64,000 nucleotides of DNA from Sphingobium sp. WTD-1 (lineage in GTDB: Bacteria > Pseudomonadota > Alphaproteobacteria > Sphingomonadales > Sphingomonadaceae). Shown one piece after another: positions 1-64,000 of the stretch; positions within the stretch are counted from its first letter, which is position 1, and each line of letters begins with the position of its first letter. Location of the stretch: contig NZ_CP119127.1 of NCBI RefSeq assembly GCF_030128825.1, positions 3,348,001-3,412,000 of the forward strand, in the 5' to 3' direction. The position numbers and the translations under genes are program-made. The notes under the pieces were generated by a model, which saw only the letters and a program-made list of their open reading frames with translations, was not told where the DNA came from and did no database searches.

Positions 1-327
1 CCCGGCAATCTCGCGCGCGGCATCGTAGACATAGCTGAGGTCGGCATGGCCATCACCCCGACGCGCCGGCGTACCGACCGCAATGAAGACGACATCGGCG
101 TCCGCCACGGACGTTGCCAGATCTGTGGTGAAGCTCAACCGGCCGGCCTTCACGTTGCGCGCGATCAGATCGGCCAGACCAGGTTCGTAGATCGGCACAC
201 CACCAGCACATAATTTGGCGATCTTGCGTTCATCCTTGTCCACACAGATGATTTCGTGCCCGAAATCCGCGAGGCAGGCGCCCGATACCAGACCAACATA
301 ACCAGATCCGGTCATCACGATCCGCAT
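1..327 (-). CDS. UDP-glucose 6-dehydrogenase, N-terminal part (runs off left edge)
   Basis: First 109 residues of a UDP-glucose/GDP-mannose dehydrogenase family enzyme, probably UDP-glucose 6-dehydrogenase, which makes UDP-glucuronate for surface polysaccharides. The protein opens with MRIVMTGSGYVGLVSG, the NAD-binding GxGYVG turn of the Rossmann fold, followed by an acidic residue ending the second strand (ICVDKDE) and the family segment PIYEPGL. A later stretch VFIAVGTP is also typical. The ATG at 327 has an AAGGAG ribosome site about 7 bases upstream. The substrate-binding and C-terminal domains lie outside the window, so GDP-mannose or UDP-ManNAc dehydrogenase cannot be fully excluded. 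Confidence 0.88.
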   Translation of the reverse strand, partial: MRIVMTGSGYVGLVSGACLADFGHEIICVDKDERKIAKLCAGGVPIYEPGLADLIARNVKAGRLSFTTDLATSVADADVVFIAVGTPARRGDGHADLSYVYDAAREIAG

Positions 328-643
328 GACAATACTCCTTGTCCAATAAGCATAGCCGTTCGGCAATCCGTCCAGGAGCGGGTCTTCCATCTGCACGAGG
401 CACGACAAAGCGCTCCGGAAAAGCCGGATGCACATATTTCTCGCCCTGACAAAAATCGAAGCCCCAGCCGCCCGGCCAATTACCGTGTCAGTGGAACCAG
501 CCACCTGTTGACGCGATGCAGCATAAGCCGGGTCATGAAGTTGTTGCAACGCAACTGGGCGCTGCGTCAGCACATGTGGACGTAGGCCGAATGGAAAATG
601 CGCCGAACTGTCGGACCCTAGCCCCCTTAACCGGGTAAACGGA
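328..643. other. Intergenic stretch, no gene seen
   Basis: About 316 bases between the ugd-type gene and the DUF2794 gene. Open frames exist on both strands here but none has a recognisable protein, and the longest runs into the start of the ugd-type gene on the opposite strand. It should hold the promoter of the ugd-type gene. I see no clear terminator or RNA gene. Confidence 0.5.
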
Positions 644-991
644 TCAATCTTCGACGATGCGCATCAATTTGCGTTCAACCGGCGCCAAGATGCCCTGCAA
701 TTCCTGTCCGCGCTTGAGCACATGGCCCGTTTCGCCCACCAGCGCCCACATGCCCTGGCGGTTACGCAACGCCGGCCGCTTCTCGATCCGATATTCAGGA
801 CGCTCGGCAGAACGCCGGAAAGCAGAGAAAATTGCGGCCTCACGTCCCAGGTCCATGGCATAGTCGCGCCAGTGTCCGGCGGCGACCATGCGGCCATAGA
901 GATCCATGATCCGCTGCAATTCCAGGCGATCGAACCCGACCTGCCCCTGTTGCTGGCCGTTGGGTGCTGGGAACGGCGTCACATTGGACAT
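644..991 (-). CDS. DUF2794 family protein
   Basis: A 115-residue cytoplasmic protein with no signal peptide. The core segment FDRLELQRIMDLYGRMVAAG, then WRDYAM, AIFSAFRRSAERPEYRIEKRP, matches the alphaproteobacterial DUF2794 family, whose function is not established. Its ATG overlaps the TGA of cysE by one base (TGATG), so it is probably translated by coupling with cysE on the same transcript. Nothing in the sequence indicates a catalytic activity. Confidence 0.85.
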   Translation of the reverse strand: MSNVTPFPAPNGQQQGQVGFDRLELQRIMDLYGRMVAAGHWRDYAMDLGREAAIFSAFRRSAERPEYRIEKRPALRNRQGMWALVGETGHVLKRGQELQGILAPVERKLMRIVED

Positions 992-1707
992 CAGGCCCGG
1001 CCACGCTCCTTGAACAGGGCGACGTCATCGGCAGGCAGTTCAGGCACCTGCTTCTGCGCCAGCAACTCGGCCAGCCGCTTCTGCAACTGCTCCACTTCGC
1101 ACTGCAGCAATTCCAGCTTCTGCTTTTCGGGATCGAAGCAATCAGAGCAGGGCGTACCATAAGGCAAGAAGTCACGCTGATAGGCGGTGACATCGACCAG
1201 CATCGCGCGCGCGGGAATGCCGACCATGGTCGCGGCCTCCGCCACATCCTTGGTCACGACCGCATTGGCGCCAACACGGGCGCGGGCGCCCACGCGAACC
1301 GGCCCCAGCACCTGCGCGCCCGATCCCACGATCACGCCATTTTCCAGCGTCGGGTGGCGCTTGCCAGCGATGCCGTTGGCGGGGTCAGTCCCGCCCAGCG
1401 TCACATTCTGATAAAGGGTGACGTCATCACCAATCTCCGCCGTCTCGCCGATCACGGTGAAACCATGGTCGATGAAGAAGCGCTTGCCGATCTTCGCTCC
1501 CGGATGAATGTCATTGCCGGTCAGGAAGCGCGACAGATGATTGACCGCCCGCGCCAGGAAATAGAGCCGCGCCCGATAGAGACGATGCGCCACGCGATGG
1601 AAGGCCAGCGACCAGATACCGGGATAAAGCAGGATTTCCGCCCGCGATCGCGGTGCCGGGTCGCGCGACTTGACCGAATCCAGATAGGCGATGAGATTAC
1701 GCAGCAT
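991..1707 (-). CDS. cysE: Serine O-acetyltransferase
   Basis: Makes O-acetylserine from serine and acetyl-CoA, the first step of cysteine synthesis. The 238-residue protein carries the left-handed beta-helix hexapeptide repeats: HPGAKIGKRFFIDHGFTVIGE contains the catalytic His region, followed by DDVTLYQNVTLGG and GARARVGANAVV. The C-terminal tail after residue 190 (CSDCFDPEKQ, then a Gln/Leu-rich coiled segment) is longer than in short-form enzymes and may be a coiled coil. I start at the ATG at 1707 (AGGGA about 7 bases upstream). An open frame continues 39 codons further upstream but is basic and not family-like. Divergent from a TauE/SafE exporter gene. Confidence 0.9.
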   Translation of the reverse strand: MLRNLIAYLDSVKSRDPAPRSRAEILLYPGIWSLAFHRVAHRLYRARLYFLARAVNHLSRFLTGNDIHPGAKIGKRFFIDHGFTVIGETAEIGDDVTLYQNVTLGGTDPANGIAGKRHPTLENGVIVGSGAQVLGPVRVGARARVGANAVVTKDVAEAATMVGIPARAMLVDVTAYQRDFLPYGTPCSDCFDPEKQKLELLQCEVEQLQKRLAELLAQKQVPELPADDVALFKERGRA

Positions 1708-1894
1708 CGAAACGTCCCTGAACGGACCCGCCCTGCTGGCGCGCCCCTTTACCCTGTTGCCAGCAACATAGAGATTAAGCGGCAATTTTTCCAGAGCGCG
1801 CCCTAATTCGCCTTCCCGGCCCAAAACAGAAACTTGCTTGGCGCCTCAAGATATACCAATCATTGAGGTAGACAATTAGAACGAAGGTGCTTGG

Positions 1895-2668
1895 ATGATC
1901 GACACATTTATCGCCCATTTTGGCGAAATACTGCCCTTCATCCTGATCGGCTTCGGCGCGCAGATTATCGATGGCGCCCTCGGCATGGCCTATGGCGTGA
2001 TTTCCAGCACCCTGTTGCTGGCCATGGGCGTGCCGCCCAGCCGCGCGTCCGCCAGCGTCCATGCCGCCGAAACCTTCACCACCGGTGTGTCCGCGATCAG
2101 CCATATCCTGCACCGCAATGTCGACTGGGGCCTGTTCGCCCGGCTCGTCATTCCCGGCGTGATCGGCGGCGTGGCCGGCGCCTATCTGCTGTCCAATATC
2201 GACGGCGCGATCATCAAGCCCTTCGTCCAATTCTATCTGGCAGCGATCGGCATCTACCTGATCTGGCGCGGCTTCCATTTCCCCCCGCACAGCAAGAGCC
2301 CCAAATGGGTTGCACCGCTGGGTCTGGTCGGCGGCTTCATGGACGCATCGGGCGGCGGCGGCTGGGGCCCGGTCGTGACATCCAACCTGCTGATCCAGGG
2401 ATCGAGCCCGCGCCACACCATCGGCACGGTCAACAGCGTCGAATTCATCCTAACCCTGTCGATCAGCCTGACTTTCCTGTTCCATCTGGGCTGGGAAAGC
2501 TTCACCACCTACACGATCGGCCTGTTGATCGGCGGCGTCGTGGCAGCCCCCTTCGGCGCCATGCTGGCCCGCCATGTCGCGCCAAAAGTGCTGTTCGTGG
2601 CCGTCGGCATCATCCTGACCCTGACGTCGGCCTTCGGCATCGCCAAATATCTTGGTTATATCGGATAA
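1895..2668 (+). CDS. Sulfite exporter TauE/SafE family membrane protein
   Basis: A 257-residue integral membrane protein with about eight hydrophobic segments and the TauE/SafE duplicated motif: GFGAQIIDGALGMAYGV in the first half and GLVGGFMDASGGGGWGP in the second. Family members move sulfite, sulfoacetate or related organic anions across the inner membrane. It sits divergently from cysE, which fits a sulfur role, but the substrate is inferred only. The ATG at 1895 has a GAAGG-like ribosome site. The stop lies in an inverted repeat that reaches to the oxyR start. Confidence 0.88.
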   Translation: MIDTFIAHFGEILPFILIGFGAQIIDGALGMAYGVISSTLLLAMGVPPSRASASVHAAETFTTGVSAISHILHRNVDWGLFARLVIPGVIGGVAGAYLLSNIDGAIIKPFVQFYLAAIGIYLIWRGFHFPPHSKSPKWVAPLGLVGGFMDASGGGGWGPVVTSNLLIQGSSPRHTIGTVNSVEFILTLSISLTFLFHLGWESFTTYTIGLLIGGVVAAPFGAMLARHVAPKVLFVAVGIILTLTSAFGIAKYLGYIG

Positions 2669-2706
2669 TTCGCTTATATTCGGATTTCTAATTCAGGAAT
2701 CCGATA
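2659..2706. repeat. Inverted repeat between TauE/SafE stop and oxyR start
   Basis: Perfect 8-base arms TATCGGAT (2659-2666) and ATCCGATA (2699-2706) enclose 32 bases. The left arm contains the stop codon start of the exporter gene and the right arm ends one base before the oxyR ATG, covering the region of its AGGA ribosome site. It could fold in mRNA and affect oxyR translation, or be a protein site. No U-run follows it, so it is not a standard terminator. Confidence 0.45.
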
Positions 2707-2707
2707 A

Positions 2708-3637
2708 ATGTCGAACTACATGCCCACGCTCAAGCAGCTGCAATATCTGGTTGCGCTGAAGGAACATGGCCATTTCGGCAAGGCGGCCGACAGCTGCTAT
2801 GTGACCCAGTCGACCCTGTCGGCCGGCATCCGCGAACTGGAGTCCCTGATCGGCGTCACGCTGGTCGAGCGGACCCGGCGCGTCGTGCGCTTCACGGCGC
2901 TGGGCGATCGCATCGTCGAAAAGGCGCACCGCGTCCTGCGCGAGGCGGAGGAGCTTGCCGCGATCGCCGAGGCGTCAGGCAAGCCGCTGACCGGCGAATT
3001 GCGGATGAGCGTCATCCCGACGATCGCGCCCTTCCTGCTACCCCGTCTGCTTCCCCGCCTGCGCGCCGACCGGCCGGAACTCAAACTCTATCTGCGCGAG
3101 GAAACGACCCAGGCGGCGATCGATTCGCTGCGCCATGGCAATGTCGACTGCGTGCTGATGGCGCTCCCCTATCCCACTGGCGAACTGGACAGCGAGATAT
3201 TGTTCCAGGATCCGCTCTATGTCGCCTTCCCGCGCGACGATCCGACCAATCCGCCGGACTGGATTAAGCCGGACATGATCGACGAGAACAAGCTGCTGCT
3301 GCTGGAGGACGGGCATTGTCTGAAGGACCATGCGCTCGCCGCCTGCAATCGCCCCGACCTGCGCGCCAGCGCGACGATGATGGGCACCTCGCTCCACACG
3401 CTTATCCAGATGGTCGACAATGGCCTGGGCGTCACCATGCTGCCGGAAATGGCGCTGGCCGGCGGCATATTGGAACATACCAATATCACCGCGCGCCCGC
3501 TGCAGTCCGATCATGCCTGGCGCGATATTGCCCTGGTCTGGCGCAAGAACAGCCCCCGCGAAAAGGAATTCCATCTGCTCGCCGAGATATTGCGCGACGC
3601 AGCGGACCATCCCGCGATCCGCGCCAACGCCGCCTGA
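2708..3637 (+). CDS. oxyR: OxyR-type peroxide-sensing LysR regulator
   Basis: A 309-residue LysR-family regulator with an N-terminal winged helix (about 6-65: LKQLQYLVALKEHGHFGKAA) and a substrate-type sensor domain from about 95. The sensor contains LLLLEDGHCLKDHALAAC, with C204 and C213 nine residues apart, the spacing of the redox pair C199/C208 of E. coli OxyR. This is strong evidence for hydrogen peroxide sensing by disulfide formation. The gene lies 39 bases downstream of the TauE/SafE gene and may share its transcript. No catalase or peroxiredoxin gene is adjacent, so its targets are elsewhere. Confidence 0.92.
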   Translation: MSNYMPTLKQLQYLVALKEHGHFGKAADSCYVTQSTLSAGIRELESLIGVTLVERTRRVVRFTALGDRIVEKAHRVLREAEELAAIAEASGKPLTGELRMSVIPTIAPFLLPRLLPRLRADRPELKLYLREETTQAAIDSLRHGNVDCVLMALPYPTGELDSEILFQDPLYVAFPRDDPTNPPDWIKPDMIDENKLLLLEDGHCLKDHALAACNRPDLRASATMMGTSLHTLIQMVDNGLGVTMLPEMALAGGILEHTNITARPLQSDHAWRDIALVWRKNSPREKEFHLLAEILRDAADHPAIRANAA

Positions 3638-3641
3638 TCGA

Positions 3642-4085
3642 TCAGCGATCCCAGCCCTGCGCCTTGGCCTCATCCTCGGCGCGGGGCGCGACCCAGGCGC
3701 CTGCGCCATCGGCATAATGCGCCTTTTTCCAGAAGGGCGCGCGCGATTTCAGCCAGTCGATCAGGAAGGCACAGCTATCTAGCGCCGCCGCGCGATGCCG
3801 TGATGCCGTGCCGACGAACACGATCCGCTCGCCCGGCAGCAACCGACCATGGCGATGGATGATCGACAGCCCCAGCAGCGGCCAGCGCGCCATCGCCTCA
3901 TCCGCGATCCGTTCGGCCTGGCGCTGCGTCATCGCCGGATAATGTTCCAGTTCCAGCGCCACCAGCCCCTCTTCGCCGCGGACCATACCGGTGAAACTGG
4001 CCACCCCGCCGCCGCCCAGCGCTTCGAGCGCGGCAAGCTCGGCCGAAATATCGAAATCATCCGCCTGGATGGCGACCCGTTTCAT
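3642..4085 (-). CDS. moaE: Molybdopterin synthase catalytic subunit
   Basis: Large subunit of molybdopterin synthase, which inserts sulfur from MoaD thiocarboxylate into precursor Z. The 147 residues contain FTGMVRGEE, LELEHYPAM, IIHRHGRLLPGE and the lysine-rich active-site segment DWLKSRAPFWKKAHY. The start overlaps the moaD stop by four bases (ATGA), so the two subunits are translationally coupled. Convergent with oxyR, only four bases apart. Confidence 0.95.
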   Translation of the reverse strand: MKRVAIQADDFDISAELAALEALGGGGVASFTGMVRGEEGLVALELEHYPAMTQRQAERIADEAMARWPLLGLSIIHRHGRLLPGERIVFVGTASRHRAAALDSCAFLIDWLKSRAPFWKKAHYADGAGAWVAPRAEDEAKAQGWDR

Positions 4086-4342
4086 CCACCCGTAACCGGC
4101 GGAAACAGTGCCAGTTCCCGCGCCGTGCCGATTGCCTGATCGAAACCGACAAATTGCTGGTCCAGCGCCGCACGCAACCGATCGGGATCGGCCAGCGCCT
4201 CGGCATAGCCCCCACCCTGTGCCGCCAGTCGCGCCACCAGTTCCGCTATGGTCTCATCCGGCGAAGCCAGTTCGACCCGCTCCTCATCGCGACCAATGGC
4301 TTCGCGCACCCAGGCAAAATAGACGAGGGTCACAGCGGTCAT
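4082..4342 (-). CDS. moaD: Molybdopterin synthase sulfur carrier subunit
   Basis: An 86-residue ubiquitin-fold sulfur carrier. It begins MTAVTLVYFAWVREAIGRDE and ends PPVTGG; the terminal Gly-Gly is the site adenylated and converted to thiocarboxylate. The ATG at 4342 is chosen because it gives the usual family length; the frame stays open far upstream but runs through pgsA in another frame. It starts 5 bases after the pgsA stop and overlaps moaE by four bases, giving the operon pgsA-moaD-moaE. Confidence 0.93.
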   Translation of the reverse strand: MTAVTLVYFAWVREAIGRDEERVELASPDETIAELVARLAAQGGGYAEALADPDRLRAALDQQFVGFDQAIGTARELALFPPVTGG

Positions 4343-4347
4343 CAGGA

Positions 4348-4911
4348 TCAGTCCATATGCTTGATGCCGACGCGCAGATAATCCCAGCCGGTAATCAGCG
4401 TCAGGATGGCCGCGGCCCACAGGGTCAGGATGCCAACGCTCTGCACGAAGGGGAATTGCGGCACGGCGCCGGCCAGGATCAGGGCGCCCAGCGCGATCAA
4501 CTGGAACGTCGTCTTCCATTTGGCCAGGCGCGACACCGGGACCGACACCTGAAGGCCGGCCAGAAATTCCCGCAGCCCTGACACGGCGATCTCGCGCAGC
4601 AGGATGATCATCGCGGCTGCGATATGGATGCCGGCGATGTCGCGCGTTGCAGCAAGCATCAGGATGACCGCGCCGACCATGATCTTGTCCGCGATCGGAT
4701 CCAAGAACACGCCCAGCTTCGACACGGCGCCCTGCGCACGGGCCAGGTAGCCGTCGAAATAGTCGGTGATGCCCATCAGGCAGTAGAGACCGAAGGCCAG
4801 GCCATAGCCCGTGGTCCAGCGCGCGCCCATCTCGCCGGGCCACAACAGGGCCACCAGCAAGGGCACGGTGATGATGCGCGAAAGCGTCAGCAAATTGGGC
4901 AGCGTCAGCAT
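4348..4911 (-). CDS. pgsA: CDP-diacylglycerol-glycerol-3-phosphate 3-phosphatidyltransferase
   Basis: Inner-membrane enzyme that makes phosphatidylglycerol phosphate, committing CDP-diacylglycerol to phosphatidylglycerol. The 187-residue protein has four to five membrane segments and the complete CDP-alcohol phosphatidyltransferase signature: DYFDGYLAR, then G and FLDPIADK in correct spacing. The ATG at 4911 (MLTLPNLLTLSRI) matches family N-termini; the longer upstream open frame is rejected. It heads an operon with moaD and moaE, an unrelated function carried along by tight spacing. Confidence 0.94.
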   Translation of the reverse strand: MLTLPNLLTLSRIITVPLLVALLWPGEMGARWTTGYGLAFGLYCLMGITDYFDGYLARAQGAVSKLGVFLDPIADKIMVGAVILMLAATRDIAGIHIAAAMIILLREIAVSGLREFLAGLQVSVPVSRLAKWKTTFQLIALGALILAGAVPQFPFVQSVGILTLWAAAILTLITGWDYLRVGIKHMD

Positions 4912-5042
4912 CAGGGCGACCTGCCACAGTCCCGCATCGGGCACAAGCGAAGGCAGCAAGAAGTGAACAGGAAATTGGACACGCCCGCCTGCAGCGGCTA
5001 GACCGCCCCCCGGTCGTCCACAGCGAAAAGCCAAACGCACTC

Positions 5043-6362
5043 ATGCAAGCCTCACTCAGGCTCCTCAAAAAGCGCCGTTTTCTGCCGCTTTTCATCACCC
5101 AGCTTCTCGGCGCCTTCAACGATAACCTGTTCAAGAACGCCATGGTGCTGTTCGTGGTGTATCAGGTCTATAATGACGAGCGGTCCGAAACCTGGTTCAG
5201 TGCGCTGGCTACCGGCATCTTCATCATCCCCTTCTTCCTACTGTCCGCCCTGTCGGGCCAATTGGCCGACCAGCGTGACAAGGCCGTCATCATCCGCTGG
5301 GTGAAGGCCGCCGAAATCGTCATCATGACGGTCGGCGCGACCGGCCTGGCGCTGATCTGGAGCGGCATCGCCGTCCATATCCTGGCGATCCCGTTGCTGC
5401 TCGTAGCCCTGTTCGCCATGGGCATCCACTCCACCTTCTTCGGCCCGATCAAATATGCGATCCTGCCCCAACATCTGCATGATGACGAGGTGCTGGGCGG
5501 CACCGGCCTGGTGGAAGCGGGCACCTATATCGCGATTCTGGCCGGCACCATCCTCGCCGGCATCATTCCGATCGAGGCCGCGGCCATCGGCGTGGTGGTG
5601 ACCGCCTTCATCGGCTATTTTGCCAGCCGGGCCGTGCCCCCTGCCCCGTCGCTGCTCGCCAAGCAGCCAATCGACTTCCACGTCATCCGATCCTCGGTCG
5701 CGCTGGTGCGGGGCACGATGCACATTCCGCGCCTCTATCTGGCGATCATGTCGATCAGCTTCTTCTGGGCCGTGGGATCGGTGCTGTTCATCCAGTTCCC
5801 GCCGCTGGTGAAGAATGTCCTGACCGCCGACAAGTCGGTCGCCAGCCTGTTCCTGGCGATCTTCTCGATCGGCATCGCGATCGGATCGATCGCGATCAAC
5901 CGGCTGCTCGCCGGCCATGTCTCGGCCAAATATGCGCCCGCGTCGGTGATCGGCATGGGCTGCTGCATCATCGCCTTCCATGTGGTGTGCGACCTGTGGA
6001 CGCCGGCACCCGGCGGCCAGATGCTGCCGCTCGTCGGCTTCCTCGCCCATCCGATGGCGATCCCGCTGTCGCTCTGCCTGCTCGGCGTGGCGACCTTTGG
6101 CGGCATGTTCGTGGTGCCGCTCTACGCCTTCCTCACGACCACGGTCGAGAAGTGCGAAGCGGCGCGCACCGTGGCGGCCAACAATATCGTCAATTCCGGC
6201 GCCATGGTGGTCGGATCGCTGATCGCGATCGGCCTGACCCTGGCCGGCCTGGAGGTGGTCTATCAGTTGTTGCTGGTGGCGGCGATGTGCCTGCCCTGCG
6301 CCTGGCTGGCCTGGCGGCTGCACAAGGCCTGTGATGGCCCGGCCTGCAGCGGCGAGCTTTAG
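5043..6362 (+). CDS. MFS transporter, LplT-like
   Basis: A 439-residue major facilitator with about 12 hydrophobic segments. The start, FLPLFITQLLGAFNDNLFKN, is the hallmark of the lysophospholipid transporter LplT and of the MFS half of Aas-type fusions. Family members flip lysophospholipids inward for re-acylation. Here the acyltransferase partner is neither fused nor adjacent, so the substrate is inferred from the family only. Divergent from pgsA with 131 bases between starts. Its stop overlaps the tail of the small protein gene on the other strand. Confidence 0.85.
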   Translation: MQASLRLLKKRRFLPLFITQLLGAFNDNLFKNAMVLFVVYQVYNDERSETWFSALATGIFIIPFFLLSALSGQLADQRDKAVIIRWVKAAEIVIMTVGATGLALIWSGIAVHILAIPLLLVALFAMGIHSTFFGPIKYAILPQHLHDDEVLGGTGLVEAGTYIAILAGTILAGIIPIEAAAIGVVVTAFIGYFASRAVPPAPSLLAKQPIDFHVIRSSVALVRGTMHIPRLYLAIMSISFFWAVGSVLFIQFPPLVKNVLTADKSVASLFLAIFSIGIAIGSIAINRLLAGHVSAKYAPASVIGMGCCIIAFHVVCDLWTPAPGGQMLPLVGFLAHPMAIPLSLCLLGVATFGGMFVVPLYAFLTTTVEKCEAARTVAANNIVNSGAMVVGSLIAIGLTLAGLEVVYQLLLVAAMCLPCAWLAWRLHKACDGPACSGEL

Positions 6363-6568
6363 AAGATGAAGCTGTAGAACGCCGTGAAGAAGGCCGAGAA
6401 GCTCAGCACGAACAGCTTCCAGTCATTATCGTCGGAGACGGCCACATCGCGGCGGCGACGCGCCTGCGAAGACGCATCGTCCGTCAGCTGGAAGATGTGA
6501 CGGGGCAGCCGCTGCCGAAAGGGGTGCCGGGCGGCTTCGTTGGTGAGGACGAGGACTCGGTTTCTCAT
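6359..6568 (-). CDS. Small hypothetical membrane-anchored protein
   Basis: A 69-residue protein: basic N-terminal half (RHPFRQRLPR, SQARRRRD) and a hydrophobic C-terminal helix, WKLFVLSFSAFFTAFYSFIF, ending at the stop. This resembles short tail-anchored proteins seen in sphingomonads, but I cannot name a family. The ATG at 6568 has no good ribosome site. It overlaps the end of the MFS gene by four bases in convergent orientation. The hydrophobic tail with a clean start argues for a real gene, but a chance frame is possible. Confidence 0.55.
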   Translation of the reverse strand: MRNRVLVLTNEAARHPFRQRLPRHIFQLTDDASSQARRRRDVAVSDDNDWKLFVLSFSAFFTAFYSFIF

Positions 6569-6628
6569 AAGGATTGGTTAACGCGATATTTACCATTAGT
6601 TCCATGGCAAATTTCGTAAAATCCGGGA

Positions 6629-6645
6629 TGTCCCGTCGCGGGACA
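6629..6645. repeat. Short perfect inverted repeat upstream of PBP1A gene
   Basis: TGTCCCG and CGGGACA with three bases between, about 30 bases before the penicillin-binding protein start. It could be an operator or an mRNA hairpin. It is too short to call further. Confidence 0.3.
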
Positions 6646-6675
6646 GACTTGACCGTATCAATAACATAATACAGC

Positions 6676-8751
<2,076 letters not shown>

Positions 8752-8772
8752 CGGTCATGTCTGTTACCAGAT

Positions 8773-8809
8773 TTTCACGGCATTGTTCCCGCCGAATGAT
8801 GCCGTGAAA
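8773..8809. repeat. Inverted repeat after PBP1A gene, terminator-like
   Basis: Perfect 11-base arms TTTCACGGCAT (8773-8783) and ATGCCGTGAAA (8799-8809) with a 15-base loop, 22 bases after the PBP1A stop. No long T-run follows, so it is at best a weak terminator. A second pair, AATCACAC (8825-8832) and GTGTGATT (8890-8897), lies between it and the kinase gene. Confidence 0.45.
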
Positions 8810-8921
8810 TTGCGTATATTGTGTAATCACACTTATCCTTAACCCACTGACAAATATCCATTTCCCCTGCCATTCCGATCAATGATATAGTGTGATTCCC
8901 TTCCACTTCAGAGGTCACACG

Positions 8922-10640
8922 ATGAATGGAGCATATGGCCGGGAAGACCATTCCACGCAGAGGGCGCTGGCGGCACGCTGGACCATAGCGGCCGAGGCCA
9001 TGGAGGCCCTGGCCGGCGCACGGTCCCTGGATGCGGTGGTCGCCGTCCTGCGCGCCTTCGCCCGCCGCGCGGTGGGGGCGGACGGTATCGCGGTCGTGCT
9101 GCGCGATGGCGACAAATGCCATTATATTGCCGAGGACGCCAAGGCGCCTTTATGGGCCGGGCAACGTTTCCCGGCCGAAACCTGCGTGTCCGGCTGGGCG
9201 ATGCTGAACCAGGAGACGGCGGTCATCGCCGACATATTCGATGACGTTCGGGTGCCGGTGGACGCCTATAGCCAGACCTTCGTCCGCAGCATGATCATGG
9301 TGCCGATCGGGCGGGTCGACCCGATCGCCGCCGTGGGTGCCTATTGGTCCGAGCCGGCCATGCCGACCGACAACGAGATTTCGCTGCTCGAAGCGCTGGC
9401 ACGGGCGGCGTCCACCGCACTCGAAAATGGCCGGCTCTTCGGCGCGCTCGAATCCCTGAACGATCATCTGGACCAACGCGTGCGCGAGCGCACGAGCGAG
9501 TTGGAAAGCGCGCAGGACAAGCTGCGGCAAATCCAGAAGATGGATGTACTGGGCCAGTTGACCGGGCATGTCGCGCACGACTTCAACAATCTGCTGACCC
9601 CGATCATCGGCGGGCTGGACCAGATCATCGCTGGCGGCCGATCCCCCGAGGCGATAGCCCGTACCGCCAATATCGCGATGCAGGCGGCGGAAACCGCGCA
9701 GACTCTGGTCAAGCGGCTGCTGGCCTTCGGCCGTCGCCAACCGTTGCAACCCACATCGGTCAATCTTTCCGAGACGCTGGAGAATATGCAGACCTTGCTG
9801 GTCAGCACGGTCGGCCCGCAGATCATTCTCCATGTAGACGCCGCGCAGGATGTGCCGCCGGTGCGCGCCGACCGACATCAGCTGGAACTGGCCATCCTCA
9901 ACCTGGTGGTGAACGCGCGCGATGCCATGCCGAACGGCGGGCAGGTCATCATTTCGGCAGAACGGTGCAAGAGCCGCCTTCCCGTGCCGCTGATCCCCGG
10001 CCAATTCGTCTGCCTGCGCATCACCGACACCGGCATCGGTATGACCCCGGCGGTCAAGGCGTCCGCAACCGAGCCCTTCTTCACGACCAAGCCGGTCGGC
10101 CATGGCACCGGCCTTGGCCTGTCGATGGCGCATGGTCTGGCCGGCCAGTTGGGCGGGGCACTCGAAATCGTCAGCGAAGTGGGCCAGGGCACGGAAATCC
10201 AGCTCTGGCTGCCGATCGAGAAGCAGAAGCCGGTGGCCGTAGTGGCGGATGGCAATGGCGGCGAGATCGTAGCAACGCGGGGCAAGGTGCTGCTGATCGA
10301 CGACAATGCCCTGGTCCGCCACGGCACGCGGGAGATGCTGACCGACCTTGGCTATGAGGTGGTCGACATCGACAATGCCGAACTGGGGCTCAGCATGATC
10401 GCCGCCGATTTCCGGCCCGACATCGTCGTCACCGACCATATCATGCCCGGCATGACCGGCGCCGAACTGGCGCTGCGGCTGCGCGTCGACCATCCCGAGA
10501 TCGCGTTACTCATCATATCGGGCTATGAAGGCGTCGACCTGATCGCGCCGGATATTCCGCGGCTTTCCAAGCCCTTCCGCCGCCAGCATCTCCAGGCCAG
10601 CATCGCAGCCGCGCAGGCGCAAACCGTGGGGCGTGCCTAA
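8922..10640 (+). CDS. GAF-domain hybrid histidine kinase with receiver
   Basis: Soluble 572-residue signalling protein with no membrane segment. A GAF-like sensor spans about 20-170 and a short coiled linker about 175-205. The dimerisation box GHVAHDFNNLL has phospho-acceptor H219; the ATPase domain has N-box NLVVNARDAMP, G1 DTGIGM and G2 GTGLGLSMAHG. A C-terminal receiver (about 453-570) has D505 in VVTDHIMPG. The HDFNNLL box plus a fused receiver is a common alphaproteobacterial type. I start at ATG 8922, preceded by GAGG; a GTG ten codons upstream is possible. Signal and partner are unknown; no separate response regulator is adjacent. Confidence 0.88.
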   Translation: MNGAYGREDHSTQRALAARWTIAAEAMEALAGARSLDAVVAVLRAFARRAVGADGIAVVLRDGDKCHYIAEDAKAPLWAGQRFPAETCVSGWAMLNQETAVIADIFDDVRVPVDAYSQTFVRSMIMVPIGRVDPIAAVGAYWSEPAMPTDNEISLLEALARAASTALENGRLFGALESLNDHLDQRVRERTSELESAQDKLRQIQKMDVLGQLTGHVAHDFNNLLTPIIGGLDQIIAGGRSPEAIARTANIAMQAAETAQTLVKRLLAFGRRQPLQPTSVNLSETLENMQTLLVSTVGPQIILHVDAAQDVPPVRADRHQLELAILNLVVNARDAMPNGGQVIISAERCKSRLPVPLIPGQFVCLRITDTGIGMTPAVKASATEPFFTTKPVGHGTGLGLSMAHGLAGQLGGALEIVSEVGQGTEIQLWLPIEKQKPVAVVADGNGGEIVATRGKVLLIDDNALVRHGTREMLTDLGYEVVDIDNAELGLSMIAADFRPDIVVTDHIMPGMTGAELALRLRVDHPEIALLIISGYEGVDLIAPDIPRLSKPFRRQHLQASIAAAQAQTVGRA

Positions 10641-11809
10641 AGCGCCTGGCCGGCCGCCCAGCCGCTGGCCCAGGCCCATTGGAAATTATAGCCGCCCAGC
10701 CAGCCAGTAACGTCGACTGCCTCGCCAATGGCATAAAGCCCCGGCACCTTGGCGGCTTCCATCGTCCGCGACGACAGGCCGGCGGTGGCGATGCCGCCGA
10801 CCGTGACCTCTGCCTTGGCATAGCCTTCGGTGCCGGAGGGGATGAAGGACCAGCCCGCCAGCCGCTCGCCAATCTGGCGCAGGGTCTTGTCGGGCAGATT
10901 GCCAAGGTCGCCCTGCGCACCAATCCGTTCGAGCAGGGCATCGGCCATCCGCTCGGGGAAGCGCTCGACCAGCACGCGTCGCAAGCCCGTGCGAGGGCGA
11001 TTGCGTTTCTCGTCGAGCAACCAGTCCGTGCCAAGATCAGGCAGGAAATTGACGTGGATCGGCGTACGATGCTCCCAATAGGAGGAAATCTGCAACATCG
11101 CCGGGCCGGAGAGGCCACGATGGGTGAAGAGCGCCGCCTCACGGAACCGGGTCTTGTTCCAGCGCACCTCCACCTCGGCCGAGACACCCGACAGCGACTG
11201 GAACAGCGCGTCGTCCGGCCCCAGGGTGAAGGGCACGAGCGCCGGCCGGGGCTGCACCACCTTGAGATCGAACTGGCGCGCGACCTCATAGGCAAAGCCG
11301 GTCGCGCCCAATTTCGGGATGGAGGGACCACCGGTCGCCAGCACCAGCGATGGCGCGGACACGATGCAATCCCCCAGCCTGACGCGGAACAGGCCATCGC
11401 CATGGGCGATATCCGTCACCGGCTGGCCCAGCGCCATGGTCACGCCGCCGGCTGCGCACTCCTCCGCCAGCATGGCGACGATCTGCTTCGCCGATCCGTC
11501 GCAGAAGAGCTGCCCCAGCGTCTTTTCATGCCAGGCGATGCCATAGCGGCCGATCAGGGTGAGGAAATCCTGCGGCGTATAGCGGCCCAGCGCCGACTTG
11601 GCGAAATGGGGATTGGCCGACAGATAGCGATCGGCGGCGGTATGAATATTGGTGAAATTGCAGCGCCCACCGCCCGAGATCAGGATCTTCTTGCCCGGCG
11701 CATCGGCATGATCGGCCAGCAGCACCCTGCGGCCGCGCTGGCCGGCAGTCGCGGCGCACATCATCCCGGCGGCGCCTGCGCCCAGGATTATCGCGTCATA
11801 GTCGCTCAT
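10637..11809 (-). CDS. HI0933/YhiN-family flavoprotein
   Basis: A 390-residue FAD-binding protein. The N-terminus SDYDAIILGAGAAGMMCA is a dinucleotide-binding GxGxxG, followed by the family segment KKILISGGGRCNFTN. The C-terminal GGYNFQWAWASGWAAGQAL closes the FAD site, as in the HI0933/YhiN family. The physiological reaction of this family is unclear. The ATG at 11809 overlaps the TGA of the upstream UPF0178 gene by one base (TGATG), and the end overlaps the kinase stop by three bases in convergent orientation. A GTG directly upstream is an alternative start. Confidence 0.85.
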   Translation of the reverse strand: MSDYDAIILGAGAAGMMCAATAGQRGRRVLLADHADAPGKKILISGGGRCNFTNIHTAADRYLSANPHFAKSALGRYTPQDFLTLIGRYGIAWHEKTLGQLFCDGSAKQIVAMLAEECAAGGVTMALGQPVTDIAHGDGLFRVRLGDCIVSAPSLVLATGGPSIPKLGATGFAYEVARQFDLKVVQPRPALVPFTLGPDDALFQSLSGVSAEVEVRWNKTRFREAALFTHRGLSGPAMLQISSYWEHRTPIHVNFLPDLGTDWLLDEKRNRPRTGLRRVLVERFPERMADALLERIGAQGDLGNLPDKTLRQIGERLAGWSFIPSGTEGYAKAEVTVGGIATAGLSSRTMEAAKVPGLYAIGEAVDVTGWLGGYNFQWAWASGWAAGQAL

Positions 11810-12264
11810 CACCGCCCCCGCTTCATCCGCACGATCGCCTCGTCCAGCGCGGACAGGAAGCGGGATCGATCGGCCTTGGAGAAAGGCGGTGGGCCGCCGA
11901 CCGGATCGCCGACCGCGCCGGCGCGCAGGTCCGCCATGATCGCCCGCACCGCGATGGCGCTGCCGATCGAGGCGCTGGTAAAGGGCTTGCCATTGGGCGC
12001 GATCACCCCGGCCCCGGCCTTAAGGCAACGGTCGGCGAGCAGGATGTCGGCGGTGATGCACAGCGTATCGGCACCGGCGCGTTCGGCGATCCAGTCGTCG
12101 GCGGCGTCGAATCCGTCGCTCACCACCACGCGGTCGATCAGGTCATGCGCCGGAATGCGGATCGGGCTGTTGCTGACGATGGTGACCGGCACGCCATGGC
12201 GAAAGGCAACCTTGTAGATTTCCTCCTTCACCGGGCAGGCGTCGGCATCGACCAATATGTGCAT
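11809..12264 (-). CDS. UPF0178 (YaiI/YqxD) family protein
   Basis: A 151-residue protein starting MHILVDADACPVKEEI, the acidic N-terminal motif of the UPF0178 family, a PIN-like fold whose biological role is uncertain. Other family marks are VVSDGFDAADDWI and LCITADILLADRCL, again with acidic residues that could bind metal. The ATG at 12264 has an AAAGGA ribosome site; the longer upstream frame is arginine-rich and not family-like. Coupled to the flavoprotein gene downstream. Confidence 0.88.
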   Translation of the reverse strand: MHILVDADACPVKEEIYKVAFRHGVPVTIVSNSPIRIPAHDLIDRVVVSDGFDAADDWIAERAGADTLCITADILLADRCLKAGAGVIAPNGKPFTSASIGSAIAVRAIMADLRAGAVGDPVGGPPPFSKADRSRFLSALDEAIVRMKRGR

Positions 12265-12328
12265 CGCCGCGCTGTCCTTTCGTTCCGGCCGTTCGCGGCG
12301 GCGATAGGCGGACAGGGACGAACGTGCA

Positions 12329-12355
12329 ATGGGCCGGGGAAACACCCCGGCCCAT
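12329..12355 (-). terminator. Hairpin terminator after aldo/keto reductase gene
   Basis: Perfect 11-base arms ATGGGCCGGGG (12329-12339) and CCCCGGCCCAT (12345-12355) with a five-base AAACA loop, seven bases past the reductase stop. Very stable by composition. The T-run beyond it on the minus strand is poor, so termination may depend on hairpin strength or Rho. Confidence 0.6.
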
Positions 12356-12361
12356 CCGTAG

Positions 12362-13441
<1,080 letters not shown>

Positions 13442-13447
13442 TCATGA

Positions 13448-14344
13448 ATGCGGCGCGAAGAGCTGGTCGACCTCAACGCCTTCCTGATGGTCGCCGACAC
13501 CGGCAATTTCACCCGAGCGGCCGCGCTGCTCGGCACGTCGCAGTCCGCGCTCAGCCATACCATCAGGCGGCTGGAAACGCGCCTGGGCGTGCGCCTGCTC
13601 ACCCGCACCACCCGCAGCGTCTCCCTGACCGAGGCCGGCGATCGCCTGTCCGCCACGCTACGCCCGGCACTCGACAGCATCGCGACCGAACTCGCCTCGC
13701 TCGGCGACCTGCGCGAACGGCCGGCCGGCACCATCCGCATCACCGCCGCCGAACATGCCAGCAACACGGTCGTCTGGCCAGCATTGCAACGGCTGTTGCC
13801 ACGCTATCCCGACATCCATGTCGAATTGAGCATCGATTCCGGCTTTGTCGACATCGTCAAGGAACGCTTCGATGCCGGCGTGCGGCTGGGCGAAGCGATC
13901 GCCAAGGATATGGTCGCCGTGCGCATCGGCCCGGACCTGCGCATGATCGTGGTCGGCGCGCCCGCCTATTTCGCCAGCCGCCCGGTGCCGCGCACGCCGC
14001 AGGATCTGGCCGCGCATGACTGCATCAATCTCCGCCTGCGCAGCGCCGGCGGCCTCTATGCTTGGGAGCTGGAAAAGGATGGCCATGAAATCCGGGTGCG
14101 GGTGGAGGGGCAACTGGCCTTCAACAGTATAGAGATGATCCGCCGCGCCGCCCTTGCCGGCTTCGGCCTCGCCTTCGTGATGGAGGATCAGGTGCGTGCA
14201 GATATCGACGAAGGCAGGCTGATCCCGGTGCTGGAGGACTGGTGCCCGCCCTTTGCCGGCTATCATCTTTATTATCCCAGCCGCCGCCAGCCCGCCGCCG
14301 CGTTCAGCATATTGGTCGACGCGCTGCGCTATCGCGGTCCCTAG
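13448..14344 (+). CDS. LysR-family transcriptional regulator
   Basis: A 298-residue regulator with an N-terminal winged helix (about 5-62: LNAFLMVADTGNFTRAAALL) and a periplasmic-binding-like effector domain from about 92. It belongs to the large group of LysR proteins resembling the CrgA/DhcR branch (FDAGVRLGEAI, DMVAVRIGPDLRM). Placed head to head with the aldo/keto reductase, which it probably controls. The ATG at 13448 has GGAG eight bases upstream. Confidence 0.88.
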   Translation: MRREELVDLNAFLMVADTGNFTRAAALLGTSQSALSHTIRRLETRLGVRLLTRTTRSVSLTEAGDRLSATLRPALDSIATELASLGDLRERPAGTIRITAAEHASNTVVWPALQRLLPRYPDIHVELSIDSGFVDIVKERFDAGVRLGEAIAKDMVAVRIGPDLRMIVVGAPAYFASRPVPRTPQDLAAHDCINLRLRSAGGLYAWELEKDGHEIRVRVEGQLAFNSIEMIRRAALAGFGLAFVMEDQVRADIDEGRLIPVLEDWCPPFAGYHLYYPSRRQPAAAFSILVDALRYRGP

Positions 14345-14395
14345 GCCATTTTGCCGCCTTCTCCCGCGGCGATAACTGTCCTACATGGAGGGACA

Positions 14396-14818
14396 ATGAG
14401 CGCATCCCTCTACAATAACGACATTCTTCGCCTCGCCGCGAGCATCCCGCACCACCAGCGGCTGGCCGATCCGCAGGCCAGCGTTGAGAAGCGGTCACCG
14501 ACCTGCGGCTCGCGCATCACCGCCGACGTCCGCATGGCCGACGGCAGGCTCGCCGAAATCGGCCTGGATGTGAAGGCCTGCGCCCTGGGCCAGGCCTCCG
14601 CCGCGCTGATGGCGGCGCAGGCGATCGGCCTCACTGCTGACGAACTGGCAGAGGCGCGCGACAAGCTGGCCGCCTATCTGTCGGGCGAGAGCGAGGATCT
14701 GGATTTCTGGCCCGGCCTTGCGGTGCTGGCGCCGGCCCGCGGCTATCCCGCGCGCCACCCCTCGATCCGTCTGGGCTTCGAGGCGATCGCCGAAGCCGCG
14801 CGGATGGCGGACGCCTGA
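14396..14818 (+). CDS. NifU/IscU-like iron-sulfur scaffold protein
   Basis: A 140-residue member of the IscU/NifU N-terminal family. Two of the cluster-ligand cysteines are recognisable, in SPTCGSRIT and KACALGQAS. The third, normally near the C-terminus, appears to be replaced in the segment YPARHPSIRLGFEA, as in several alphaproteobacterial relatives, so classical scaffold function is uncertain. The ATG at 14396 has GGAGGGA upstream. Its TGA overlaps the antiporter ATG by one base. Confidence 0.8.
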   Translation: MSASLYNNDILRLAASIPHHQRLADPQASVEKRSPTCGSRITADVRMADGRLAEIGLDVKACALGQASAALMAAQAIGLTADELAEARDKLAAYLSGESEDLDFWPGLAVLAPARGYPARHPSIRLGFEAIAEAARMADA

Positions 14819-16620
14819 TGCCGGTCGCCGAAACCGCCAGGTCGGCCACCGACGTTCTCCTGTCCGAAGGCGTGATCCTGCTGGGCGTCGCCGTGGCCTT
14901 CGTCCTGCTGTTCCGCCGCTTCGGCCTGGGTGCGGTGCTGGGCTATCTGGTCGCCGGCGCGCTGGTCGGCCCGCAAGGGCTGGGCCTGGTCGGCGGCGCG
15001 GAATCGAAGCTTGCGATTGCAGAAATCGGCATCGTCCTGCTGCTCTTCCTCGTCGGCCTCGAACTCCATCCCGCCCGCCTTTGGCGACTGAAGCGCGACA
15101 TCTTCGCGCTCGGCCTGGCACAGGTGGTGCTATGCGGCCTCGCCCTCATCGCCATCATCTTCTATTCGACCGGCTTCACCTGGGGCGCGGCGATCGCGCT
15201 CGGCCTGCCGCTCGCCCTGTCCTCGACCGCGCAGGTGCTGCCCAGCCTCAAATCCAGCGGCCGCATCAACTCGCCCTTTGGCGAGAAGGTCTTCTCGATC
15301 CTGCTGTTCCAGGATCTCTCGATCGTCCCGCTGATCACCATCGTCGCGGCTCTTTCCCGCAATCCGGCCGATGCCGGCGGCCCGCCCGGATGGGTGATGG
15401 CCGGCTATACCGTTGCCGCGATCGCCGGGCTGGTGCTGGCCGGCCGCTTCATCCTGCGGCCATTGCTCAACCTGGTCGGGCGTCAGGGCGAACGCGAATT
15501 GTTCGTCGCGGTAGGGCTCTTCACCGTGCTGGCCGCCGCGTCGGTGATGCACAGCCTGCACCTCTCGACCGCGCTGGGCGCCTTCGTCGCCGGCGTGATG
15601 CTGGCCGACTCCCCCTATCGCCACGAGATCGAATCCGATGTCGAACCGTTCCGTTCGATCCTGCTCGGCCTCTTCTTCCTGGCCGTCGGCATGGTTCTGG
15701 ACCTGCGCGCCGTCGCCGCCAATCCGCTGTTCGTCATCGGCATGGCGCCGATGCTCGTCGCGACCAAGGCCGCGATCATCACCCTGCTCGCCCGGCTGTT
15801 CGGCATGGCCTGGCAACAGGCATTGAGCGCCGGCCTGCTCCTGTCCCAAGGCGGTGAATTCGGCTTCGTCCTCTTTGCCCAGGCGCAGAATGCCTATCTG
15901 ATCGCGCCGCAGGCGGCGAGCCTATTCAGCGCGATCGTCACCTTCTCGATGGCGACCACCCCCTTCCTGATGCTGTTTGCCCGCCGCTTCGAATTCGCCC
16001 AGCCCAAGGATCGTGACGACCTGCCCGGACCGGAGGATGCGCCGCGCGGCAGCGCCATCATCGTGGGCTATGGCCGGTTCGGCCAGACCGTGGCGCAGAT
16101 GCTGATGGGCCATGGCTTCGGCGTCGTGCTGATCGACAAGAAGCCCGCCCAGATCGAGGTGTCGAGCCGTTTCGACATGAAGGTCTATTATGGCGACGGC
16201 ACCCGCATCGACCTGCTCCACCGCGCCGGCGCCGACGAAGCCCGCCTGATCGCCTTCTGCATCGACGATCCGTCGCTCGATGCCCGCGCGCTCCAGCCGA
16301 TTGCCGAGGCCTTCCCGCAGGCCGCCCTGATGGCCCGCGTGTTCGACCGCCGTCAGCTTCTGGCGATGCAGGATCTCGATCTGGCCGGGGTGGTCCGCGA
16401 AGTATTCGAATCGGCGGTCTGCATGGGCGTCCAGGCGATGCAGACGCTGGGCGTGCCGCCCGAAGAGGTCGAGGAAGTCGAGCGCCAATATCGCGAAAAT
16501 GACAGCCAGCGCCTCGCCCTGCAGATCGAGCATGGCAATCTGCTGGCGGCCAAGGATCTGATGTACCGCCCCGGTCGGGGCATGCGCCTGCGCGCGCGCG
16601 GAGATGGAGAAGAAGCATGA
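14818..16620 (+). CDS. CPA2 cation:proton antiporter with RCK domain (KefB/KefC-like)
   Basis: A 600-residue inner-membrane antiporter: about 12 hydrophobic segments (residues 15-395) with the CPA2 motifs GLELHPARLW, LGLPLALSSTAQV and FQDLSIVPL, then a cytoplasmic TrkA-N nucleotide-binding domain starting SAIIVGYGRFGQTVAQML. The C-terminus is charged. It probably exchanges K+ for H+ and is gated by the RCK domain; the KefF/KefG ancillary subunit is not adjacent. Coupled by TGATG to the scaffold gene upstream and by ATGA to the DUF423 gene downstream. Confidence 0.9.
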   Translation: MPVAETARSATDVLLSEGVILLGVAVAFVLLFRRFGLGAVLGYLVAGALVGPQGLGLVGGAESKLAIAEIGIVLLLFLVGLELHPARLWRLKRDIFALGLAQVVLCGLALIAIIFYSTGFTWGAAIALGLPLALSSTAQVLPSLKSSGRINSPFGEKVFSILLFQDLSIVPLITIVAALSRNPADAGGPPGWVMAGYTVAAIAGLVLAGRFILRPLLNLVGRQGERELFVAVGLFTVLAAASVMHSLHLSTALGAFVAGVMLADSPYRHEIESDVEPFRSILLGLFFLAVGMVLDLRAVAANPLFVIGMAPMLVATKAAIITLLARLFGMAWQQALSAGLLLSQGGEFGFVLFAQAQNAYLIAPQAASLFSAIVTFSMATTPFLMLFARRFEFAQPKDRDDLPGPEDAPRGSAIIVGYGRFGQTVAQMLMGHGFGVVLIDKKPAQIEVSSRFDMKVYYGDGTRIDLLHRAGADEARLIAFCIDDPSLDARALQPIAEAFPQAALMARVFDRRQLLAMQDLDLAGVVREVFESAVCMGVQAMQTLGVPPEEVEEVERQYRENDSQRLALQIEHGNLLAAKDLMYRPGRGMRLRARGDGEEA

Positions 16621-16946
16621 TCGCCATTCTGGCCGCCCTGTCGGCAGCGCTTGCCATTGCTGCCGATGCCTTTGGCGCCCATGGCGCCGCCAGCCCGCAG
16701 GCAGCGGAGTGGCTGCGCACCGGCGGCCTCTATCAGCTGATCCATGCCGTCGCCGTCCTGACGATCATGGGCATTACGCGCGGCGGCGCCCTGTTGCTGC
16801 TGATCGGCGCGGCGATCTTTGCCGTCAGCCTCTATGCCATGGCGCTGGGCTGCCCGCGCTGGCTCGGCGCGGTGACGCCGATCGGCGGCGCGATGATGAT
16901 CGGCGGCTGGCTCTGGGCGGCTTTTGCCTATTGGCAGCGTGGCTGA
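16617..16946 (+). CDS. DUF423 membrane protein
   Basis: A 109-residue protein with three to four hydrophobic segments. The family pattern is clear: AADAFGAHGAAS, then WLRTGGLYQLIHAVAVL and LGAVTPIGGAMMIGGWLW. The function of DUF423 proteins is unknown. It overlaps the antiporter gene by four bases (ATGA) and is the last gene of that operon. Confidence 0.88.
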   Translation: MIAILAALSAALAIAADAFGAHGAASPQAAEWLRTGGLYQLIHAVAVLTIMGITRGGALLLLIGAAIFAVSLYAMALGCPRWLGAVTPIGGAMMIGGWLWAAFAYWQRG

Positions 16947-16990
16947 GCCAGCCACTTGCCGCCGCAGTTGGACACGCCTAGATAATCGCC

Positions 16991-17458
16991 ATGGCAGATC
17001 ATTCGCACCATCATCATCTCGAACCCACCGGCAAGAAGCTGGCCGACGCGGCGCAGGCTACGCTGGAGGCGAAGGATGAGCAGTGGACGCCAATGCGCGC
17101 CGCCATCTTCGACGCGCTGGCAGCCGAGGAAAAGCCGGCATCGGCCTATGATATCGCCGACACCGTGTCCAAGGCGCGCGGCAAGCGGGTCGCGCCCAAC
17201 AGCGTCTACCGCATCCTCGACCTGTTCGTGGCGAACAATATCGCGATGCGGGTGGAAAGCGCGAACGCCTATATCGCCAACGCCCATCCCGGTTGCCATC
17301 ATGACTGCATCTTCCTGGTCTGCGACAGTTGCGGCCAGGTGACGCATATCGACAATGATCCCATTACCGGATCGCTGCGGTCGGTGGCGGAAAAGGCCGG
17401 CTTCGCGCCGGTGCGTCCGGTGATCGAGGTGCGCGGCACCTGCAGCGCCTGCCACTGA
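16991..17458 (+). CDS. zur: Fur-family regulator, probably Zur
   Basis: A 155-residue Fur-fold repressor with an N-terminal winged helix (about 30-90: TPMRAAIFDALAAEEKPASA, then NSVYRILDLF) and a metal-binding dimerisation domain. The structural zinc site is complete: C111-x-x-C114 and C151-x-x-C154. The segment HPGCHHDCIFLVCDSCG is typical of zinc-sensing Zur rather than iron-sensing Fur. The extreme N-terminus is His-rich (residues 4-9 HSHHHH), an unusual extra metal-binding feature. It lies 10 bases upstream of pnuC; no zinc transporter is adjacent. Confidence 0.85.
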   Translation: MADHSHHHHLEPTGKKLADAAQATLEAKDEQWTPMRAAIFDALAAEEKPASAYDIADTVSKARGKRVAPNSVYRILDLFVANNIAMRVESANAYIANAHPGCHHDCIFLVCDSCGQVTHIDNDPITGSLRSVAEKAGFAPVRPVIEVRGTCSACH

Positions 17459-17468
17459 CGGGCGGTTC

Positions 17469-18038
17469 ATGACCATCATCGAATGGGTCGCAGCGGCGCT
17501 CGGCCTGATCAATGTCGTGCTGGTGGCGCGCCGTTCGCTGTGGAACTATCCGTTCGGCATCGCCATGGTCGCGCTCTATTTCTTCGTCTTCTTCGAGGCG
17601 AAGCTCTACAGCGACGCGCTCCTGCAAATCTTCTTCCTGATCATCAATGCCTATGGCTGGTGGAACTGGGTGCATAGCGAGAAGGTCGCCGACGGCGGCA
17701 TAGCGGTCGCGCGGCTTAGCGTTCCTGCCCGCCTTGCCTGGATCGCGGGCACTGCACTCGCCAGCCTGGCCTGGGGCATGGGCATGGCCCATTACACCGA
17801 TGCCGCCGCGCCCTTCGCCGACGCCATGATCGCCGGCATGAGCGTCGCCGCACAGATATTGCAGTCGCAGCGCAAGGTCGAAAGCTGGGTGCTGTGGGTG
17901 GCGGTCGATGCGCTCGCCACCGGCCTATTCTGGAGCCGTGGCCTGATCGCGACGGCGATCCTCTACGCCATCTTCTTCTTCATCGCGTTATGGGGCCTGA
18001 TCGCCTGGCACCGCACGATGGATCAGGCGCCGGCATGA
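17469..18038 (+). CDS. pnuC: Nicotinamide riboside transporter
   Basis: A 189-residue PnuC-family facilitator with seven hydrophobic segments. Signatures include RRSLWNYPFGI and INAYGWWNW, the riboside-binding aromatic motif. It imports nicotinamide riboside, which is trapped by phosphorylation. The stop overlaps the NadR-like kinase start by four bases (ATGA), so importer and kinase are made together. Confidence 0.93.
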   Translation: MTIIEWVAAALGLINVVLVARRSLWNYPFGIAMVALYFFVFFEAKLYSDALLQIFFLIINAYGWWNWVHSEKVADGGIAVARLSVPARLAWIAGTALASLAWGMGMAHYTDAAAPFADAMIAGMSVAAQILQSQRKVESWVLWVAVDALATGLFWSRGLIATAILYAIFFFIALWGLIAWHRTMDQAPA

Positions 18039-19057
18039 CCCGCGGCTTCCTGCTCGGCAAGTTCATGCCGCCTCATGCCGGCCATCAGATGTTGATCGAC
18101 AGCGCGCGGGCGATGGTGGACGATCTCACCATCCTGGTCTGCTGGCTGCCGGACGATCCGATCCCCGGCCCGCTGCGGCTGCAATGGATGCGCGAACTGG
18201 CGCCGGGATGCCGGGTCATCGGCCATGATGCCGTCGTGCCGCAGGCTCCTGAAGACTCCGCCGATTTCTGGCCGATCTGGCGGGCCATCGTGGCGCAGGC
18301 CCATCCCGAGCCGATCGACCTGCTGTTCGCGGGCGAAGCCTATGGGCTGCGGCTGGCACAGGAAGTGGGCGGCCGCTTCGTGCCGCTGGGTGCCCGCATA
18401 TTGGGCGCGGACCGGGACGGACTGGGCGGCCTGTCCGCCAGCGCCGTGCGTGCCGATCCCTGGAGCCATTGGCGCTGGATCGCGCCGCCGGTCCGCGCCC
18501 ATTTCACCCGCACGATCGTGCTTCATGGTGTCGAAAGCACCGGCAAGTCGGTGCTGGCCGAACGCCTCGCCCGGCATTTCGACACGATCTGTGTGCCCGA
18601 ATATGGCCGCGCCCAGGCCGAAGTTCACAGCGTCGATATGGACGAGGCCGACCTGCTGCTGATCGGCGCGGCCCAGTCCGCGACGATCGCCGCCGGCCAG
18701 CGGCTGGCGAACCGTCGCCTGTTCGCCGACACCGACGCGCTGATGACGGCGGCCTGGGCTGAGATGATGATCGGCCATGTGCCCGACGCGCTGCTCGCCC
18801 ATCCCAAGGCAGACCTCTATCTGCTGCTGGAACCCGATGTCGCCTGGATCGACGATGGCACGCGCATCTATGGCGACGATCCGGTGCGGGCGCGATTTGC
18901 CGATATCAGCCGGAACGTGCTGATCGACAACGGCGTTAACTGGGCTTCGGTCGGCGGGGATTGGGACAGCCGTTTCACCCGCGCCGTTTCCCTGATTGAA
19001 GATTTGGCGCCCCCCTGCATGACGTCAGGGTTCGACTTGGCGCAGGAAAGCGAGTAG
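18035..19057 (+). CDS. NadR-like NMN adenylyltransferase / ribosylnicotinamide kinase
   Basis: A 340-residue two-domain enzyme. The N-terminal nucleotidyltransferase has [11 protein letters not shown] (HxGH) and [16 protein letters not shown] (the S-x-S-x-x-R region). The C-terminal kinase has P-loop GVESTGKS at about residues 167-174. It phosphorylates nicotinamide riboside and adenylates NMN, completing NAD salvage with PnuC. Unlike enterobacterial NadR there is no N-terminal DNA-binding domain, so it is not expected to be a repressor. ATG at 18035, coupled to pnuC. Confidence 0.9.
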
Positions 19058-19067
19058 GCAGTTCCCC

Positions 19068-20987
19068 ATGTCCAATCCGTCCACGCCGTTGCTCGACACC
19101 GTCAAGATACCCGCCGACCTGCGCAAGCTGCAGCCCGACCAGCTCCGCCAGCTGGCCGATGAACTGCGCGCCGAAACCATCGCCGCCGTCGGCGTGACCG
19201 GCGGCCATCTGGGGTCGGGCCTGGGTGTCGTGGAACTGACCACCGCCATCCATTATGTGTTCGACACGCCCAACGACAAGCTGGTCTGGGACGTTGGCCA
19301 TCAATGCTATCCGCACAAGATATTGACCGGCCGGCGCGACCGCATCCGCACCCTTCGCCAGGGCGGCGGCCTCAGCGGCTTCACCAAGCGCGCCGAGAGC
19401 GAATATGACCCGTTCGGCGCAGCGCACAGTTCGACCTCAATCAGCGCGGCGCTCGGCTTTGCCGTCGCCAACAAGATGCAGGACAAGCCCGGCAAGGGCA
19501 TCGCCGTGATCGGCGATGGCGCCATGTCGGCCGGCATGGCCTATGAGGCGATGAACAATGCGCGCGAGGCGGGCAACCGTCTGGTCGTCATCCTCAACGA
19601 CAATGACATGTCGATCGCCCCGCCGGTCGGTGGCTTGTCCGCCTATCTCGCCCGACTGGTGTCGAGCCGCGAGTTTCTGGGCCTGCGCGACATGGCGAAG
19701 AAGCTGGCGCGCAAGCTGCCCCGCCCACTGCACAAGGCAGCCAAGAAGACCGACGAATTCGCGCGCGGCATGGCGACCGGCGGCACCCTGTTCGAGGAAC
19801 TGGGCTTCTATTATGTCGGCCCGATCGACGGCCATAATCTCGAGCATCTGATCCCGGTGCTGGAAAATGTCCGTGATGCGGCCGAAGGGCCGTGCCTGAT
19901 CCATGTCGTGACCCAGAAGGGCAAGGGCTATGGCCCGGCCGAGGCAGCCGCCGACAAATATCATGGCGTGCAGAAGTTCGACGTCATCACCGGCACCCAG
20001 GCGAAGGCCCCTCCGGGTCCGCCCAGCTACACCAATGTCTTTGCCCAGGCGCTGATCGCCGAGGCAGAGCGCGATCCGCGCGTCTGCGCGATCACCGCCG
20101 CCATGCCGTCGGGCACGGGCCTCGACAAGTTCGAGCTGGCCTTCCCCGACCGCATTTTCGACGTCGGCATCGCCGAACAGCATGCGGTGACTTTCGCTGC
20201 CGGCCTCGCGGCCCAGGGGATGCGCCCCTTCTGCGCCATCTATTCGACCTTCCTGCAACGCGCCTATGACCAGGTGGTGCATGATGTCGCGATCCAGAAC
20301 CTGCCGGTGCGTTTTGCCATCGACCGCGCCGGCCTGGTCGGCGCCGACGGATCGACCCATGCCGGCAGCTTCGACGTCACCTATCTCGCCAGCCTGCCCA
20401 ATTTCGTGGTGATGGCCGCCGCCGACGAGGCGGAACTGACGCACATGGTCCACACCTGCGCCGTGCATGACAGCGGGCCGATCGCGGTGCGCTATCCCCG
20501 CGGCAATGGCACGGGTGTCGCCATGCCGCAGGTTCCCGAAGCGCTGGAGATCGGCAAGGGCCGCGTCGTGCGCGAAGGGCGCCAGGTCGCGATCCTGTCG
20601 CTCGGCACCCGACTGGAGGAAGCGATGAAGGCGGCCGACACGCTGGAGGCCAAGGGCCTCTCGGCCTCAGTCGTCGACCTGCGCTTCGCCAAGCCGCTGG
20701 ACGAGGCGCTGATCCGCCGGATGCTGACCACCCATGAGGTGGCGGTGACGATCGAGGAAGGGTCGATCGGCGGCCTTGGCGCCCATGTCCTCACCCTGGC
20801 GAGCGACCTTGGCCTCACCGACCATGGTCTCAAGATCCGCACCATGCGCCTGCCCGACATCTTCCAGGACCAGGACAAGCCCGAACAGCAATATGCCGAT
20901 GCGCGGCTGGATGCCGATGCGATCGTCGACACGGTGCTGACGGCGCTGCGCCACAACAGTGCCGGGGTGGAGGAAGCGCGGGCCTGA
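19068..20987 (+). CDS. dxs: 1-deoxy-D-xylulose-5-phosphate synthase
   Basis: Entry enzyme of the MEP isoprenoid pathway, condensing pyruvate and glyceraldehyde 3-phosphate with thiamine diphosphate. It has 639 residues, the usual length. Visible are the catalytic His segment [15 protein letters not shown], the thiamine-binding [17 protein letters not shown] through NDNDMSI, the catalytic Glu region [16 protein letters not shown], and the transketolase C-terminal domain. It follows the nadR-like gene by 10 bases and may be cotranscribed. Confidence 0.96.
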
Positions 20988-21041
20988 AGGTCCGCGCTGG
21001 ACCTCCTCCCCCAACTGCCCTAGCCTGCCTTCCGCTGGACC

Positions 21042-22547
21042 ATGTCCGGGAGAAGGCGGTTGGGCAGAGCATTGCCGGGTCGACATCATCGCTGGCTGCT
21101 GCTCCTGCCGCTGCTCGCCGCCTGTTCGCAGAAACAGGCGGTAGAACCGCCGCCGCACGCCAATGATCCCGTGCCGGCGACCAGCGCATCTTCGATCATC
21201 AGTGTCCCGGTGGAAATCGACCGCGCCCTGATTGCCCGGGCGATCGAGCGGGCCATGCCGCGACAGCTCTGGCGGATCGATCGGCCGGGCACACGCTGCG
21301 TCCAGCCCAGGCGGGTCAAATTGCTCGGCAAGCAGATCAAGGTGACGCCACCGATCGACTGCCACATCATCGGCGAAGTCACGCGCGGGCCGATCCGCCT
21401 ACGCGGCAATGGGCGCGATCTGATCGCCGACATCCCGATCCATGCGCAGGTCAGCGCGCGTGACATTGCCGGGCTGCTGAAGGGCGAAACCGCAACCGGC
21501 AACGCCATGGCCCATGCCCGCATCCAGCTCTCGCTCGATACCCAATGGCGCCCCCATGGCACGCTCAAACTCAGCTATGACTGGACCCAGACGCCCGGCA
21601 TCGACTTTCTGGGCCAGCGCATCACCTTCGCGGACAAGGTGGATCGCAAGATCGCGCCCGTCGTCCGCGACCTCGAACGGCAATTGCCACGGGAACTCGC
21701 CAAGGTCGACCTGCGCAGCAAGATCGAGCGGCTGTGGCGTTCGGCCTTCACCACCCTGTCGCTCAATGATCATGATCCGCCGGTATGGATGCGCGTCACG
21801 CCGCAACGCTTCCTGTTCGATGGCTATAGCAATAGCGGCGCGCATCTGCGCTTCCGGCTGGGGATCGAGGCGCTGACCGAAACCGTGGTCGGCGACCGGC
21901 CGGTCGATCCTCAGCCGACCGGACTGCCACCGCCCGCCCGCGCGCCGATCGATGACGCGCTGCATTTCTTCCTGCCGGTGCGGGCTGATTATGCGCAGCT
22001 GGAGCCGGTCATCCTGCGCGCCCTGCACAAGCGCGCCGCGCGCCCGTTCGAGCTGCCAAAGCTCGGCCCGATCATCGCGCGCTTCGACAAACTGACCGCC
22101 TATGGCACGAAGGGCAACCGCATCGCAGTGGGCGTCACGCTCGCGGCACGTCCGGCGGACAGCAAGCTGGGCGATACCCATGGCACCGTCTGGCTCACCG
22201 CCCGCCCGGTCAACCAGCCCAATTCGGCGCTGGTCCATTTCGAGGATTTGCAGGTCACCGGCGACAGCGACGGCATTGGCGGCGACATCCTGATCGCGCT
22301 GGCCGGCAGCCCGGCCTTTTCCGCCGCCATCGCCGACGCGCTCAGCCAGAATTTCACCCATGACCTGGAGGAGTTGAAGGGCAAGATCCGGCGCGCCATC
22401 GGCGACCGCAAAACCCCGCATTTCCGTATCCGCACTAATTTGGACAGCACGGAGATCGGCCAGATCAGTGCTCATGGCCAGGGTCTGTACCTGCCGGTGC
22501 GGGCAACCGGACGGGCCGAGATCCGCTACGCCGGCGGGCCATTGTAA
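21042..22547 (+). CDS. DUF4403 family lipoprotein
   Basis: A 501-residue protein with an N-terminal signal (RRHRW-type basic start, LLLLPLLAAC) and a lipobox-like LAAC, so probably a lipoprotein of the outer or inner membrane. The body resembles DUF4403 proteins: IDCHIIGEVTRGPIRLRG, then repeated beta-rich halves and RIRTNLDSTEIGQISAHGQG near the end. Function unknown. The start at 21042 is the best upstream ATG but has only a weak ribosome site. Confidence 0.75.
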   Translation: MSGRRRLGRALPGRHHRWLLLLPLLAACSQKQAVEPPPHANDPVPATSASSIISVPVEIDRALIARAIERAMPRQLWRIDRPGTRCVQPRRVKLLGKQIKVTPPIDCHIIGEVTRGPIRLRGNGRDLIADIPIHAQVSARDIAGLLKGETATGNAMAHARIQLSLDTQWRPHGTLKLSYDWTQTPGIDFLGQRITFADKVDRKIAPVVRDLERQLPRELAKVDLRSKIERLWRSAFTTLSLNDHDPPVWMRVTPQRFLFDGYSNSGAHLRFRLGIEALTETVVGDRPVDPQPTGLPPPARAPIDDALHFFLPVRADYAQLEPVILRALHKRAARPFELPKLGPIIARFDKLTAYGTKGNRIAVGVTLAARPADSKLGDTHGTVWLTARPVNQPNSALVHFEDLQVTGDSDGIGGDILIALAGSPAFSAAIADALSQNFTHDLEELKGKIRRAIGDRKTPHFRIRTNLDSTEIGQISAHGQGLYLPVRATGRAEIRYAGGPL

Positions 22548-22611
22548 AGCAACCATATAGTTGCATATCTCTGCCATGAGGCGCATATAGGCAATCAGGA
22601 GGTTGCCTATC

Positions 22612-23067
22612 ATGACCGACAGCATCATCAAGACGATCGACATCGCCGCGCCGGTAGAGCGGGTATGGGACGCCCTGACCGACCATGCGCAATTCGGCAC
22701 CTGGTTCCGGGTCGCGCTCGACCAGCCCTTCGCCATCGGCCAGCCCTCGACCGGGCACATGACCTACCCCGGCTATGAGGCGTATCGCTGGGAAGCACGG
22801 GTCGTGGCAATCGAGCCGATGACCCGTTTTGTCTATGAATGGCCTGCGACCGGCGGCGACAAGGCATTGATGGAAAGCGGCGTGCCGGTGCCCGAATGGA
22901 CGCGGGTGGAGTTCGTGCTGGCGCCGATCGACGGCGGCACGCGCCTGACCGTCACCGAAAGCGGGTTCGACGCTGTGCCCGAACCGCGCCGTACCAATGT
23001 CATGCGCGACAATGACGGCGGCTGGGCGGAACAGGTGAAGAATATCCGCGACCATGTCACCGGCTGA
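22612..23067 (+). CDS. SRPBCC (AHSA1-type) domain protein
   Basis: A 151-residue START/Bet v1-like ligand-binding domain of the AHSA1 group: IKTIDIAAPVERVWDALTD at the start, a central RFVYEWPA strand, and the C-terminal NDGGWAEQVKNIRDHV helix. Such proteins often pair with an ArsR repressor, as here, where the next gene overlaps by 14 bases. AGGAGG lies nine bases before the ATG at 22612, which decides the start over an upstream TTG. Ligand unknown. Confidence 0.87.
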   Translation: MTDSIIKTIDIAAPVERVWDALTDHAQFGTWFRVALDQPFAIGQPSTGHMTYPGYEAYRWEARVVAIEPMTRFVYEWPATGGDKALMESGVPVPEWTRVEFVLAPIDGGTRLTVTESGFDAVPEPRRTNVMRDNDGGWAEQVKNIRDHVTG

Positions 23068-23383
23068 GATTTTCGCCGCGCTGGGCGATCCCACGCGCCT
23101 CAGCCTTATCGCGCGGCTGGGCGACGGCAATGGGCGCTCGATCGTGCAACTGGGCGAAGGCCTGCCGATCAGCCGTCAGGCGGTGGCCAAGCATCTGGAG
23201 GTGCTGCACGGCGCCGGACTGGTGCGCAGACACAGGCAGGGGCGGGAAGTGCATTTCGCGCTGCGCCGCGAGGCGGTTGCGACGGCGCAGGACTGGCTCG
23301 GCCGGGTGGGCGCGCAATGGGATGGCACGCTCGCCCGGCTCAAGGCCTTTGCGGAAGGGGACGATCCGCCCCCTTCCCCATAG
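23054..23383 (+). CDS. ArsR-family HTH regulator
   Basis: A 109-residue winged-helix repressor: FAALGDPTRLSLIARLGDG, then recognition helix SRQAVAKHLEVLHGAGLV and the wing RRHRQGREVHFAL. No cysteine metal site is present, so it belongs to the metal-independent ArsR type that accompanies SRPBCC proteins. Translationally coupled with the preceding gene. It probably autoregulates the pair. Confidence 0.88.
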   Translation: MSPAEIFAALGDPTRLSLIARLGDGNGRSIVQLGEGLPISRQAVAKHLEVLHGAGLVRRHRQGREVHFALRREAVATAQDWLGRVGAQWDGTLARLKAFAEGDDPPPSP

Positions 23384-23384
23384 C

Positions 23385-23819
23385 TTATTGCTGCGGCGGG
23401 GTCGTCTGCGTGCCGGTGGCGGCGCGGGCGTCCTGGCCGTCGCCTTCGGGCGCAGCGATGATGTCGCGGGTGGTGGCGCCCTTGTCGACCACTTCGGTGC
23501 CCGGATCACCCGCCTGCGAGCGGATGCCGGCGGCGGCCGTGCCACGGCCGGCCGAATTCAGCGCCGCGCTTTCCGCTGCGCTGCGCGGGGCCGGACCGCC
23601 GAACAGCGCTTCCTGCGCGGCGCGGCTCGAATCAACCGTGGCAGCAGCCGGGGTGCCCGGCGCGGGCGGGACCAGCGCGAAATCGGGCGGTACGACCAGC
23701 GGCGCCTGGCGCGTCACCGCGAACTCGTCGGGACGGCCACGATTAAGCAGGCCGTTACCACCGCCGCCGCACGCCGACAGGGTTGCAACGAGGCCGGCGG
23801 CGAGGATCAGTTTACGCAT
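23385..23819 (-). CDS. DUF3035 lipoprotein
   Basis: A 144-residue lipoprotein: signal MRKLILAAGLVATLSAC with lipobox LSAC, then GGGGNG and the family motif PDEFAVTRQAPLVVPPDF. The rest is low-complexity, Ala/Gly/Pro-rich. Function of DUF3035 is not established; such proteins are widespread in Alphaproteobacteria. Its ATG at 23819 overlaps the lspA TAA by one base (TAATG), so a lipoprotein is made directly with the peptidase that matures lipoproteins. Confidence 0.85.
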   Translation of the reverse strand: MRKLILAAGLVATLSACGGGGNGLLNRGRPDEFAVTRQAPLVVPPDFALVPPAPGTPAAATVDSSRAAQEALFGGPAPRSAAESAALNSAGRGTAAAGIRSQAGDPGTEVVDKGATTRDIIAAPEGDGQDARAATGTQTTPPQQ

Positions 23820-24331
23820 TACTTCAAGGTCTCCGTCTTTGCGCCCTTCTCGCGCAGCAGCAGCGCCCGCGCAAGCAGGATCAGCACGCCGAACGTGATG
23901 GCCGCGTCGGCCAGGTTGAAAATCAGGAAGGGCCGCCATTCGCCGAAATGCAGATCGGCATAGTCGACGACATAGCCCAGCCGCATCCGGTCGACGATAT
24001 TGCCGATCGCGCCGCCCAGCACCAGGCCGAGCGCCGCGACGTCAGACCGCGCCTTTTCGCGCCACATCCACACGCCCACGAAGCCGGCAATCAACATGGT
24101 CATGCCGACCAGCATCCACCGCATCGTGTCGTTGTCGGCATGGAAGAAGCCCATCGATACGCCGCGATTTTCCAGCCAGCGCAGGCGGAAGAAGGGCAGT
24201 ATCTCGATCCCCGCATCCGCCCGGCTCTGCAGCGCGAGCGGATAGGTGACGGTATATTTGACCAGCTGGTCGAGCGCGAGGGTGACGATCGCGACCGTCA
24301 GCCCCAGCGGGCGATGGTTGACGGCGCTCAT
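23819..24331 (-). CDS. lspA: Lipoprotein signal peptidase (signal peptidase II)
   Basis: Inner-membrane aspartyl protease that removes signal peptides from diacylglyceryl-prolipoproteins. It has 170 residues and four hydrophobic segments. Both catalytic aspartates are visible, in GGAIGNIVDRMRLGYVVDY and FNLADAAI, and NRGVSMG is the other conserved block. It overlaps ileS by four bases (ATGA), the classical ileS-lspA order. Confidence 0.95.
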   Translation of the reverse strand: MSAVNHRPLGLTVAIVTLALDQLVKYTVTYPLALQSRADAGIEILPFFRLRWLENRGVSMGFFHADNDTMRWMLVGMTMLIAGFVGVWMWREKARSDVAALGLVLGGAIGNIVDRMRLGYVVDYADLHFGEWRPFLIFNLADAAITFGVLILLARALLLREKGAKTETLK

Positions 24332-27243
24332 GCCTTGAGCACCTCGTCACAGCGGTGGCACAGCGTGCCGTCTTCCTCGACTTCCGGCAGCAGGCGCCAG
24401 CAGCGGCCGCACTTGTGCCACTCGCTGGGCTTGACGATGATGCCGTCGCCCACGCCCATCTCGATCCGCGCGACGATGGCGATTTCGGCGAAGTTCACAC
24501 CGTCGCTCGGCAGCATTTCGCCCATGGTGACATCGGCCTCCAGGCTGGAGCGGATCACCTTTTCGCGACGGAAGGGTTCGATCGCCTCGTTGACCTGCTC
24601 GCGCTGGTCGCGCAGCTCCGCCCACTTGTCGTTCAGATGGCTGTCGATCCAGCGATGGTCGACCTCCGGCCATTCCAGGAAATGAACGCTATCCTCGTCA
24701 CTTGGGAAGCGGCTCTGCCATACTTCCTCAGCGGTGAAGGGGATGATCGGCGCGACATAGCGGACCAGCGCATGGAACAGCGTATCGAGCAAGGTGCGAT
24801 AGGCGCGGCGCTTGGGGTCCGACTTCGCATCGCAATAGAGGCAATCCTTGCGGATATCGAAGAAGAAGGCCGACAGATCGCTGTTCGCGAAGTCGAAGAT
24901 GGCGCGGGTGTAGCGGCTGAATTCCAGCCAGTTTTCACTCTTCGCCGCCTTGTCGACCACCGCGCGCAGTTCCGCGTCGAGCTGGGCCAGCCGGTGGAGC
25001 ATATAGCGCTCCAACTCCGGCATCTCGGCATAGGACACCGCCTCGCTCTCATCATAGTCGGACAGGGCGCCGAGCATGTAGCGGAAGGTGTTGCGCAGCT
25101 TGCGATAGGCGTCGGACGAACCGGCCAGCACTTCCTTGCCGATGCGGACGTCATCGAAATAATCGGTGCTGGCGACCCAGACGCGCAGGATGTCGGCACC
25201 GCTTTCGGCCATGATCTTGAGCGGATCGACGACATTGCCAAGGCTCTTGGACATTTTCTTGCCCGACCCGTCGAGCGCGAAGCCATGGGTCAGCACCGCC
25301 TTGTAGGGGGCCTGGCCGCGGGTGCCGCAGCTTTCCAGCAGCGAGGACTGGAACCAGCCGCGATGCTGGTCGGAGCCTTCGATATAGAGGTCGGCGCGCG
25401 TGCCCTCGCCATAGCGGCCCTCGACCACGAAGCTGTGGGTCGAGCCGCTGTCGAACCAGACGTCGAGAATGTCGTTCACGACCTCATAGTCATTGAGGTC
25501 ATAATCGGGGCCGAGCAGCGCCTGATGATCGGCACCGAACCAGGCGTCGGCACCGGCGCCCTTGAACGCGTCGATGATGCGGGCATTGACTGCCGGATCA
25601 ACAAGATAGTCGCCAGTCTTGCGATGAACATAGAGCGCGATCGGCACGCCCCAGGCGCGCTGGCGGCTGATCACCCAGTCGGGGCGGCCTTCCACCATCG
25701 AACGGATGCGGTTGGTCGAGCGCTCGGGCACCCAGCGCGTATGCTCGATCGCGTCGAGCGCGATTTCGCGCAGGGTCGGGCCGTTGCCGGTGACGATCGG
25801 GGTCGGCATCACGCCACCATCGACATCGGCCACCACGCCTTCCTGCGGCTTGTCCATCGGGATGAACCATTGCGGGGTGCAGCGGAAGATGATCTTCGCC
25901 TTGGAGCGCCAGCTATGCGGATAGCTGTGCTTGAAGTCGTCCGACGCGGCGAGCAGCGCACCCGCTTCGCGCAGGTCGGTGCAGATCGGGCCGTCCTTGC
26001 CGACGAATTTGGGGTTGATGACCGAGCCCTGCCCGCCCAGCCACAGCCAGTCGGCGCGGTATTTGCCATCGCCCTCGACCGCGAAGAGGGGGTTCAGGCC
26101 GTTCGCCTTGCACAGCGCGAAATCGTCCTCGCCATGGTCGGGCGCCATATGGACGAGGCCGGTACCCGCATCGGTCGTGACGAAATCGCCCGCGAGGAAC
26201 GGACGCGGCTTGGCGAAGAAACCGCCAAGCGCGTGCATCGGGTGACGCGCGACGGCGCCGGCAAGGTCGGAACCTTTGCCAGTCCAAAGCGTCTCCCAAC
26301 GCGAAATGCCAAATCGCGCCAATACGGAGTTGATCAATTCACGGCCAATCAGCAATTTCTTGCCGAAAACGTTCCCGCCCCAGTCGCCCGGTTCAGCAGC
26401 CATCGTCAAGGAACCGGCAGCATCGACACCGGCGGGATTCCCACCGAGAGCTTCAATCAAAACATACTCGACCTCCGGCCCATAGGCCAAAGCCTGGTTC
26501 ACCGGGATCGTCCAGGGCGTCGTGGTCCAGATCACCGCATGCGCGCCGACCAGTTCCGGAGCATTGGGCGCTTCCACAATCTCGAACGCCACGTCGATCT
26601 GGGTCGATACGACATCCTCATATTCCACTTCCGCCTCGGCCAGCGCGGTCTTTTCGACCGGCGACCACATGACGGGCTTGGCGCCGCGATAGAGCTGGCC
26701 GCTTTCCGCGAATTTCAGCAATTCGCCCACGATCGTCGCTTCGGCGTCGAACTTCATGGTCAGATAGGGATCGGCCCAGTCGCCCATCACGCCCAGGCGC
26801 TTGAACTGCTCCTTCTGCACATCGACCCATTTGTCGGCATAGGCGCGGCATTGGGCGCGGAACTCGGACGCGGGCACCTCGTCCTTGTTCATCTTCTTCT
26901 TGCGATATTCCTCCTCGATCTTCCATTCGATCGGAAGACCGTGGCAGTCCCAGCCGGGCACATAGGGCGCATCCTTGCCGAGCAAGGACTGGCTGCGGAC
27001 GATGATGTCCTTCAAGACCTTGTTCATCGCATGGCCCATATGGATGTCGCCATTGGCGTAGGGCGGGCCATCATGCAGGATGAAGCGTTCGCGGCCGGCG
27101 CGCTTCTCGCGCAGCTTGCCATAAAGGTCCATCGCCGCCCAGCGCGCGGCAATCGCCGGTTCCTTCTGCGCGAGGCCGGCCTTCATCGGAAAGTCGGTGA
27201 CGGGAAGGAAGACGGTGCTTTTGTAATCGGGCTGGTCGGTCAT
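24328..27243 (-). CDS. ileS: Isoleucyl-tRNA synthetase
   Basis: Class I aminoacyl-tRNA synthetase, 971 residues. Nucleotide-binding motifs are PYANGDIHMGHAMNK (HIGH-like) and GKKMSKSLGNV (KMSKS). The editing domain occupies the middle. The C-terminus has two Cys pairs, CGRCWRLLPE and LCHRCDEVL, a zinc ribbon. The start is taken as ATG 27243 (MTDQPDYKSTVF). The longer frame upstream runs through a dispersed inverted repeat and is not coding. Confidence 0.96.
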   Translation of the reverse strand: MTDQPDYKSTVFLPVTDFPMKAGLAQKEPAIAARWAAMDLYGKLREKRAGRERFILHDGPPYANGDIHMGHAMNKVLKDIIVRSQSLLGKDAPYVPGWDCHGLPIEWKIEEEYRKKKMNKDEVPASEFRAQCRAYADKWVDVQKEQFKRLGVMGDWADPYLTMKFDAEATIVGELLKFAESGQLYRGAKPVMWSPVEKTALAEAEVEYEDVVSTQIDVAFEIVEAPNAPELVGAHAVIWTTTPWTIPVNQALAYGPEVEYVLIEALGGNPAGVDAAGSLTMAAEPGDWGGNVFGKKLLIGRELINSVLARFGISRWETLWTGKGSDLAGAVARHPMHALGGFFAKPRPFLAGDFVTTDAGTGLVHMAPDHGEDDFALCKANGLNPLFAVEGDGKYRADWLWLGGQGSVINPKFVGKDGPICTDLREAGALLAASDDFKHSYPHSWRSKAKIIFRCTPQWFIPMDKPQEGVVADVDGGVMPTPIVTGNGPTLREIALDAIEHTRWVPERSTNRIRSMVEGRPDWVISRQRAWGVPIALYVHRKTGDYLVDPAVNARIIDAFKGAGADAWFGADHQALLGPDYDLNDYEVVNDILDVWFDSGSTHSFVVEGRYGEGTRADLYIEGSDQHRGWFQSSLLESCGTRGQAPYKAVLTHGFALDGSGKKMSKSLGNVVDPLKIMAESGADILRVWVASTDYFDDVRIGKEVLAGSSDAYRKLRNTFRYMLGALSDYDESEAVSYAEMPELERYMLHRLAQLDAELRAVVDKAAKSENWLEFSRYTRAIFDFANSDLSAFFFDIRKDCLYCDAKSDPKRRAYRTLLDTLFHALVRYVAPIIPFTAEEVWQSRFPSDEDSVHFLEWPEVDHRWIDSHLNDKWAELRDQREQVNEAIEPFRREKVIRSSLEADVTMGEMLPSDGVNFAEIAIVARIEMGVGDGIIVKPSEWHKCGRCWRLLPEVEEDGTLCHRCDEVLKA

Positions 27244-27268
27244 CGAATGTCCGTGCAAGTTTATGAAT

Positions 27269-27375
27269 CCGTTCGCCCTGAGCGAAGTCGAAGGGCCGGC
27301 CCGAGGGAAGCGAGGGCTCCAACCGGGCCTCGGCTCCGCTCGGCCGCGTGTCTCGACTTCGCTCGACACGAACGG
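27269..27375. repeat. Inverted repeat, family 1 copy A
   Basis: Imperfect long inverted repeat between ileS and ribF. Left arm begins CCGTTCGCCCTGAGCGAAGT (27269 onward) and right arm ends TCGACTTCGCTCGACACGAA (about 27351-27370), followed by CGG. The core CTGAGCGAAGTCGAAG recurs at 30743-30838. This is an intergenic repeat of the type scattered through sphingomonad genomes, with no coding potential. Confidence 0.75.
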
Positions 27376-27394
27376 GAAAAGTGGAAGCGTCGCC

Positions 27395-28321
27395 CTACGC
27401 GAGGTAAGGCGTTCCCGCAAGGATTTGCCGTGCGTCGTCGCAGTCGCGTGCGATCTGCGCGATCAGCGGGTCGAGGCCGTCATATTTCGCCTCCGGCCGG
27501 AGATAGTGGATCAACTGCACCTCGATGCTCTGGTCGTAGAGGCTTTCGGCGAAATCGAAGAAATGCGGTTCGAGCAGCAGCTTGGGCGGATCGAAGGTCG
27601 GGCGGATGCCGAGATTGGCGGCGCCGTCCAGCACCCGGCCATCGGCCAGCAGCCCGCGCACCGCATAGATGCCGAAGGCCGGGCGCAGATAGGGGCCAAG
27701 ATCGATATTGGCGGTCGGGAAGCCGATGGTGCGGCCCAGCTTGTCACCATGCTGGACCATGCCCTGGATCGTGAAGGGGCGCGTCAGCAGGCGGGTGGCG
27801 GTGGCGCAATCACCGGCCTGCAATGCGGCGCGGATGCGGCTGGAGCTGATCACTCCCTCCGCGTCCATGACCGGTGCGACCGCTTCGGCCGGCAGGCCCA
27901 GTTCGCCGAAGCTGGCGATCGTGCCGCTGCGGCCCTTGCCGAAAGTAAAATCCTCGCCGGTAACGACGGCGGCGACGCCCAGTTGCTCCACCAGCAGGCG
28001 GACATAGCCGGCCGGATCGAGCGCGGCGAGTTCGCGGGTGAAGTCGAACACCAGCATCGCGTCGGCGCCGGCGGCGGCGAACAGCGCCTGGCGCTGGTCC
28101 AGCGTGGTCAGGCGGAAGGGCGCCGTATCGGGCTGGAACAGGCGCATGGGATGCGGATCGAAGGTGGCGACGATCGCCGGCCGCCCCTCCGCCCGCGCAC
28201 GCGCGATCGCGCGGCCGACCACCGCCTGATGGCCGGCATGAAAGCCGTCGAAATTGCCAAGCGCCATGACGCCGCCGCGCAGATGCGCAGGGATCGGGGC
28301 ATTGCTGGTAAGCCGCTCCAT
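27395..28321 (-). CDS. ribF: Bifunctional riboflavin kinase / FAD synthetase
   Basis: Makes FMN from riboflavin, then FAD. The 308-residue protein has an N-terminal FAD synthetase domain with MALGNFDGFHAGHQAVV (nucleotidyltransferase HxGH), TFDPHP and SSSRIRAAL. The C-terminal riboflavin kinase domain has GRTIGFPTANIDL and an ending with HYLRPEAKYDGLDPLIAQI. The start at ATG 28321 is chosen by family alignment; a longer frame upstream enters an inverted repeat. Confidence 0.95.
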   Translation of the reverse strand: MERLTSNAPIPAHLRGGVMALGNFDGFHAGHQAVVGRAIARARAEGRPAIVATFDPHPMRLFQPDTAPFRLTTLDQRQALFAAAGADAMLVFDFTRELAALDPAGYVRLLVEQLGVAAVVTGEDFTFGKGRSGTIASFGELGLPAEAVAPVMDAEGVISSSRIRAALQAGDCATATRLLTRPFTIQGMVQHGDKLGRTIGFPTANIDLGPYLRPAFGIYAVRGLLADGRVLDGAANLGIRPTFDPPKLLLEPHFFDFAESLYDQSIEVQLIHYLRPEAKYDGLDPLIAQIARDCDDARQILAGTPYLA

Positions 28322-28385
28322 GGCCGGGGCTATAGGGTGACACACAGGGCGTGGCAATTGGCGATCACGTCCACACATCCCTGTC

Positions 28386-28451
28386 GTCATTGCGAGCGTA
28401 GCGAAGCAATCCACCGGCGCACATGGATTGCTTCGCTACGCTCGCAACGAC
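28386..28451. repeat. Inverted repeat, family 2 (near-perfect 28-base arms)
   Basis: Left arm 28386-28413 contains GCGAGCGTAGCGAAGCAATC and right arm 28424-28451 is its reverse complement with one mismatch in 28; ten bases separate them. It lies between ribF and the folA stop. Such elements are REP-like; it could also act as a bidirectional terminator, but there is no T-run. Confidence 0.85.
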
Positions 28452-28458
28452 GGAAGAT

Positions 28459-28950
28459 TTACGGGCGACGGCCGAACGTCACGAAGCTGTAGGCCGGGCG
28501 CCCGTCCAGCGCGGGATGATCCGCGCGGGCTGTCTCTCGCCAGTCCGCCGGATCGGGATAGGCGATATGGGTGTCACCTTCGGCATCGACATGCACCTCG
28601 GTCAGTTCGATCCGGTCCGCATGATCGAGGAACAGGCGATAGATTTCCGCGCCGCCGATCACCATCAGCACCGGCGCGTCGGCCAGCGCGATCGCGACGT
28701 CGACATCATGGGCGACCTCCGCCCCCTCGCCCGTCCAGTCGCGATCGCGGGTCAGCACGATGTGACGACGGCCGGGCAGCAGGCCGGGCAGGCTGTCGAA
28801 CGTCTTGCGCCCCATCAGCATCGGATGGCCGGCGGTCAGCGCCTTGAAATGTTTGAGGTCAGCCGGCAGCCGCCAGGGCAGGTCGCCATCCCGGCCGATC
28901 ACGCCATTGTCGGCACGGGCCAGGATCAGGACGATGTCGGGTCGGCTCAT
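28459..28950 (-). CDS. folA: Dihydrofolate reductase
   Basis: Reduces dihydrofolate to tetrahydrofolate with NADPH. At 163 residues it is the usual length. Motifs: ILARADNGVIGRDGDLPWRL (substrate loop), HPMLMGRKTFDSLP (NADPH site) and LMVIGGAEIYRLFL. The acidic active-site residue lies in the DLKHFK segment. Flanked by inverted repeats on both sides. Confidence 0.95.
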   Translation of the reverse strand: MSRPDIVLILARADNGVIGRDGDLPWRLPADLKHFKALTAGHPMLMGRKTFDSLPGLLPGRRHIVLTRDRDWTGEGAEVAHDVDVAIALADAPVLMVIGGAEIYRLFLDHADRIELTEVHVDAEGDTHIAYPDPADWRETARADHPALDGRPAYSFVTFGRRP

Positions 28951-28964
28951 CCGTCAACACTCCC

Positions 28965-29051
28965 GTCATTCCCGCGAAGGCGGGAATCCACCTCACAAGC
29001 TTGCGAATGAACATCGCTCAGGAGATGGATCCCCGCCTTCGCGGGGATGAC
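28965..29051. repeat. Inverted repeat, family 3 with internal hairpins
   Basis: Left arm 28965-28990 contains CATTCCCGCGAAGGCGGGAA and right arm 29026-29051 contains ATCCCCGCCTTCGCGGGGAT. The arms are complementary with two differences in 26. Each arm is itself a small hairpin (CCCGC/GCGGG), and the two differences keep those inner hairpins paired. Lies between folA and purK. A widespread proteobacterial repeat type. Confidence 0.85.
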
Positions 29052-29074
29052 GGCGAAAAGAAAGCAAGCGGCCT

Positions 29075-30145
29075 TCACAGGCTGAGCCGCGTCACATGCC
29101 CCATCTTGCGGCCCGGACGCGCCTCATGCTTGCCATAGAGGTGGAGATGATTTTCCGGGTCGGACAGGATCGCCAGCCATTCCGCCGCATCGTCGCCGAT
29201 CAGGTTGCGCATCTCGACCTGCCGGGCGGCCAGGCCGGTGTCGCCGAGCGGCAGGCCACAGATCGCGCGGACATGGTTCTCGAACTGGCTGGTGAGCGCC
29301 CCCTCGGTCGTCCAGTGGCCACTATTATGGACGCGCGGCGCCATTTCGTTGAACACCGGGCCGTCGGCGCTGGCGAAAAATTCCAGCGTCAGCACGCCGA
29401 CATAGTCGAGCGCGTCAGCGACCTGCTTGGCGAGCGCGCGGGCGGCAGGCAACTGCCCCTCGATCAGCGATCCGGCCGGCACGGTCGAAGTGGCGAGGAT
29501 GCCGTCGACATGGACGTTGGCGGCCGAATCCCAGAAGCGCACCGCGCCGTCGGCACCACGCACCAGGATCACCGAATATTCCTGATCGAAGGTCACGAAG
29601 CCTTCGAGGATCGCGGGCTGGCGCTGAATCGCATTCCAGGCGCCGACCGCGTCGCCCGGCTCGTTGATCCGGGCCTGCCCCTTGCCGTCATAGCCCATGC
29701 GGTTGGTCTTGAGGATGGCGCGGCTGCCGATCGTCTCGATCGCGGTTTCCAGGTCGTCCAGGCTGTCGACCGGCGCGAACGGCGCGGTCAGGCCGCCCAG
29801 ATCGGCGACGAAGCGCTTTTCGGCCAGACGATCCTGCGCGATGCGCAGCGCCCCGGCGCCGGGGCGGACCAGCCCATGGCTTGCGAGCACCTCGACCGCC
29901 GACGGATCGATATTCTCGAACTCATAGGTGACGACGTCCACGCCCTCGGCAAAGGCGGCGAGCGCGGTGGCATCCTCATAGGCGCCCTGGGTCCAGCTGG
30001 GCGAGACATCGGCGGCGGGACCGCTGTCCTCTGGCGCGTAGATATGGGTGCGATAGCCAAGCTGGGCCGCGGCCATGGCGATCATCCGGCCAAGCTGGCC
30101 GCCGCCAAGGATGCCGATGGTGGCGCCGGGGGCAATGGTCGTCAT
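29075..30145 (-). CDS. purK: 5-(carboxyamino)imidazole ribonucleotide synthase
   Basis: ATP-grasp enzyme of purine synthesis, converting AIR plus bicarbonate to N5-CAIR. It has 356 residues. N-terminus TIGILGGGQLGRMIAMAA is the first nucleotide-binding loop, followed by YAPEDSGPAADV, VTYEFENID, the ATP-grasp GRAILKTNRMGYDGKGQ-like region (here as SRAILKTNRMGYDGKGQ) and VFNEMAPRVHNSGHWTTEGA. Eight bases downstream of purE and surely cotranscribed. Confidence 0.96.
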   Translation of the reverse strand: MTTIAPGATIGILGGGQLGRMIAMAAAQLGYRTHIYAPEDSGPAADVSPSWTQGAYEDATALAAFAEGVDVVTYEFENIDPSAVEVLASHGLVRPGAGALRIAQDRLAEKRFVADLGGLTAPFAPVDSLDDLETAIETIGSRAILKTNRMGYDGKGQARINEPGDAVGAWNAIQRQPAILEGFVTFDQEYSVILVRGADGAVRFWDSAANVHVDGILATSTVPAGSLIEGQLPAARALAKQVADALDYVGVLTLEFFASADGPVFNEMAPRVHNSGHWTTEGALTSQFENHVRAICGLPLGDTGLAARQVEMRNLIGDDAAEWLAILSDPENHLHLYGKHEARPGRKMGHVTRLSL

Positions 30146-30153
30146 GATCGGGA

Positions 30154-30642
30154 TCAGTCCTCGACGGTTTCGGCGACGGCGTCGGTCTGGCGTGCGCGCC
30201 AGGCGTCCAGCCGCTCAGCCAGCGCATCGTCATGCGTCGCCAGGATCGACGCAGCGAGCAGGCCGGCGTTGATCGCGCCGGGCTTGCCGATGGCCAGCGT
30301 GCCGACCGGGATGCCGCCGGGCATCTGGACGATGGAGAGCAGCGAATCCATGCCCTTCAATGCCTTGGACTCCACCGGAACGCCCAGCACCGGCAGGCGG
30401 GTCATCGATGCGGCCATGCCGGGCAGATGGGCGGCACCACCGGCGCCGGCGATGATGACCTTGAGGCCGCGGCCAGCAGCGCTGGTGGCATAATCATAGA
30501 GGCGTTGCGGGGTGCGATGGGCGGACACGACCTTGCACTCATGGGCGACGCCCAGCGCTTCCAGCGTCTCGGCGGCATGACGCATCGTCTCCCAGTCGGA
30601 GCGCGAGCCCATGATGATGCCGACTTCCACTGCCCCGCTCAT
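30154..30642 (-). CDS. purE: N5-CAIR mutase, catalytic subunit
   Basis: Rearranges N5-CAIR to CAIR, the step after PurK. It has 162 residues with [15 protein letters not shown], the catalytic [16 protein letters not shown] and [17 protein letters not shown]. The ATG at 30642 is preceded by AGGGGAAGC. First gene of the purE-purK operon. Confidence 0.96.
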
Positions 30643-30691
30643 AATTTGCTTCCCCTGATGGGGCGGCCCACCGGCCTGCCCGGAAAGCAAA

Positions 30692-30720
30692 GCCCCTTAG
30701 CGGCCGGGCCGCCAAGGGGC
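30692..30720 (-). terminator. Rho-independent-type terminator after gpmA
   Basis: Fourteen-base arms, 30692-30705 and 30707-30720 (GCCCCTT..GCGGCC against GGCCGC..AAGGGGC), with one mismatch. On the minus strand it is followed by TTTGCTTTCC. It lies downstream of gpmA and before the purE start, so it should end the gpmA transcript. Confidence 0.65.
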
Positions 30721-30742
30721 AATTGTTATGGACATTAAAATT

Positions 30743-30838
30743 CCGTTGGGGCTGAGCGAAGTCGAAGCCCGGCACTGAACGAAGTGAAGTGGCTTCACCA
30801 AGCTCAGCCAGTCCTTCGACTTCGCTCAGGACGAACGG
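30743..30838. repeat. Inverted repeat, family 1 copy B
   Basis: Left arm near 30743-30768 has CTGAGCGAAGTCGAAG; right arm 30813-30838 has CCTTCGACTTCGCTCAGGAC. Same core as the copy at 27269-27375. It lies between purE and the gpmA stop. Confidence 0.75.
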
Positions 30839-30843
30839 CGCCC

Positions 30844-31530
30844 TTAGCGTTCCGACAGATAATAGCGATCGGTCGCGGTCAGATCGTCGGCCAATTCATA
30901 GACGATCGGCTGGCCGGTCGGGATTTCCAGTTCGGTGATCTCGTCATCGGGGATGTTCGACAGATGCTTGACCAGCGCGCGCAGCGAATTGCCATGGGCG
31001 GAGATCAGCACCCGCTTGCCGGCGCGCAGTTCCGGGGCGATGCGGCCTTCCCAATAGGGCAGCACGCGGGCGATCGTGTCCTTCAGGCTCTCGGTCGAAG
31101 GGATGGCGATGCCGTCATAGCGACGGTCCTTCGACAGGTCGAACTCGCTGCCCGCTTCCAGCACCGGCGGCGGGATGTCGAAGCTGCGGCGCCAGATCTT
31201 GACCTGATCGTCGCCATGCTTGGCCGCGGTCTCGGCCTTGTTGAGGCCGGTGAGGCCGCCATAATGACGCTCGTTCAGGCGCCAGTCCTTCTCGACCGGC
31301 AGCCACAGCCGGGTCATTTCCTCCAGCGCCAGATTGAGCGTCTTGATCGCGCGGGTCTGGAGCGAGGTGAAGCACTGGTCGAAATCCAGCCCCTTTTCCT
31401 TCATCAGCCGGCCGGCGGCGCGCGCCTCTTCCGCGCCTTTTTCCGTTACGTCGACATCCCACCAGCCGGTGAAGCGGTTTTCCAGGTTCCAGGTCGACTG
31501 ACCATGGCGGATGAGGACGAGCGTGGGCAT
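30844..31530 (-). CDS. gpmA: 2,3-bisphosphoglycerate-dependent phosphoglycerate mutase
   Basis: Glycolytic enzyme interconverting 3- and 2-phosphoglycerate. It has 228 residues. Phospho-histidine motif [20 protein letters not shown] is at the N-terminus, with [15 protein letters not shown] and [17 protein letters not shown] (second catalytic His). The start at ATG 31530 has AGGAGA upstream. Divergent from sppA. Confidence 0.95.
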
Positions 31531-31684
31531 CGGGCGTGTCTCCTGCACGATTGGGGCGAAAGATGCGCCTGCCATAGCGGGCAAAATTATAGGCGCAAGC
31601 TTGTCGCGGGTCAGGACAAGCCCACATTGCAGTCAAACCGGCGATGCGATAGCTCGGGACGACCAACGGAAAAGGAACGGCGAT

Positions 31685-33568
31685 TTGGCATTTGTGAAGG
31701 GCGCGTGGCGCATCCTGGTCGCGATCAAGGACGGACTGGTGCTCCTGTTCCTCCTGCTCTTCTTCGGGCTGCTCTATGCCGCCCTGTCCTTCTCGCCCAA
31801 GCCGGCCAAGCCGATCGGCAGCGGCGCGCTGCTGCTGGACCTTGACGGCAGCATCGTCGAGCAGCCAGCCGAGGTCAGCGCCACCGCCATCCTGTCGGGC
31901 TCGGGCGATCAGGCGAAGGAATATCGCCTGTCCGACATATTGACCGCGCTCGACGCCGCCCGCACCGATGACAAGGTGAAGGCGGTCGTGCTGGACCTCG
32001 ACGATTTCACCGGCGGCGGCCAGGTCGCGATCGCCCGCGTCGGCAAGGCGCTGGACGCGGTGCGCGCCGCCAAGAAGCCGGTCTTCGCCTTTGCCACCCT
32101 CTATAGCGACGACAGTTACCAGCTCGCCGCCCATGCCAGCGAAGCCTGGGTCGACCCGATGGGCGGCGTCGCCATCGCCGGGCGCGGCGGCTCCGGCCTC
32201 TATTATAAGGGGCTGATCGACAAGCTGGGCGTCAACACCCATGTCTATCGCGTCGGCACCTACAAGAGCTTCGTCGAACCCTATATCCGCGCCGACCAGT
32301 CGCCCGCCGCCAAGCAGGCCAATCAGGAACTGGCCGGCGCGCTGTGGCAGAACTGGCAGGACGACGTGACCAAGGCGCGGCCCAAGGCGAAGGTCGCGGC
32401 CTATGCCGCCGATCCCGCCGCCGCCGCCAGCGCTGCCGGCGGCGACATGGCCAAGGCTGCGCTGACCGCCGGGCTGGTCGACCATCTGGGCGATCAGGAC
32501 GCCTTCGAAGAGCGCGTCGCTAAGGTCGCGGGCGATCCGTCGGACAAGGACGAGACCGATTATGCCGCGATCGACTATGCCGCCTATGTGAAGACCAGGA
32601 AGCCCGCCAATGACGGGCAGATCGGCGTCCTCACCGTGGCCGGCGACATTGTCGATGGCGAGGCTGGTCCCGGCACGGCGGCGGGCGACACGATTTCCGA
32701 CCTGTTGCTCAAGGCGCTGGACGAGAAGGACTTGAAGGCGCTGGTCGTGCGCGTCGATTCGCCGGGCGGATCGGTGCAGGCGTCGGAGAAGATCCGCCGC
32801 GCCATCATGGAGGCCAAGTCCGGCGGCCTGCCGATCGTCGTGTCGATGGGCAATGTCGCGGCAAGCGGCGGCTATTGGGTCTCGACCCCGGCCGACATCG
32901 TCTTTGCCGAACCCGACACCATCACCGGGTCGATCGGCGTGTTCGGCATCATCCCGAGCTTCGAGGGCACGCTGGCCAAGATGGGCATCACCACCGACGG
33001 CGTGCGCACCACGCCTTTGTCCGGCCAGCCCGATATCGCCGGCGGCACCACGCCGCAATTCGACCAGATCATGCAGATGGGGGTCGAGGATATCTATCGC
33101 CGCTTCGTCGGCCTGGTTGCGCAGGCCCGGCACAAGACGCCGGCGCAGATCGACACCATCGCCCAGGGCCGCGTCTGGGACGGCGGCACCGCCCGCCAGA
33201 TCGGCCTGGTCGACCGGTTCGGCGACCTCAACGACGCGATTGCCGAAGCCGCGCGCCGCGCCAAGATCGATCCGGCCAAGGCCAAGCCCTACTGGATCGA
33301 GAAGCAGCCGGACAAGTTCGCCGAGTTCATCCAGTCGATCGCCGACCGCGAGAAGGATGATGCCGGCGCGCCGCGCGACCTGATCGGCCGCGAGGCGAAA
33401 CTGCAGCAGCGCTGGGCGCTGCAGGCGGTAGCTGATGTGCGCGGACTGGTCAGCGGCGCGGGCGTGCGCGCCGACTGCCTGGAATGCCGCGGCTATGGCG
33501 CGCCCAGGCCCGCAAGCCAGGCGGATGCGCGCGGATGGCTGGCGTTACTGGGGACGGCCTGGCACTGA
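31685..33568 (+). CDS. sppA: Signal peptide peptidase SppA, 67K type
   Basis: Inner-membrane serine/lysine protease that degrades cleaved signal peptides. The 627-residue product is the long, internally duplicated form: signal anchor about 17-36, general-base K194 in GTYKSFVEPY and nucleophile S394 in NVAASGGYWVS. No ATG fits; the likely start is TTG at 31685, eight bases after AAAGGA. A GTG three codons later is the alternative. Convergent with mutL, sharing a hairpin at the stops. Confidence 0.9.
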   Translation: MAFVKGAWRILVAIKDGLVLLFLLLFFGLLYAALSFSPKPAKPIGSGALLLDLDGSIVEQPAEVSATAILSGSGDQAKEYRLSDILTALDAARTDDKVKAVVLDLDDFTGGGQVAIARVGKALDAVRAAKKPVFAFATLYSDDSYQLAAHASEAWVDPMGGVAIAGRGGSGLYYKGLIDKLGVNTHVYRVGTYKSFVEPYIRADQSPAAKQANQELAGALWQNWQDDVTKARPKAKVAAYAADPAAAASAAGGDMAKAALTAGLVDHLGDQDAFEERVAKVAGDPSDKDETDYAAIDYAAYVKTRKPANDGQIGVLTVAGDIVDGEAGPGTAAGDTISDLLLKALDEKDLKALVVRVDSPGGSVQASEKIRRAIMEAKSGGLPIVVSMGNVAASGGYWVSTPADIVFAEPDTITGSIGVFGIIPSFEGTLAKMGITTDGVRTTPLSGQPDIAGGTTPQFDQIMQMGVEDIYRRFVGLVAQARHKTPAQIDTIAQGRVWDGGTARQIGLVDRFGDLNDAIAEAARRAKIDPAKAKPYWIEKQPDKFAEFIQSIADREKDDAGAPRDLIGREAKLQQRWALQAVADVRGLVSGAGVRADCLECRGYGAPRPASQADARGWLALLGTAWH

Positions 33569-33580
33569 CGCCAGGCCGTC
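33553..33580. terminator. Hairpin spanning the stop codons of sppA and mutL
   Basis: Perfect 11-base arms GACGGCCTGGC (33553-33563) and GCCAGGCCGTC (33570-33580) with a six-base loop. The loop holds the start of the sppA TGA, and the right arm covers two bases of the mutL TGA. It is symmetric and so can act on both strands, but it lacks T-runs. Confidence 0.55.
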
Positions 33581-35393
33581 ACTTTCGCCCGAACAGCTTC
33601 TCGATATCGCCATGGCCGAGCTTCACCCAGGTGGGCCGGCCATGGTTGCATTGGCCTGAGCGCGGAGTAACTTCCATTTCACGCAGCAGCGCGTTCATTT
33701 CCGCCACGCTGAGGATGCGGCCGGCGCGGACCGAACCGTGGCAAGCCATGGTCGCGGCGACCAGATCGAGCCGTTCCTTGAGCGACAGCGCGCTGTCATA
33801 GGCGGCAAGATCATCGGCCAGGTCGGAGACCAGCCCCTGCACATCGCCCTGCCCCAGCATCGCCGGGGTGGCGCGCACCAGCATGGCGGAGGGGCCGAAG
33901 CGCTCCAGTTCCAGGCCGAATTCCTTGAGTTCGGCGACCCGCGCCTCCAGCCGGTCGCAGGCCGGCTCGTCCAGTTCGACCACCTCGGGCAGCAACAGCG
34001 CCTGCGATGCCACGCCCTGCCCCTCCATCGCCCGGCGCATCCGTTCCAGCGTCAGCCGCTCATGCGCGGCATGCTGGTCGACGATGACCAGCCCATCCTC
34101 CGCCTCGGCGACGATATAGGTGCGCGCGACCTGACCACGCGCGACGCCCAGCGGGAAGCTGTGCCCTTCCGGTGCCGGCGCGGCGGCGGGTTCGGCGCGC
34201 GCCTGGGGCGGCGGGGTCAGGAAATTCGGCCGCCAATCCCCGACACCCTGATAGCCGGCGGGCGAGGATGGTGCGAACTGGCTGTAGCTGGGCGGCGCAT
34301 AGGGCGTGGCCGCTGCCTCGAAGATCGGCATGGCGCCGATCGGCGTGGGCGACAGCGGTTCGGGCCGCCAGGCGTTGAGCGCGGCGGGATCGGCATGCTG
34401 GACGGCGCGAAAGCCCTCCGCATCGAGCGCGCGGCGCAGGCCCGAGACGATCATGCCGCGAATCAGCGCCGGGTCGCGGAAACGCACCTCGGTCTTGGCG
34501 GGGTGGACATTGACGTCCACTTCCAGCGGCGGGACGTCGAGGAACAAGGCAACCACCGGATGGCGATCGCGCGCCAGCATGTCGGCATAGGCACCGCGCA
34601 GCGCGCCGATCAGCAGTCGGTCGCGGACCGGGCGGCCATTGACGAACAGATATTGATGATCGCCAACGCCGCGATTGTAGGTCGGCAGCGAGGCAACGCC
34701 GGAAAGTTGCACCCCGTCCCGCTCCAGGCTGACGATCACATGATTGTCGGCAAGCTGCCGGTCGGTGAGCGCGGCGACCCGCTCCTCCCGCGCCTCGCCC
34801 GCCTGCACGCCCAGCACGCGGCGGCCATCATGCTCGACCGAGAAGGCGACCGACGGATGGGCCATGGCCAGGCGACGCATCACGTCGAGGCAGGCGGCAT
34901 ATTCCGACTTGGCCGAGCGCAGGAATTTGCGCCGCGCGGGCACCCGAGCAAACAACTGGTCGACGGTGACGCGGGTACCAGGCGGCAGTGCGGCCGGCCC
35001 TTCGGCCACCAGCACGCCATTGTCGACGGTGCGGTTCCAGCCATCGGCGCCGCGTGGTCGGCTGTCGATCGACAGGCGCGCGACCGACGCGATCGAGGGC
35101 AGCGCCTCGCCCCGGAAACCGAGCGTCGCGACATTCTCGATCGCATCGTCGGGCATCTTGGAGGTGGCGTGGCGCTCCAGCGCCAGGGCCATGTCCTGCG
35201 AATCCATGCCGCAGCCGTCATCGCTGACCTCGATCCGGTCGAGCCCGCCGCTCGACAGGCGCACGGCGATGCGCGTCGCGCCGGCATCCAGCGCGTTTTC
35301 GACGATTTCCTTGAGCGCGCTGGCGGGTCTTTCGACCACTTCGCCTGCGGCAATGCGATTGACCAGATGTTCGGGCAGACGGCGTATTGACAT
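33579..35393 (-). CDS. mutL: DNA mismatch repair protein MutL
   Basis: GHKL ATPase that couples mismatch recognition to strand removal. It has 604 residues. Motif I is EIVENALDAGATRI, motif II SDDGCGMDSQDM, motif III TLGFRGEALPSI. The C-terminal dimerisation domain (from about 410) contains VIVDQHAAHERLTLERM and near the end ACHGSVRAGRIL. The latter and the absence of an obvious DQHAx2Ex4E site in full leave its endonuclease status open: DQHAAHERLTLE does match that motif closely. Start ATG 35393. Confidence 0.95.
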   Translation of the reverse strand: MSIRRLPEHLVNRIAAGEVVERPASALKEIVENALDAGATRIAVRLSSGGLDRIEVSDDGCGMDSQDMALALERHATSKMPDDAIENVATLGFRGEALPSIASVARLSIDSRPRGADGWNRTVDNGVLVAEGPAALPPGTRVTVDQLFARVPARRKFLRSAKSEYAACLDVMRRLAMAHPSVAFSVEHDGRRVLGVQAGEAREERVAALTDRQLADNHVIVSLERDGVQLSGVASLPTYNRGVGDHQYLFVNGRPVRDRLLIGALRGAYADMLARDRHPVVALFLDVPPLEVDVNVHPAKTEVRFRDPALIRGMIVSGLRRALDAEGFRAVQHADPAALNAWRPEPLSPTPIGAMPIFEAAATPYAPPSYSQFAPSSPAGYQGVGDWRPNFLTPPPQARAEPAAAPAPEGHSFPLGVARGQVARTYIVAEAEDGLVIVDQHAAHERLTLERMRRAMEGQGVASQALLLPEVVELDEPACDRLEARVAELKEFGLELERFGPSAMLVRATPAMLGQGDVQGLVSDLADDLAAYDSALSLKERLDLVAATMACHGSVRAGRILSVAEMNALLREMEVTPRSGQCNHGRPTWVKLGHGDIEKLFGRK

Positions 35394-35524
35394 TGATTAG
35401 TGACTAGCCCAAGCGAGCGCTTTCCGCGAGCCGCGACCCCAAAAATATTCCAGCATAGATTTGGGCGGAACGGAGCGCGGACACGAACACTGCCGTCCCG
35501 GCGCAACCGGGCGAAACAGGATGA

Positions 35525-36574
<1,050 letters not shown>

Positions 36575-36591
36575 TCCGGGGGACATAGACG

Positions 36592-37512
36592 ATGGCGCGG
36601 CCACCCAGCCGACGCCCCGGTCATAACCGGAAGGCGCAATATAGCCTCTTCGCCAGCTATGTGGTGGCAATGGCCGGGGCAGCGATCGCGCTGCTGCTGA
36701 TCGTTGTTGCCATTTTCGATCCGACCGGCTTTGCCGCGATCCGGACAGGGACGGCGGAAATCACCCGCCCCCTGTCCACCGGCATGAAGCGGACGGTGAG
36801 CGGCGTCAGCTCGATCGACGAGGTTCTGGCCGCCTATTGGCGCGCCGGTTCCCAGAATGTCGGCCTGCGCCGTCAGGTCGAGGCCGATCGCAACCGGATC
36901 ATCGAGGCAAAGGGCATCGCGCAGGAAAATGCGCGGCTCAAGAAGCTGCTGAAGCTGGTCGATGTCGACAGCAGCGCACTGCTGTCGGCGCGCCTGATCA
37001 GTTCGTCCGCCAGCAGCGCGCGTCGCTTCGCCCGGCTCAACGCCGGCAGCTGGCAGGGCGTACGTCCGGGCATGCCGGTCCGCGCGGCCGAGGGGCTGAT
37101 CGGCCGCGTCCATACCACCACGCCCAACACCGCCGAAGTGCTGCTGCTGACCGACACGAGCAATATCGTGCCGGTGCGCCGCGCCAACGACAATGTCCCG
37201 GCCATTTCCACCGGCGGCGGCGACGGATCGCTGGAGATCCGCGCGCTGGCGGCCGGTCGCAATCCGTTCAAGCCGGGTGACCTGCTGGTGACATCGGGCA
37301 TTGGCGGCATCTTCCAGCCCAATATCCCGGTCGCCGTGGTCGTCCGCGTCCAGGGCGAGATCGCCTATGGCGTGCCGCTCGCCAACCCGACCAAGGTCGA
37401 TGCCGTGGTGGTGGAGCGCGCCTTCGAGCAGATCGTGACCCGCCCCGATCCGGGCGTGGCCGCGACCAGCGACCCCAATGGCCTAGCCGCCGGGAACGCC
37501 GCGACGCCATGA
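36592..37512 (+). CDS. mreC: Rod-shape determining protein MreC
   Basis: Bitopic periplasmic scaffold of the elongasome, 306 residues. One membrane helix at about 20-42 (FASYVVAMAGAAIALLLIVV), a coiled segment near 85-125 and a beta-rich C-terminal domain. The family piece GVRPGMPVRAAEGLIGRV is visible. It starts 17 bases after mreB and overlaps mreD by four bases. Confidence 0.93.
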   Translation: MARPPSRRPGHNRKAQYSLFASYVVAMAGAAIALLLIVVAIFDPTGFAAIRTGTAEITRPLSTGMKRTVSGVSSIDEVLAAYWRAGSQNVGLRRQVEADRNRIIEAKGIAQENARLKKLLKLVDVDSSALLSARLISSSASSARRFARLNAGSWQGVRPGMPVRAAEGLIGRVHTTTPNTAEVLLLTDTSNIVPVRRANDNVPAISTGGGDGSLEIRALAAGRNPFKPGDLLVTSGIGGIFQPNIPVAVVVRVQGEIAYGVPLANPTKVDAVVVERAFEQIVTRPDPGVAATSDPNGLAAGNAATP

Positions 37513-38036
37513 TCGATCGCAATCTGCCGCCGGTTCCCCGCCTGGGCCGCCATCCGTCGCGCTGGCGCCTGGCGGGAACGCCGGTGGTGACCGTGATGCT
37601 GGGGTCGATGCTGACGATCCTGCCCGTCATCGCCCAGTCGCCGGCGATGCCGCCCTTCGGCCTGCTAGTCCTGCTGGCCTGGCGGTTGCTGCGCCCGGAA
37701 TTGTGGCGCGCCTGGGTCGGCCTGCCGCTTGGCCTGTTCGACGACATGATGAGCGGCCAGCCGATCGGTTCGGCCATGTTCCTGTGGACCGTGATGCTGA
37801 TCGGCATCGACGCGATCGAGCATCGGCTCGTCTGGCGCAGCTATCGGCAGGACTGGTTAATTGCGACCATGGCGATTATCTTCTGCCTGGCCGGCGGCGT
37901 CTTCTTCGCGCGAATTACCGGCGGAGGTCCTGTGAAACTGTTGCTGGTCGCGCCCCAAATGCTCTGGACGATATTGCTCTTTCCCTTCGTCGTCCGGCAA
38001 TGCGCCCGGATCGACCGCTGGCGTGTGATGGCATGA
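37509..38036 (+). CDS. mreD: Rod-shape determining protein MreD
   Basis: A 175-residue integral membrane protein with about five hydrophobic segments, lying between mreC and mrdA, with the family motif PLGLFDDMMSGQPIGSAMFL. Both ends overlap neighbours by four bases (ATGA), so translation is coupled along the operon. Confidence 0.9.
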   Translation: MIDRNLPPVPRLGRHPSRWRLAGTPVVTVMLGSMLTILPVIAQSPAMPPFGLLVLLAWRLLRPELWRAWVGLPLGLFDDMMSGQPIGSAMFLWTVMLIGIDAIEHRLVWRSYRQDWLIATMAIIFCLAGGVFFARITGGGPVKLLLVAPQMLWTILLFPFVVRQCARIDRWRVMA

Positions 38037-40132
38037 AATTCCCGACGCCCAAGCGCAAGATCGTCACCGAAGCCACCCAGAGTTTCACCTTCAGCCGCCG
38101 GGCCATGGTGGTCGGCGGGCTGCAGGGCGCGATCGGCGCGCTGCTGGTCGGCCGCATGGGCTGGATCAGCATTGCCGAGAACGAGAAATATCAGCTCCTG
38201 TCGGAAAGCAATCGCGTCAATCTGACGCTGATCCCGCCCCGTCGCGGCTGGATCGTCGATCGCAACGGCCGGCCGCTGGCCAATAACCGCACCGATTTCC
38301 GCGTCGACCTGATCCCGCAGCGGATCGTCGATGCCGAGGCGACGGTGGGCCATCTGGCGCAACTCCTCTCGCTCCAGCCCGACGATGTCGATCGGATCAG
38401 GGAAGAACTGGACAAGTCGGCCGGCTTCCGCCCGGTCCAGGTCGCCGACAAGCTGACCTATGACCAGTTCGCCGCCGTCTCCGTCCGCCTGACCGACCTG
38501 CCCGGCGTCGCGCCGAGCCAGGGCTTTTCGCGCCATTATCCCGCCGGGGCCACGGTCGGCCATCTGCTCGGCTATGTCGGAGCTGCCACGGCGGAGGACT
38601 ATAAGAAGCGCAAGGATCCGCTGCTCATCACGCCGGGCTTCAAGGTCGGCAAGGACGGGCTGGAGCGCGCCTATGACGAGCATCTGACCGGCAAGCCCGG
38701 CGCCAAGCGGGTGGAAGTCACCGCGCGCGGCAAGATCGTGCGCGAACTGACCACCCGGCCCGACACGCCCGGCAATCCGATCAAGCTGACGATCGACGCG
38801 GGCCTGCAGGAATATGCCGGCCGACGCCTCGCCACCCAGAGCGGCGCGGTGGTCGTGATCGACTGCCATAATGGCGACGTGCTGGCCTGCGCATCGATGC
38901 CCAGCTTCGATCCCAACAGCTTTTCCGACGGCATCAGCCATCTGGAATGGGAAATGCTGTCGAAGGACGACCATGTCCCGCTGCGCAACAAGGTGCTGCA
39001 AGGCCTGTATCCGCCCGGATCGACGGTCAAGCCGATGGTGGCGCTGGCGCTGCTGGAGGCGGGCGTATCGCCGGCCGAGACGGTCAATTGCGGCGGCGCG
39101 ATCCGCGTCGGCAACACATTGTTCCACTGCCACAAGAAGCGCGGCCATGGCCCGCTCAACATGCGCGGCGCGATCGCCCAGAGCTGCGACATCTATTTCT
39201 ACCAGATGGCCCAGCGGATCGGCATGGACCGCATCGCCAGCATGGCCCGCCGCGTCGGCATGGGCCAGCGTTTCGACCTGCCCTTCCCCAGCCAGAGCTA
39301 TGGCACGGTCCCGGACCCGGCGTGGAAGCTCAAGAAATACAACCAGAAATGGCAGGTGTACGACACCGTCAACGCGACCATCGGCCAGGGTTATATGCTG
39401 ATCAATCCGCTGCAGATGGCGGTGATGGCGGCGCGGCTGGCGACCGGACGACAGTTGATGCCCAATTTCCTGCATGGCGCCGCGCGCCCCGAACCGGCGC
39501 TGGTGGGCGTGCCGGAAGAACATCTGGTGACGATCCGCGACGCGATGAGCGCGGTGGTCAATGGCGGCGGCACCGGCGGCGCGGCACGGATGAGCATCCC
39601 CAATGTGCTGATCGCCGGCAAGACCGGCACCGCGCAGGTCCGTCGCATCACCATGGCGGAGCGCGCGGGCGGCGTGCGCGGCAATGCCGGCCTGCCCTTC
39701 AAGCTGCGCGACCATGCCCTGTTCCAGGGCTTCGCGCCGTTCGACAATCCCCGTTATGCCATCGCCTGCATCATCGAACATGGCGGCCACACCATCCGCA
39801 ACGAAGATGCGCCGATGATCGCCAGCGACACCATGTCCTATCTGTTCGATCCGCAGAAGGCGATGGAAAAGCTGGTCACGCTGGAAAAGGGCTGGGGCGG
39901 CACCCCGGCCGAACGCCAGGCCCGGCAGATGGCCGCCTTCCGCCTGGCCAAGGCGATTGAGAAGGGACAGGCGCCGCCGCCGGCCGCCGCCGCCAATGGC
40001 AGCGAGGCCGCCAATGCGACCGCGCCGACCGCCAGCCCGCCAGCCGCCAGCACGCCACCACCGGCCCCGTCATCGGCTGAGCCCGATGATGGCGACGACC
40101 TGCCCGCGCCCCCAGGCCCTGGAAACCCGTAA
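38033..40132 (+). CDS. mrdA: Penicillin-binding protein 2 (elongasome transpeptidase)
   Basis: Monofunctional class B transpeptidase, 699 residues, working with RodA. Membrane anchor about 23-45, pedestal domain with RGWIVDRNGRPLANN, then the transpeptidase: S330-T-V-K333 in YPPGSTVKP, S384-C-D and K530-T-G in IAGKTGTAQV. The last ~60 residues are Ala/Pro-rich and acidic, longer than in E. coli PBP2. ATG 38033 overlaps mreD by four bases; TAATG overlap with rodA. Confidence 0.95.
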   Translation: MKFPTPKRKIVTEATQSFTFSRRAMVVGGLQGAIGALLVGRMGWISIAENEKYQLLSESNRVNLTLIPPRRGWIVDRNGRPLANNRTDFRVDLIPQRIVDAEATVGHLAQLLSLQPDDVDRIREELDKSAGFRPVQVADKLTYDQFAAVSVRLTDLPGVAPSQGFSRHYPAGATVGHLLGYVGAATAEDYKKRKDPLLITPGFKVGKDGLERAYDEHLTGKPGAKRVEVTARGKIVRELTTRPDTPGNPIKLTIDAGLQEYAGRRLATQSGAVVVIDCHNGDVLACASMPSFDPNSFSDGISHLEWEMLSKDDHVPLRNKVLQGLYPPGSTVKPMVALALLEAGVSPAETVNCGGAIRVGNTLFHCHKKRGHGPLNMRGAIAQSCDIYFYQMAQRIGMDRIASMARRVGMGQRFDLPFPSQSYGTVPDPAWKLKKYNQKWQVYDTVNATIGQGYMLINPLQMAVMAARLATGRQLMPNFLHGAARPEPALVGVPEEHLVTIRDAMSAVVNGGGTGGAARMSIPNVLIAGKTGTAQVRRITMAERAGGVRGNAGLPFKLRDHALFQGFAPFDNPRYAIACIIEHGGHTIRNEDAPMIASDTMSYLFDPQKAMEKLVTLEKGWGGTPAERQARQMAAFRLAKAIEKGQAPPPAAAANGSEAANATAPTASPPAASTPPPAPSSAEPDDGDDLPAPPGPGNP

Positions 40133-41244
40133 TGAGCATCATACCCCAGTCCGTCACCGAATTTCCCTGGCGCGTGCTGGGCCTGCTTGCCGCGATCGCC
40201 CTGTTCGGGACGCTGGTGCTCTACAGCGCCGCGGGCGGCAGCATCACCCCCTGGGCCATCAACCAGGGGGTGCGCTTCGTCATCTTCGCCGTCATGGCGC
40301 TGGTGCTCAGCCGCATACCGCTGGAACTGTTCGCCCGCTTTGCCTTCCCCGCCTATGGCGCGGTGCTGGTTTCGCTGGTGCTGGTGGAACTGATCGGCGG
40401 CGTTGCCGGCGGTAGTCAGCGCTGGATCAACCTGGGCTTCATGCAGTTGCAGCCGTCGGAATTCATGAAGCCAATCATCGTGCTGGCGGTCGCCCGCTTC
40501 TATGCGATGCTGCCAGTGGGGGAAATCCGCCGCTGGAACGCCATCTGGCCCGCGCTGGTGCTGATCGGCGTTCCCTGGGCGCTGGTGCTGGTACAGCCGG
40601 ATTTGGGCACTGCGACGATGATCCTGGCGGGCGGCATCACCGTCATGTTCCTGGCCGGCCTGCCGCTGCGCCTGTTCATCGGCTCCGGCCTCACTGTCGC
40701 CGCGATCATCCCGATCGCCTTCAGCTTCCTGCATGACTATCAGAAGAAGCGCGTCCTGATCTTCATGGACCCGGAAAGCGATCCGCTGGGCGCGGGCTAT
40801 CATATCAGCCAGTCGAAGATCGCTATCGGCTCCGGCGGCATCTGGGGCAAGGGCTTCCTCCAGGGCACGCAGAGCCATCTCCAATATCTGCCCGAAGGTC
40901 ATACCGACTTCGTCTTCGCCACCATGGCGGAGGAATGGGGCATGGCCGGCGGCGTGTTCCTGATCGGCGCCTTCATGCTGCTGTTCCGCTGGGGCATCCG
41001 CGTGTCGCTGCGCACGCCCGACAAGTTCGCGCGTCTGGTCGCAGCCGGCCTCACCACCACCATCTTCTTCTACATGGCGATCAACCTGATGATGGTCATG
41101 GGCCTTGCGCCGGTGGTCGGCATCCCCCTGCCCTTCATGTCCTATGGCGGTTCGTCGATGCTGACCGTCATGCTGTGCGTGGGCATCATCATGTCGATCG
41201 ACCGCTCGACCAAGCGCACCACGCGCATCGGCAACTGGGCCTGA
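40132..41244 (+). CDS. rodA: Rod-shape determining glycosyltransferase RodA
   Basis: SEDS-family lipid II polymerase, 370 residues, about ten hydrophobic segments. Signatures are RWINLGFMQLQPSEFMK, VQPDLGTA and the LPEGHTDFVFATMAEEWG loop with the catalytic Asp. The end FMSYGGSSMLTVMLCVGI is conserved. Last gene of the operon; tRNA-Lys follows 122 bases later. Confidence 0.95.
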   Translation: MSIIPQSVTEFPWRVLGLLAAIALFGTLVLYSAAGGSITPWAINQGVRFVIFAVMALVLSRIPLELFARFAFPAYGAVLVSLVLVELIGGVAGGSQRWINLGFMQLQPSEFMKPIIVLAVARFYAMLPVGEIRRWNAIWPALVLIGVPWALVLVQPDLGTATMILAGGITVMFLAGLPLRLFIGSGLTVAAIIPIAFSFLHDYQKKRVLIFMDPESDPLGAGYHISQSKIAIGSGGIWGKGFLQGTQSHLQYLPEGHTDFVFATMAEEWGMAGGVFLIGAFMLLFRWGIRVSLRTPDKFARLVAAGLTTTIFFYMAINLMMVMGLAPVVGIPLPFMSYGGSSMLTVMLCVGIIMSIDRSTKRTTRIGNWA

Positions 41245-41366
41245 GCGAACCTCTCGCGAAAAAATTGTGCGATAACGCAATTTACTGTTTGCAGAATCAA
41301 ATGTGCCTGCTAACAGCCCGCCCACACCGAAGCGATCAGCCACCAAGACTGATCGGCAACGGAATG

Positions 41367-41442
<76 letters not shown>

Positions 41443-41468
41443 TTTATCCTTGAATATCAAGGATTTAT

Positions 41469-41492
41469 AGCCCCGCCCTCACCGGCGGGGCT
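41469..41492 (+). terminator. Rho-independent terminator after tRNA-Lys
   Basis: Nine-base perfect arms AGCCCCGCC (41469-41477) and GGCGGGGCT (41484-41492) with a six-base loop, followed by TTTCATTT. It lies 26 bases past the tRNA, inside the element, so the element brings a replacement terminator for the host tRNA gene. Confidence 0.8.
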
Positions 41493-41739
41493 TTTCATTT
41501 ATGGCCTCCAACCTACTTTCTGACCTACTTTTGCGTTCAGGCCCCTTCGCAAACCTTATCAATGTTCCCGGCAACCGTGGACATATCCGTGCAAACCGAA
41601 AAACGAAAAGCGATCCCGACTGCGCCGACGCGGAAGTCGCTTTACCCGGCCAGCAGCAGGACTCTGAGAATGCCTAGGGTTAAGTTGTTTTTACACGAAG
41701 GCTCACTGCAACAGTGACATCTAAAGGCGGCCAGCCCCG

Positions 41740-41767
41740 TTGACACATCATATTTGATGTATAGATT
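41740..41767 (+). promoter_or_regulatory. Promoter with embedded palindromic operator
   Basis: A consensus -35 TTGACA (41740-41745) is followed at 16 bases by TAGATT (41762-41767) as -10. Between them is the perfect palindrome ACATCATATTTGATGT (41745-41760: six-base arms, TATT centre). A repressor bound there would block RNA polymerase. The expected transcription start falls at or one to two bases before the ATG at 41775, so the mRNA may be leaderless. The likely repressor is the helix-turn-helix protein encoded directly downstream. Confidence 0.65.
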
Positions 41768-41774
41768 GCTTTCG

Positions 41775-43088
41775 ATGGCAACCGCTTCCCTTATCACAAA
41801 TGAACGGCAGGAGCGGGAGGTCAGTGCGCTAATCGACCAGATTAGTCAGGCCCTGTCATCCGACCAAGTGCTAAAGCAAATCGTCGATGGCCTACCGCCA
41901 GAAGTCTTGAACGGCGTTCGGCGATCTCTGGTCACTGAACAGCAGGAACTAATCGAGAGCCTAGAAGCCTATCGCACTGCGCAAGGCGGCGATGTGACTG
42001 GACTCAAAGCGCGTGCCGGCAATGACCTAGGAGCATTGCTTGTGGCCGCGAGAGTAGCCAAGGGCTGGAAGCAGAAGGAATTGGCTCGCCGCCTTTTTCT
42101 CCCTGAGCAACAGGTTCAACGATATGAGGCGGAGCGTTACCGCAGCATCAGTCTATCCGGCCTCCAGCGCGTAGCGCGCACGCTTGGTATCAGACTCACA
42201 GCCCACATCGACCAGCCCCTGCAAGAGCCGTGGCTTCCATCTTACGAGATGTCGTCGAGCGAGCTTCAAAAGGTGTTGAAGCACGCACGCGAAAACGGTT
42301 GGCTCGACAAAGCCGACCAATCTGACGACAATGGAATTAGCCAGCTTCGCCGCACCGTCGCGGAGCATGTCGGCGAATATGGAACCCCTTCGTTGCTGCG
42401 GACTGGGTTGAACGTCCATGATCTATCCAAGGACTGGTTCCTGCTGGCGTGGAAGGCACAAGTCACGCGGAGCGCCCTCCGGCTAATTCAGCGAAAGAAG
42501 CCGAAATACCGTCCGCTCAATATGTCGTGGCTTAGTGCGTTGGTTAAGCTGAGCGCGCTCGACGATGGCCCTCTGCGGGCGAAGGAGATGCTTGCCGAAC
42601 AAGGCATCTTACTGGTCATCGAGCCGCAGATCGCCGGAATGCGTGTCGATGGTGCTGCATTTCTGATTGATGAGCATCCAGTGATCGGCCTAACCCTCCG
42701 GCTCGATACCGTGGACAATTTTTGGTTCACGCTGATGCACGAGATGGGGCATGTTATTTTGCACTATCGAACCGGATTGGCGTCCGGGTTCTTCGATGAC
42801 TTTGAACATCTCGAAATCGATGAGATGGAAGAGGAAGCGAACCGCTTTGCCCAAAACATGCTTATTCCCGATGCGGTTTGGAGTAAATCGCCAGCACGCA
42901 TTGCCAAGACTGCGGAGCCAGTCGAACGCTTGGCGAAACAGTTGGAGATAGCGCCTGCGATTATATTCGGTCGCTTGCGTATGGAGAGGCAAAACTACAA
43001 GATATTCTCTGACAAAATTGGGCGGGGCCGTGTTCGAAAGCAGCTCCTCAGCAAAACAGTCGAGGTGAATAATGAACGCGTCATATAG
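41775..43088 (+). CDS. HTH + ImmA/IrrE-type metalloprotease, gop-like
   Basis: A 437-residue protein. Residues ~5-75 form a charged helical region; ~86-140 is an XRE-like helix-turn-helix (LGALLVAARVAKGWKQKELA, then EQQVQRYEAE). The C-terminal part is an ImmA/IrrE-type zinc peptidase with H322-E-M-G-H326 in FTLMHEMGHVILH and the downstream EEEANRFAQNMLIP helix supplying the third ligand. A frame with an extra six codons starts at 41757, but that ATG lies inside the operator, so I start at 41775. It overlaps a beta-family gene by 17 bases. From memory, P4 satellite phage has the same gene pair, gop-beta, where Gop kills the cell unless Beta is present. Homology to Gop itself is inferred. Confidence 0.82.
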   Translation: MATASLITNERQEREVSALIDQISQALSSDQVLKQIVDGLPPEVLNGVRRSLVTEQQELIESLEAYRTAQGGDVTGLKARAGNDLGALLVAARVAKGWKQKELARRLFLPEQQVQRYEAERYRSISLSGLQRVARTLGIRLTAHIDQPLQEPWLPSYEMSSSELQKVLKHARENGWLDKADQSDDNGISQLRRTVAEHVGEYGTPSLLRTGLNVHDLSKDWFLLAWKAQVTRSALRLIQRKKPKYRPLNMSWLSALVKLSALDDGPLRAKEMLAEQGILLVIEPQIAGMRVDGAAFLIDEHPVIGLTLRLDTVDNFWFTLMHEMGHVILHYRTGLASGFFDDFEHLEIDEMEEEANRFAQNMLIPDAVWSKSPARIAKTAEPVERLAKQLEIAPAIIFGRLRMERQNYKIFSDKIGRGRVRKQLLSKTVEVNNERVI

Positions 43089-44211
43089 GCCGGTCTATTG
43101 CAGCGCTCTTCGGATGAAGGCTGGAGAGTTGGAAGGGGTCCGCCAGCTTGCGCCGGACGTTGCAGATAGCGTTCTGCCGCGCTTTATTGTCCCTCCTAAA
43201 AAGGAGCGGAACGACGCAGAGCCACTTCTGATCGAGATGGTCGAGATGCCAGACATCAGCGTGGCACTCGCAGCGCATTGGCGAGACCGCCCCGCGCTCA
43301 TCGACGCCACCTACATCCTGGACGAATATGGCCGGGATCGTCTGGCGGCATGGTTGCCGAATATGTTTCAGCGCGCATGGGCGGCTGGCGTGATTGCGGT
43401 CCCTATCGCTCAGCTCTCAGACTTAGGCAGCGCAGAAATTCAGGCTTTCCGAGCATCCATCCCCGGACAGTCACCGCTCAAATTCGCTGTCTGTGTTTCA
43501 TCAGACGAGTTGGTTGGGGCGGAGTTGCGCACAACCCTCTTGAATATCCTGTTATCGTTGGGGCTAAATCCAGCTGATTGTGCAGTGGTAGCTGACTTTG
43601 CCAGTGCCGAACTCTCGGACCCGATGATAGCCGCCCCGATCATCAGCGGTGCGCTTGAAACCTTGCAGGAGATCGGCGCGTGGCGGCACATCATCTTTCA
43701 GGGCACGCATTATCCCGAAGTGAATCCGGCTAAGGACGGCACTGTCGAAATTTGGCCGCGCAACGAATGGCTGGCGTGGCGCGAAGCGGTGCGGTTTGAT
43801 CCTACGACGGCCGATTATATGATTTTCGGTGACTATGCCGCCGATTGCGCAAAGATGGCCTTCGGAGGTGGGGGTGCCCCGGCCATTCGCCATATCCGTT
43901 ACACGACGCCCGGCGCGTGGCGTGTCCAGCGCGCGGTTAAGGCGGGCAAGGACGGGCAACGGATGCACGGAGTTTATAAGGCGATCGTCGATAGCGGCGA
44001 TTTTGCCGGCGAGGGCTTTTCGAGCGCCGATACCTTCATCGCAAACGGAGCAAAGAATCCGACAGCAGGCCCCGGCAACTCGACCACATGGCGGCAGCTA
44101 AACACGACGCATCACATCACGCAGGTTGTCAGCGACATTGCGAAGGTGCGGGGAATCTCCATCAAAAAGGCTCCAGCATCGGAGGAAACCCAACTCGGCC
44201 TGTTGGTCTAA
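43072..44211 (+). CDS. Beta family protein (P4 Beta-like)
   Basis: A 379-residue soluble protein without signal or membrane segments. Its opening, YRPVYCSALRMKAGELEGVR then DSVLPRFIVPPKK, follows the pattern of the 'beta family' proteins (Y-x-P...K-x-GE...L-P), named after satellite phage P4 Beta. A TIM-barrel-like series of strands follows, with DATYILDEYG and FGDYAADCAKMAF. The ATG has GAGGTG eight bases upstream and lies inside the end of the preceding metalloprotease gene, so the two are coupled. In P4, Beta prevents killing by Gop; the same antitoxin-like role here is inference. The biochemical activity is not known. Confidence 0.75.
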   Translation: MNASYRPVYCSALRMKAGELEGVRQLAPDVADSVLPRFIVPPKKERNDAEPLLIEMVEMPDISVALAAHWRDRPALIDATYILDEYGRDRLAAWLPNMFQRAWAAGVIAVPIAQLSDLGSAEIQAFRASIPGQSPLKFAVCVSSDELVGAELRTTLLNILLSLGLNPADCAVVADFASAELSDPMIAAPIISGALETLQEIGAWRHIIFQGTHYPEVNPAKDGTVEIWPRNEWLAWREAVRFDPTTADYMIFGDYAADCAKMAFGGGGAPAIRHIRYTTPGAWRVQRAVKAGKDGQRMHGVYKAIVDSGDFAGEGFSSADTFIANGAKNPTAGPGNSTTWRQLNTTHHITQVVSDIAKVRGISIKKAPASEETQLGLLV

Positions 44212-44561
44212 AAATGCAACCCGGCATGATTTAACACTGCCGCCAGCGCCGCGTTGCAATTAGCGATAGTGCCTCCTTACGCGGTCATCAGGGCCACATG
44301 TGTTTTTAGCTATGCAGTGATTTCTGGCCAAGACACATTTGGAGCCAGCGCGACGATGCCGTCGACAAATGCCGAAGTCTGACCCGTCGCGGACTGGAGG
44401 ATATGCGAGCGAGCGAAACCGGCCCGAAGTTCCACAAGGTCAGGCTCAGCAGGCCTCGCGGAAAATCGTGGCGCGGCTACGCACCGCGAGTTCACAAGGT
44501 AATCAGCAAACGCTCATTGGGCGTGGCAGCTTCGGCGCGATCTCGCTCACCGGAACTGCCC
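44212..44561. other. Non-coding stretch between convergent genes
   Basis: About 350 bases between the beta-family stop and the stop of the leftward hypothetical gene. No convincing gene. A possible hairpin CTCGCGG (44455-44461) / CCGCGAG (44484-44490) and an 8-base palindrome CACATGTG followed by TTTTT (44295-44307) could serve in transcript ending, but neither is a clear terminator. Confidence 0.45.
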
Positions 44562-44963
44562 TCATCCGAAGATCCCGCAAGTTGCAGTAACTTTCCGGGA
44601 AGCCTCGGGGCCATCGCTCATGAAGAATACATCGGCGTCGATGACGGCGAACCACTGATCTCCGGTCATCCCTCCAAGCCCATTGCGGGCATTTACAAAG
44701 CCGCAAACGGCCTCGCTTCCATCCATATGAACCACCTTGACACCGGTGAACGCAGCGCTGTCCGGTTCACGCAGCCTCACCTTCACCAATGTCTCTGCGA
44801 CGCGGATTGCCGGTTTATCGGCATCAAGCCGCGCCTGCTTGGCAACAACTTCCTTCCCCTCCGGTGTTGCATCATAGAGGAGTTTCAAACCCATAGTCCC
44901 GATGCCAAGCACAAGTGCAAAAACCGCGATCCCTTTCAGTGCATTCTTGGTCCGGTTGCTCAT
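44562..44963 (-). CDS. Membrane-anchored hypothetical protein
   Basis: A 133-residue protein with one N-terminal membrane helix (about 10-30: GIAVFALVLGIGTMGLKLLY) and a soluble domain outside. The domain has the pattern LREPDSAAFTGVKVV, AVCGFVNARNGLGGMTGDQW and a second Cys near the end (ATCGIFG), a pattern seen in small phage, plasmid and island proteins of unknown function. AAGGAG six bases before the ATG at 44963 is a strong ribosome site. It is transcribed toward beta, as cII is in P4, but I see no sequence basis to call it CII. Confidence 0.7.
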   Translation of the reverse strand: MSNRTKNALKGIAVFALVLGIGTMGLKLLYDATPEGKEVVAKQARLDADKPAIRVAETLVKVRLREPDSAAFTGVKVVHMDGSEAVCGFVNARNGLGGMTGDQWFAVIDADVFFMSDGPEASRKVTATCGIFG

Positions 44964-45046
44964 CAATATCTCCTTCTGAGCAGGCGGAGATACATGGAGG
45001 CGGTTAAAAATGGGTATGATCGTCCGTGGACTGAAAGTCCTCTTCC

Positions 45047-45289
45047 ATGTGCTTTCGCGCAGTGGCCCAGAACGAACTCAAGGAACTTGGCAGGCGCATC
45101 AGGCAGCGCCGTAAAAGCCTTGGCTGGAGTCAAGAACAGTTCGCGCTGGAAGCGGAGATCGACCGATCCTACGTCGGCGGTGTCGAGCGTGGTCAACGCA
45201 ACCTGACGTTCACGGTGCTTTGTCGGCTGTGTGCCGCGTTGGGGTGTGATGTGGCGGCGCTTACTGGAAATTTGCCCACAGAGAGCTAA
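45047..45289 (+). CDS. Small XRE-family helix-turn-helix protein
   Basis: An 80-residue protein that is nearly all DNA-binding domain: LGRRIRQRRKSLGWSQEQFA, EIDRSYVGGVERGQRNLT, LCRLCAALGCDVAAL. A P22 C2/Cro-like repressor fold is clear. It is divergent from the membrane-anchored protein, with 83 bases between, and a small hairpin (GGACT/AGTCC, 45028-45040) precedes its start. The ribosome site is weak; GTG at 45062 is an alternative. It may control the integrase side of the element or act as excisionase. Confidence 0.8.
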   Translation: MCFRAVAQNELKELGRRIRQRRKSLGWSQEQFALEAEIDRSYVGGVERGQRNLTFTVLCRLCAALGCDVAALTGNLPTES

Positions 45290-45391
45290 CAAGCGCCAAT
45301 TGCCGAGGGATTGTAGTTAGCCAGCACTTCTTAGGTAAAAAAGGTGATGGATAGCTGGCGTGGTCGGAATAGAATCCTGTGGCAGCTGTAT

Positions 45392-45467
45392 TGGTGGATC
45401 GTCTTGGGCTCGAACCAAGGACCGGACGATTAAGAGTCGTCTGCTCTACCAACTGAGCTAACGATCC
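45392..45467 (-). tRNA. Island-borne tRNA-Lys(CTT), copy 1
   Basis: A complete 76-base cloverleaf with encoded CCA on the minus strand. Acceptor GGATCGT/ACGATCC, D stem GCTC/GAGC, anticodon stem GACGA/TCGTC, loop CTCTTAA (anticodon CTT) and T arm CTTGG-TTCGAGC-CCAAG. All stems pair perfectly. Relative to the host tRNA-Lys, four acceptor pairs and two anticodon-stem pairs are changed with compensation, while the D arm, anticodon loop and T arm are identical. It is not a by-product of integration. Confidence 0.95.
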
Positions 45468-45511
45468 ACACATCGTGAACTTTCAAAAAGTTCAGCAATT
45501 TATGCCCCCGG

Positions 45512-45587
45512 TGGTGGATCGTCTTGGGCTCGAACCAAGGACCAGACGATTAAGAGTCGTCTGCTCTACCAACTGAGCTAACGATCC
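45512..45587 (-). tRNA. Island-borne tRNA-Lys(CTT), copy 2
   Basis: Identical to the copy at 45392-45467 except for one variable-loop base (T in place of C on the tRNA strand). Forty-four bases separate the copies, and both are read in the integrase direction. Copy 2 is promoter-proximal. All stems are intact and the CCA is encoded. Confidence 0.95.
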
Positions 45588-45606
45588 ATCCTACCGGGGA
45601 GACGCG

Positions 45607-45635
45607 CTGATAGCGGCGTGACTTACGATTCGCAA
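45607..45635 (-). promoter_or_regulatory. Possible promoter of the island tRNA-Lys pair
   Basis: On the minus strand, TTGCGA (45630-45635) and TATCAG (45607-45612) are 17 bases apart, each with four of six consensus bases, about 20 bases upstream of tRNA copy 2. Plausible but weak. Read-through from the integrase is the alternative. Confidence 0.35.
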
Positions 45636-45644
45636 CCAACGATT

Positions 45645-46991
45645 TCATGTTTTTTTGCCCCCTGTCGCGATCGCTTCCGCGCGATCTTTCTGAATGGCTG
45701 CGTGAGCGGCAAGCCTGATCGGATCAAGGTGCTCTGCCCAGATGCGGAGCGCCGCCTTCTTCTCGGCGAAATAGTCGTGGCAATCGTAATTGCCACGCAC
45801 GCCACCGATAATGTGGTTGATCACCCGCTCGACCGTATCGGACAGAATAAGGGGGCGATCGTGCCCGTCCCGCAGCCCTCGCATCCCCGTCGCCAGTGTC
45901 CGGCGCAAGTCATGGACGGTGAACCTCTCCATCTTCTTGCGCTCCTTGATCGCGTACTTTTGGCACGCGTCGTTCAGTGCATTCATGGGCTTGGTGAAGG
46001 TAGTAAGCTCCTTCGACGTATCCTTGCCCTTTTCCACCACCTCACCTTGTCGCCAAGAATAAGGAGCAGGCCACACATATTTGTAGTCACCGGTGAGACA
46101 CTTGCGCTTCCGCAGAATCGCTGTGACCGTGTCCGGCATCCACAAGAGCAGGTCTAACCCGTTCTTGATGCGGTCACCGCTGATCATGATTGTGTTGTCC
46201 TCGAAGCGCACCTCCTTCCACGTCAACCCAGCCGCTTCGCTCCGGCGGAGGCCCGTGTAGAGGATCACGGTCAGCATCTCGGCGAAGGTGTCGCGAGCCA
46301 AATAGGTTCCTTTGAAGAACATGCCGATCTCGTAATTCGTCAAATAGCGGCGGCGCTTGTTCTCGTCAGCGAGGCATACCAGATCGATTGCCGGGTTCGC
46401 TTTCAGGCCGGTCACTCCTCGGCCGCGAGTCACACCCCACTTCCACCACCGGGCGATCAGCGCCTTGAGCCGGTTCGATGCCGGCCCCTTCCCTTCCGAG
46501 AACTTCTTCTGCACGATCGCTGCCAGATCGTCATAGGTGATGGTGTCAATCTGACGCTCACCAAGCGTCGGCTTGATCTCTCGGTTGTAGGTGGTCCGCT
46601 TCTCCTTGGCGGTCTTTCGGGTCTCCCCTTCTTGCGCCATATACTGGTCAAACATCCAGTCGCAGGTGAAGGCGGCGCGAGGATCGATTGCTGGCTCGGA
46701 CGGCTCCTCGTTGGGTATGATGAAGCTCATCTCCCTCCCCTCGATCTTCGCGGTGTTGATCTCAGTCGCGCGCTCGCGGGCAGTGGCAAGGTCCATGCCA
46801 CCAGTGACCAACCATTGGCCAAGCGTGATCGTCTTCGTTTCGCCATTTAGCTTACCGTGCCACGACCATATTTTGCGGCCTGTAGGGTGGACGGTGAGGA
46901 GGAGATTGGCCACAACGGAGTCGGTGAAACGCTGTTTCTTATCGGCCGGTTTGACCCCCTTTATGAAGACAGCGGTGAGTTGCTTTTTCAC
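45645..46991 (-). CDS. Tyrosine-type site-specific integrase
   Basis: Recombinase of 448 residues that inserts the element into tRNA-Lys. It has an N-terminal DUF4102-like arm-binding domain (about 1-90), a core-binding SAM-like domain (about 105-190) and a catalytic domain from about 215. The catalytic residues are R249 (YTGLRRSEAAGL), H360-x-x-R363 (VHDLRRTLATGM), H393 (INHIIGG) and nucleophile Y407 (HDYFAEKKAAL). I prefer GTG at 46991, ten bases after AAGGAG, over a GTG 27 codons upstream. It reads inward from the right end, with its stop next to the two tRNA genes. Confidence 0.93.
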   Translation of the reverse strand: MKKQLTAVFIKGVKPADKKQRFTDSVVANLLLTVHPTGRKIWSWHGKLNGETKTITLGQWLVTGGMDLATARERATEINTAKIEGREMSFIIPNEEPSEPAIDPRAAFTCDWMFDQYMAQEGETRKTAKEKRTTYNREIKPTLGERQIDTITYDDLAAIVQKKFSEGKGPASNRLKALIARWWKWGVTRGRGVTGLKANPAIDLVCLADENKRRRYLTNYEIGMFFKGTYLARDTFAEMLTVILYTGLRRSEAAGLTWKEVRFEDNTIMISGDRIKNGLDLLLWMPDTVTAILRKRKCLTGDYKYVWPAPYSWRQGEVVEKGKDTSKELTTFTKPMNALNDACQKYAIKERKKMERFTVHDLRRTLATGMRGLRDGHDRPLILSDTVERVINHIIGGVRGNYDCHDYFAEKKAALRIWAEHLDPIRLAAHAAIQKDRAEAIATGGKKT

Positions 46992-47213
46992 GCTGGTAGC
47001 GCTCCTTGATGACGCAGATTTCCACCTCGCTTCTAAGCCACCGTAGATCGCGCCACAAGGACACTGCCTCACTCCTGCCTCACTTTTCCACGTTACGGAG
47101 CGTTATACTGGGTTACAGCATGAGACAGAAAAATGGAGAAAAGTCCCATTTGCCCTCAGATTTTATGTAACATTTTGATCCATGCGGTTTCAGGCTGTAA
47201 CGACATCTTGTCG

Positions 47214-47258
47214 CTCTTAATCAGCGGGTCCTTGGTTCGAGCCCAAGTGCGTCCACCA
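47214..47258 (+). repeat. attR: duplicate 3' half of tRNA-Lys
   Basis: Exact 45-base copy of 41398-41442. It starts in the anticodon loop, so it cannot make a tRNA; it marks the right end of the element and is the remains of the original host tRNA 3' half. Confidence 0.95.
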
Positions 47259-47366
47259 CCCCCTCCCATCACCAGAGGCGATAGCCAACCGCAGATCCCA
47301 CATTGGGCGCTTTTAGCGGCTGTTAGCGCCAGCGCCTCCAGGTCGGCGCGCCTACCGCCCCGACAC

Positions 47367-47410
47367 GAAAAAAGCCGCTGAAAACCGGATGATCCGGCCT
47401 CCAGCGGCTG
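47367..47410 (-). terminator. Rho-independent terminator of the TonB-dependent receptor gene
   Basis: On the minus strand: outer arms AGCCGCTG (47402-47409) and CAGCGGCT (47373-47380) enclosing an inner CCGGAT/ATCCGG hairpin, followed by a six-T run (47368-47373). It lies 25 bases past the receptor stop. Confidence 0.85.
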
Positions 47411-47434
47411 TTCCGAATGACTCTTCTTCGGTTA

Positions 47435-50400
47435 TCAGAATTTGAAGCGGACACCCGCCGTGAAGGCGCGGCCGATAAAGTCGTAGACCGCGATATTGGT
47501 GGGCAGGTTCACGCCCGGCACGGTGCCCGGAATGATCGGCGGCTGCTTGTCGAACAGGTTGTTGACGTTGGCGAACAGCTCGAAATTGCCATTCCCCTGG
47601 GGCACGGTGAAGCGCATGGCCAGGTCGGTATACCAGACCGCCTTCACCTTATCGTCGACAAACTGGATCGGCACCGGCCCACCGGGAATATCCAGCCGCA
47701 TCTTGTGAATATATTGCTCCGACAGGGTGATGCCGAACGGCCCGTTGCTATAGTCCACCGACAGGTTGCCGCGCCAGCGCGGGAAGCCGGTCGGATTGCT
47801 GCCGACCACGCTGACGCCCGCATAATGGGCGATCGGCGCGCCCGCATATTGCTGGGCATCGAACTTGTCGAGATAGTTCATGTAGAGGCGCAGGCTGAGC
47901 GCCCCGTCGCCCATCGCCGTGCGATAGCTGGCGTCGAAATCGATGCCGGCGGTCTTCAGGAAGGCGATGTTGGCCGGCACGATATGCACCAGTGAGGGCA
48001 GGCTGGTCGGCGTCGCCCGATCGATCAACCCGCATTCGGCCACGCCCGATCCGCCCGCATTATAGCAGTTGGTGATGATCTGCTGTGACGAAAGCGTGTC
48101 GATCAGGCCGGTAACCTTGATCTTGTAATAGTCGACCGACAGCGAGAAGCCGGGGAAGAAGGACGGCGTCAGCACGCCACCGATCGTCAGCGTCTTGGCC
48201 TTTTCCGGCTTCAGATTGGCGTTGCCGCTGGTGACGGTGTTGACGTTCTGGTTGAGGCCGCTGCCATAGCTGCCATCGGCGGTCTGCAGATCATTGACGA
48301 TGCCGATGCCGCTCTGCGCGCCCGAATAGAGTTCGAACAGGTTGGGCGCACGAATGTCGCGCGACAGGGTGGCACGCAGCAGCAGGTCGTCGACCGGCTT
48401 CCAGGTTGCGCCGACCTTCCAGGTTTCGACCGTGCCCGACGTCGAATAGTCGGTGATGCGGCCCGCGCCGTTGATGCTGAGTTCCCGGAAGAAGGGCTTG
48501 TCCTTCAGGATTGGCACCGCCAGTTCGGCATAGGCTTCCTTGACGTTCAGGCTGCCACGCGCCGTACCGACATTGGTAAGCCAGTAGAAGTTCGTGGTGG
48601 CCGGCACGCCGCGCAGGCCGGCGAAATAGGCGCTGCGCTCGGCCGCCGTGTCGAGCAGCGACGGATCGGCATTGCTGGTAAGGTTCAGTTTCTGCTTGCG
48701 ATATTCCGCGCCGACCGCGAAGTCGACCGGCCCCGCCGGCAGATCGAACAGGCTGCCATTCAGGTTCACGGCAAAGCTGTCCTGGCGGATGCTGGCCCGG
48801 TAACGCGACGTTCCGGTGGCATAGGCATAGCCTTCGGGCGTCGACTTGGACGGATCGCCATGCAGCACGTCGATCGGCTTGCAGCCCGCATATTGGCTGG
48901 CATAGGTCGGATCGAGCAGCACGCGGCAGGTGATCTGGCCGGTGCTGGGGTCCACCACCGCATCGGCGGCGGCATAGAGCTTCTTGCTGTCATAGAGGCC
49001 GGAATTGGCCAGGGTATGCTTGGAGTCGCCATGCGAGTAAGTGGCGCTCCAGTCCAGTCCGCCCAGCTTTCCGGTGAAGCCCGCATTGACCATCCAGTAA
49101 TCGGTGCGTTCCTTGGCGATGGCGGTCGGCTGGCCGGCATCATATTGGCCGACCGTGTAGCTATCCGTCGCGGACGTCAGCGCCGAATTCAGCGCAGACG
49201 ACAGATAGGGATTGCCCTTGTAGATGGTGACGCCCTGCGACGAGGGGACCAGCGCATTCACCTGGGTCGAATATTCCAGGTCCGAGCGTGACCAGCTGCC
49301 CTGGACGAAGGCGTTGATGTCGTCGGTCAGGTCATAGCTCAGGCGCCCAAAGGCCTGATAGGTTGTCAGCGGGATGACCGCCGCGCCGGTGGTCGGGATC
49401 TGGTAACCGTCGCCCCCCGACTGGAAGCCGGTGGTGCCGACCGCCGTGCCGGTGTTGAACGGGCGCGTCGTGCCGTCATTGTTGATGACCTGCCCGACAT
49501 AGGGATTGCCCGCCACGCTGGAGGCGGTGATGCGGCCATTGGGCGCCAGCGCCGAAATCAGGATGTTCGACCCGATCGTATAGGGGTTGCGCGCGCCGCC
49601 GGGCGCACAGACCGACGCCGGCTCGCTCGCCAGCTTGGTACAGCCCACGACGCTGCCGACATAGCTATAGCCCTTGGTCGCATAGTCGCGATCGCTGCGC
49701 AGCATGCCTTCATTGTTGGAATATTCGCCGCTCAGCAGGATATGCCCGCGCCCGCCGGCAAAATCCTGGCCCACTGCCAGGCCCAGACGCTGGTTGGCGT
49801 TGTCGCCCTCGTCGGAAATGCCCGCCTGGGCGACGCCCTTGATGCCGGTGAATTTCTTGTCGAGCACGAAGTTGACGACACCCGCGACCGCGTCAGAGCC
49901 CCATTGGGCCGAGGCGCCGCCGGTCACCACGTCGACCCGCTGCATCAGCAACTGCGGCAGCACATTGGTGTCGATCGTGCCGATATATTCGGTCGGCGAC
50001 ACGCGCATGCCGTCGAACAGGATCAGCGTGCGCAGCGGCCCCTTGGGATTGGCGCTGGGCGTGCCCAGGCCGCGCAGATTGAGCACATTGCCGTGGATCG
50101 GCGCATTCGAGAAATTCGATGCCGACTTGGACGGGCTGAGCGAATTGGAGAATTGCGGCAGCTTGTTGAGCGCGTCCGGAATGCTCGACGGCGTCGTGCG
50201 CGACAATTCTTCGGTGGTCGCGACCGTCACCGGCGTCGGCGCGGTATAGCCATCGCGGACGATGCGCGAGCCGGTCACGACGATGTCGGATGTGCTAACC
50301 GGAGCGCTCGAACTCTGTTCGGCAGCCTGCTCAGGCGCCGGTGCGGGCGGCGCCGCATCCTGCGCCAGCGCGCTGCCCGTCATGGCGACGATGCTAGCGC

Positions 50401-50440
50401 CGATCGCCAGCGACGACGCAAAAATCTTGTGCTTGGACAT
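47435..50440 (-). CDS. TonB-dependent outer-membrane receptor
   Basis: A 1001-residue outer-membrane transporter. Signal peptide 1-26 (LAIGASIVAMTGSALAQ), a short Pro/Ala linker, then the TonB-box/plug region SDIVVTGSRIVRDGY and IPDALNKLPQFSNS, plug motifs LRGLGTPSANPKG and RVDVVTGGASAQWGSDAVAG, and a long beta-barrel ending FIGRAFTAGVRFKF with terminal Phe. It takes up a substrate too large or hydrophobic for porins. Head to head with an MFS gene and at the edge of a catabolic cluster, so it probably imports that cluster's substrate rather than a siderophore. Confidence 0.93.
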   Translation of the reverse strand: MSKHKIFASSLAIGASIVAMTGSALAQDAAPPAPAPEQAAEQSSSAPVSTSDIVVTGSRIVRDGYTAPTPVTVATTEELSRTTPSSIPDALNKLPQFSNSLSPSKSASNFSNAPIHGNVLNLRGLGTPSANPKGPLRTLILFDGMRVSPTEYIGTIDTNVLPQLLMQRVDVVTGGASAQWGSDAVAGVVNFVLDKKFTGIKGVAQAGISDEGDNANQRLGLAVGQDFAGGRGHILLSGEYSNNEGMLRSDRDYATKGYSYVGSVVGCTKLASEPASVCAPGGARNPYTIGSNILISALAPNGRITASSVAGNPYVGQVINNDGTTRPFNTGTAVGTTGFQSGGDGYQIPTTGAAVIPLTTYQAFGRLSYDLTDDINAFVQGSWSRSDLEYSTQVNALVPSSQGVTIYKGNPYLSSALNSALTSATDSYTVGQYDAGQPTAIAKERTDYWMVNAGFTGKLGGLDWSATYSHGDSKHTLANSGLYDSKKLYAAADAVVDPSTGQITCRVLLDPTYASQYAGCKPIDVLHGDPSKSTPEGYAYATGTSRYRASIRQDSFAVNLNGSLFDLPAGPVDFAVGAEYRKQKLNLTSNADPSLLDTAAERSAYFAGLRGVPATTNFYWLTNVGTARGSLNVKEAYAELAVPILKDKPFFRELSINGAGRITDYSTSGTVETWKVGATWKPVDDLLLRATLSRDIRAPNLFELYSGAQSGIGIVNDLQTADGSYGSGLNQNVNTVTSGNANLKPEKAKTLTIGGVLTPSFFPGFSLSVDYYKIKVTGLIDTLSSQQIITNCYNAGGSGVAECGLIDRATPTSLPSLVHIVPANIAFLKTAGIDFDASYRTAMGDGALSLRLYMNYLDKFDAQQYAGAPIAHYAGVSVVGSNPTGFPRWRGNLSVDYSNGPFGITLSEQYIHKMRLDIPGGPVPIQFVDDKVKAVWYTDLAMRFTVPQGNGNFELFANVNNLFDKQPPIIPGTVPGVNLPTNIAVYDFIGRAFTAGVRFKF

Positions 50441-50804
50441 TGGTCATTCCTCTCCCTGGACGCAATGTGTCGGCTCGTTGGCCCACACCTATCATTATTA
50501 TCCCGGTGTGCATTTTTATTTCTATCGCTCCAGCAGTGGATGTCAACTAATTTTGCACCAGTGGTAAATGTTTGATCGAAAAGAAGTTGCGCCCTTGCCG
50601 CAACGGAAATCGGGCCTTCTTATAAGGGGCATGGGATAAAGCCGCGAAAAGCGGCGCATCATATATTGACCTATGGTGCAAAAATGTGCGTTATGCCGGC
50701 AACAGATCGTGCCGATCCGTGGACCAGGCACGGCGATCAGCATGGAGAAGGTCGGTGTCGAGCCTGTGCAACAGAGAATCGGTGATAATCAGGGCGTTCC
50801 GTCG
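50441..50804. promoter_or_regulatory. Divergent control region, TonB receptor / MFS
   Basis: About 360 bases with no gene. It contains TTTTGCACCA (50551-50560) and its exact reverse complement TGGTGCAAAA (50674-50683), 113 bases apart. It also contains ATATTGACCTATGG (50663-50676), which recurs with one change as ATATTGACCTAAGG at 56802-56815 in the second divergent region of the cluster. The receptor ATG has GAGG upstream. These repeats look like operators for a shared regulator. Confidence 0.5.
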
Positions 50805-52190
50805 ATGAGCGAACCTGCCTTGTCCCTGTCCGCTTCGCCGTCATCCTCCGCGCCGATCGACAGCCCCGCGCCACTGCCCCCTGCCCCGGCCTCCGCCGAC
50901 TATCCCAGTCCCTTCATGGGCTGGCTGACGGTCGCGATCCTGTTCCTGCTCTATATCCTGTCGCTGACCGACCGGAACATCATGGCGCTGATGGTCGGCC
51001 CGATCAAACAGGATCTGGGTCTCTCCGACCTCCAGATCAGTCTGCTCCAGGGACCGGCCTTCGCCGTCCTCTTCTGCCTGTGCGCCATCCCGCTCGGCAT
51101 GGCGCTCGATCGCTTCAGCCGCCGCATCGTCCTCTACCTGTCGGTCACGGTCTGGAGCATCGCCGCGGCCTCCTGCGGCCTCGCCGGCAGCTTCATCGGC
51201 CTTGCCATGGCGCGGGCCGGGGTGGGCGCGGGCGAGTCGGGCTTTGGCACCGGCAGCTATTCGGTCGTCGGCGACAGCTTCCCGCCGCACCGCGTCTCGC
51301 TCGCCATGTCGGTCTTCATCATGGGCGGCGTCATGGGTGCGGGCATCGTCTTCCTGCTGGGCGGCCCGATCGTCGGCGCGGCGATGAAGGCCGGCCCCGC
51401 CACATGGCCGCTGTTCGGCACGCTCCAGCCCTGGCAACAGGTGTTCATCATGACCGGCGCGCCCGGCATCCTGCTCGCCTTCCTCGTCTTCCTGTTCCGC
51501 GAACCGCCCCGGCGCAAGGCCGCCAGCAGCAGCGGAGCCGGCTATGGCGAAGCCTGGGCCTATATCCGCCGGCACAAGCCGCTCTACACCGCCGCTTTCG
51601 TCGGCTTCGGGCTCGCCTATGCCGCCACCATCGGCTTCCAGCTCTGGACCCCGGTCTATCTCGCCCGCATCCATGGCTGGCAGCCGGCGCAGATCGGCCC
51701 GGTGATCGGCATCGCCCAGATCGCCGCCGCCGCGCTGATCCCGGTCCATGGCTGGACCGTCGACCGCCTCTATCGCCGGGGTCGCAAGGACGCGCATCTC
51801 TTCTGGTGCCTGATGACCGTGCTGGCCGCCGCCCCCTTCGGCATCGCCGCCTTCCTGGTCGCCAGCCCCTGGGCGACGGTCGTCTGCTACTGGTGCTTCA
51901 TGGCGCTGATCCTCTCGACCGCCAGCATGGGACCGGCCACCGTGCAGGTCGTCACCCCCGCCTATCTGCGTGGTCGCGTCTCGGCGCTCTATGTGCTGGC
52001 ATCCGGCCTCATCGCCATGGCGGGCGGCCCGGCCTTCATTGGCCTCGTCACCGACAAATTGTGGGGCGACGAGATGAAGGTGGGCCTCTCGCTCATCACC
52101 AGCGTCTTCTGCGTGCTGCTGCCCGCCGCCCTTCTCTTCGCCCTCGGCCGCGCCTCGATGCGCCGCGCCCATGAAGGCGATCCGGTCTGA
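50805..52190 (+). CDS. MFS transporter
   Basis: A 461-residue major facilitator with 12 predicted hydrophobic segments after a Ser/Pro-rich cytoplasmic N-terminus. Motif A-like GMALDRFSRRIVLYLS, then GVGAGESGFGTGSYSVVGDSF, places it with spinster-like or aromatic/organic acid transporters common in sphingomonad catabolic clusters. The start is uncertain: ATG 50805 has only a weak AGGG, and ATG 50742 in frame is possible. It probably carries the cluster's substrate across the inner membrane after TonB-dependent entry. Confidence 0.85.
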   Translation: MSEPALSLSASPSSSAPIDSPAPLPPAPASADYPSPFMGWLTVAILFLLYILSLTDRNIMALMVGPIKQDLGLSDLQISLLQGPAFAVLFCLCAIPLGMALDRFSRRIVLYLSVTVWSIAAASCGLAGSFIGLAMARAGVGAGESGFGTGSYSVVGDSFPPHRVSLAMSVFIMGGVMGAGIVFLLGGPIVGAAMKAGPATWPLFGTLQPWQQVFIMTGAPGILLAFLVFLFREPPRRKAASSSGAGYGEAWAYIRRHKPLYTAAFVGFGLAYAATIGFQLWTPVYLARIHGWQPAQIGPVIGIAQIAAAALIPVHGWTVDRLYRRGRKDAHLFWCLMTVLAAAPFGIAAFLVASPWATVVCYWCFMALILSTASMGPATVQVVTPAYLRGRVSALYVLASGLIAMAGGPAFIGLVTDKLWGDEMKVGLSLITSVFCVLLPAALLFALGRASMRRAHEGDPV

Positions 52191-52216
52191 CCGGCTGTTT
52201 CCGAAAGGACATAAAG

Positions 52217-53692
52217 ATGATCGAAACCCGCCGCCCCGCCTTCATCGACGGCAAGCCCAAGCAGTTGCTGATCGACGGCCAGCATGTCGATGCCCTGTCG
52301 GGCAAGCGTTTCCAGAGCTTCAGCGCCTCCACCGGCGAACTGGTCGCCGAACTCGCGCTGGCCGGCGCCGAGGATGTCGACCGCGCCGTGCGCGCCGCCC
52401 GTGCCGCCTTTGAAGGGCCATGGAGCCGCTTCAAGCCCGCCGAGCGCCAGGCGGTGCTGCTGCGTCTCGCCGATCTGGTTGATGCCGAGTTCCAGGATCT
52501 CGCCCTGCTCGACGTGATCGAGATGGGCCGGCCGATCACCGCCGCCATGGGGCTGCGCGGCATGTTGCAGCGATCGCTGCGCCATTTCGCCGGCGCCGCC
52601 ACCGCCATCCATGGCGAGACTTTGTCCAACAGCTTCCCGGTCGATCTCCTATCCTACACGTTGAAGGAACCGGTCGGCGTCGTCGGCGCGATCATCCCCT
52701 GGAACGGCCCGCTGTTCAGCGCCGCGTGGAAGATCGCCCCGGTGCTCGCCACCGGCTGCACCATCGTGCTGAAGCCGGCGGAGGATGCCTCGCTCAGCCC
52801 ACTGCGCTTCGCCGAACTCTGCCTGGAGGCCGGGGTGCCCCCTGGCGTCGTCAATGTCGTCACCGGCGCGGGCGAGACCGGTGCTGCCCTTTCCGCCCAT
52901 CCCGACGTCGACAAGATCGCCTTCACCGGCTCGTGCGAGACCGGCCAGCGGATCATCGCCGCATCGGCCGGGTCGGTGAAGAAGGTGACGATGGAACTGG
53001 GCGGCAAGTCGCCCAACATCATCTTTGCCGATGCAGATCTCGACGCCGCCACCCCGGCCGCCGCCATGGGCGTGTTCAACAATTCGGGCCAGGTCTGCGC
53101 CGCCGGCACCCGGCTGTTCGTCGAACGGCCAGTCTATGAGGAAATGGTGCAGCGCATCGCCGCCTTCGCCGCCAATCTCAAGATCGGTCCCAGCCTCGAT
53201 CCCGAGACCGTGATCGGCCCGCTGGTGTCGGCCAAGCAGTTCGCCCGCGTCTCCTCCTATCTTGACCTCGGCCCGCAGGAGGGCGCCCGGCTCGTCACCG
53301 GCGGCCATCGTGTCACCGGCGGCGCGCTCGACAAGGGCCATTGGGTCGCCCCGACCATCTTCGCCGATGTGACCGACGAGATGCGGATCGCGCGTGAGGA
53401 AATTTTCGGTCCGGTCTCCTGCATCCTGCCCTTCGACAGCCTGGACGAGGTGATCGGCCGCGCCAACGCGACCCGCTTCGGCCTCGCCGGTGGCGTGTGG
53501 ACCCGCGACATCAGCAAGGCCATGACCGCGGTCAAGCGCATCCGCGCCGGCTCCATCTGGGTGAACCATTATTTCGCCATGGACCCGTCGGTCCCGTTCG
53601 GCGGCTACAAGATGAGCGGCTATGGCCGGGAGGGCGGCGCCGAACATATCGACGCCTATCTCCAGACCAAGGGCGTGTGGATCCGCACCTGA
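52217..53692 (+). CDS. Aldehyde dehydrogenase
   Basis: NAD(P)-dependent aldehyde dehydrogenase, 491 residues. N163 in IIPWNGPL (oxyanion), E260 in VTMELGGKSPN (general base) and C294 in NNSGQVCAAGTRL (nucleophile) are all present. The end VPFGGYKMSGYGREGGAEHIDAYLQTKGVW is typical of the betaine/phenylacetaldehyde branch. It follows the MFS gene by 26 bases with AAAGGA before its ATG. It probably oxidises an aldehyde made from a P450-hydroxylated substrate to the acid; substrate unknown. Confidence 0.93.
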   Translation: MIETRRPAFIDGKPKQLLIDGQHVDALSGKRFQSFSASTGELVAELALAGAEDVDRAVRAARAAFEGPWSRFKPAERQAVLLRLADLVDAEFQDLALLDVIEMGRPITAAMGLRGMLQRSLRHFAGAATAIHGETLSNSFPVDLLSYTLKEPVGVVGAIIPWNGPLFSAAWKIAPVLATGCTIVLKPAEDASLSPLRFAELCLEAGVPPGVVNVVTGAGETGAALSAHPDVDKIAFTGSCETGQRIIAASAGSVKKVTMELGGKSPNIIFADADLDAATPAAAMGVFNNSGQVCAAGTRLFVERPVYEEMVQRIAAFAANLKIGPSLDPETVIGPLVSAKQFARVSSYLDLGPQEGARLVTGGHRVTGGALDKGHWVAPTIFADVTDEMRIAREEIFGPVSCILPFDSLDEVIGRANATRFGLAGGVWTRDISKAMTAVKRIRAGSIWVNHYFAMDPSVPFGGYKMSGYGREGGAEHIDAYLQTKGVWIRT

Positions 53693-53716
53693 GGACGGTA
53701 AAAATCGAGGGGCCGG

Positions 53717-55123
53717 TCAGCGCCCCTCGGCATAGGCGCGGATCAGCGCATAGAGATAGTCGCGTCCATCATAGACGCTCTTCACCCGGATGCGCTCGTC
53801 CACGCCATGGGCGCCATTGCCGTCGGGATCGAGGAAGATGCCCGGCACGCCATAGGTCGGGATGCCTGCCGCGCTCAGATAGCGGCCATCGGTGCCGGCG
53901 GTCAGCAGATTGGGCACCACCGGAATGCCGGGGAAATGCCGCTGCGCCAGCTTTTCGGCCGGCCCCATAATCTGCGGATCGAGCGGCGGCGGCACGGCCG
54001 GCGCACCCTTGTCGCCCTTACGCGTCAGGGCGATCCCGGACGACAGCGCCGCGCGCAGCCGCGCCTCGACATCCTCCACCTTGTCGCCGGGAAACAGGCG
54101 GCACTGGATCGTCGCCTTCGCCCGCTGCGGCAGGGCATTTTCGGCATGGCCCGCCTCCACCTGCGTCGCGACACAGGTGGTGCGCAGCATCGCATTATAG
54201 GTGACGTCACCCGTTACCGTCGCGATCGTCGCGGCATCGTCCTGCCCCTGCCCCAGCCGTTCCATCGCCTGCCCCATCGCGCCGCCGACGATCGGTCCCA
54301 TGCGGGTAAAATAGCCGCGATTGGTCGGATTGAGCTGGATCGGGAATGACAGCCGCCGCACCGCCTCCAACGCATCGGCCAGGTCATAGATCGCATTGTC
54401 GGGACGCGGCCGGCTGCTATGGCCACCGCTGTTGCGCGCCTCGATCGTGAAGCTCTGCGCATATTTCTCGCCCACCGCCAGATAGAGGGCAATCGGCCGG
54501 CCATCCTTGTCGCTGATGCCATAGCCGCCCTCGTTCAGCGCAAAGCCGGCCTGCACCGCATCGCGCCGGTTGCGCAGCAGCCAGTCGACGCCGTTCACCG
54601 CCTCGCCACTTTCCTCGCCGCAGGTCAGCGCCACCTTGATCGTGCGCCGGGGACGAAAGCCGGCCGCCTGCATCCGGATCAGGCTGTCGATCCAAATCGC
54701 CGACAACGCCTTGTCGTCGATCACCCCGCGCCCGATGAAATAGCCATTCTCCTCGGTCAGGCGGAACGGATCGCGCGGCCAATCCTCGCGCCGGGCGGCG
54801 ACCACATCGATATGATCGACCAGCAGCATCGGCGCGGCGCGCGGATCGCTCCCCTCGATCCGGGCGATCAGGCCGCCATCCTTGTCATGCCCCTGCGGCA
54901 CGAAAACCTCGGCGCGGTCCGGCCCGAACCCAGCCTTGCGCAGCCGATCGAGCATCCGGCCCGCCGCCACGGTGCAACTGCCCGTCGGCGCGCTGGTGTC
55001 GGTCTCCACCAGTTCGCGATAGATATCGCGAAAGGCGATCTGGTCGGGGCGCAGCTCCGCCGCCATCGCCGGGCCGGATGCCAGCGCGACAAGGCCGCCA
55101 AGGGCCAGCAGGGATTGCTTCAT
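53717..55123 (-). CDS. Secreted M20-family metallohydrolase
   Basis: A 468-residue zinc hydrolase with a signal peptide (LLALGGLVALASGPAMA). The M20 dimetal site is visible: LLVDHIDVV (His), GRGVIDDKALSA (bridging Asp), CGEESGE (Glu pair) and GTDGRYLSAAG later. The dimerisation lid with GGHSSRP is present. Relatives are carboxypeptidases and N-acyl-amino-acid hydrolases. It is coupled by ATGA to the ferredoxin gene, in one operon with a P450, which suggests it frees an acyl or amide-linked substrate; that is inference. Confidence 0.88.
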   Translation of the reverse strand: MKQSLLALGGLVALASGPAMAAELRPDQIAFRDIYRELVETDTSAPTGSCTVAAGRMLDRLRKAGFGPDRAEVFVPQGHDKDGGLIARIEGSDPRAAPMLLVDHIDVVAARREDWPRDPFRLTEENGYFIGRGVIDDKALSAIWIDSLIRMQAAGFRPRRTIKVALTCGEESGEAVNGVDWLLRNRRDAVQAGFALNEGGYGISDKDGRPIALYLAVGEKYAQSFTIEARNSGGHSSRPRPDNAIYDLADALEAVRRLSFPIQLNPTNRGYFTRMGPIVGGAMGQAMERLGQGQDDAATIATVTGDVTYNAMLRTTCVATQVEAGHAENALPQRAKATIQCRLFPGDKVEDVEARLRAALSSGIALTRKGDKGAPAVPPPLDPQIMGPAEKLAQRHFPGIPVVPNLLTAGTDGRYLSAAGIPTYGVPGIFLDPDGNGAHGVDERIRVKSVYDGRDYLYALIRAYAEGR

Positions 55124-55311
55124 TTCTGGATGTCGAGCGCGCGTTCCGGGCAGGATTTGGCGCCCATCCAGGCCAGCCTTTCCTGCTCTTCCGGCACGTC
55201 GATGTCGCCGGGCATGATATAGCCCTCGTCATCCAGTTCGAAGATGTCGGGCGCCATCGCCCAGCAGCGGGCATGGCCCTGGCATTTCTCGCGATGCACG
55301 ATGATCTTCAT
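55120..55311 (-). CDS. [3Fe-4S]-type ferredoxin
   Basis: A 63-residue ferredoxin. C10-x-x-H13-x-x-C16 (EKCQGHARC) and C54-P (SCPERAL) give three Cys ligands, with His in place of the second Cys, as in the [3Fe-4S] ferredoxins that serve bacterial P450s. The ATG at 55311 overlaps the P450 stop, and its own stop overlaps the hydrolase start, both as ATGA. It is presumably the electron donor to that P450. No ferredoxin reductase gene is in the window. Confidence 0.92.
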   Translation of the reverse strand: MKIIVHREKCQGHARCWAMAPDIFELDDEGYIMPGDIDVPEEQERLAWMGAKSCPERALDIQK

Positions 55312-56549
55312 GCTGCATCCTCCTGCGACCAGTCGAGGATGAGGTTTTCGATCCCGAATACGTGGCCGCCATAGGTGACCGGCGCGGTGCCGGACTTGAT
55401 GCGGAAGGTCGGGATGCTTTTCAGCCATTCCTCCAGCCCCACCACGATCTCGCGCCGCGCCAGATGCGACCCCAAGCAGCGATGCGGGCCATAGGCAAAG
55501 GCGGTGTGGCGATTATCCTCGCGGGCGAGGTCGATGCGCGCGGGATCGGCAAATTCCAGCGGATCGCGGTTGGCGATCATCGTCGCGCAGGACACATAAT
55601 CGCCCTTGCGGATCGGTGCGCCCTCGAAATCCACGTCCTTCGTCGCGACCCGGATCATCTGCACCGTCGGATAGGCGCGCAGCAATTCCTCCGCCGCCAG
55701 CACGATCCGCTTGGGATCGTCGCGCAGCCATTGCTGGTCCGCCTGATGCCGTGCCAGATAGTTGAGGTCAAAGCCGATCGCGGCCGCCACCGTGTCCAGC
55801 CCGGCGATGAACAGCAGCACGCCCGTGCCCCTGATCTCCATGTCGGTCAGCGGCCGGTCGTCGATCCGCGACTGCACCAGGAAGGACATGAAATCATCGA
55901 CCGGCTGCCGACGCCGATCGGCCGACAACTCGTCGATGAAGGCAACGATGGTGCGCGCCGCCGCCGGCCGTTTCACATTGTCGCCATGCAGCAGGTCATT
56001 GGCCCAGCCGACAAATTCGTCGAGCCGATCGTCCGACAGGCCCAGGAAGCGCAGGAAGATATTGACCGCGAAGGGGAAGGCGAAATCGGTCATCACGTCG
56101 CAACTGGTGCCGGACGCGGCGATCCGGTCGATCAGCACGCTCGCCCTTTCGCGCACCGCCGTCTCCAGTGCCATCACCCGCTTGGGCGACAGCAGCGGGT
56201 TGAGCAGCGAACGGAACTTGCCATGTTCGGGCGGGTCCAGCTCCAGCGGGATCATCGGCCAGCTTTCGCCCAGCGCCGAGGCAAAGATGCTGCGGTGGCT
56301 GGAGAAGGTTTCGGGATCCTGCAACACCCGCCGCTGGTCCTGCGCGCGGGTGATGACCCATGTGCCCTTGCCGTCGCGGGTATTGACCGGCGAATAGAAG
56401 ATGCGCGGCCCATCATGCACCACCGCGCTCGCCGCCTGCGGATCGCCATTGGGGGTCGGCTCCAGCCCCGGCGAGTTGAACAGGCTGAAATTGCCGATCA
56501 TGTCGGGCGGCACATGCGCCGGGATCGGACGGGCGGCCATGGTTTCCAT
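55308..56549 (-). CDS. Cytochrome P450
   Basis: A soluble bacterial P450, 413 residues. I-helix AGLDT (249-253), ExxR E288-L-L-R291, heme loop FAYGPHRCLGSHLA with thiolate C358. It belongs to the CYP101/CYP111-like class by the GPHRCLGSHLARRE pattern, enzymes that hydroxylate terpenes and other hydrophobic molecules, but the substrate is not readable. ATG 56549 is chosen for its AGGAG ribosome site; 13 more codons are open upstream. Coupled with the ferredoxin gene. Confidence 0.93.
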   Translation of the reverse strand: METMAARPIPAHVPPDMIGNFSLFNSPGLEPTPNGDPQAASAVVHDGPRIFYSPVNTRDGKGTWVITRAQDQRRVLQDPETFSSHRSIFASALGESWPMIPLELDPPEHGKFRSLLNPLLSPKRVMALETAVRERASVLIDRIAASGTSCDVMTDFAFPFAVNIFLRFLGLSDDRLDEFVGWANDLLHGDNVKRPAAARTIVAFIDELSADRRRQPVDDFMSFLVQSRIDDRPLTDMEIRGTGVLLFIAGLDTVAAAIGFDLNYLARHQADQQWLRDDPKRIVLAAEELLRAYPTVQMIRVATKDVDFEGAPIRKGDYVSCATMIANRDPLEFADPARIDLAREDNRHTAFAYGPHRCLGSHLARREIVVGLEEWLKSIPTFRIKSGTAPVTYGGHVFGIENLILDWSQEDAA

Positions 56550-56920
56550 ACTACGCTCTCCTGCAGCGGTAGCCAGTTCTCGCGCCATGACGGACCGGCC
56601 TTATCAATTTTGCATTATGGTATAGTTTATGGGCACGCCGCCGGCTGTCAATCCGACAATCGTCGTTACGATATTTTCCCGCGCACAGCGCACGGGCGCC
56701 GCCGCATTTCCACGCTTTTCCGCCACATTGCGCAAAATTCGCGATTTCCGCTGCGGATGAAAATTATCCTTGAGTGCAAAATATATCTAGCCACCTGTGC
56801 AATATTGACCTAAGGAATCGGACATGGATCGCAAGCGGCCATCCGAAAGCCGCGAGCAGCCCGACGGGTAACACCCCGAACGGCACGCTCGCCTTTCGAG
56901 CAGAACAGGGATGTGAGTGG
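56550..56920. promoter_or_regulatory. Divergent control region, P450 / acyl-CoA dehydrogenase operons
   Basis: About 370 bases with no convincing gene. It contains AATTTTGCATTATGGTA (56606-56622), close to AATTTTGCACCAGTGGTA at 50549-50566, and an inverted TGCAAAAT at 56775-56782. The motif ATATTGACCTAAGG lies at 56802-56815. The same elements occur upstream of the receptor and MFS genes, so one regulator may control both regions. Confidence 0.5.
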
Positions 56921-58102
56921 ATGGCGGAAATGGAGCCCATCGATAGAGAAGAATTCCGGCAGGAGGCGCGCGCCTGGCTGAAGGCGAATTTTCCGCCGGC
57001 GCTGACCAATGTGCCCGGCCTCCTATTCCAGGGCGACGCCCATGCTGCTGCCGCCAATGCCGACTATCAGCTCTGGCGCCAGCGGATGACCGACAAGGGC
57101 TGGGGCGTGCCGACCTGGGCGCCGCGCTATGGCGGCGCCGGCCTCACCGAAGCGCATGGCAAGATCATCGGCGAGGAACTGGCCGCGATCTGCGGTTTCA
57201 ACCCGATCCGCAGCTATGGCACGATGATGCTTGGCCCCACGCTGCTGGAATATGGCGACGAAGCGCAGAAGCTGGAACATCTGCCCTTTATCGCCAGCCA
57301 TGAGCGGCGCTGGTGCCAGGGCTTTTCCGAACCCGGCGCAGGATCGGACCTGGCCGCGCTCCAGACCAAATGCATCGACATGGGCGATCACTGGCTGGTC
57401 AGCGGGCAGAAGATCTGGACATCGGGCGCCGACCAGGCCGACTGGTGCTTCGTCCTCGTCCGCACCGATACAGAGCGCAAGCAGGGCGGCATCAGCTTCC
57501 TGCTGGTCGACATGCAATCCGAAGGGATCGAGGCGCGACCGATCGTCCTGATCAGCGGATCGACCCATTTTTGCGAGGTCTTCTTCAACGATGTGAAGGT
57601 GCCCAAGGGCAATCTGGTGGGCGAGGTCAACCAGGGCTGGACCATCGCCAAGCGGCTGCTGCAGTTCGAACGCAACAGCCTGTCGGAGGTGAAGGCCGAT
57701 ATCACCCCCCTCGCCCCGCTGGCCCATGACTATCTGGGCACGGACGCACTCGGGCGGATCGACAGCCCGGACCTGCGCGCCCGGCTGGTGCGCAATGCGA
57801 TGCGGCATGAAGCCTATATGGCGACGGTCCGCCGGCTCGCCGCCGAAGGGAAGAATGGCGGCCCCAGCCATGGCGTGTCGGCGCTCAAGAATTTGTGGTC
57901 CGGCATCATCCAGGAACGGGCCGAGCTGCTGGTCGAGATCATGGGCGCCGATGGCCTGGGCTGGGCCGGCGATCCCTATGGCGCGGCCGAGAAGGAGGCG
58001 ACGCGCGCCTGGCTGCACAGCAAGGCCTTCTCCATCTACGGCGGCAGCTACGAGGTGCAGAATAATATCACCGCCAAGCGCACGCTGGGCCTGCCGGGCT
58101 GA
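56921..58102 (+). CDS. Acyl-CoA dehydrogenase (subunit-like, first of an adjacent pair)
   Basis: A 393-residue flavoprotein. The FAD/substrate segment WCQGFSEPGAGSDLAALQTK, then KIWTSGADQADWCFVLVRT, and the end IYGGSYEVQNNITAKRTLGLPG define the family. The classical IYEGT catalytic Glu position reads IYGGS, as in the steroid/alkyl side-chain dehydrogenase subunits where the base is located elsewhere or in a partner. It is followed after 46 bases by a second, divergent dehydrogenase, suggesting a heteromer. Start at ATG 56921; a longer frame upstream overlaps the control region. Confidence 0.88.
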   Translation: MAEMEPIDREEFRQEARAWLKANFPPALTNVPGLLFQGDAHAAAANADYQLWRQRMTDKGWGVPTWAPRYGGAGLTEAHGKIIGEELAAICGFNPIRSYGTMMLGPTLLEYGDEAQKLEHLPFIASHERRWCQGFSEPGAGSDLAALQTKCIDMGDHWLVSGQKIWTSGADQADWCFVLVRTDTERKQGGISFLLVDMQSEGIEARPIVLISGSTHFCEVFFNDVKVPKGNLVGEVNQGWTIAKRLLQFERNSLSEVKADITPLAPLAHDYLGTDALGRIDSPDLRARLVRNAMRHEAYMATVRRLAAEGKNGGPSHGVSALKNLWSGIIQERAELLVEIMGADGLGWAGDPYGAAEKEATRAWLHSKAFSIYGGSYEVQNNITAKRTLGLPG

Positions 58103-58148
58103 GCATGGGCGAGGACGAGAGAAAAGACAGGATGCGGGAGGACGCGCC

Positions 58149-59300
58149 GTGGCGGTGCTGAACGAAGAACAGACGATGCTGAAGGACATGGCGTCGCAAT
58201 GGGTGCGCGACCGCCTGCCCGTGACCGCGCTGCGTGGCCTCTATGACCATGGCGGCGGCGGCCGCAGCGGATCGGATGGCTATGATGCCGACGCCTGGGC
58301 CGAAATGGCGCAGATGGGCTGGTGCGGCATCATCGTGCCGGAAGCCTATGGCGGCGCCGATTTCGGCTATCTGAGCCTTGGCCTGGTGATCGAGGAACTG
58401 GGACGCACCCTGGCCGCCTCGCCGCTCATCAGCTCCGCGCTGGTCGCTGCGTCTGCGCTGCGCCTCGCGGGCACGCAGGATCAGCAGGCCCGCTGGCTGC
58501 CCGGCATCGCCGACGGCTCGCTGATCGGCACGCTCGCGCTCGACGAAGGGCCGCATCATGCGCCCGAGCGCACCGCGCTGGCAGCCACAGCGTCGGGCGA
58601 TGGCTGGACATTGTCGGGCACGAAACGCCCGGTGCAGGACGGCATGATCGCCAATCTCGCCATCGTCGCCGCGCGCACCAGCGGCGCGCCGGGCGATCGC
58701 GATGGCCTGACCCTGTTCCTGGTGCCGACCGACAGCGCCGGGCTGGAGCGGCAGGCGCTCGACCAGGTCGATGCCCGTCGCCCGGCCCTCTACCGCTTCG
58801 ATAGTGTCAACATCGCCGTCAACGACATGCTCGGCGAAGTCGGCAAGGCCGCCGACCTGATCGACGCGATCCGCGACCGGGCGGCGATCGGCATGGCCGC
58901 CGAAATGCTGGGCAGCGCGACCCAGGCGTTCGACATCACGCTCGATTATCTCAAGACCCGCGTCCAGTTCGGCGCGATCATCGGCTCCTTCCAGGCGCTC
59001 CAGCACCGGGCGGCCGAACTGTTCGGCGAATTGCAACTGACGCGATCGGCGGTCGAAACCGCGCTGGCGGCGATCGACGCCGATGATCCGGCGCTCCCCG
59101 CCCTCGCCTCGCTTGCCAAGGCGACCGCCGGCGAGACGCTGCACCGCATTTCCTCGCAGATGGTGCAGCTCCATGGCGGCATCGGCATGACCCATGAACA
59201 TGATGCCGGCCTTTATCTCAAGCGGGCCCGCGTCGCCGAGCAATGCCATGGCAGCACCGCCTGGCACCGCGAGCGCTGGGCGCGGCTCAATGGCTATTGA
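58149..59300 (+). CDS. Acyl-CoA dehydrogenase (second of an adjacent pair)
   Basis: A 383-residue acyl-CoA dehydrogenase fold of the shorter, divergent type: MLKDMASQWVRDRLP, GWCGIIVPEAYGGADFGYLS, then LDYLKTRVQFGAIIGSFQAL and QLHGGIGMTHEHDAGLYLKR. The usual C-terminal IYEGT is absent (the end reads AEQCHGSTAWHRERW), and the SEPxAGSD segment is weak, so it may be a non-catalytic partner of the preceding enzyme. Start is GTG 58149, seven bases after GGGAGG. Confidence 0.85.
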   Translation: MAVLNEEQTMLKDMASQWVRDRLPVTALRGLYDHGGGGRSGSDGYDADAWAEMAQMGWCGIIVPEAYGGADFGYLSLGLVIEELGRTLAASPLISSALVAASALRLAGTQDQQARWLPGIADGSLIGTLALDEGPHHAPERTALAATASGDGWTLSGTKRPVQDGMIANLAIVAARTSGAPGDRDGLTLFLVPTDSAGLERQALDQVDARRPALYRFDSVNIAVNDMLGEVGKAADLIDAIRDRAAIGMAAEMLGSATQAFDITLDYLKTRVQFGAIIGSFQALQHRAAELFGELQLTRSAVETALAAIDADDPALPALASLAKATAGETLHRISSQMVQLHGGIGMTHEHDAGLYLKRARVAEQCHGSTAWHRERWARLNGY

Positions 59301-59307
59301 AGGGCCG

Positions 59308-60327
59308 ATGACCATGCCATCGCGCGAAATACAGCTGAAGCGCCGCCCGGTCGGCGCCCCGGTGGCGGAGGATTTCGCCACCGTCGAACAGGCTTTGCCC
59401 CCACCCGGCCCCGGCGAGGTCCAGGTCCGCAATCTCTGGATGGCGGTCGATCCGGCGATGCGCGGGCGGATGAGCGACGCCAAAAGCTATGTTCCGCCCT
59501 TCGCCCTCGACGCGGCGATGGAAGGACCGGCGATCGGCGAAGTGATCGCCTCCAACGATCCGGCCTTCGCGCCCGGCGACCTGGTCTTTTCCCGGCTTGG
59601 CTGGCGTGAGGCGTTCAACGCCCCCGGCAGCGCGCTCCAGCATCGCGATCGCCAGGCACTGCCGCCCCAGGCCTATCTCTGCTTCGCCGGCATGACCGGC
59701 CTCACCGCCTATGCCGGCCTCATCCGCATTGCGGAGTTACAGCCGGGCGATACCGTCTTTGTGTCGGCCGCGTCCGGCGCGGTCGGATCGATCGCCTGCC
59801 AGATCGCCCGCAACATGGGGTGCAAGGTGATCGGATCGGCCGGCGGCCCGGACAAGACCGCCTTCCTGCGCGATGTGCTCAAGGTCGACGCCGCAATCGA
59901 TTACAAGGCGGAGCCGAACCTGACCAAGGCCCTCGCCCGCGAAGTCAAGGCGATCGGCGCCAGCGGCATCGATGTCTATTTCGACAATGTCGGCGGCGAT
60001 CATCTGCAGGCGGCGCTGTCGCTCGCCAATGATTTCGCGCGCTTCGCCATCTGCGGCATGATCTCGCAATATAATGTCACCGACGCGCCGACCGTGCCGC
60101 GCAACCTCACCATGCTGATGACCAAGCGCATCCGCATGCAAGGCTATATCGCGCTCGACCATATGGATCTGGAGGCGGAGATGCTGGCGCGCATGACCGC
60201 CTGGAACCGGGCCGGCCAGATGGCCTCGGCCGAAACCGTCTATGACGGCATCGACAAGGCGCTCGACGCCTTCTGGGGCCTGTTCTCGGGCGCCAATATC
60301 GGTCGCACCATGGTCAGGCTGGGCTAG
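59308..60327 (+). CDS. Zinc-less NADP-dependent alkenal/enone reductase (MDR family)
   Basis: A 339-residue medium-chain reductase without zinc ligands, of the CurA/prostaglandin reductase group. VRNLWMAVDPAMRGRM is the family N-terminal motif; the nucleotide loop is SAASGAVGSIACQIARNMG with KVIGSAGG after it; DVYFDNVGGDHLQAAL and AICGMISQYN complete the pattern. It reduces activated C=C bonds, probably of an intermediate in this pathway. ATG 59308 has AGGG upstream; 59290 overlaps the previous stop and is an alternative. Confidence 0.9.
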   Translation: MTMPSREIQLKRRPVGAPVAEDFATVEQALPPPGPGEVQVRNLWMAVDPAMRGRMSDAKSYVPPFALDAAMEGPAIGEVIASNDPAFAPGDLVFSRLGWREAFNAPGSALQHRDRQALPPQAYLCFAGMTGLTAYAGLIRIAELQPGDTVFVSAASGAVGSIACQIARNMGCKVIGSAGGPDKTAFLRDVLKVDAAIDYKAEPNLTKALAREVKAIGASGIDVYFDNVGGDHLQAALSLANDFARFAICGMISQYNVTDAPTVPRNLTMLMTKRIRMQGYIALDHMDLEAEMLARMTAWNRAGQMASAETVYDGIDKALDAFWGLFSGANIGRTMVRLG

Positions 60328-60338
60328 GGGGAATATCC

Positions 60339-61547
60339 ATGTACGACATGCTCAAGGGCCTGCGCGTGGTCGAAGGCGCCGCCTTCATCGCCGGCCCGTC
60401 CTGCGGCCTGCACCTGGCGCAGATGGGGGCGGAGGTGATCCGTTTCGACGCGATCGGTGGCGGCCCCGACTATCGTCGCTGGCCGGTAGCACCGTCCGGC
60501 GCCAGCCTCTATTGGGAGGGGCTCAACAAGGGCAAGAAATCGATCGCAATCGATCTGGGCCGACCCGAAGGGCGCGAACTGGCGGTCGCCATCGCCACCG
60601 CACCGGGCGATAATGCCGGCCTGTTCCTCACCAATTATCCGGTCAAGGGTTTCCTCAGCCATGAGGCGCTGGCCGCGCGTCGTGCCGACATCATCAGCGT
60701 CCGGGTGATGGGCTGGGCCGACGGGTCACCGGCGGTCGATTACACCATCAACGCCGCCGCCGGCGTGCCGATGATGACCGGCCCGGCCGACGATGACCGT
60801 CCGGTCAACCATGTCCTGCCGGCCTGGGATCTGCTGGGCGGTGCCTATGCCGCCTTCGCCATGACGTCCGCCCTGCTGCGTCGGCGCGCGACCGGCCAGG
60901 GCGCGGAAATCCGCGTCCCCCTGTCGGACCTCGCCGCCTCCACCCTGTCGCATCTCGGCTCCGTGGCCGAAGTCCTGTCGGCCGGCGACCGGCCGCGCAT
61001 GGGCAATGACCTGTTCGGCGCCTTTGGCCGGGATTTCCTGACCGCCGACGGTAAAAGGCTGATCGTCGTCGCCATCACCCCGCGCCAATGGACCGGCCTC
61101 CTCAAGACGCTGGACCTTGGCGACGCGATCGCCGCGATCGAGGGCGAAACGGGTGCCAATTTCGCCAGGGATGAAGGTGCCCGTTTCACCCATCGCGCCC
61201 GGCTCTTCCCACTTTTCGAAGCTGCCCTCGCCGCCCGCAGCAGCGATGCCCTGAAACCCGCCTTCGACGCAGGCGGCGTCACCTGGGGCGAATATCAGTC
61301 GCTGCACCAGGCCGTGACGCAAGACGAACGGCTGTTCACCGCCAATCCCCTGTTCGAGACGATCGCCCATCCCAGCGGCCTCACCTACCCGACGTCCGGC
61401 CCGGCCGGCACGCTGGCCGGCGAGGCGCGCAGCGCCGTCGGCACGGCCCCGCGCCTTGGCGAGCATAGCGACCAGATATTGAGCGAGCTGCTGGGGCTCG
61501 ATAGCGGCGCGATCGGCCGCCTCCACGACGAAGGACTGGTCGCATGA
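60339..61547 (+). CDS. Family III (CaiB/BaiF) CoA transferase
   Basis: A 402-residue CoA transferase. Catalytic D164 lies in VLPAWDLLGGAYAA. The opening LKGLRVVEGAAFIAGPSCGL and YWEGLNKGKKSIAIDL resemble mesaconyl-CoA C1-C4 CoA transferase-type members, in which the CoA shifts within or between dicarboxylic acids. The next gene resembles the hydratase partner of that enzyme. It activates or isomerises an acid to a CoA ester here; the exact substrate is inferred only. Overlaps the hydratase gene by four bases. Confidence 0.87.
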   Translation: MYDMLKGLRVVEGAAFIAGPSCGLHLAQMGAEVIRFDAIGGGPDYRRWPVAPSGASLYWEGLNKGKKSIAIDLGRPEGRELAVAIATAPGDNAGLFLTNYPVKGFLSHEALAARRADIISVRVMGWADGSPAVDYTINAAAGVPMMTGPADDDRPVNHVLPAWDLLGGAYAAFAMTSALLRRRATGQGAEIRVPLSDLAASTLSHLGSVAEVLSAGDRPRMGNDLFGAFGRDFLTADGKRLIVVAITPRQWTGLLKTLDLGDAIAAIEGETGANFARDEGARFTHRARLFPLFEAALAARSSDALKPAFDAGGVTWGEYQSLHQAVTQDERLFTANPLFETIAHPSGLTYPTSGPAGTLAGEARSAVGTAPRLGEHSDQILSELLGLDSGAIGRLHDEGLVA

Positions 61548-62368
61548 CCCTTTCCCCATCCGATATTGACCATTGGCAGACATGGGTCGGCAGGACCGAG
61601 AGCCGGACCGAAATGCTCGACCGGGAAGCACTGCGCCGCTTCGCCGCCGCCATCGGTGAGCCGCTCGATGTCGAGGCGGTCCAGCCCTCGCTGGCCCATT
61701 GGGCCTTCTTCCTGCCGGTGGCCGCCGCCGACCAGATCGGCCCGGACGGCCATCCCAAACGCGGCGGCTTCATGCCGCCGATCAGCCTGCCCCGCCGCAT
61801 GTTCGCCGCCGCCGAGATGCAGTTCCACGCACCCCTGATGCTCGACTGGGAAGCGACCCGCACCTCGACCGTGCTGGACATCGCCCACAAGAGCGGCCGC
61901 AGTGGCGAGCTTGTCCTCGTGAAGGTCGGCCACAGCATCGTCCAGGCCGATCGCGAACGGGTGAGCGAAGTGCAGACCATCGTCTATCGCGACACCGGCG
62001 CACCCACGCCCGCGATTGTCCCCGCCGCCTTTGATAGCGCCCCCCATGATGTGAACTGGGCGCCAGACAGCGTCGACCTGTTCCGCTTCTCGGCCGTCAC
62101 CTTCAACAGCCATCGCATCCATTATGACCTGCCCTATGCGACCGGCGAGGAGGGCTATCCCGGCCTGGTGATCCACGGCCCCTTCACTGCCACCCGACTG
62201 TTCGGTCACGCCCGGCGCGGCGGCCGCAGCCCGACCCGTTTCGCCTTCCGCGCGGTCGCGCCGGTCTTCGCCGGCCAGCCCATATTGCTGCGCGAGGATG
62301 AAGCCGGCCGCTGCCGTGCGATCCGCTGCGACGGCAGCGACGCGATGGTCGCCGACATCGGATATTGA
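61544..62368 (+). CDS. FAS1-type dehydratase/hydratase, mesaconyl-C4-CoA hydratase-like
   Basis: A 274-residue double-hotdog protein. The N-terminal half WQTWVGRTESRTEMLD ... PSLAHWAFFLP and the C-terminal hotdog FRFSAVTFNSHRIHYDLPYA with catalytic His, then VIHGPFTATRLFGHA, match the FAS1-like/MaoC hydratases such as mesaconyl-C4-CoA hydratase. It hydrates an enoyl-CoA. Coupled by ATGA to the CoA transferase, the same pairing as in mesaconyl-CoA metabolism. Confidence 0.85.
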   Translation: MTLSPSDIDHWQTWVGRTESRTEMLDREALRRFAAAIGEPLDVEAVQPSLAHWAFFLPVAAADQIGPDGHPKRGGFMPPISLPRRMFAAAEMQFHAPLMLDWEATRTSTVLDIAHKSGRSGELVLVKVGHSIVQADRERVSEVQTIVYRDTGAPTPAIVPAAFDSAPHDVNWAPDSVDLFRFSAVTFNSHRIHYDLPYATGEEGYPGLVIHGPFTATRLFGHARRGGRSPTRFAFRAVAPVFAGQPILLREDEAGRCRAIRCDGSDAMVADIGY

Positions 62369-62381
62369 GAGGAGATTTTTC

Positions 62382-63536
62382 ATGGACGCCGAGACGTTCG
62401 ACCTGTTCCGCACCACCGTCCGCCGCTTCGTCAGCGAAAAGCTGATCCCGGCCGAGGACGCCGTCGAGGAAGCGGATGCCGTTCCCGAGAGCATCATCCA
62501 GCAGATGCGCGACATGGGCCTGTTCGGCCTGTCCGTGCCGGAAGAATTTGGCGGCATCGGCTGCACCATGGCGGAGGAAGCGGCGATCATCCGCGAGATC
62601 ACCCGCGCGTCGGTCGTCTTCCGCTCGGTCATCGGCACCACCGTCGGCATCGGCAGCCAGGGTATCGTCATGGACGGGACCGAGGAACAGAAGCGCGAAT
62701 GGCTGCCCAAATTCGCCACCGGTGAAGCGATCGCCAGCTTCGGCCTGACCGAGCCGGAGGCCGGGTCCGACGCCGGTTCGCTGCGCACCGTCGCCATCCG
62801 CGACGGCGACACTTACCGCATCACCGGCACCAAGCGCTATATCACCAATGCCCCGCGCGCCAGCGTCTTCACCCTGATGGCCCGGACCGAACCGGACGTG
62901 AAGGGCGCGGCCGGCATCTCCGCCTTCATTCTGCCGGCAAACACGCCCGGCATCAGCTTCGGCAAGCCGGACGAGAAAATGGGGCAGAAGGGATCGATCA
63001 CCACCGACGTGATCCTGGACGATGTCGTCGTGCCGGCCGCCAACATCATCGGCGGCGTACCCGGTCGCGGCTTCAAGACTGCGATGAAGGTGCTGGATCG
63101 CGGCCGCATCCATATCGCCGCCGTCGCGCTCGGCATGTGCCAGCGGCTGATCGATATGGCGCTGCAATATGCGATGGAGCGCAAGCAGTTCGGCCAGCGC
63201 ATCGCCGATTTCCAGCTGGTCCAGGCGATGCTTGCCGACATGAAGGTCGACATGCTGACGACCGAAGCGCTGATGCAGTCGGTCGCCGCCAAGTTCGACG
63301 CCGGCGAGCCGGTCAGCCTGGAATGCGCCGCGCTCAAATATTACGCTTCCGAAGCCGTCGGCCGGATCGCCGACCGCGCCGTCCAGATCTATGGCGGCGC
63401 CGGCTATATGGCCGAGTATAAGGTCGAGCGCTTCTATCGCGATGTCCGGCTGCTGCGCATCTATGAAGGCACCAGCCAGATCCAGCAGACCATCATCGCC
63501 AAGCAGATGATCCGCCAGGCCGAAGCGGCCGCCTGA
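62382..63536 (+). CDS. Acyl-CoA dehydrogenase, complete catalytic type
   Basis: A 384-residue classical acyl-CoA dehydrogenase. FGLTEPEAGSDAGSLRT, the KRYITNAPRASVFTL strand and the catalytic E362 in LLRIYEGTSQIQQ are all present, unlike the two dehydrogenases earlier in the operon. ATG 62382 is preceded by GAGGAG. It introduces a C=C in an acyl-CoA of this pathway and passes electrons to ETF. Confidence 0.93.
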   Translation: MDAETFDLFRTTVRRFVSEKLIPAEDAVEEADAVPESIIQQMRDMGLFGLSVPEEFGGIGCTMAEEAAIIREITRASVVFRSVIGTTVGIGSQGIVMDGTEEQKREWLPKFATGEAIASFGLTEPEAGSDAGSLRTVAIRDGDTYRITGTKRYITNAPRASVFTLMARTEPDVKGAAGISAFILPANTPGISFGKPDEKMGQKGSITTDVILDDVVVPAANIIGGVPGRGFKTAMKVLDRGRIHIAAVALGMCQRLIDMALQYAMERKQFGQRIADFQLVQAMLADMKVDMLTTEALMQSVAAKFDAGEPVSLECAALKYYASEAVGRIADRAVQIYGGAGYMAEYKVERFYRDVRLLRIYEGTSQIQQTIIAKQMIRQAEAAA

Positions 63537-63564
63537 TCCTCCCCATTCCCGCAAAGGACATCGC

Positions 63565-64000
63565 ATGCGCAGAGCCGCCATCGTCGCCCCCATCCGCACC
63601 GCCGTCGGCAAATATGGCGGTTCTCTGAAATCCTTCAGCGCCGGCGATCTGGGCGCGGTCATCATCAAGGCGCTGATGGAGCGCACCAAAATCGATCCCG
63701 AACGGGTCGACGATGTCGTCTTCTCCCAGGGCTATGGCAATGGCGAGGCGCCCTGCATCGGCCGCTGGTCGGCGCTGGCGGCGGGTCTGCCTGAAAGCAT
63801 TCCCGGCGTGCAGCTCGACCGGCGCTGTGGTTCGGGGCTTCAGGCGGTGATCGACGCGGCCATGCGGATCCAGACCGGCGCCGCCGACATCGTCGTCGCC
63901 GGCGGGGTCGAGAGCATGTCCAATGTCGAATATTATTCGATGGACCATCGCTGGGGTGCCCGATCGGGATCCACCCAGTTCCACGACCGCCTGACCCGTG
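63565..64000 (+). CDS. Thiolase (acetyl-CoA acyltransferase), N-terminal part
   Basis: First 145 residues of a thiolase, cut by the right edge. The start MRRAAIVAPIRTAVGKYGG and nucleophile C88 in LDRRCGSGLQAV are typical, as is VVAGGVESMSNVEYY. AAAGGA precedes ATG 63565. It would cleave the beta-ketoacyl-CoA formed by the genes upstream. Confidence 0.93.
   Translation, partial: MRRAAIVAPIRTAVGKYGGSLKSFSAGDLGAVIIKALMERTKIDPERVDDVVFSQGYGNGEAPCIGRWSALAAGLPESIPGVQLDRRCGSGLQAVIDAAMRIQTGAADIVVAGGVESMSNVEYYSMDHRWGARSGSTQFHDRLTR

Follow-up and report, generated by a model that had tools for sequence, protein, structure and literature searches.

Genes and regulatory signals of the module

Two rightward genes lie in close succession in the window, the whole 64,000-nucleotide stretch of Sphingobium sp. 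WTD-1 DNA that was analysed. The first, gene B (41775..43088, + strand), encodes a 437-aa protein joining an XRE HTH to an M78 (ImmA/IrrE) metallopeptidase and resembling PD-λ-2B, and the second, gene C or Beta (43072..44211, + strand), a 379-aa Beta-family protein resembling PD-λ-2C, as judged from the open reading frames, Pfam and PADLOC and, for Beta, an AF2 model. Both genes start with ATG and they overlap by 17 nt, in line with the coupling described in the first-pass annotation; a mechanical list of open reading frames begins B earlier, at a TTG at 41754. A single promoter had been placed ahead of the pair, and a promoter-like TTGACA at 41740 is indeed followed, after 16 nt, by TAGATT at 41762, the whole (41740..41767, + strand) ending ahead of the ATG at 41775. 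Since the start codon falls 8 nt past the -10 element, the mRNA may be leaderless. The spacer holds an operator-like palindrome, ACACATCATATTTGATGTAT (41743-41762).

The domain assignments proposed earlier, an HTH plus an ImmA/IrrE-type region in the first protein and a Beta-family second protein, were recovered by Pfam profile searches: B matches HTH_3 (8.3e-8, residues 91-142, 42045..42200, + strand) and Peptidase_M78 (1.1e-13, residues 279-392), and Beta matches PF14350 Beta_protein (1.9e-48). M78/IrrE peptidases carry an HExxH motif and a downstream glutamate as third ligand, and this signature is present in B, with HEMGH at residues 322-326 (42738..42752, + strand; the earlier numbering of H322 and E323 was right) and the glutamate at E352. 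H322, E323, H326 and E352 are invariant in 88/88 aligned B proteins. The closest named relative of B comes from Edaphosphingomonas haloaromaticamans (94% identity), in keeping with a sphingomonad host. The AF2 model of B (pLDDT 83.8) had PprI/IrrE and HTH proteins as its top Foldseek matches, every one with E above 0.07 and nothing below E 0.001. For Beta the model (pLDDT 89.8, pTM 0.90) matched TIM barrels, the predicted fold, and several conserved polar residues come after predicted barrel strands. Among the conserved residues of Beta are E19, D78, D175, R230, D254, R276, H347 and H348.

The integrated element and its site

The location of the module on an island outside any P4-like phage, as previously suggested, agrees with the surrounding sequence. 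An insert of ~5.8 kb, not recognisable as a P4-like phage, occupies a host tRNA-Lys(CTT) gene (41366..41441, + strand), whose last 45 bp (41397-41441) are repeated directly at the far end (47214..47258, + strand). Besides the module it carries a 134-aa leftward gene (44562..44966, - strand) matching phrog_2320, of unknown function, a small HTH protein gene (45047..45289, + strand) matched by PADLOC control-protein and CapH models, and a tyrosine-recombinase integrase gene (45645..47072, - strand; Pfam Phage_integrase 1.6e-9). The empty site is found in two close relatives within the genus, where rodA, two tandem tRNA-Lys genes and a TonB receptor gene follow one another and the flanking proteins are 99.7-100% (rodA) and 98.6-99.0% (TonB receptor) identical to those of the window. 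An anti-nuclease role of the tRNA-Lys copies was also considered for the island and set aside, since tandem tRNA-Lys genes adjoin rodA in 6/6 genus relatives, drawn from the top matches to the tRNA pair.

Relation to PD-λ-2 and the missing first gene

By profile matches, PD-λ-2 is the nearest described system: B matches PADLOC PD-Lambda-2_B (1.6e-72, residues 121-426) and Beta matches PD-Lambda-2_C (3.3e-30), models of this name being its sole PADLOC matches. PD-λ-2, according to the accessible portions of its description, is a three-gene abortive-infection system made of a HigB-like A, an Xre-peptidase B and a P4-antitoxin-related C, in which B is toxic alone and is neutralised, and the cell rescued, by A, C being needed for defence against λvir and dispensable for neutralisation (Vassallo et al., 2022, PMC9519451).

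In our phylum sample one locus, L181, has all three PD-λ-2 genes; it matched the A, B and C models at 4.4e-27, 6.9e-185 and 9.7e-156, and through its A match it serves as positive control for the gene missing in the window. There, four of the six small ORFs upstream of B (the 31- and 33-aa ORFs were left out) gave no PADLOC match, and tblastn of the window with one HigB-type and one DUF6932-type query returned chance matches (best E 0.29). The PD-Lambda-2_A model (PDLC03980), which matches 1/14 control genomes, finds none in the strain's own genome; a DUF6932 search likewise found nothing there, a result weak alone as it matched in no control genome either. Neither the 333 bp separating B from tRNA-Lys nor the rest of the genome yielded a hidden or decayed A.

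Recurrence of the two-gene unit

Scanning genome contigs with the B alignment retrieved at least 535 stretches encoding a relative, of which the best 80 were kept, a top-scoring set and not a random sample, and each of their ORFs was compared with profiles of a DUF6932-type A, of B, of Beta and of cII. Among these best 80 of at least 535, B and Beta occur by themselves in 40/80 loci, and a DUF6932 gene comes first in 38/80, with B, Beta and a convergent cII in 34/80 and without detected cII in 4/80 (in one of the latter, L111, Beta runs into the locus end); the remaining 2/80 hold B alone, at a contig end (L056) or as a truncated gene (L099). The DUF6932-type A matches the PADLOC candidate PDC-M63A (3.3e-9 to 6.6e-6). 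Within the same best 80, the hosts of the two-gene form are mainly Alpha- and Betaproteobacteria, plus one Acidimicrobiales MAG; the pair is also plasmid-borne (L025, L026, L029), and the phylum sample added a further two-gene locus (L185).

In the B tree the two-gene side (47 tips, including the window, the plasmid loci, L056 and L185) is split from the 40 A-bearing B proteins and L181 with support 0.989, and with support 0.984 when L181 is omitted. The simplest reading of this topology would be that A was lost once; the support for a loss as against a gain is weak, the branch that places L181 and would root the tree on it reaching 0.486. To regard the window module as a decayed remnant of PD-λ-2, deprived of A by chance in this genome, would account for the failure to find A there, but is scarcely credible, given that 40 other loci among the best 80 of at least 535 share the architecture and form one group, that a palindrome stands directly before B and that the catalytic residues are invariant. 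This conservation across two-gene loci already largely refutes chance decay, as far as comparative evidence goes. The A-less two-gene form, like a clamp motif in Beta, found no mention in the literature consulted, mostly open-access and short of full text.

A conserved palindrome ahead of the first gene

The palindrome ACACAWCANNNNTGWTGTGT was searched for at a constant offset from HExxH with a threshold of 13 or more of 16, the window site scoring 15/16. In a set of 42 two-gene loci, with the window and the contig-cut L056 in and L099 out, the 20-bp palindrome precedes B in 41/42 (the exception, L087, scores 12), as against 0/38 A-bearing loci, all but the window from the best 80 of at least 535, and 3/208 control windows. 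This HExxH-anchored count supersedes a start-codon-based one, which had placed the palindrome before B in 38/43 two-gene loci, 1/38 A-bearing loci (same best 80) and 0/186 controls, and a scan on arm score alone, whose outcome was mixed partly owing to miscalled starts. Counted from start codons, the palindrome stands before A in 31/38 A-bearing loci of that set of the best 80 of at least 535. It thus usually stands at the head of the operon, no matter which gene comes first there, and this argues against the two-gene form being truncated. Across the 5.67 Mb genome the 16-nt core occurs exactly only once, at the module's own promoter, and eight times with one mismatch, and we infer that B may bind the palindrome.

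A tRNA gene within about 200 bp, its 3' end facing the module, accompanies 6/42 two-gene loci of the best 80 of at least 535 (L055, L075, L077, L085, L087, L094), a finding fitting the view that such modules may ride on tRNA-integrating elements. AAA and UvrD genes flank two loci (L026 and L031). Gabija models matched 4/146 (GajB) and 3/146 (GajA) neighbouring proteins, raw counts without a baseline, taken from the 25 families listed of 286 matched.

Regulation of integrative elements is a known task of XRE and M78 proteins, and the window module is carried by an integrated element of 5.8 kb that encodes an integrase; the pair could accordingly be thought of as an island regulatory or stability module, an ImmR/ImmA-like switch or addiction pair devoid of a phage-defence role. 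We consider this improbable, however, since the pair is also found on plasmids, a similar integrase (E <= 1e-5) lies only near L077 and L073 among the flanks read for the two-gene loci of the best 80 of at least 535, the one exact genomic copy of the operator core is that of the module's own promoter, and both gene families belong to systems for which defence has been shown experimentally, as far as the accessible text of the two reports goes (PMC9122126, PMC9519451).

Distribution and C-terminal tail of Beta

PF14350 was found in 23/397 genomes of the window's family and in 13/398 genomes of the phylum sample, the strain's own genome counted in both. Sorted by neighbours, the 23 family Betas comprise one two-gene locus (the window), 10 with DUF6932 and B ahead of Beta (5 with cII), 11 with a membrane protein and a short M78 protein ahead of it (3 with cII) and one with Beta and cII; the Beta of L050 fell under the profile cut-off in this sorting, yet has a PF14350 match and is counted in the 23. 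Beta is thus rare, and its partners can be exchanged. It stands beside many different first genes (a HigB-like one, DUF6932, one for a membrane protein, Gop) or beside none, which suggests a shared core of Beta, in most cases accompanied by an M78 protease, whose other parts are interchangeable.

Two-gene Betas bear, after the last long helix, a short linker often containing Q-[L/M/F]-S-L-[L/F/I], and the window protein has QLGLL near its C-terminus (residues 374-378, 44191..44205, + strand), with pLDDT < 50 at residues 370-374 of the AF2 model. A loose pattern, defined as Q..L[FLIMV] anywhere in the final 28 residues, was seen in 85/120 database relatives, where shuffling predicts 6.0, and in 1/120 B proteins, 0/146 neighbouring proteins and 50/1438 non-tail Beta windows taken as controls. 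Within the best 80 of at least 535 it is present in 29/41 two-gene loci (window added) and absent from 12/41, and it occurs in 0/34 cII-bearing loci and in 2/4 A-bearing loci without detected cII; clustering this set at 60% identity leaves 19/27 two-gene and 0/17 cII-bearing clusters with the pattern in at least half of their members. In the family sample the tail is found in 5/5 Betas of A-bearing loci without cII (L043 and L044 are seemingly the same as L131 and L129), and in the family and phylum samples together 0/13 Betas of the membrane-protein and M78 loci have it.

The tail recalls the motif, borne on a flexible terminus, by which proteins bind the β sliding clamp; its canonical consensus is QL[S/D]LF and its revised form is Q-phi-x-[L/M]-[F/L], phi being L, I, V or A (PMC13254535; see also PMC3716654). 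QLGLL of the window fits the revised consensus, which is matched in 47/120 database relatives and, among the best 80 of at least 535, in 9/41 two-gene loci (window added) and 0/34 cII-bearing loci. Tails of the other proteins were looked at as substitutes for a missing Beta tail and rejected, the motif being found in 0/34 cII, 0/38 A and 3/80 B proteins of the same best 80. The proposal that two-gene Betas are TIM-barrel proteins docking on the clamp through a C-terminal QLxL[L/F/I], drawn from sequence and structural models, is put forward tentatively, the odds being against it: the motif is short, among the best 80 of at least 535 with the window added 12/41 two-gene Betas do not have even the loose pattern and only 9/41 fit the revised consensus, and the loose pattern also turns up in 50/1438 non-tail Beta windows.

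Proposed function

A putative killing or defence role of the module, as envisaged from the start, is plausible. At the sequence level, B is of the XRE-M78 type and keeps its HExxH intact, the genes overlap, a conserved palindrome covers the promoter, and the unit recurs in 40 other loci, among the best 80 of at least 535, whose B proteins group together. The best explanation of the whole appears to be an intact two-gene, toxin-antitoxin (TA)-like defence operon, related to PD-λ-2 and without its first gene, to which we give a probability of about 0.45; by analogy, its best reading would be that of a minimal, autoregulated, TA-like phage-defence module. B would repress its own promoter via the palindrome and would serve as the protease arm, potentially toxic in the way that overexpressed PD-λ-2B is. 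Beta would restrain B, position it, or both, as P4 Beta restrains Gop, and its C-terminal QLxL[L/F/I] tail would tether it to the β sliding clamp, in a position to sense phage replication. B would then be freed upon infection, and its proteolysis would stop the cell ahead of phage release, i.e., by abortive infection. Beta as the restraint is an extrapolation, since in PD-λ-2, going by the accessible text, it is A that neutralises B and C is not required (PMC9519451).

The opposite polarity would make B the XRE-M78 antitoxin and repressor, as in RosmerTA, and Beta a clamp-docked TIM-barrel effector acting at replication forks. The M78 region of B matches PADLOC models of RmrA, the Rosmer antitoxin (best 2.1e-13), a partial match far below that to PD-Lambda-2_B; the spr1629 model aligns to residues 316-383 at 44 bits vs a cut-off of 335. 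In the Rosmer pair RipAB the role of antitoxin falls to RipB (Spr1629), the partner of the toxin, and DnaN is the target of RipA (PMC12795458), a polarity that speaks against our best explanation, and the clamp-binding-like tail of Beta and its conserved polar residues after the predicted barrel strands would suit an effector as well. Yet Beta matches only PD-Lambda-2_C models in PADLOC, P4 Beta relieves rather than causes the toxicity of Gop (PMC9122126, as far as its accessible text goes), and the toxic component reported for PD-λ-2 is B, C alone not being described in the portions available of that report (PMC9519451). Such an inverted arrangement is therefore unlikely, though to be taken seriously.

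With the TA-like defence operon as the preferred reading, the interest of the module lies in that PD-λ-2 and P4 gop-beta-cII are proven defence systems in which, within the accessible text of their descriptions, the role of Beta is not explained (PMC9519451, PMC9122126). Reduced to XRE-M78 and Beta, this natural and recurrent operon offers the smallest form of the system for finding out where any toxicity lies and what job Beta does, and the clamp-like tail leads to a concrete and cheap test of Beta function, the binding of the peptide to DnaN. If clamp docking were true, the module would be a replisome-tethered phage defence in which tethering replaces the missing A and cII, and XRE-M78 TA-like systems would gain a new means of being aimed or triggered, the clamp docking of an accessory protein.

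Comparison with known systems

The first-pass annotation had read the locus as a gop-beta module whose first protein is a Gop-type killer, with a gene order paralleling that of P4. In P4, gop is reportedly toxic when beta is missing, and the three genes gop-beta-cII give protection from λ and P1 (Rousset et al., 2022, PMC9122126). Of that identification the Beta half stands at family level, PF14350 being common to both proteins (P4 Beta 4.3e-56, window Beta 1.9e-48), with about 15% identity in their alignment; the PADLOC P4 'beta' model is absent from the matches of window Beta, where PD-Lambda-2_C is present. The Gop half does not: in the P4 record (X51522), which has a 355-aa Beta and a convergent cII, Gop is a 133-aa protein with no M78 or HTH match, its BLASTP similarity to B is at chance level (21.6 bits over 28 residues) and the PADLOC gop model is absent from the matches of B, so that homology of the first gene to Gop is already refuted at the sequence level. 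As to gene order, a small leftward gene (44562-44966) does lie beside the two rightward ones, but it has no PADLOC match and is ruled out as a cII, the PADLOC cII model matching the sce7726 gene of a relative at 3.4e-28; the likeness to P4 is hence superficial, and a gop-beta identity of the module most improbable. What the two share is a Beta-family (PF14350) protein partnering a neighbouring gene, and they differ in that the window module has neither Gop nor cII.

RosmerTA and RipAB likewise place an XRE-M78-type protein beside a partner, and in the accessible account RipA targets the sliding clamp (PMC12795458); the partner in the window belongs instead to the Beta family, as judged from Pfam and PADLOC profiles. 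Closer are the loci in which DUF6932, XRE-M78 and Beta, with or without cII, stand together: among the best 80 of at least 535 they hold the B proteins closest to that of the window beyond the two-gene group (about 30-36% identity) and likewise the closest Betas, and 31/38 share the module's palindrome before the first gene. They differ in that a DUF6932 gene stands as A, mostly together with a cII-like (sce7726) gene in convergent orientation, and in that the Betas of their cII-bearing loci do not have the tail (0/34 in the same best 80). PD-λ-2 itself has a HigB-like A, which was not found in the window module, and differs further in that the module has a palindrome before B, that window B lies far from the B of L181 (tree distance 3.6) and that window Beta ends in QLGLL, no such motif being seen in that of L181. 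Since gene A is a defining feature of PD-λ-2, the module, as its sequence suggests, is a PD-λ-2-like variant rather than a member, sharing with it the order of a B with an Xre HTH and a C-terminal peptidase followed by C, the P4-antitoxin-related Beta.

tRNA-Lys genes of the island

The island, an insert of about 5.8 kb at a host tRNA-Lys(CTT) gene, carries two tandem tRNA-Lys(CTT) copies on the reverse strand (window 45392-45467 and 45512-45587), whose likeness to the host tRNA-Lys gene is about 87% across 69 nt. Tandem tRNA-Lys genes also adjoin rodA in six genus relatives picked from the top matches to this pair, with two copies each (four in one).

Gene neighborhoods of Beta

Among the loci compared (L-numbers), several two-gene loci (L074, L075, L077, L083 and others) seemingly carry two operator-like palindromes upstream of B, the XRE-M78 gene, rather than one, as judged by eye from the sequences. 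P0215, a Beta relative with 55% identity, has a eukaryote transcriptome as its listed source and is possibly a bacterial contamination.

Beta is also found in four-gene loci, where DUF6932, XRE-M78 and Beta genes are accompanied by a sce7726-type gene in convergent orientation, assigned by a match either to the P4 cII model or to our own cII profile. These are L032-L036 and, among the best 80 of 535 stretches with B relatives, L095, L097, L098, L100-L110, L112-L128, L130, L132 and L134. We take the GS...DxD motif of DUF6932 to be nucleotidyltransferase-like, and the D...EIK pattern of the cII/sce7726 proteins is presumably similar to that of PD-(D/E)XK nucleases.

The Beta and cII locus of L186 (5040-6567, reverse strand) opens with a gene that hits GNAT acetyltransferases at 4.4e-5, followed by one with a weak M78 match. 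Beta likewise accompanies a cII-like gene in L053, L169, L189 and L191, where our own profiles recognized no M78 protein, and in phage Rac-SA53 (L054, 3530-5165), where no gop gene is annotated.

In the family sample, where 23 of 397 genomes bear Beta, it stands most often (11 of 23) in a separate trio with a small membrane protein and a standalone M78 protease (L037, L038, L040, L042, L045-L048, L050-L052). In L037 this M78 protein hits CapP at 9.8e-31, and many Beta tails of the trio loci close with an acidic-aromatic tip (e.g., DEEWVD, DEPFTDD), which in our view resembles the SSB tail.

Follow-up and report, generated by a model that had tools for sequence, protein, structure and literature searches.

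A likely two-gene variant of the PD-lambda-2/beta group in a tRNA-Lys(CTT) integrative element of Sphingobium

The window, by which we mean the whole 64,000-nucleotide stretch of Sphingobium sp. WTD-1 analysed here (NZ_CP119127.1, positions 3,348,001 to 3,412,000), carries two adjoining genes, B and C, within a 5.8-kb integrase-bearing element that is bounded by 45-bp repeats of tRNA-Lys(CTT) (Table 1). The product of B combines an HTH domain (HTH_3, 8.3e-08, residues 91-142 in Pfam) with a metalloprotease domain (Peptidase_M78, 1.1e-13, residues 279-392), whereas C encodes a member of the beta family (Beta_protein PF14350, 1.9e-48, residues 9-353 of 379). Both reading frames are intact, and they share 17 bp (43072-43088). 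The first-pass annotation had described an HTH plus HExxH protein of the ImmA/IrrE type whose gene overlaps a beta-family gene by 17 bases, and in each of these respects, including residues H322 and E323, it proved correct. For B, an alignment of relatives favours ATG 41775 as the start over TTG 41754, at which the list of open reading frames opens it.

Table 1. Features of the element and its target site (positions within the window)
Feature	Position	Strand	Basis or remark
Host tRNA-Lys(CTT), integration target	41366-41441	+	ARAGORN; empty site in relative
attL, first 45-bp repeat copy (tRNA-Lys 3' part)	41397-41441	+	Pair 100% identical
Promoter-like TTGACA-16-TAGATT	41740-41767	+	Promoter scan
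Palindrome ACACATCATATTTGATGTAT, candidate operator	41743-41762	+	Covers promoter; motif shared with related loci
B, helical hairpin + HTH (residues 82-146) + M78 metalloprotease	41775-43088	+	437 aa, ATG 41775
HExxH motif of B	42738-42752	+	H322, E323, H326
C, beta-family protein	43072-44211	+	379 aa, predicted TIM barrel
Small ORF, cargo	44562-44966	-	134 aa, one hydrophobic stretch, phrog_2320-like
Small HTH_3 regulator of element	45047-45289	+	Pfam
Element-borne tRNA-Lys(CTT), copy 1	45392-45467	-	ARAGORN
Element-borne tRNA-Lys(CTT), copy 2	45512-45587	-	ARAGORN
Tyrosine integrase	45645-47072	-	Phage_integrase 1.6e-09, phrog_1 3e-37
attR, second 45-bp repeat copy	47214-47258	+	Pair 100% identical

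Both proteins are well conserved. The HExxH motif is kept in 40/40 aligned relatives of B and in all 88 ORFs of more than 300 aa that match the B profile, and Y9, D254 and H348 of beta are invariant across 54 relatives, P4 beta among them; the fold of beta is predicted to be a TIM barrel. Measured against the nearest relative found among the best 80 loci (L073, from an uncultured Erythrobacter, with 80% identity in B), pN/pS is about 0.13 for B (pN 0.114, pS 0.852) and about 0.17 for C (pN 0.136, pS 0.812). Elsewhere, beta frames are split or shortened (L009:3989-5097, L133:8235-9364, L109:8223-8726), and these copies of the module seem to be broken or misread.

The surroundings of the pair show every hallmark of a tRNA-targeted integrative element: an integrase is present, the 3' end of the tRNA is directly repeated at the two ends, and a relative shows the site unoccupied. 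In that relative (G400, locus L048), a left flank of 97.5% identity leads through two tandem tRNA-Lys genes directly into a right flank of 95% identity. As the first-pass annotation had it, the module lies in an island, one that bears an integrase, and not in a P4-like phage. The flanking DNA also aligns with the Erythrobacter (Sphingomonadales) record L073, in which B and C lie beside a tRNA-Lys(CTT) gene, with the same rodA-side neighbour and in the opposite orientation; a weak match to the phrog_2320-type small ORF (3e-06) occurs near B at that locus (L073:6560-6898). Two further relatives, L047 and L049, have two tandem tRNA-Lys genes as well, but differ in the sequence just downstream. 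All three relatives (L047, L048, L049) hence carry two tandem native tRNA-Lys(CTT) genes, and the window one native gene plus the two of the element. The latter share 99% identity between themselves and 83-87% with the host gene, and among 246 genomes of the order the 197-bp pair matches its own genome only (E <= 1e-30). Elsewhere in the same genome, at G000:C1:497506-497559, 54 nt of the tRNA-Lys 3' end recur (96%), possibly as another att site. The tRNA-Lys site looks like an integration hot spot, because in G416 (L153:2425-11433) a different segment, with Fic, integrase-piece, IS21-type, PP2C and kinase genes, is flanked there by two copies of the same 45-bp repeat.

Judged by profile comparison, the nearest known system is PD-lambda-2 of E. 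coli, here without its gene A. The PADLOC model PD-Lambda-2_B (PDLC03982) matches B at 1.6e-72 over model positions 94-398 of 402, the first 93 positions lying outside the best match, and PD-Lambda-2_C (PDLC03984) matches C at 3.3e-30; the comparison was made with these models rather than with the E. coli proteins themselves. As in PD-lambda-2, an Xre/HTH region is fused to an ImmA/IrrE peptidase, and a beta-like protein is encoded next to it, in this case by an overlapping gene. In contrast to PD-lambda-2, which has a HigB-like A upstream of B, the window locus has none: the gap before B holds no ORF longer than 58 aa, and the A model (PDLC03981, 94 positions) found nothing in the whole genome, having matched in 1 of 14 control genomes. 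In all likelihood, we are therefore dealing with a PD-lambda-2-type B-beta pair that lacks A and resides in a tRNA-Lys element. A defence or killing module, as proposed from the outset, is the most likely class, its nearest known relative being a phage-defence system.

Other systems resemble the pair less closely. Cleavage of an HTH repressor by its protease is familiar from CapH/CapP and DdrO/IrrE. RosmerTA (RmrTA), CapH/CapP and ImmR/ImmA likewise combine an HTH with an ImmA/IrrE protease; the RmrA models match B at 2e-13 and weaker, and capP matches it at 1.6e-10. PD-Lambda-2_B scores far higher, however, and the window differs from RosmerTA, CapH/CapP and ImmR/ImmA alike in that the partner is beta and that repressor and protease form one chain. 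The RmrT models matched none of the four element proteins scanned, a set that leaves small ORFs aside, and RmrTs are diverse. In ImmR/ImmA, the protease ImmA is reported to cleave the HTH repressor ImmR (PMC10440598).

How widespread is the two-gene form? A scan of genome contigs with B yielded at least 552 confirmed loci, the best 80 of which were kept. Among these, 25 are two-gene loci with 40-80% identity to B (L073-L097), and 55 loci with 30-38% identity (L098-L152) mostly read DUF6932-B-beta-sce7726. Beta is present in 24/25 two-gene loci (L074 ends after B), DUF6932 in none of the 24 whose upstream sequence is long enough (all but L087) and sce7726 in none of the 23 whose downstream sequence suffices (all but L074 and L093). 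In the other class, DUF6932 occurs in 55/55 loci (a fragment in L149), beta, sometimes partial, in 53 (not L141 and L149), and convergent sce7726 in 49 (not L109, L122, L141, L145, L146 and L149, where the stretches of L122 and L145 end near beta). Both forms are also found on plasmids: L005-L009 are two-gene and L010 and L011 four-gene loci, the latter with Pfam DUF6932 matches of 1.8e-27 and 3.1e-25. Wherever both genes of a two-gene locus are present in the sequence (30/30), B and beta abut or overlap, with gaps of up to 14 bp and overlaps of up to 62 bp, which is an upper bound because beta is taken to open at its earliest possible start.

The two-gene class falls on one side of a branch in the trees of both B (32 rows, one of them from a separate search; SH-aLRT 97) and beta (29 rows; SH-aLRT 85). 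Among the best 80 loci, the window thus appears to belong to a single clade of B-beta pairs, which comprises many alphaproteobacterial records, one betaproteobacterial record and one metagenome-assembled genome labelled actinobacterial. The four-gene loci share the architecture of B and the beta partner with the window but form a separate clade, and the window lacks their first and last gene. Since the trees come from brief searches that included no bootstrap, and the outgroup of B does not form one clade, they fix neither loss nor gain of DUF6932 and sce7726. At the window locus itself there is no A, DUF6932 or sce7726 gene. In the remainder of the genome, the failure to find DUF6932 is weak evidence, the search having matched in 0/14 control genomes, and so is that to find sce7726, a search without a positive control. 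A literature search found no published name for the four-gene loci. The PADLOC model PDC-M63A matches both DUF6932 proteins scanned, the partner in the sister four-gene class; PDC-M63AB, the candidate system of which it is part, is reported to have given no defence in one native host (PMC12409345), which speaks against a defence role.

A candidate operator precedes the pair. The palindrome, 20 bp in length and defined as ACMCAWC-N6-GWTGKGT with at least 12/14 half-site positions matching, overlaps the promoter hexamers in the window. In 31/31 two-gene loci, the window counted, it is found no more than 120 nt ahead of B, as compared to 10 other sites in 451 kb; because the two-gene loci were themselves the source of the pattern, the 31/31 is not independent. 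Among four-gene loci, it occurs in 35/57, at a distance of 380-700 nt upstream of B and around the start of DUF6932 (7 other sites in 735 kb), and 22/57 lack it at this threshold. At 11/14, the counts become 31/31 two-gene loci (84 sites elsewhere) and 40/57 four-gene loci (148 elsewhere); with the stricter pattern used at first, they were 18/31 and 18/57. The simple reading is that B would autoregulate by repression through this palindrome. Chance alone would give a mean of 2.1 (sd 1.5) promoter-like sites in 4.2 kb, and the scan found six, so the single promoter once proposed for both genes, for which the site in Table 1 speaks, is only plausible. Transcription from it would begin at about the ATG of B and yield a leaderless mRNA.

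How might such a pair act? Starting from the gene identities, the intact HExxH motif, the conserved palindrome, the element ends and the empty site, we favour, at slightly below even odds (roughly 0.45), a two-gene variant of the PD-lambda-2/beta phage-defence group that dispenses with the toxin-like gene and in which an autorepressor-protease frees a beta effector. B would be a single-chain repressor-protease, whose HTH occupies the palindrome over the promoter of the operon and thereby holds B and C at a low level. We envision that the M78 domain, once activated by a signal that phage infection produces, inactivates the HTH of B itself or another target, and that repression is thereby lifted. 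Beta would accumulate and, by way of a conserved pocket in the TIM barrel, serve as the effector, so that the infected cell would be stopped by abortive infection. PD-lambda-2 is reported among the systems giving defence of this kind (PMC9519451). The pair appears to function without the toxin-like gene that its known counterpart has. Against the scheme, the target of the protease may be another protein.

Alternatively, B may be a killer rather than a mere regulator, because the Xre-peptidase B of E. coli PD-lambda-2 is reported to be toxic alone and rescued by the HigB-like A (PMC9519451). The main rival to the autorepressor model is accordingly a two-gene toxin-antitoxin in which the protease is the toxin, beta neutralises it in the absence of A, and B kills when a phage upsets this balance. 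In satellite P4, Gop is likewise described as toxic without Beta, and Beta is treated as its likely antitoxin (PMC9122126); the close packing of B and beta in all 30 two-gene loci is also like that of toxin-antitoxin pairs. However, the P4-related C of PD-lambda-2 is reported to be dispensable for neutralising B, yet required against lambda vir (PMC9519451), and a predicted TIM barrel of 379 aa with conserved polar residues would be unusual as an antitoxin. We regard this alternative as rather unlikely, though worth serious consideration. Conceivably, the pair instead serves to stabilise the element, as an addiction or immunity cassette, and phage defence has at most a secondary role. It is, after all, cargo of a small integrase element, and the HTH and M78 parts of B resemble ImmR- and IrrE-type regulators. 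Such a role appears improbable, given that an integrase of the window type accompanies just 4/25 two-gene loci and 0/5 plasmid loci within the compared stretches, and that PD-lambda-2 (PMC9519451) and gop-beta-cII (PMC9122126) have both been reported to block phages.

The first-pass annotation had gone further and cast B in the role of Gop within a P4-type gop-beta-cII module. Its profile expectations hold as far as M78 in B and PF14350 in C are concerned, and hhalign places beta as a homologue of P4 beta (probability 97.9% for an A3 profile with C as first row), even if the PADLOC 'beta' model, built on P4, does not match C at E <= 1, unlike PD-Lambda-2_C. The equation of B with Gop fails. 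P4 Gop is a protein of 133 aa with no Pfam match above cut-off; the PADLOC 'gop' model recovers it at 4.8e-70 and misses B, and BLASTP between B and Gop aligns only 28 residues (E 0.011). Where P4 has gop and cII, the window locus has neither, and an HTH-M78 protein precedes beta instead. A small leftward ORF does follow the pair, as the annotation had pointed out, but it was rejected as a cII counterpart: it is unrelated to P4 cII, which is annotated as sce7726, and the sce7726 profile, which matches P4 cII, finds nothing at the window locus. As the leftward gene is not cII/sce7726, the parallel in gene order looks accidental.

Loci nearer the P4 type do exist within the family of the window, and they differ from it. 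Beta was found in 16/298 genomes of the family searched: four have four-gene loci, two have DUF6932-B-beta without sce7726 in the compared stretch, eight have a short M78 protein before beta, one (L172) has beta-sce7726 with no M78 seen, and the last is the window, so that an M78 protein adjoins beta in 15/16. In the eight (L173-L180), beta comes after a stand-alone M78 protein (157-175 aa), which in turn is preceded by a protein of 130-164 aa that has one or more hydrophobic stretches; sce7726 follows in 3/8 (L180 ends soon after beta), and the palindrome is absent beside the operon. In L177, PADLOC assigns the protease to capP (6.3e-28), beta to P4 beta (1.6e-38) and the last gene to P4 cII (3.6e-35), with no gop match for the small hydrophobic protein. 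Such loci may represent a P4-type system to which a protease has been added; for the window, a P4-type module with B as Gop is very improbable. Least probable of all is a decayed, functionless remnant of the four-gene system, as might be suspected from the two additional genes of the sister loci, in view of strong purifying selection on both genes, the intact HExxH motif, the conserved palindrome and the breadth of the two-gene clade.

What would the autorepressor reading imply for the beta group? The role of beta is at issue, being a likely antitoxin in the account of P4 (PMC9122126) and required for defence without being a neutraliser in that of PD-lambda-2 (PMC9519451). A natural two-gene form makes this role directly testable, because it lacks a toxin-like gene, its candidate operator is conserved and the predicted TIM barrel has invariant polar residues. 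Tentatively, protease and beta, and not toxin and beta, might be the constant core of the group: beta would be a TIM-barrel antiviral effector enzyme that is switched on when the repressor-protease leaves its operator, Gop, HigB, DUF6932 and sce7726 would be exchangeable, and the two-gene form would be minimal. The set of partners, be it a small hydrophobic protein, HigB, DUF6932 or none, is in itself a natural experiment that asks which of the parts is indispensable.
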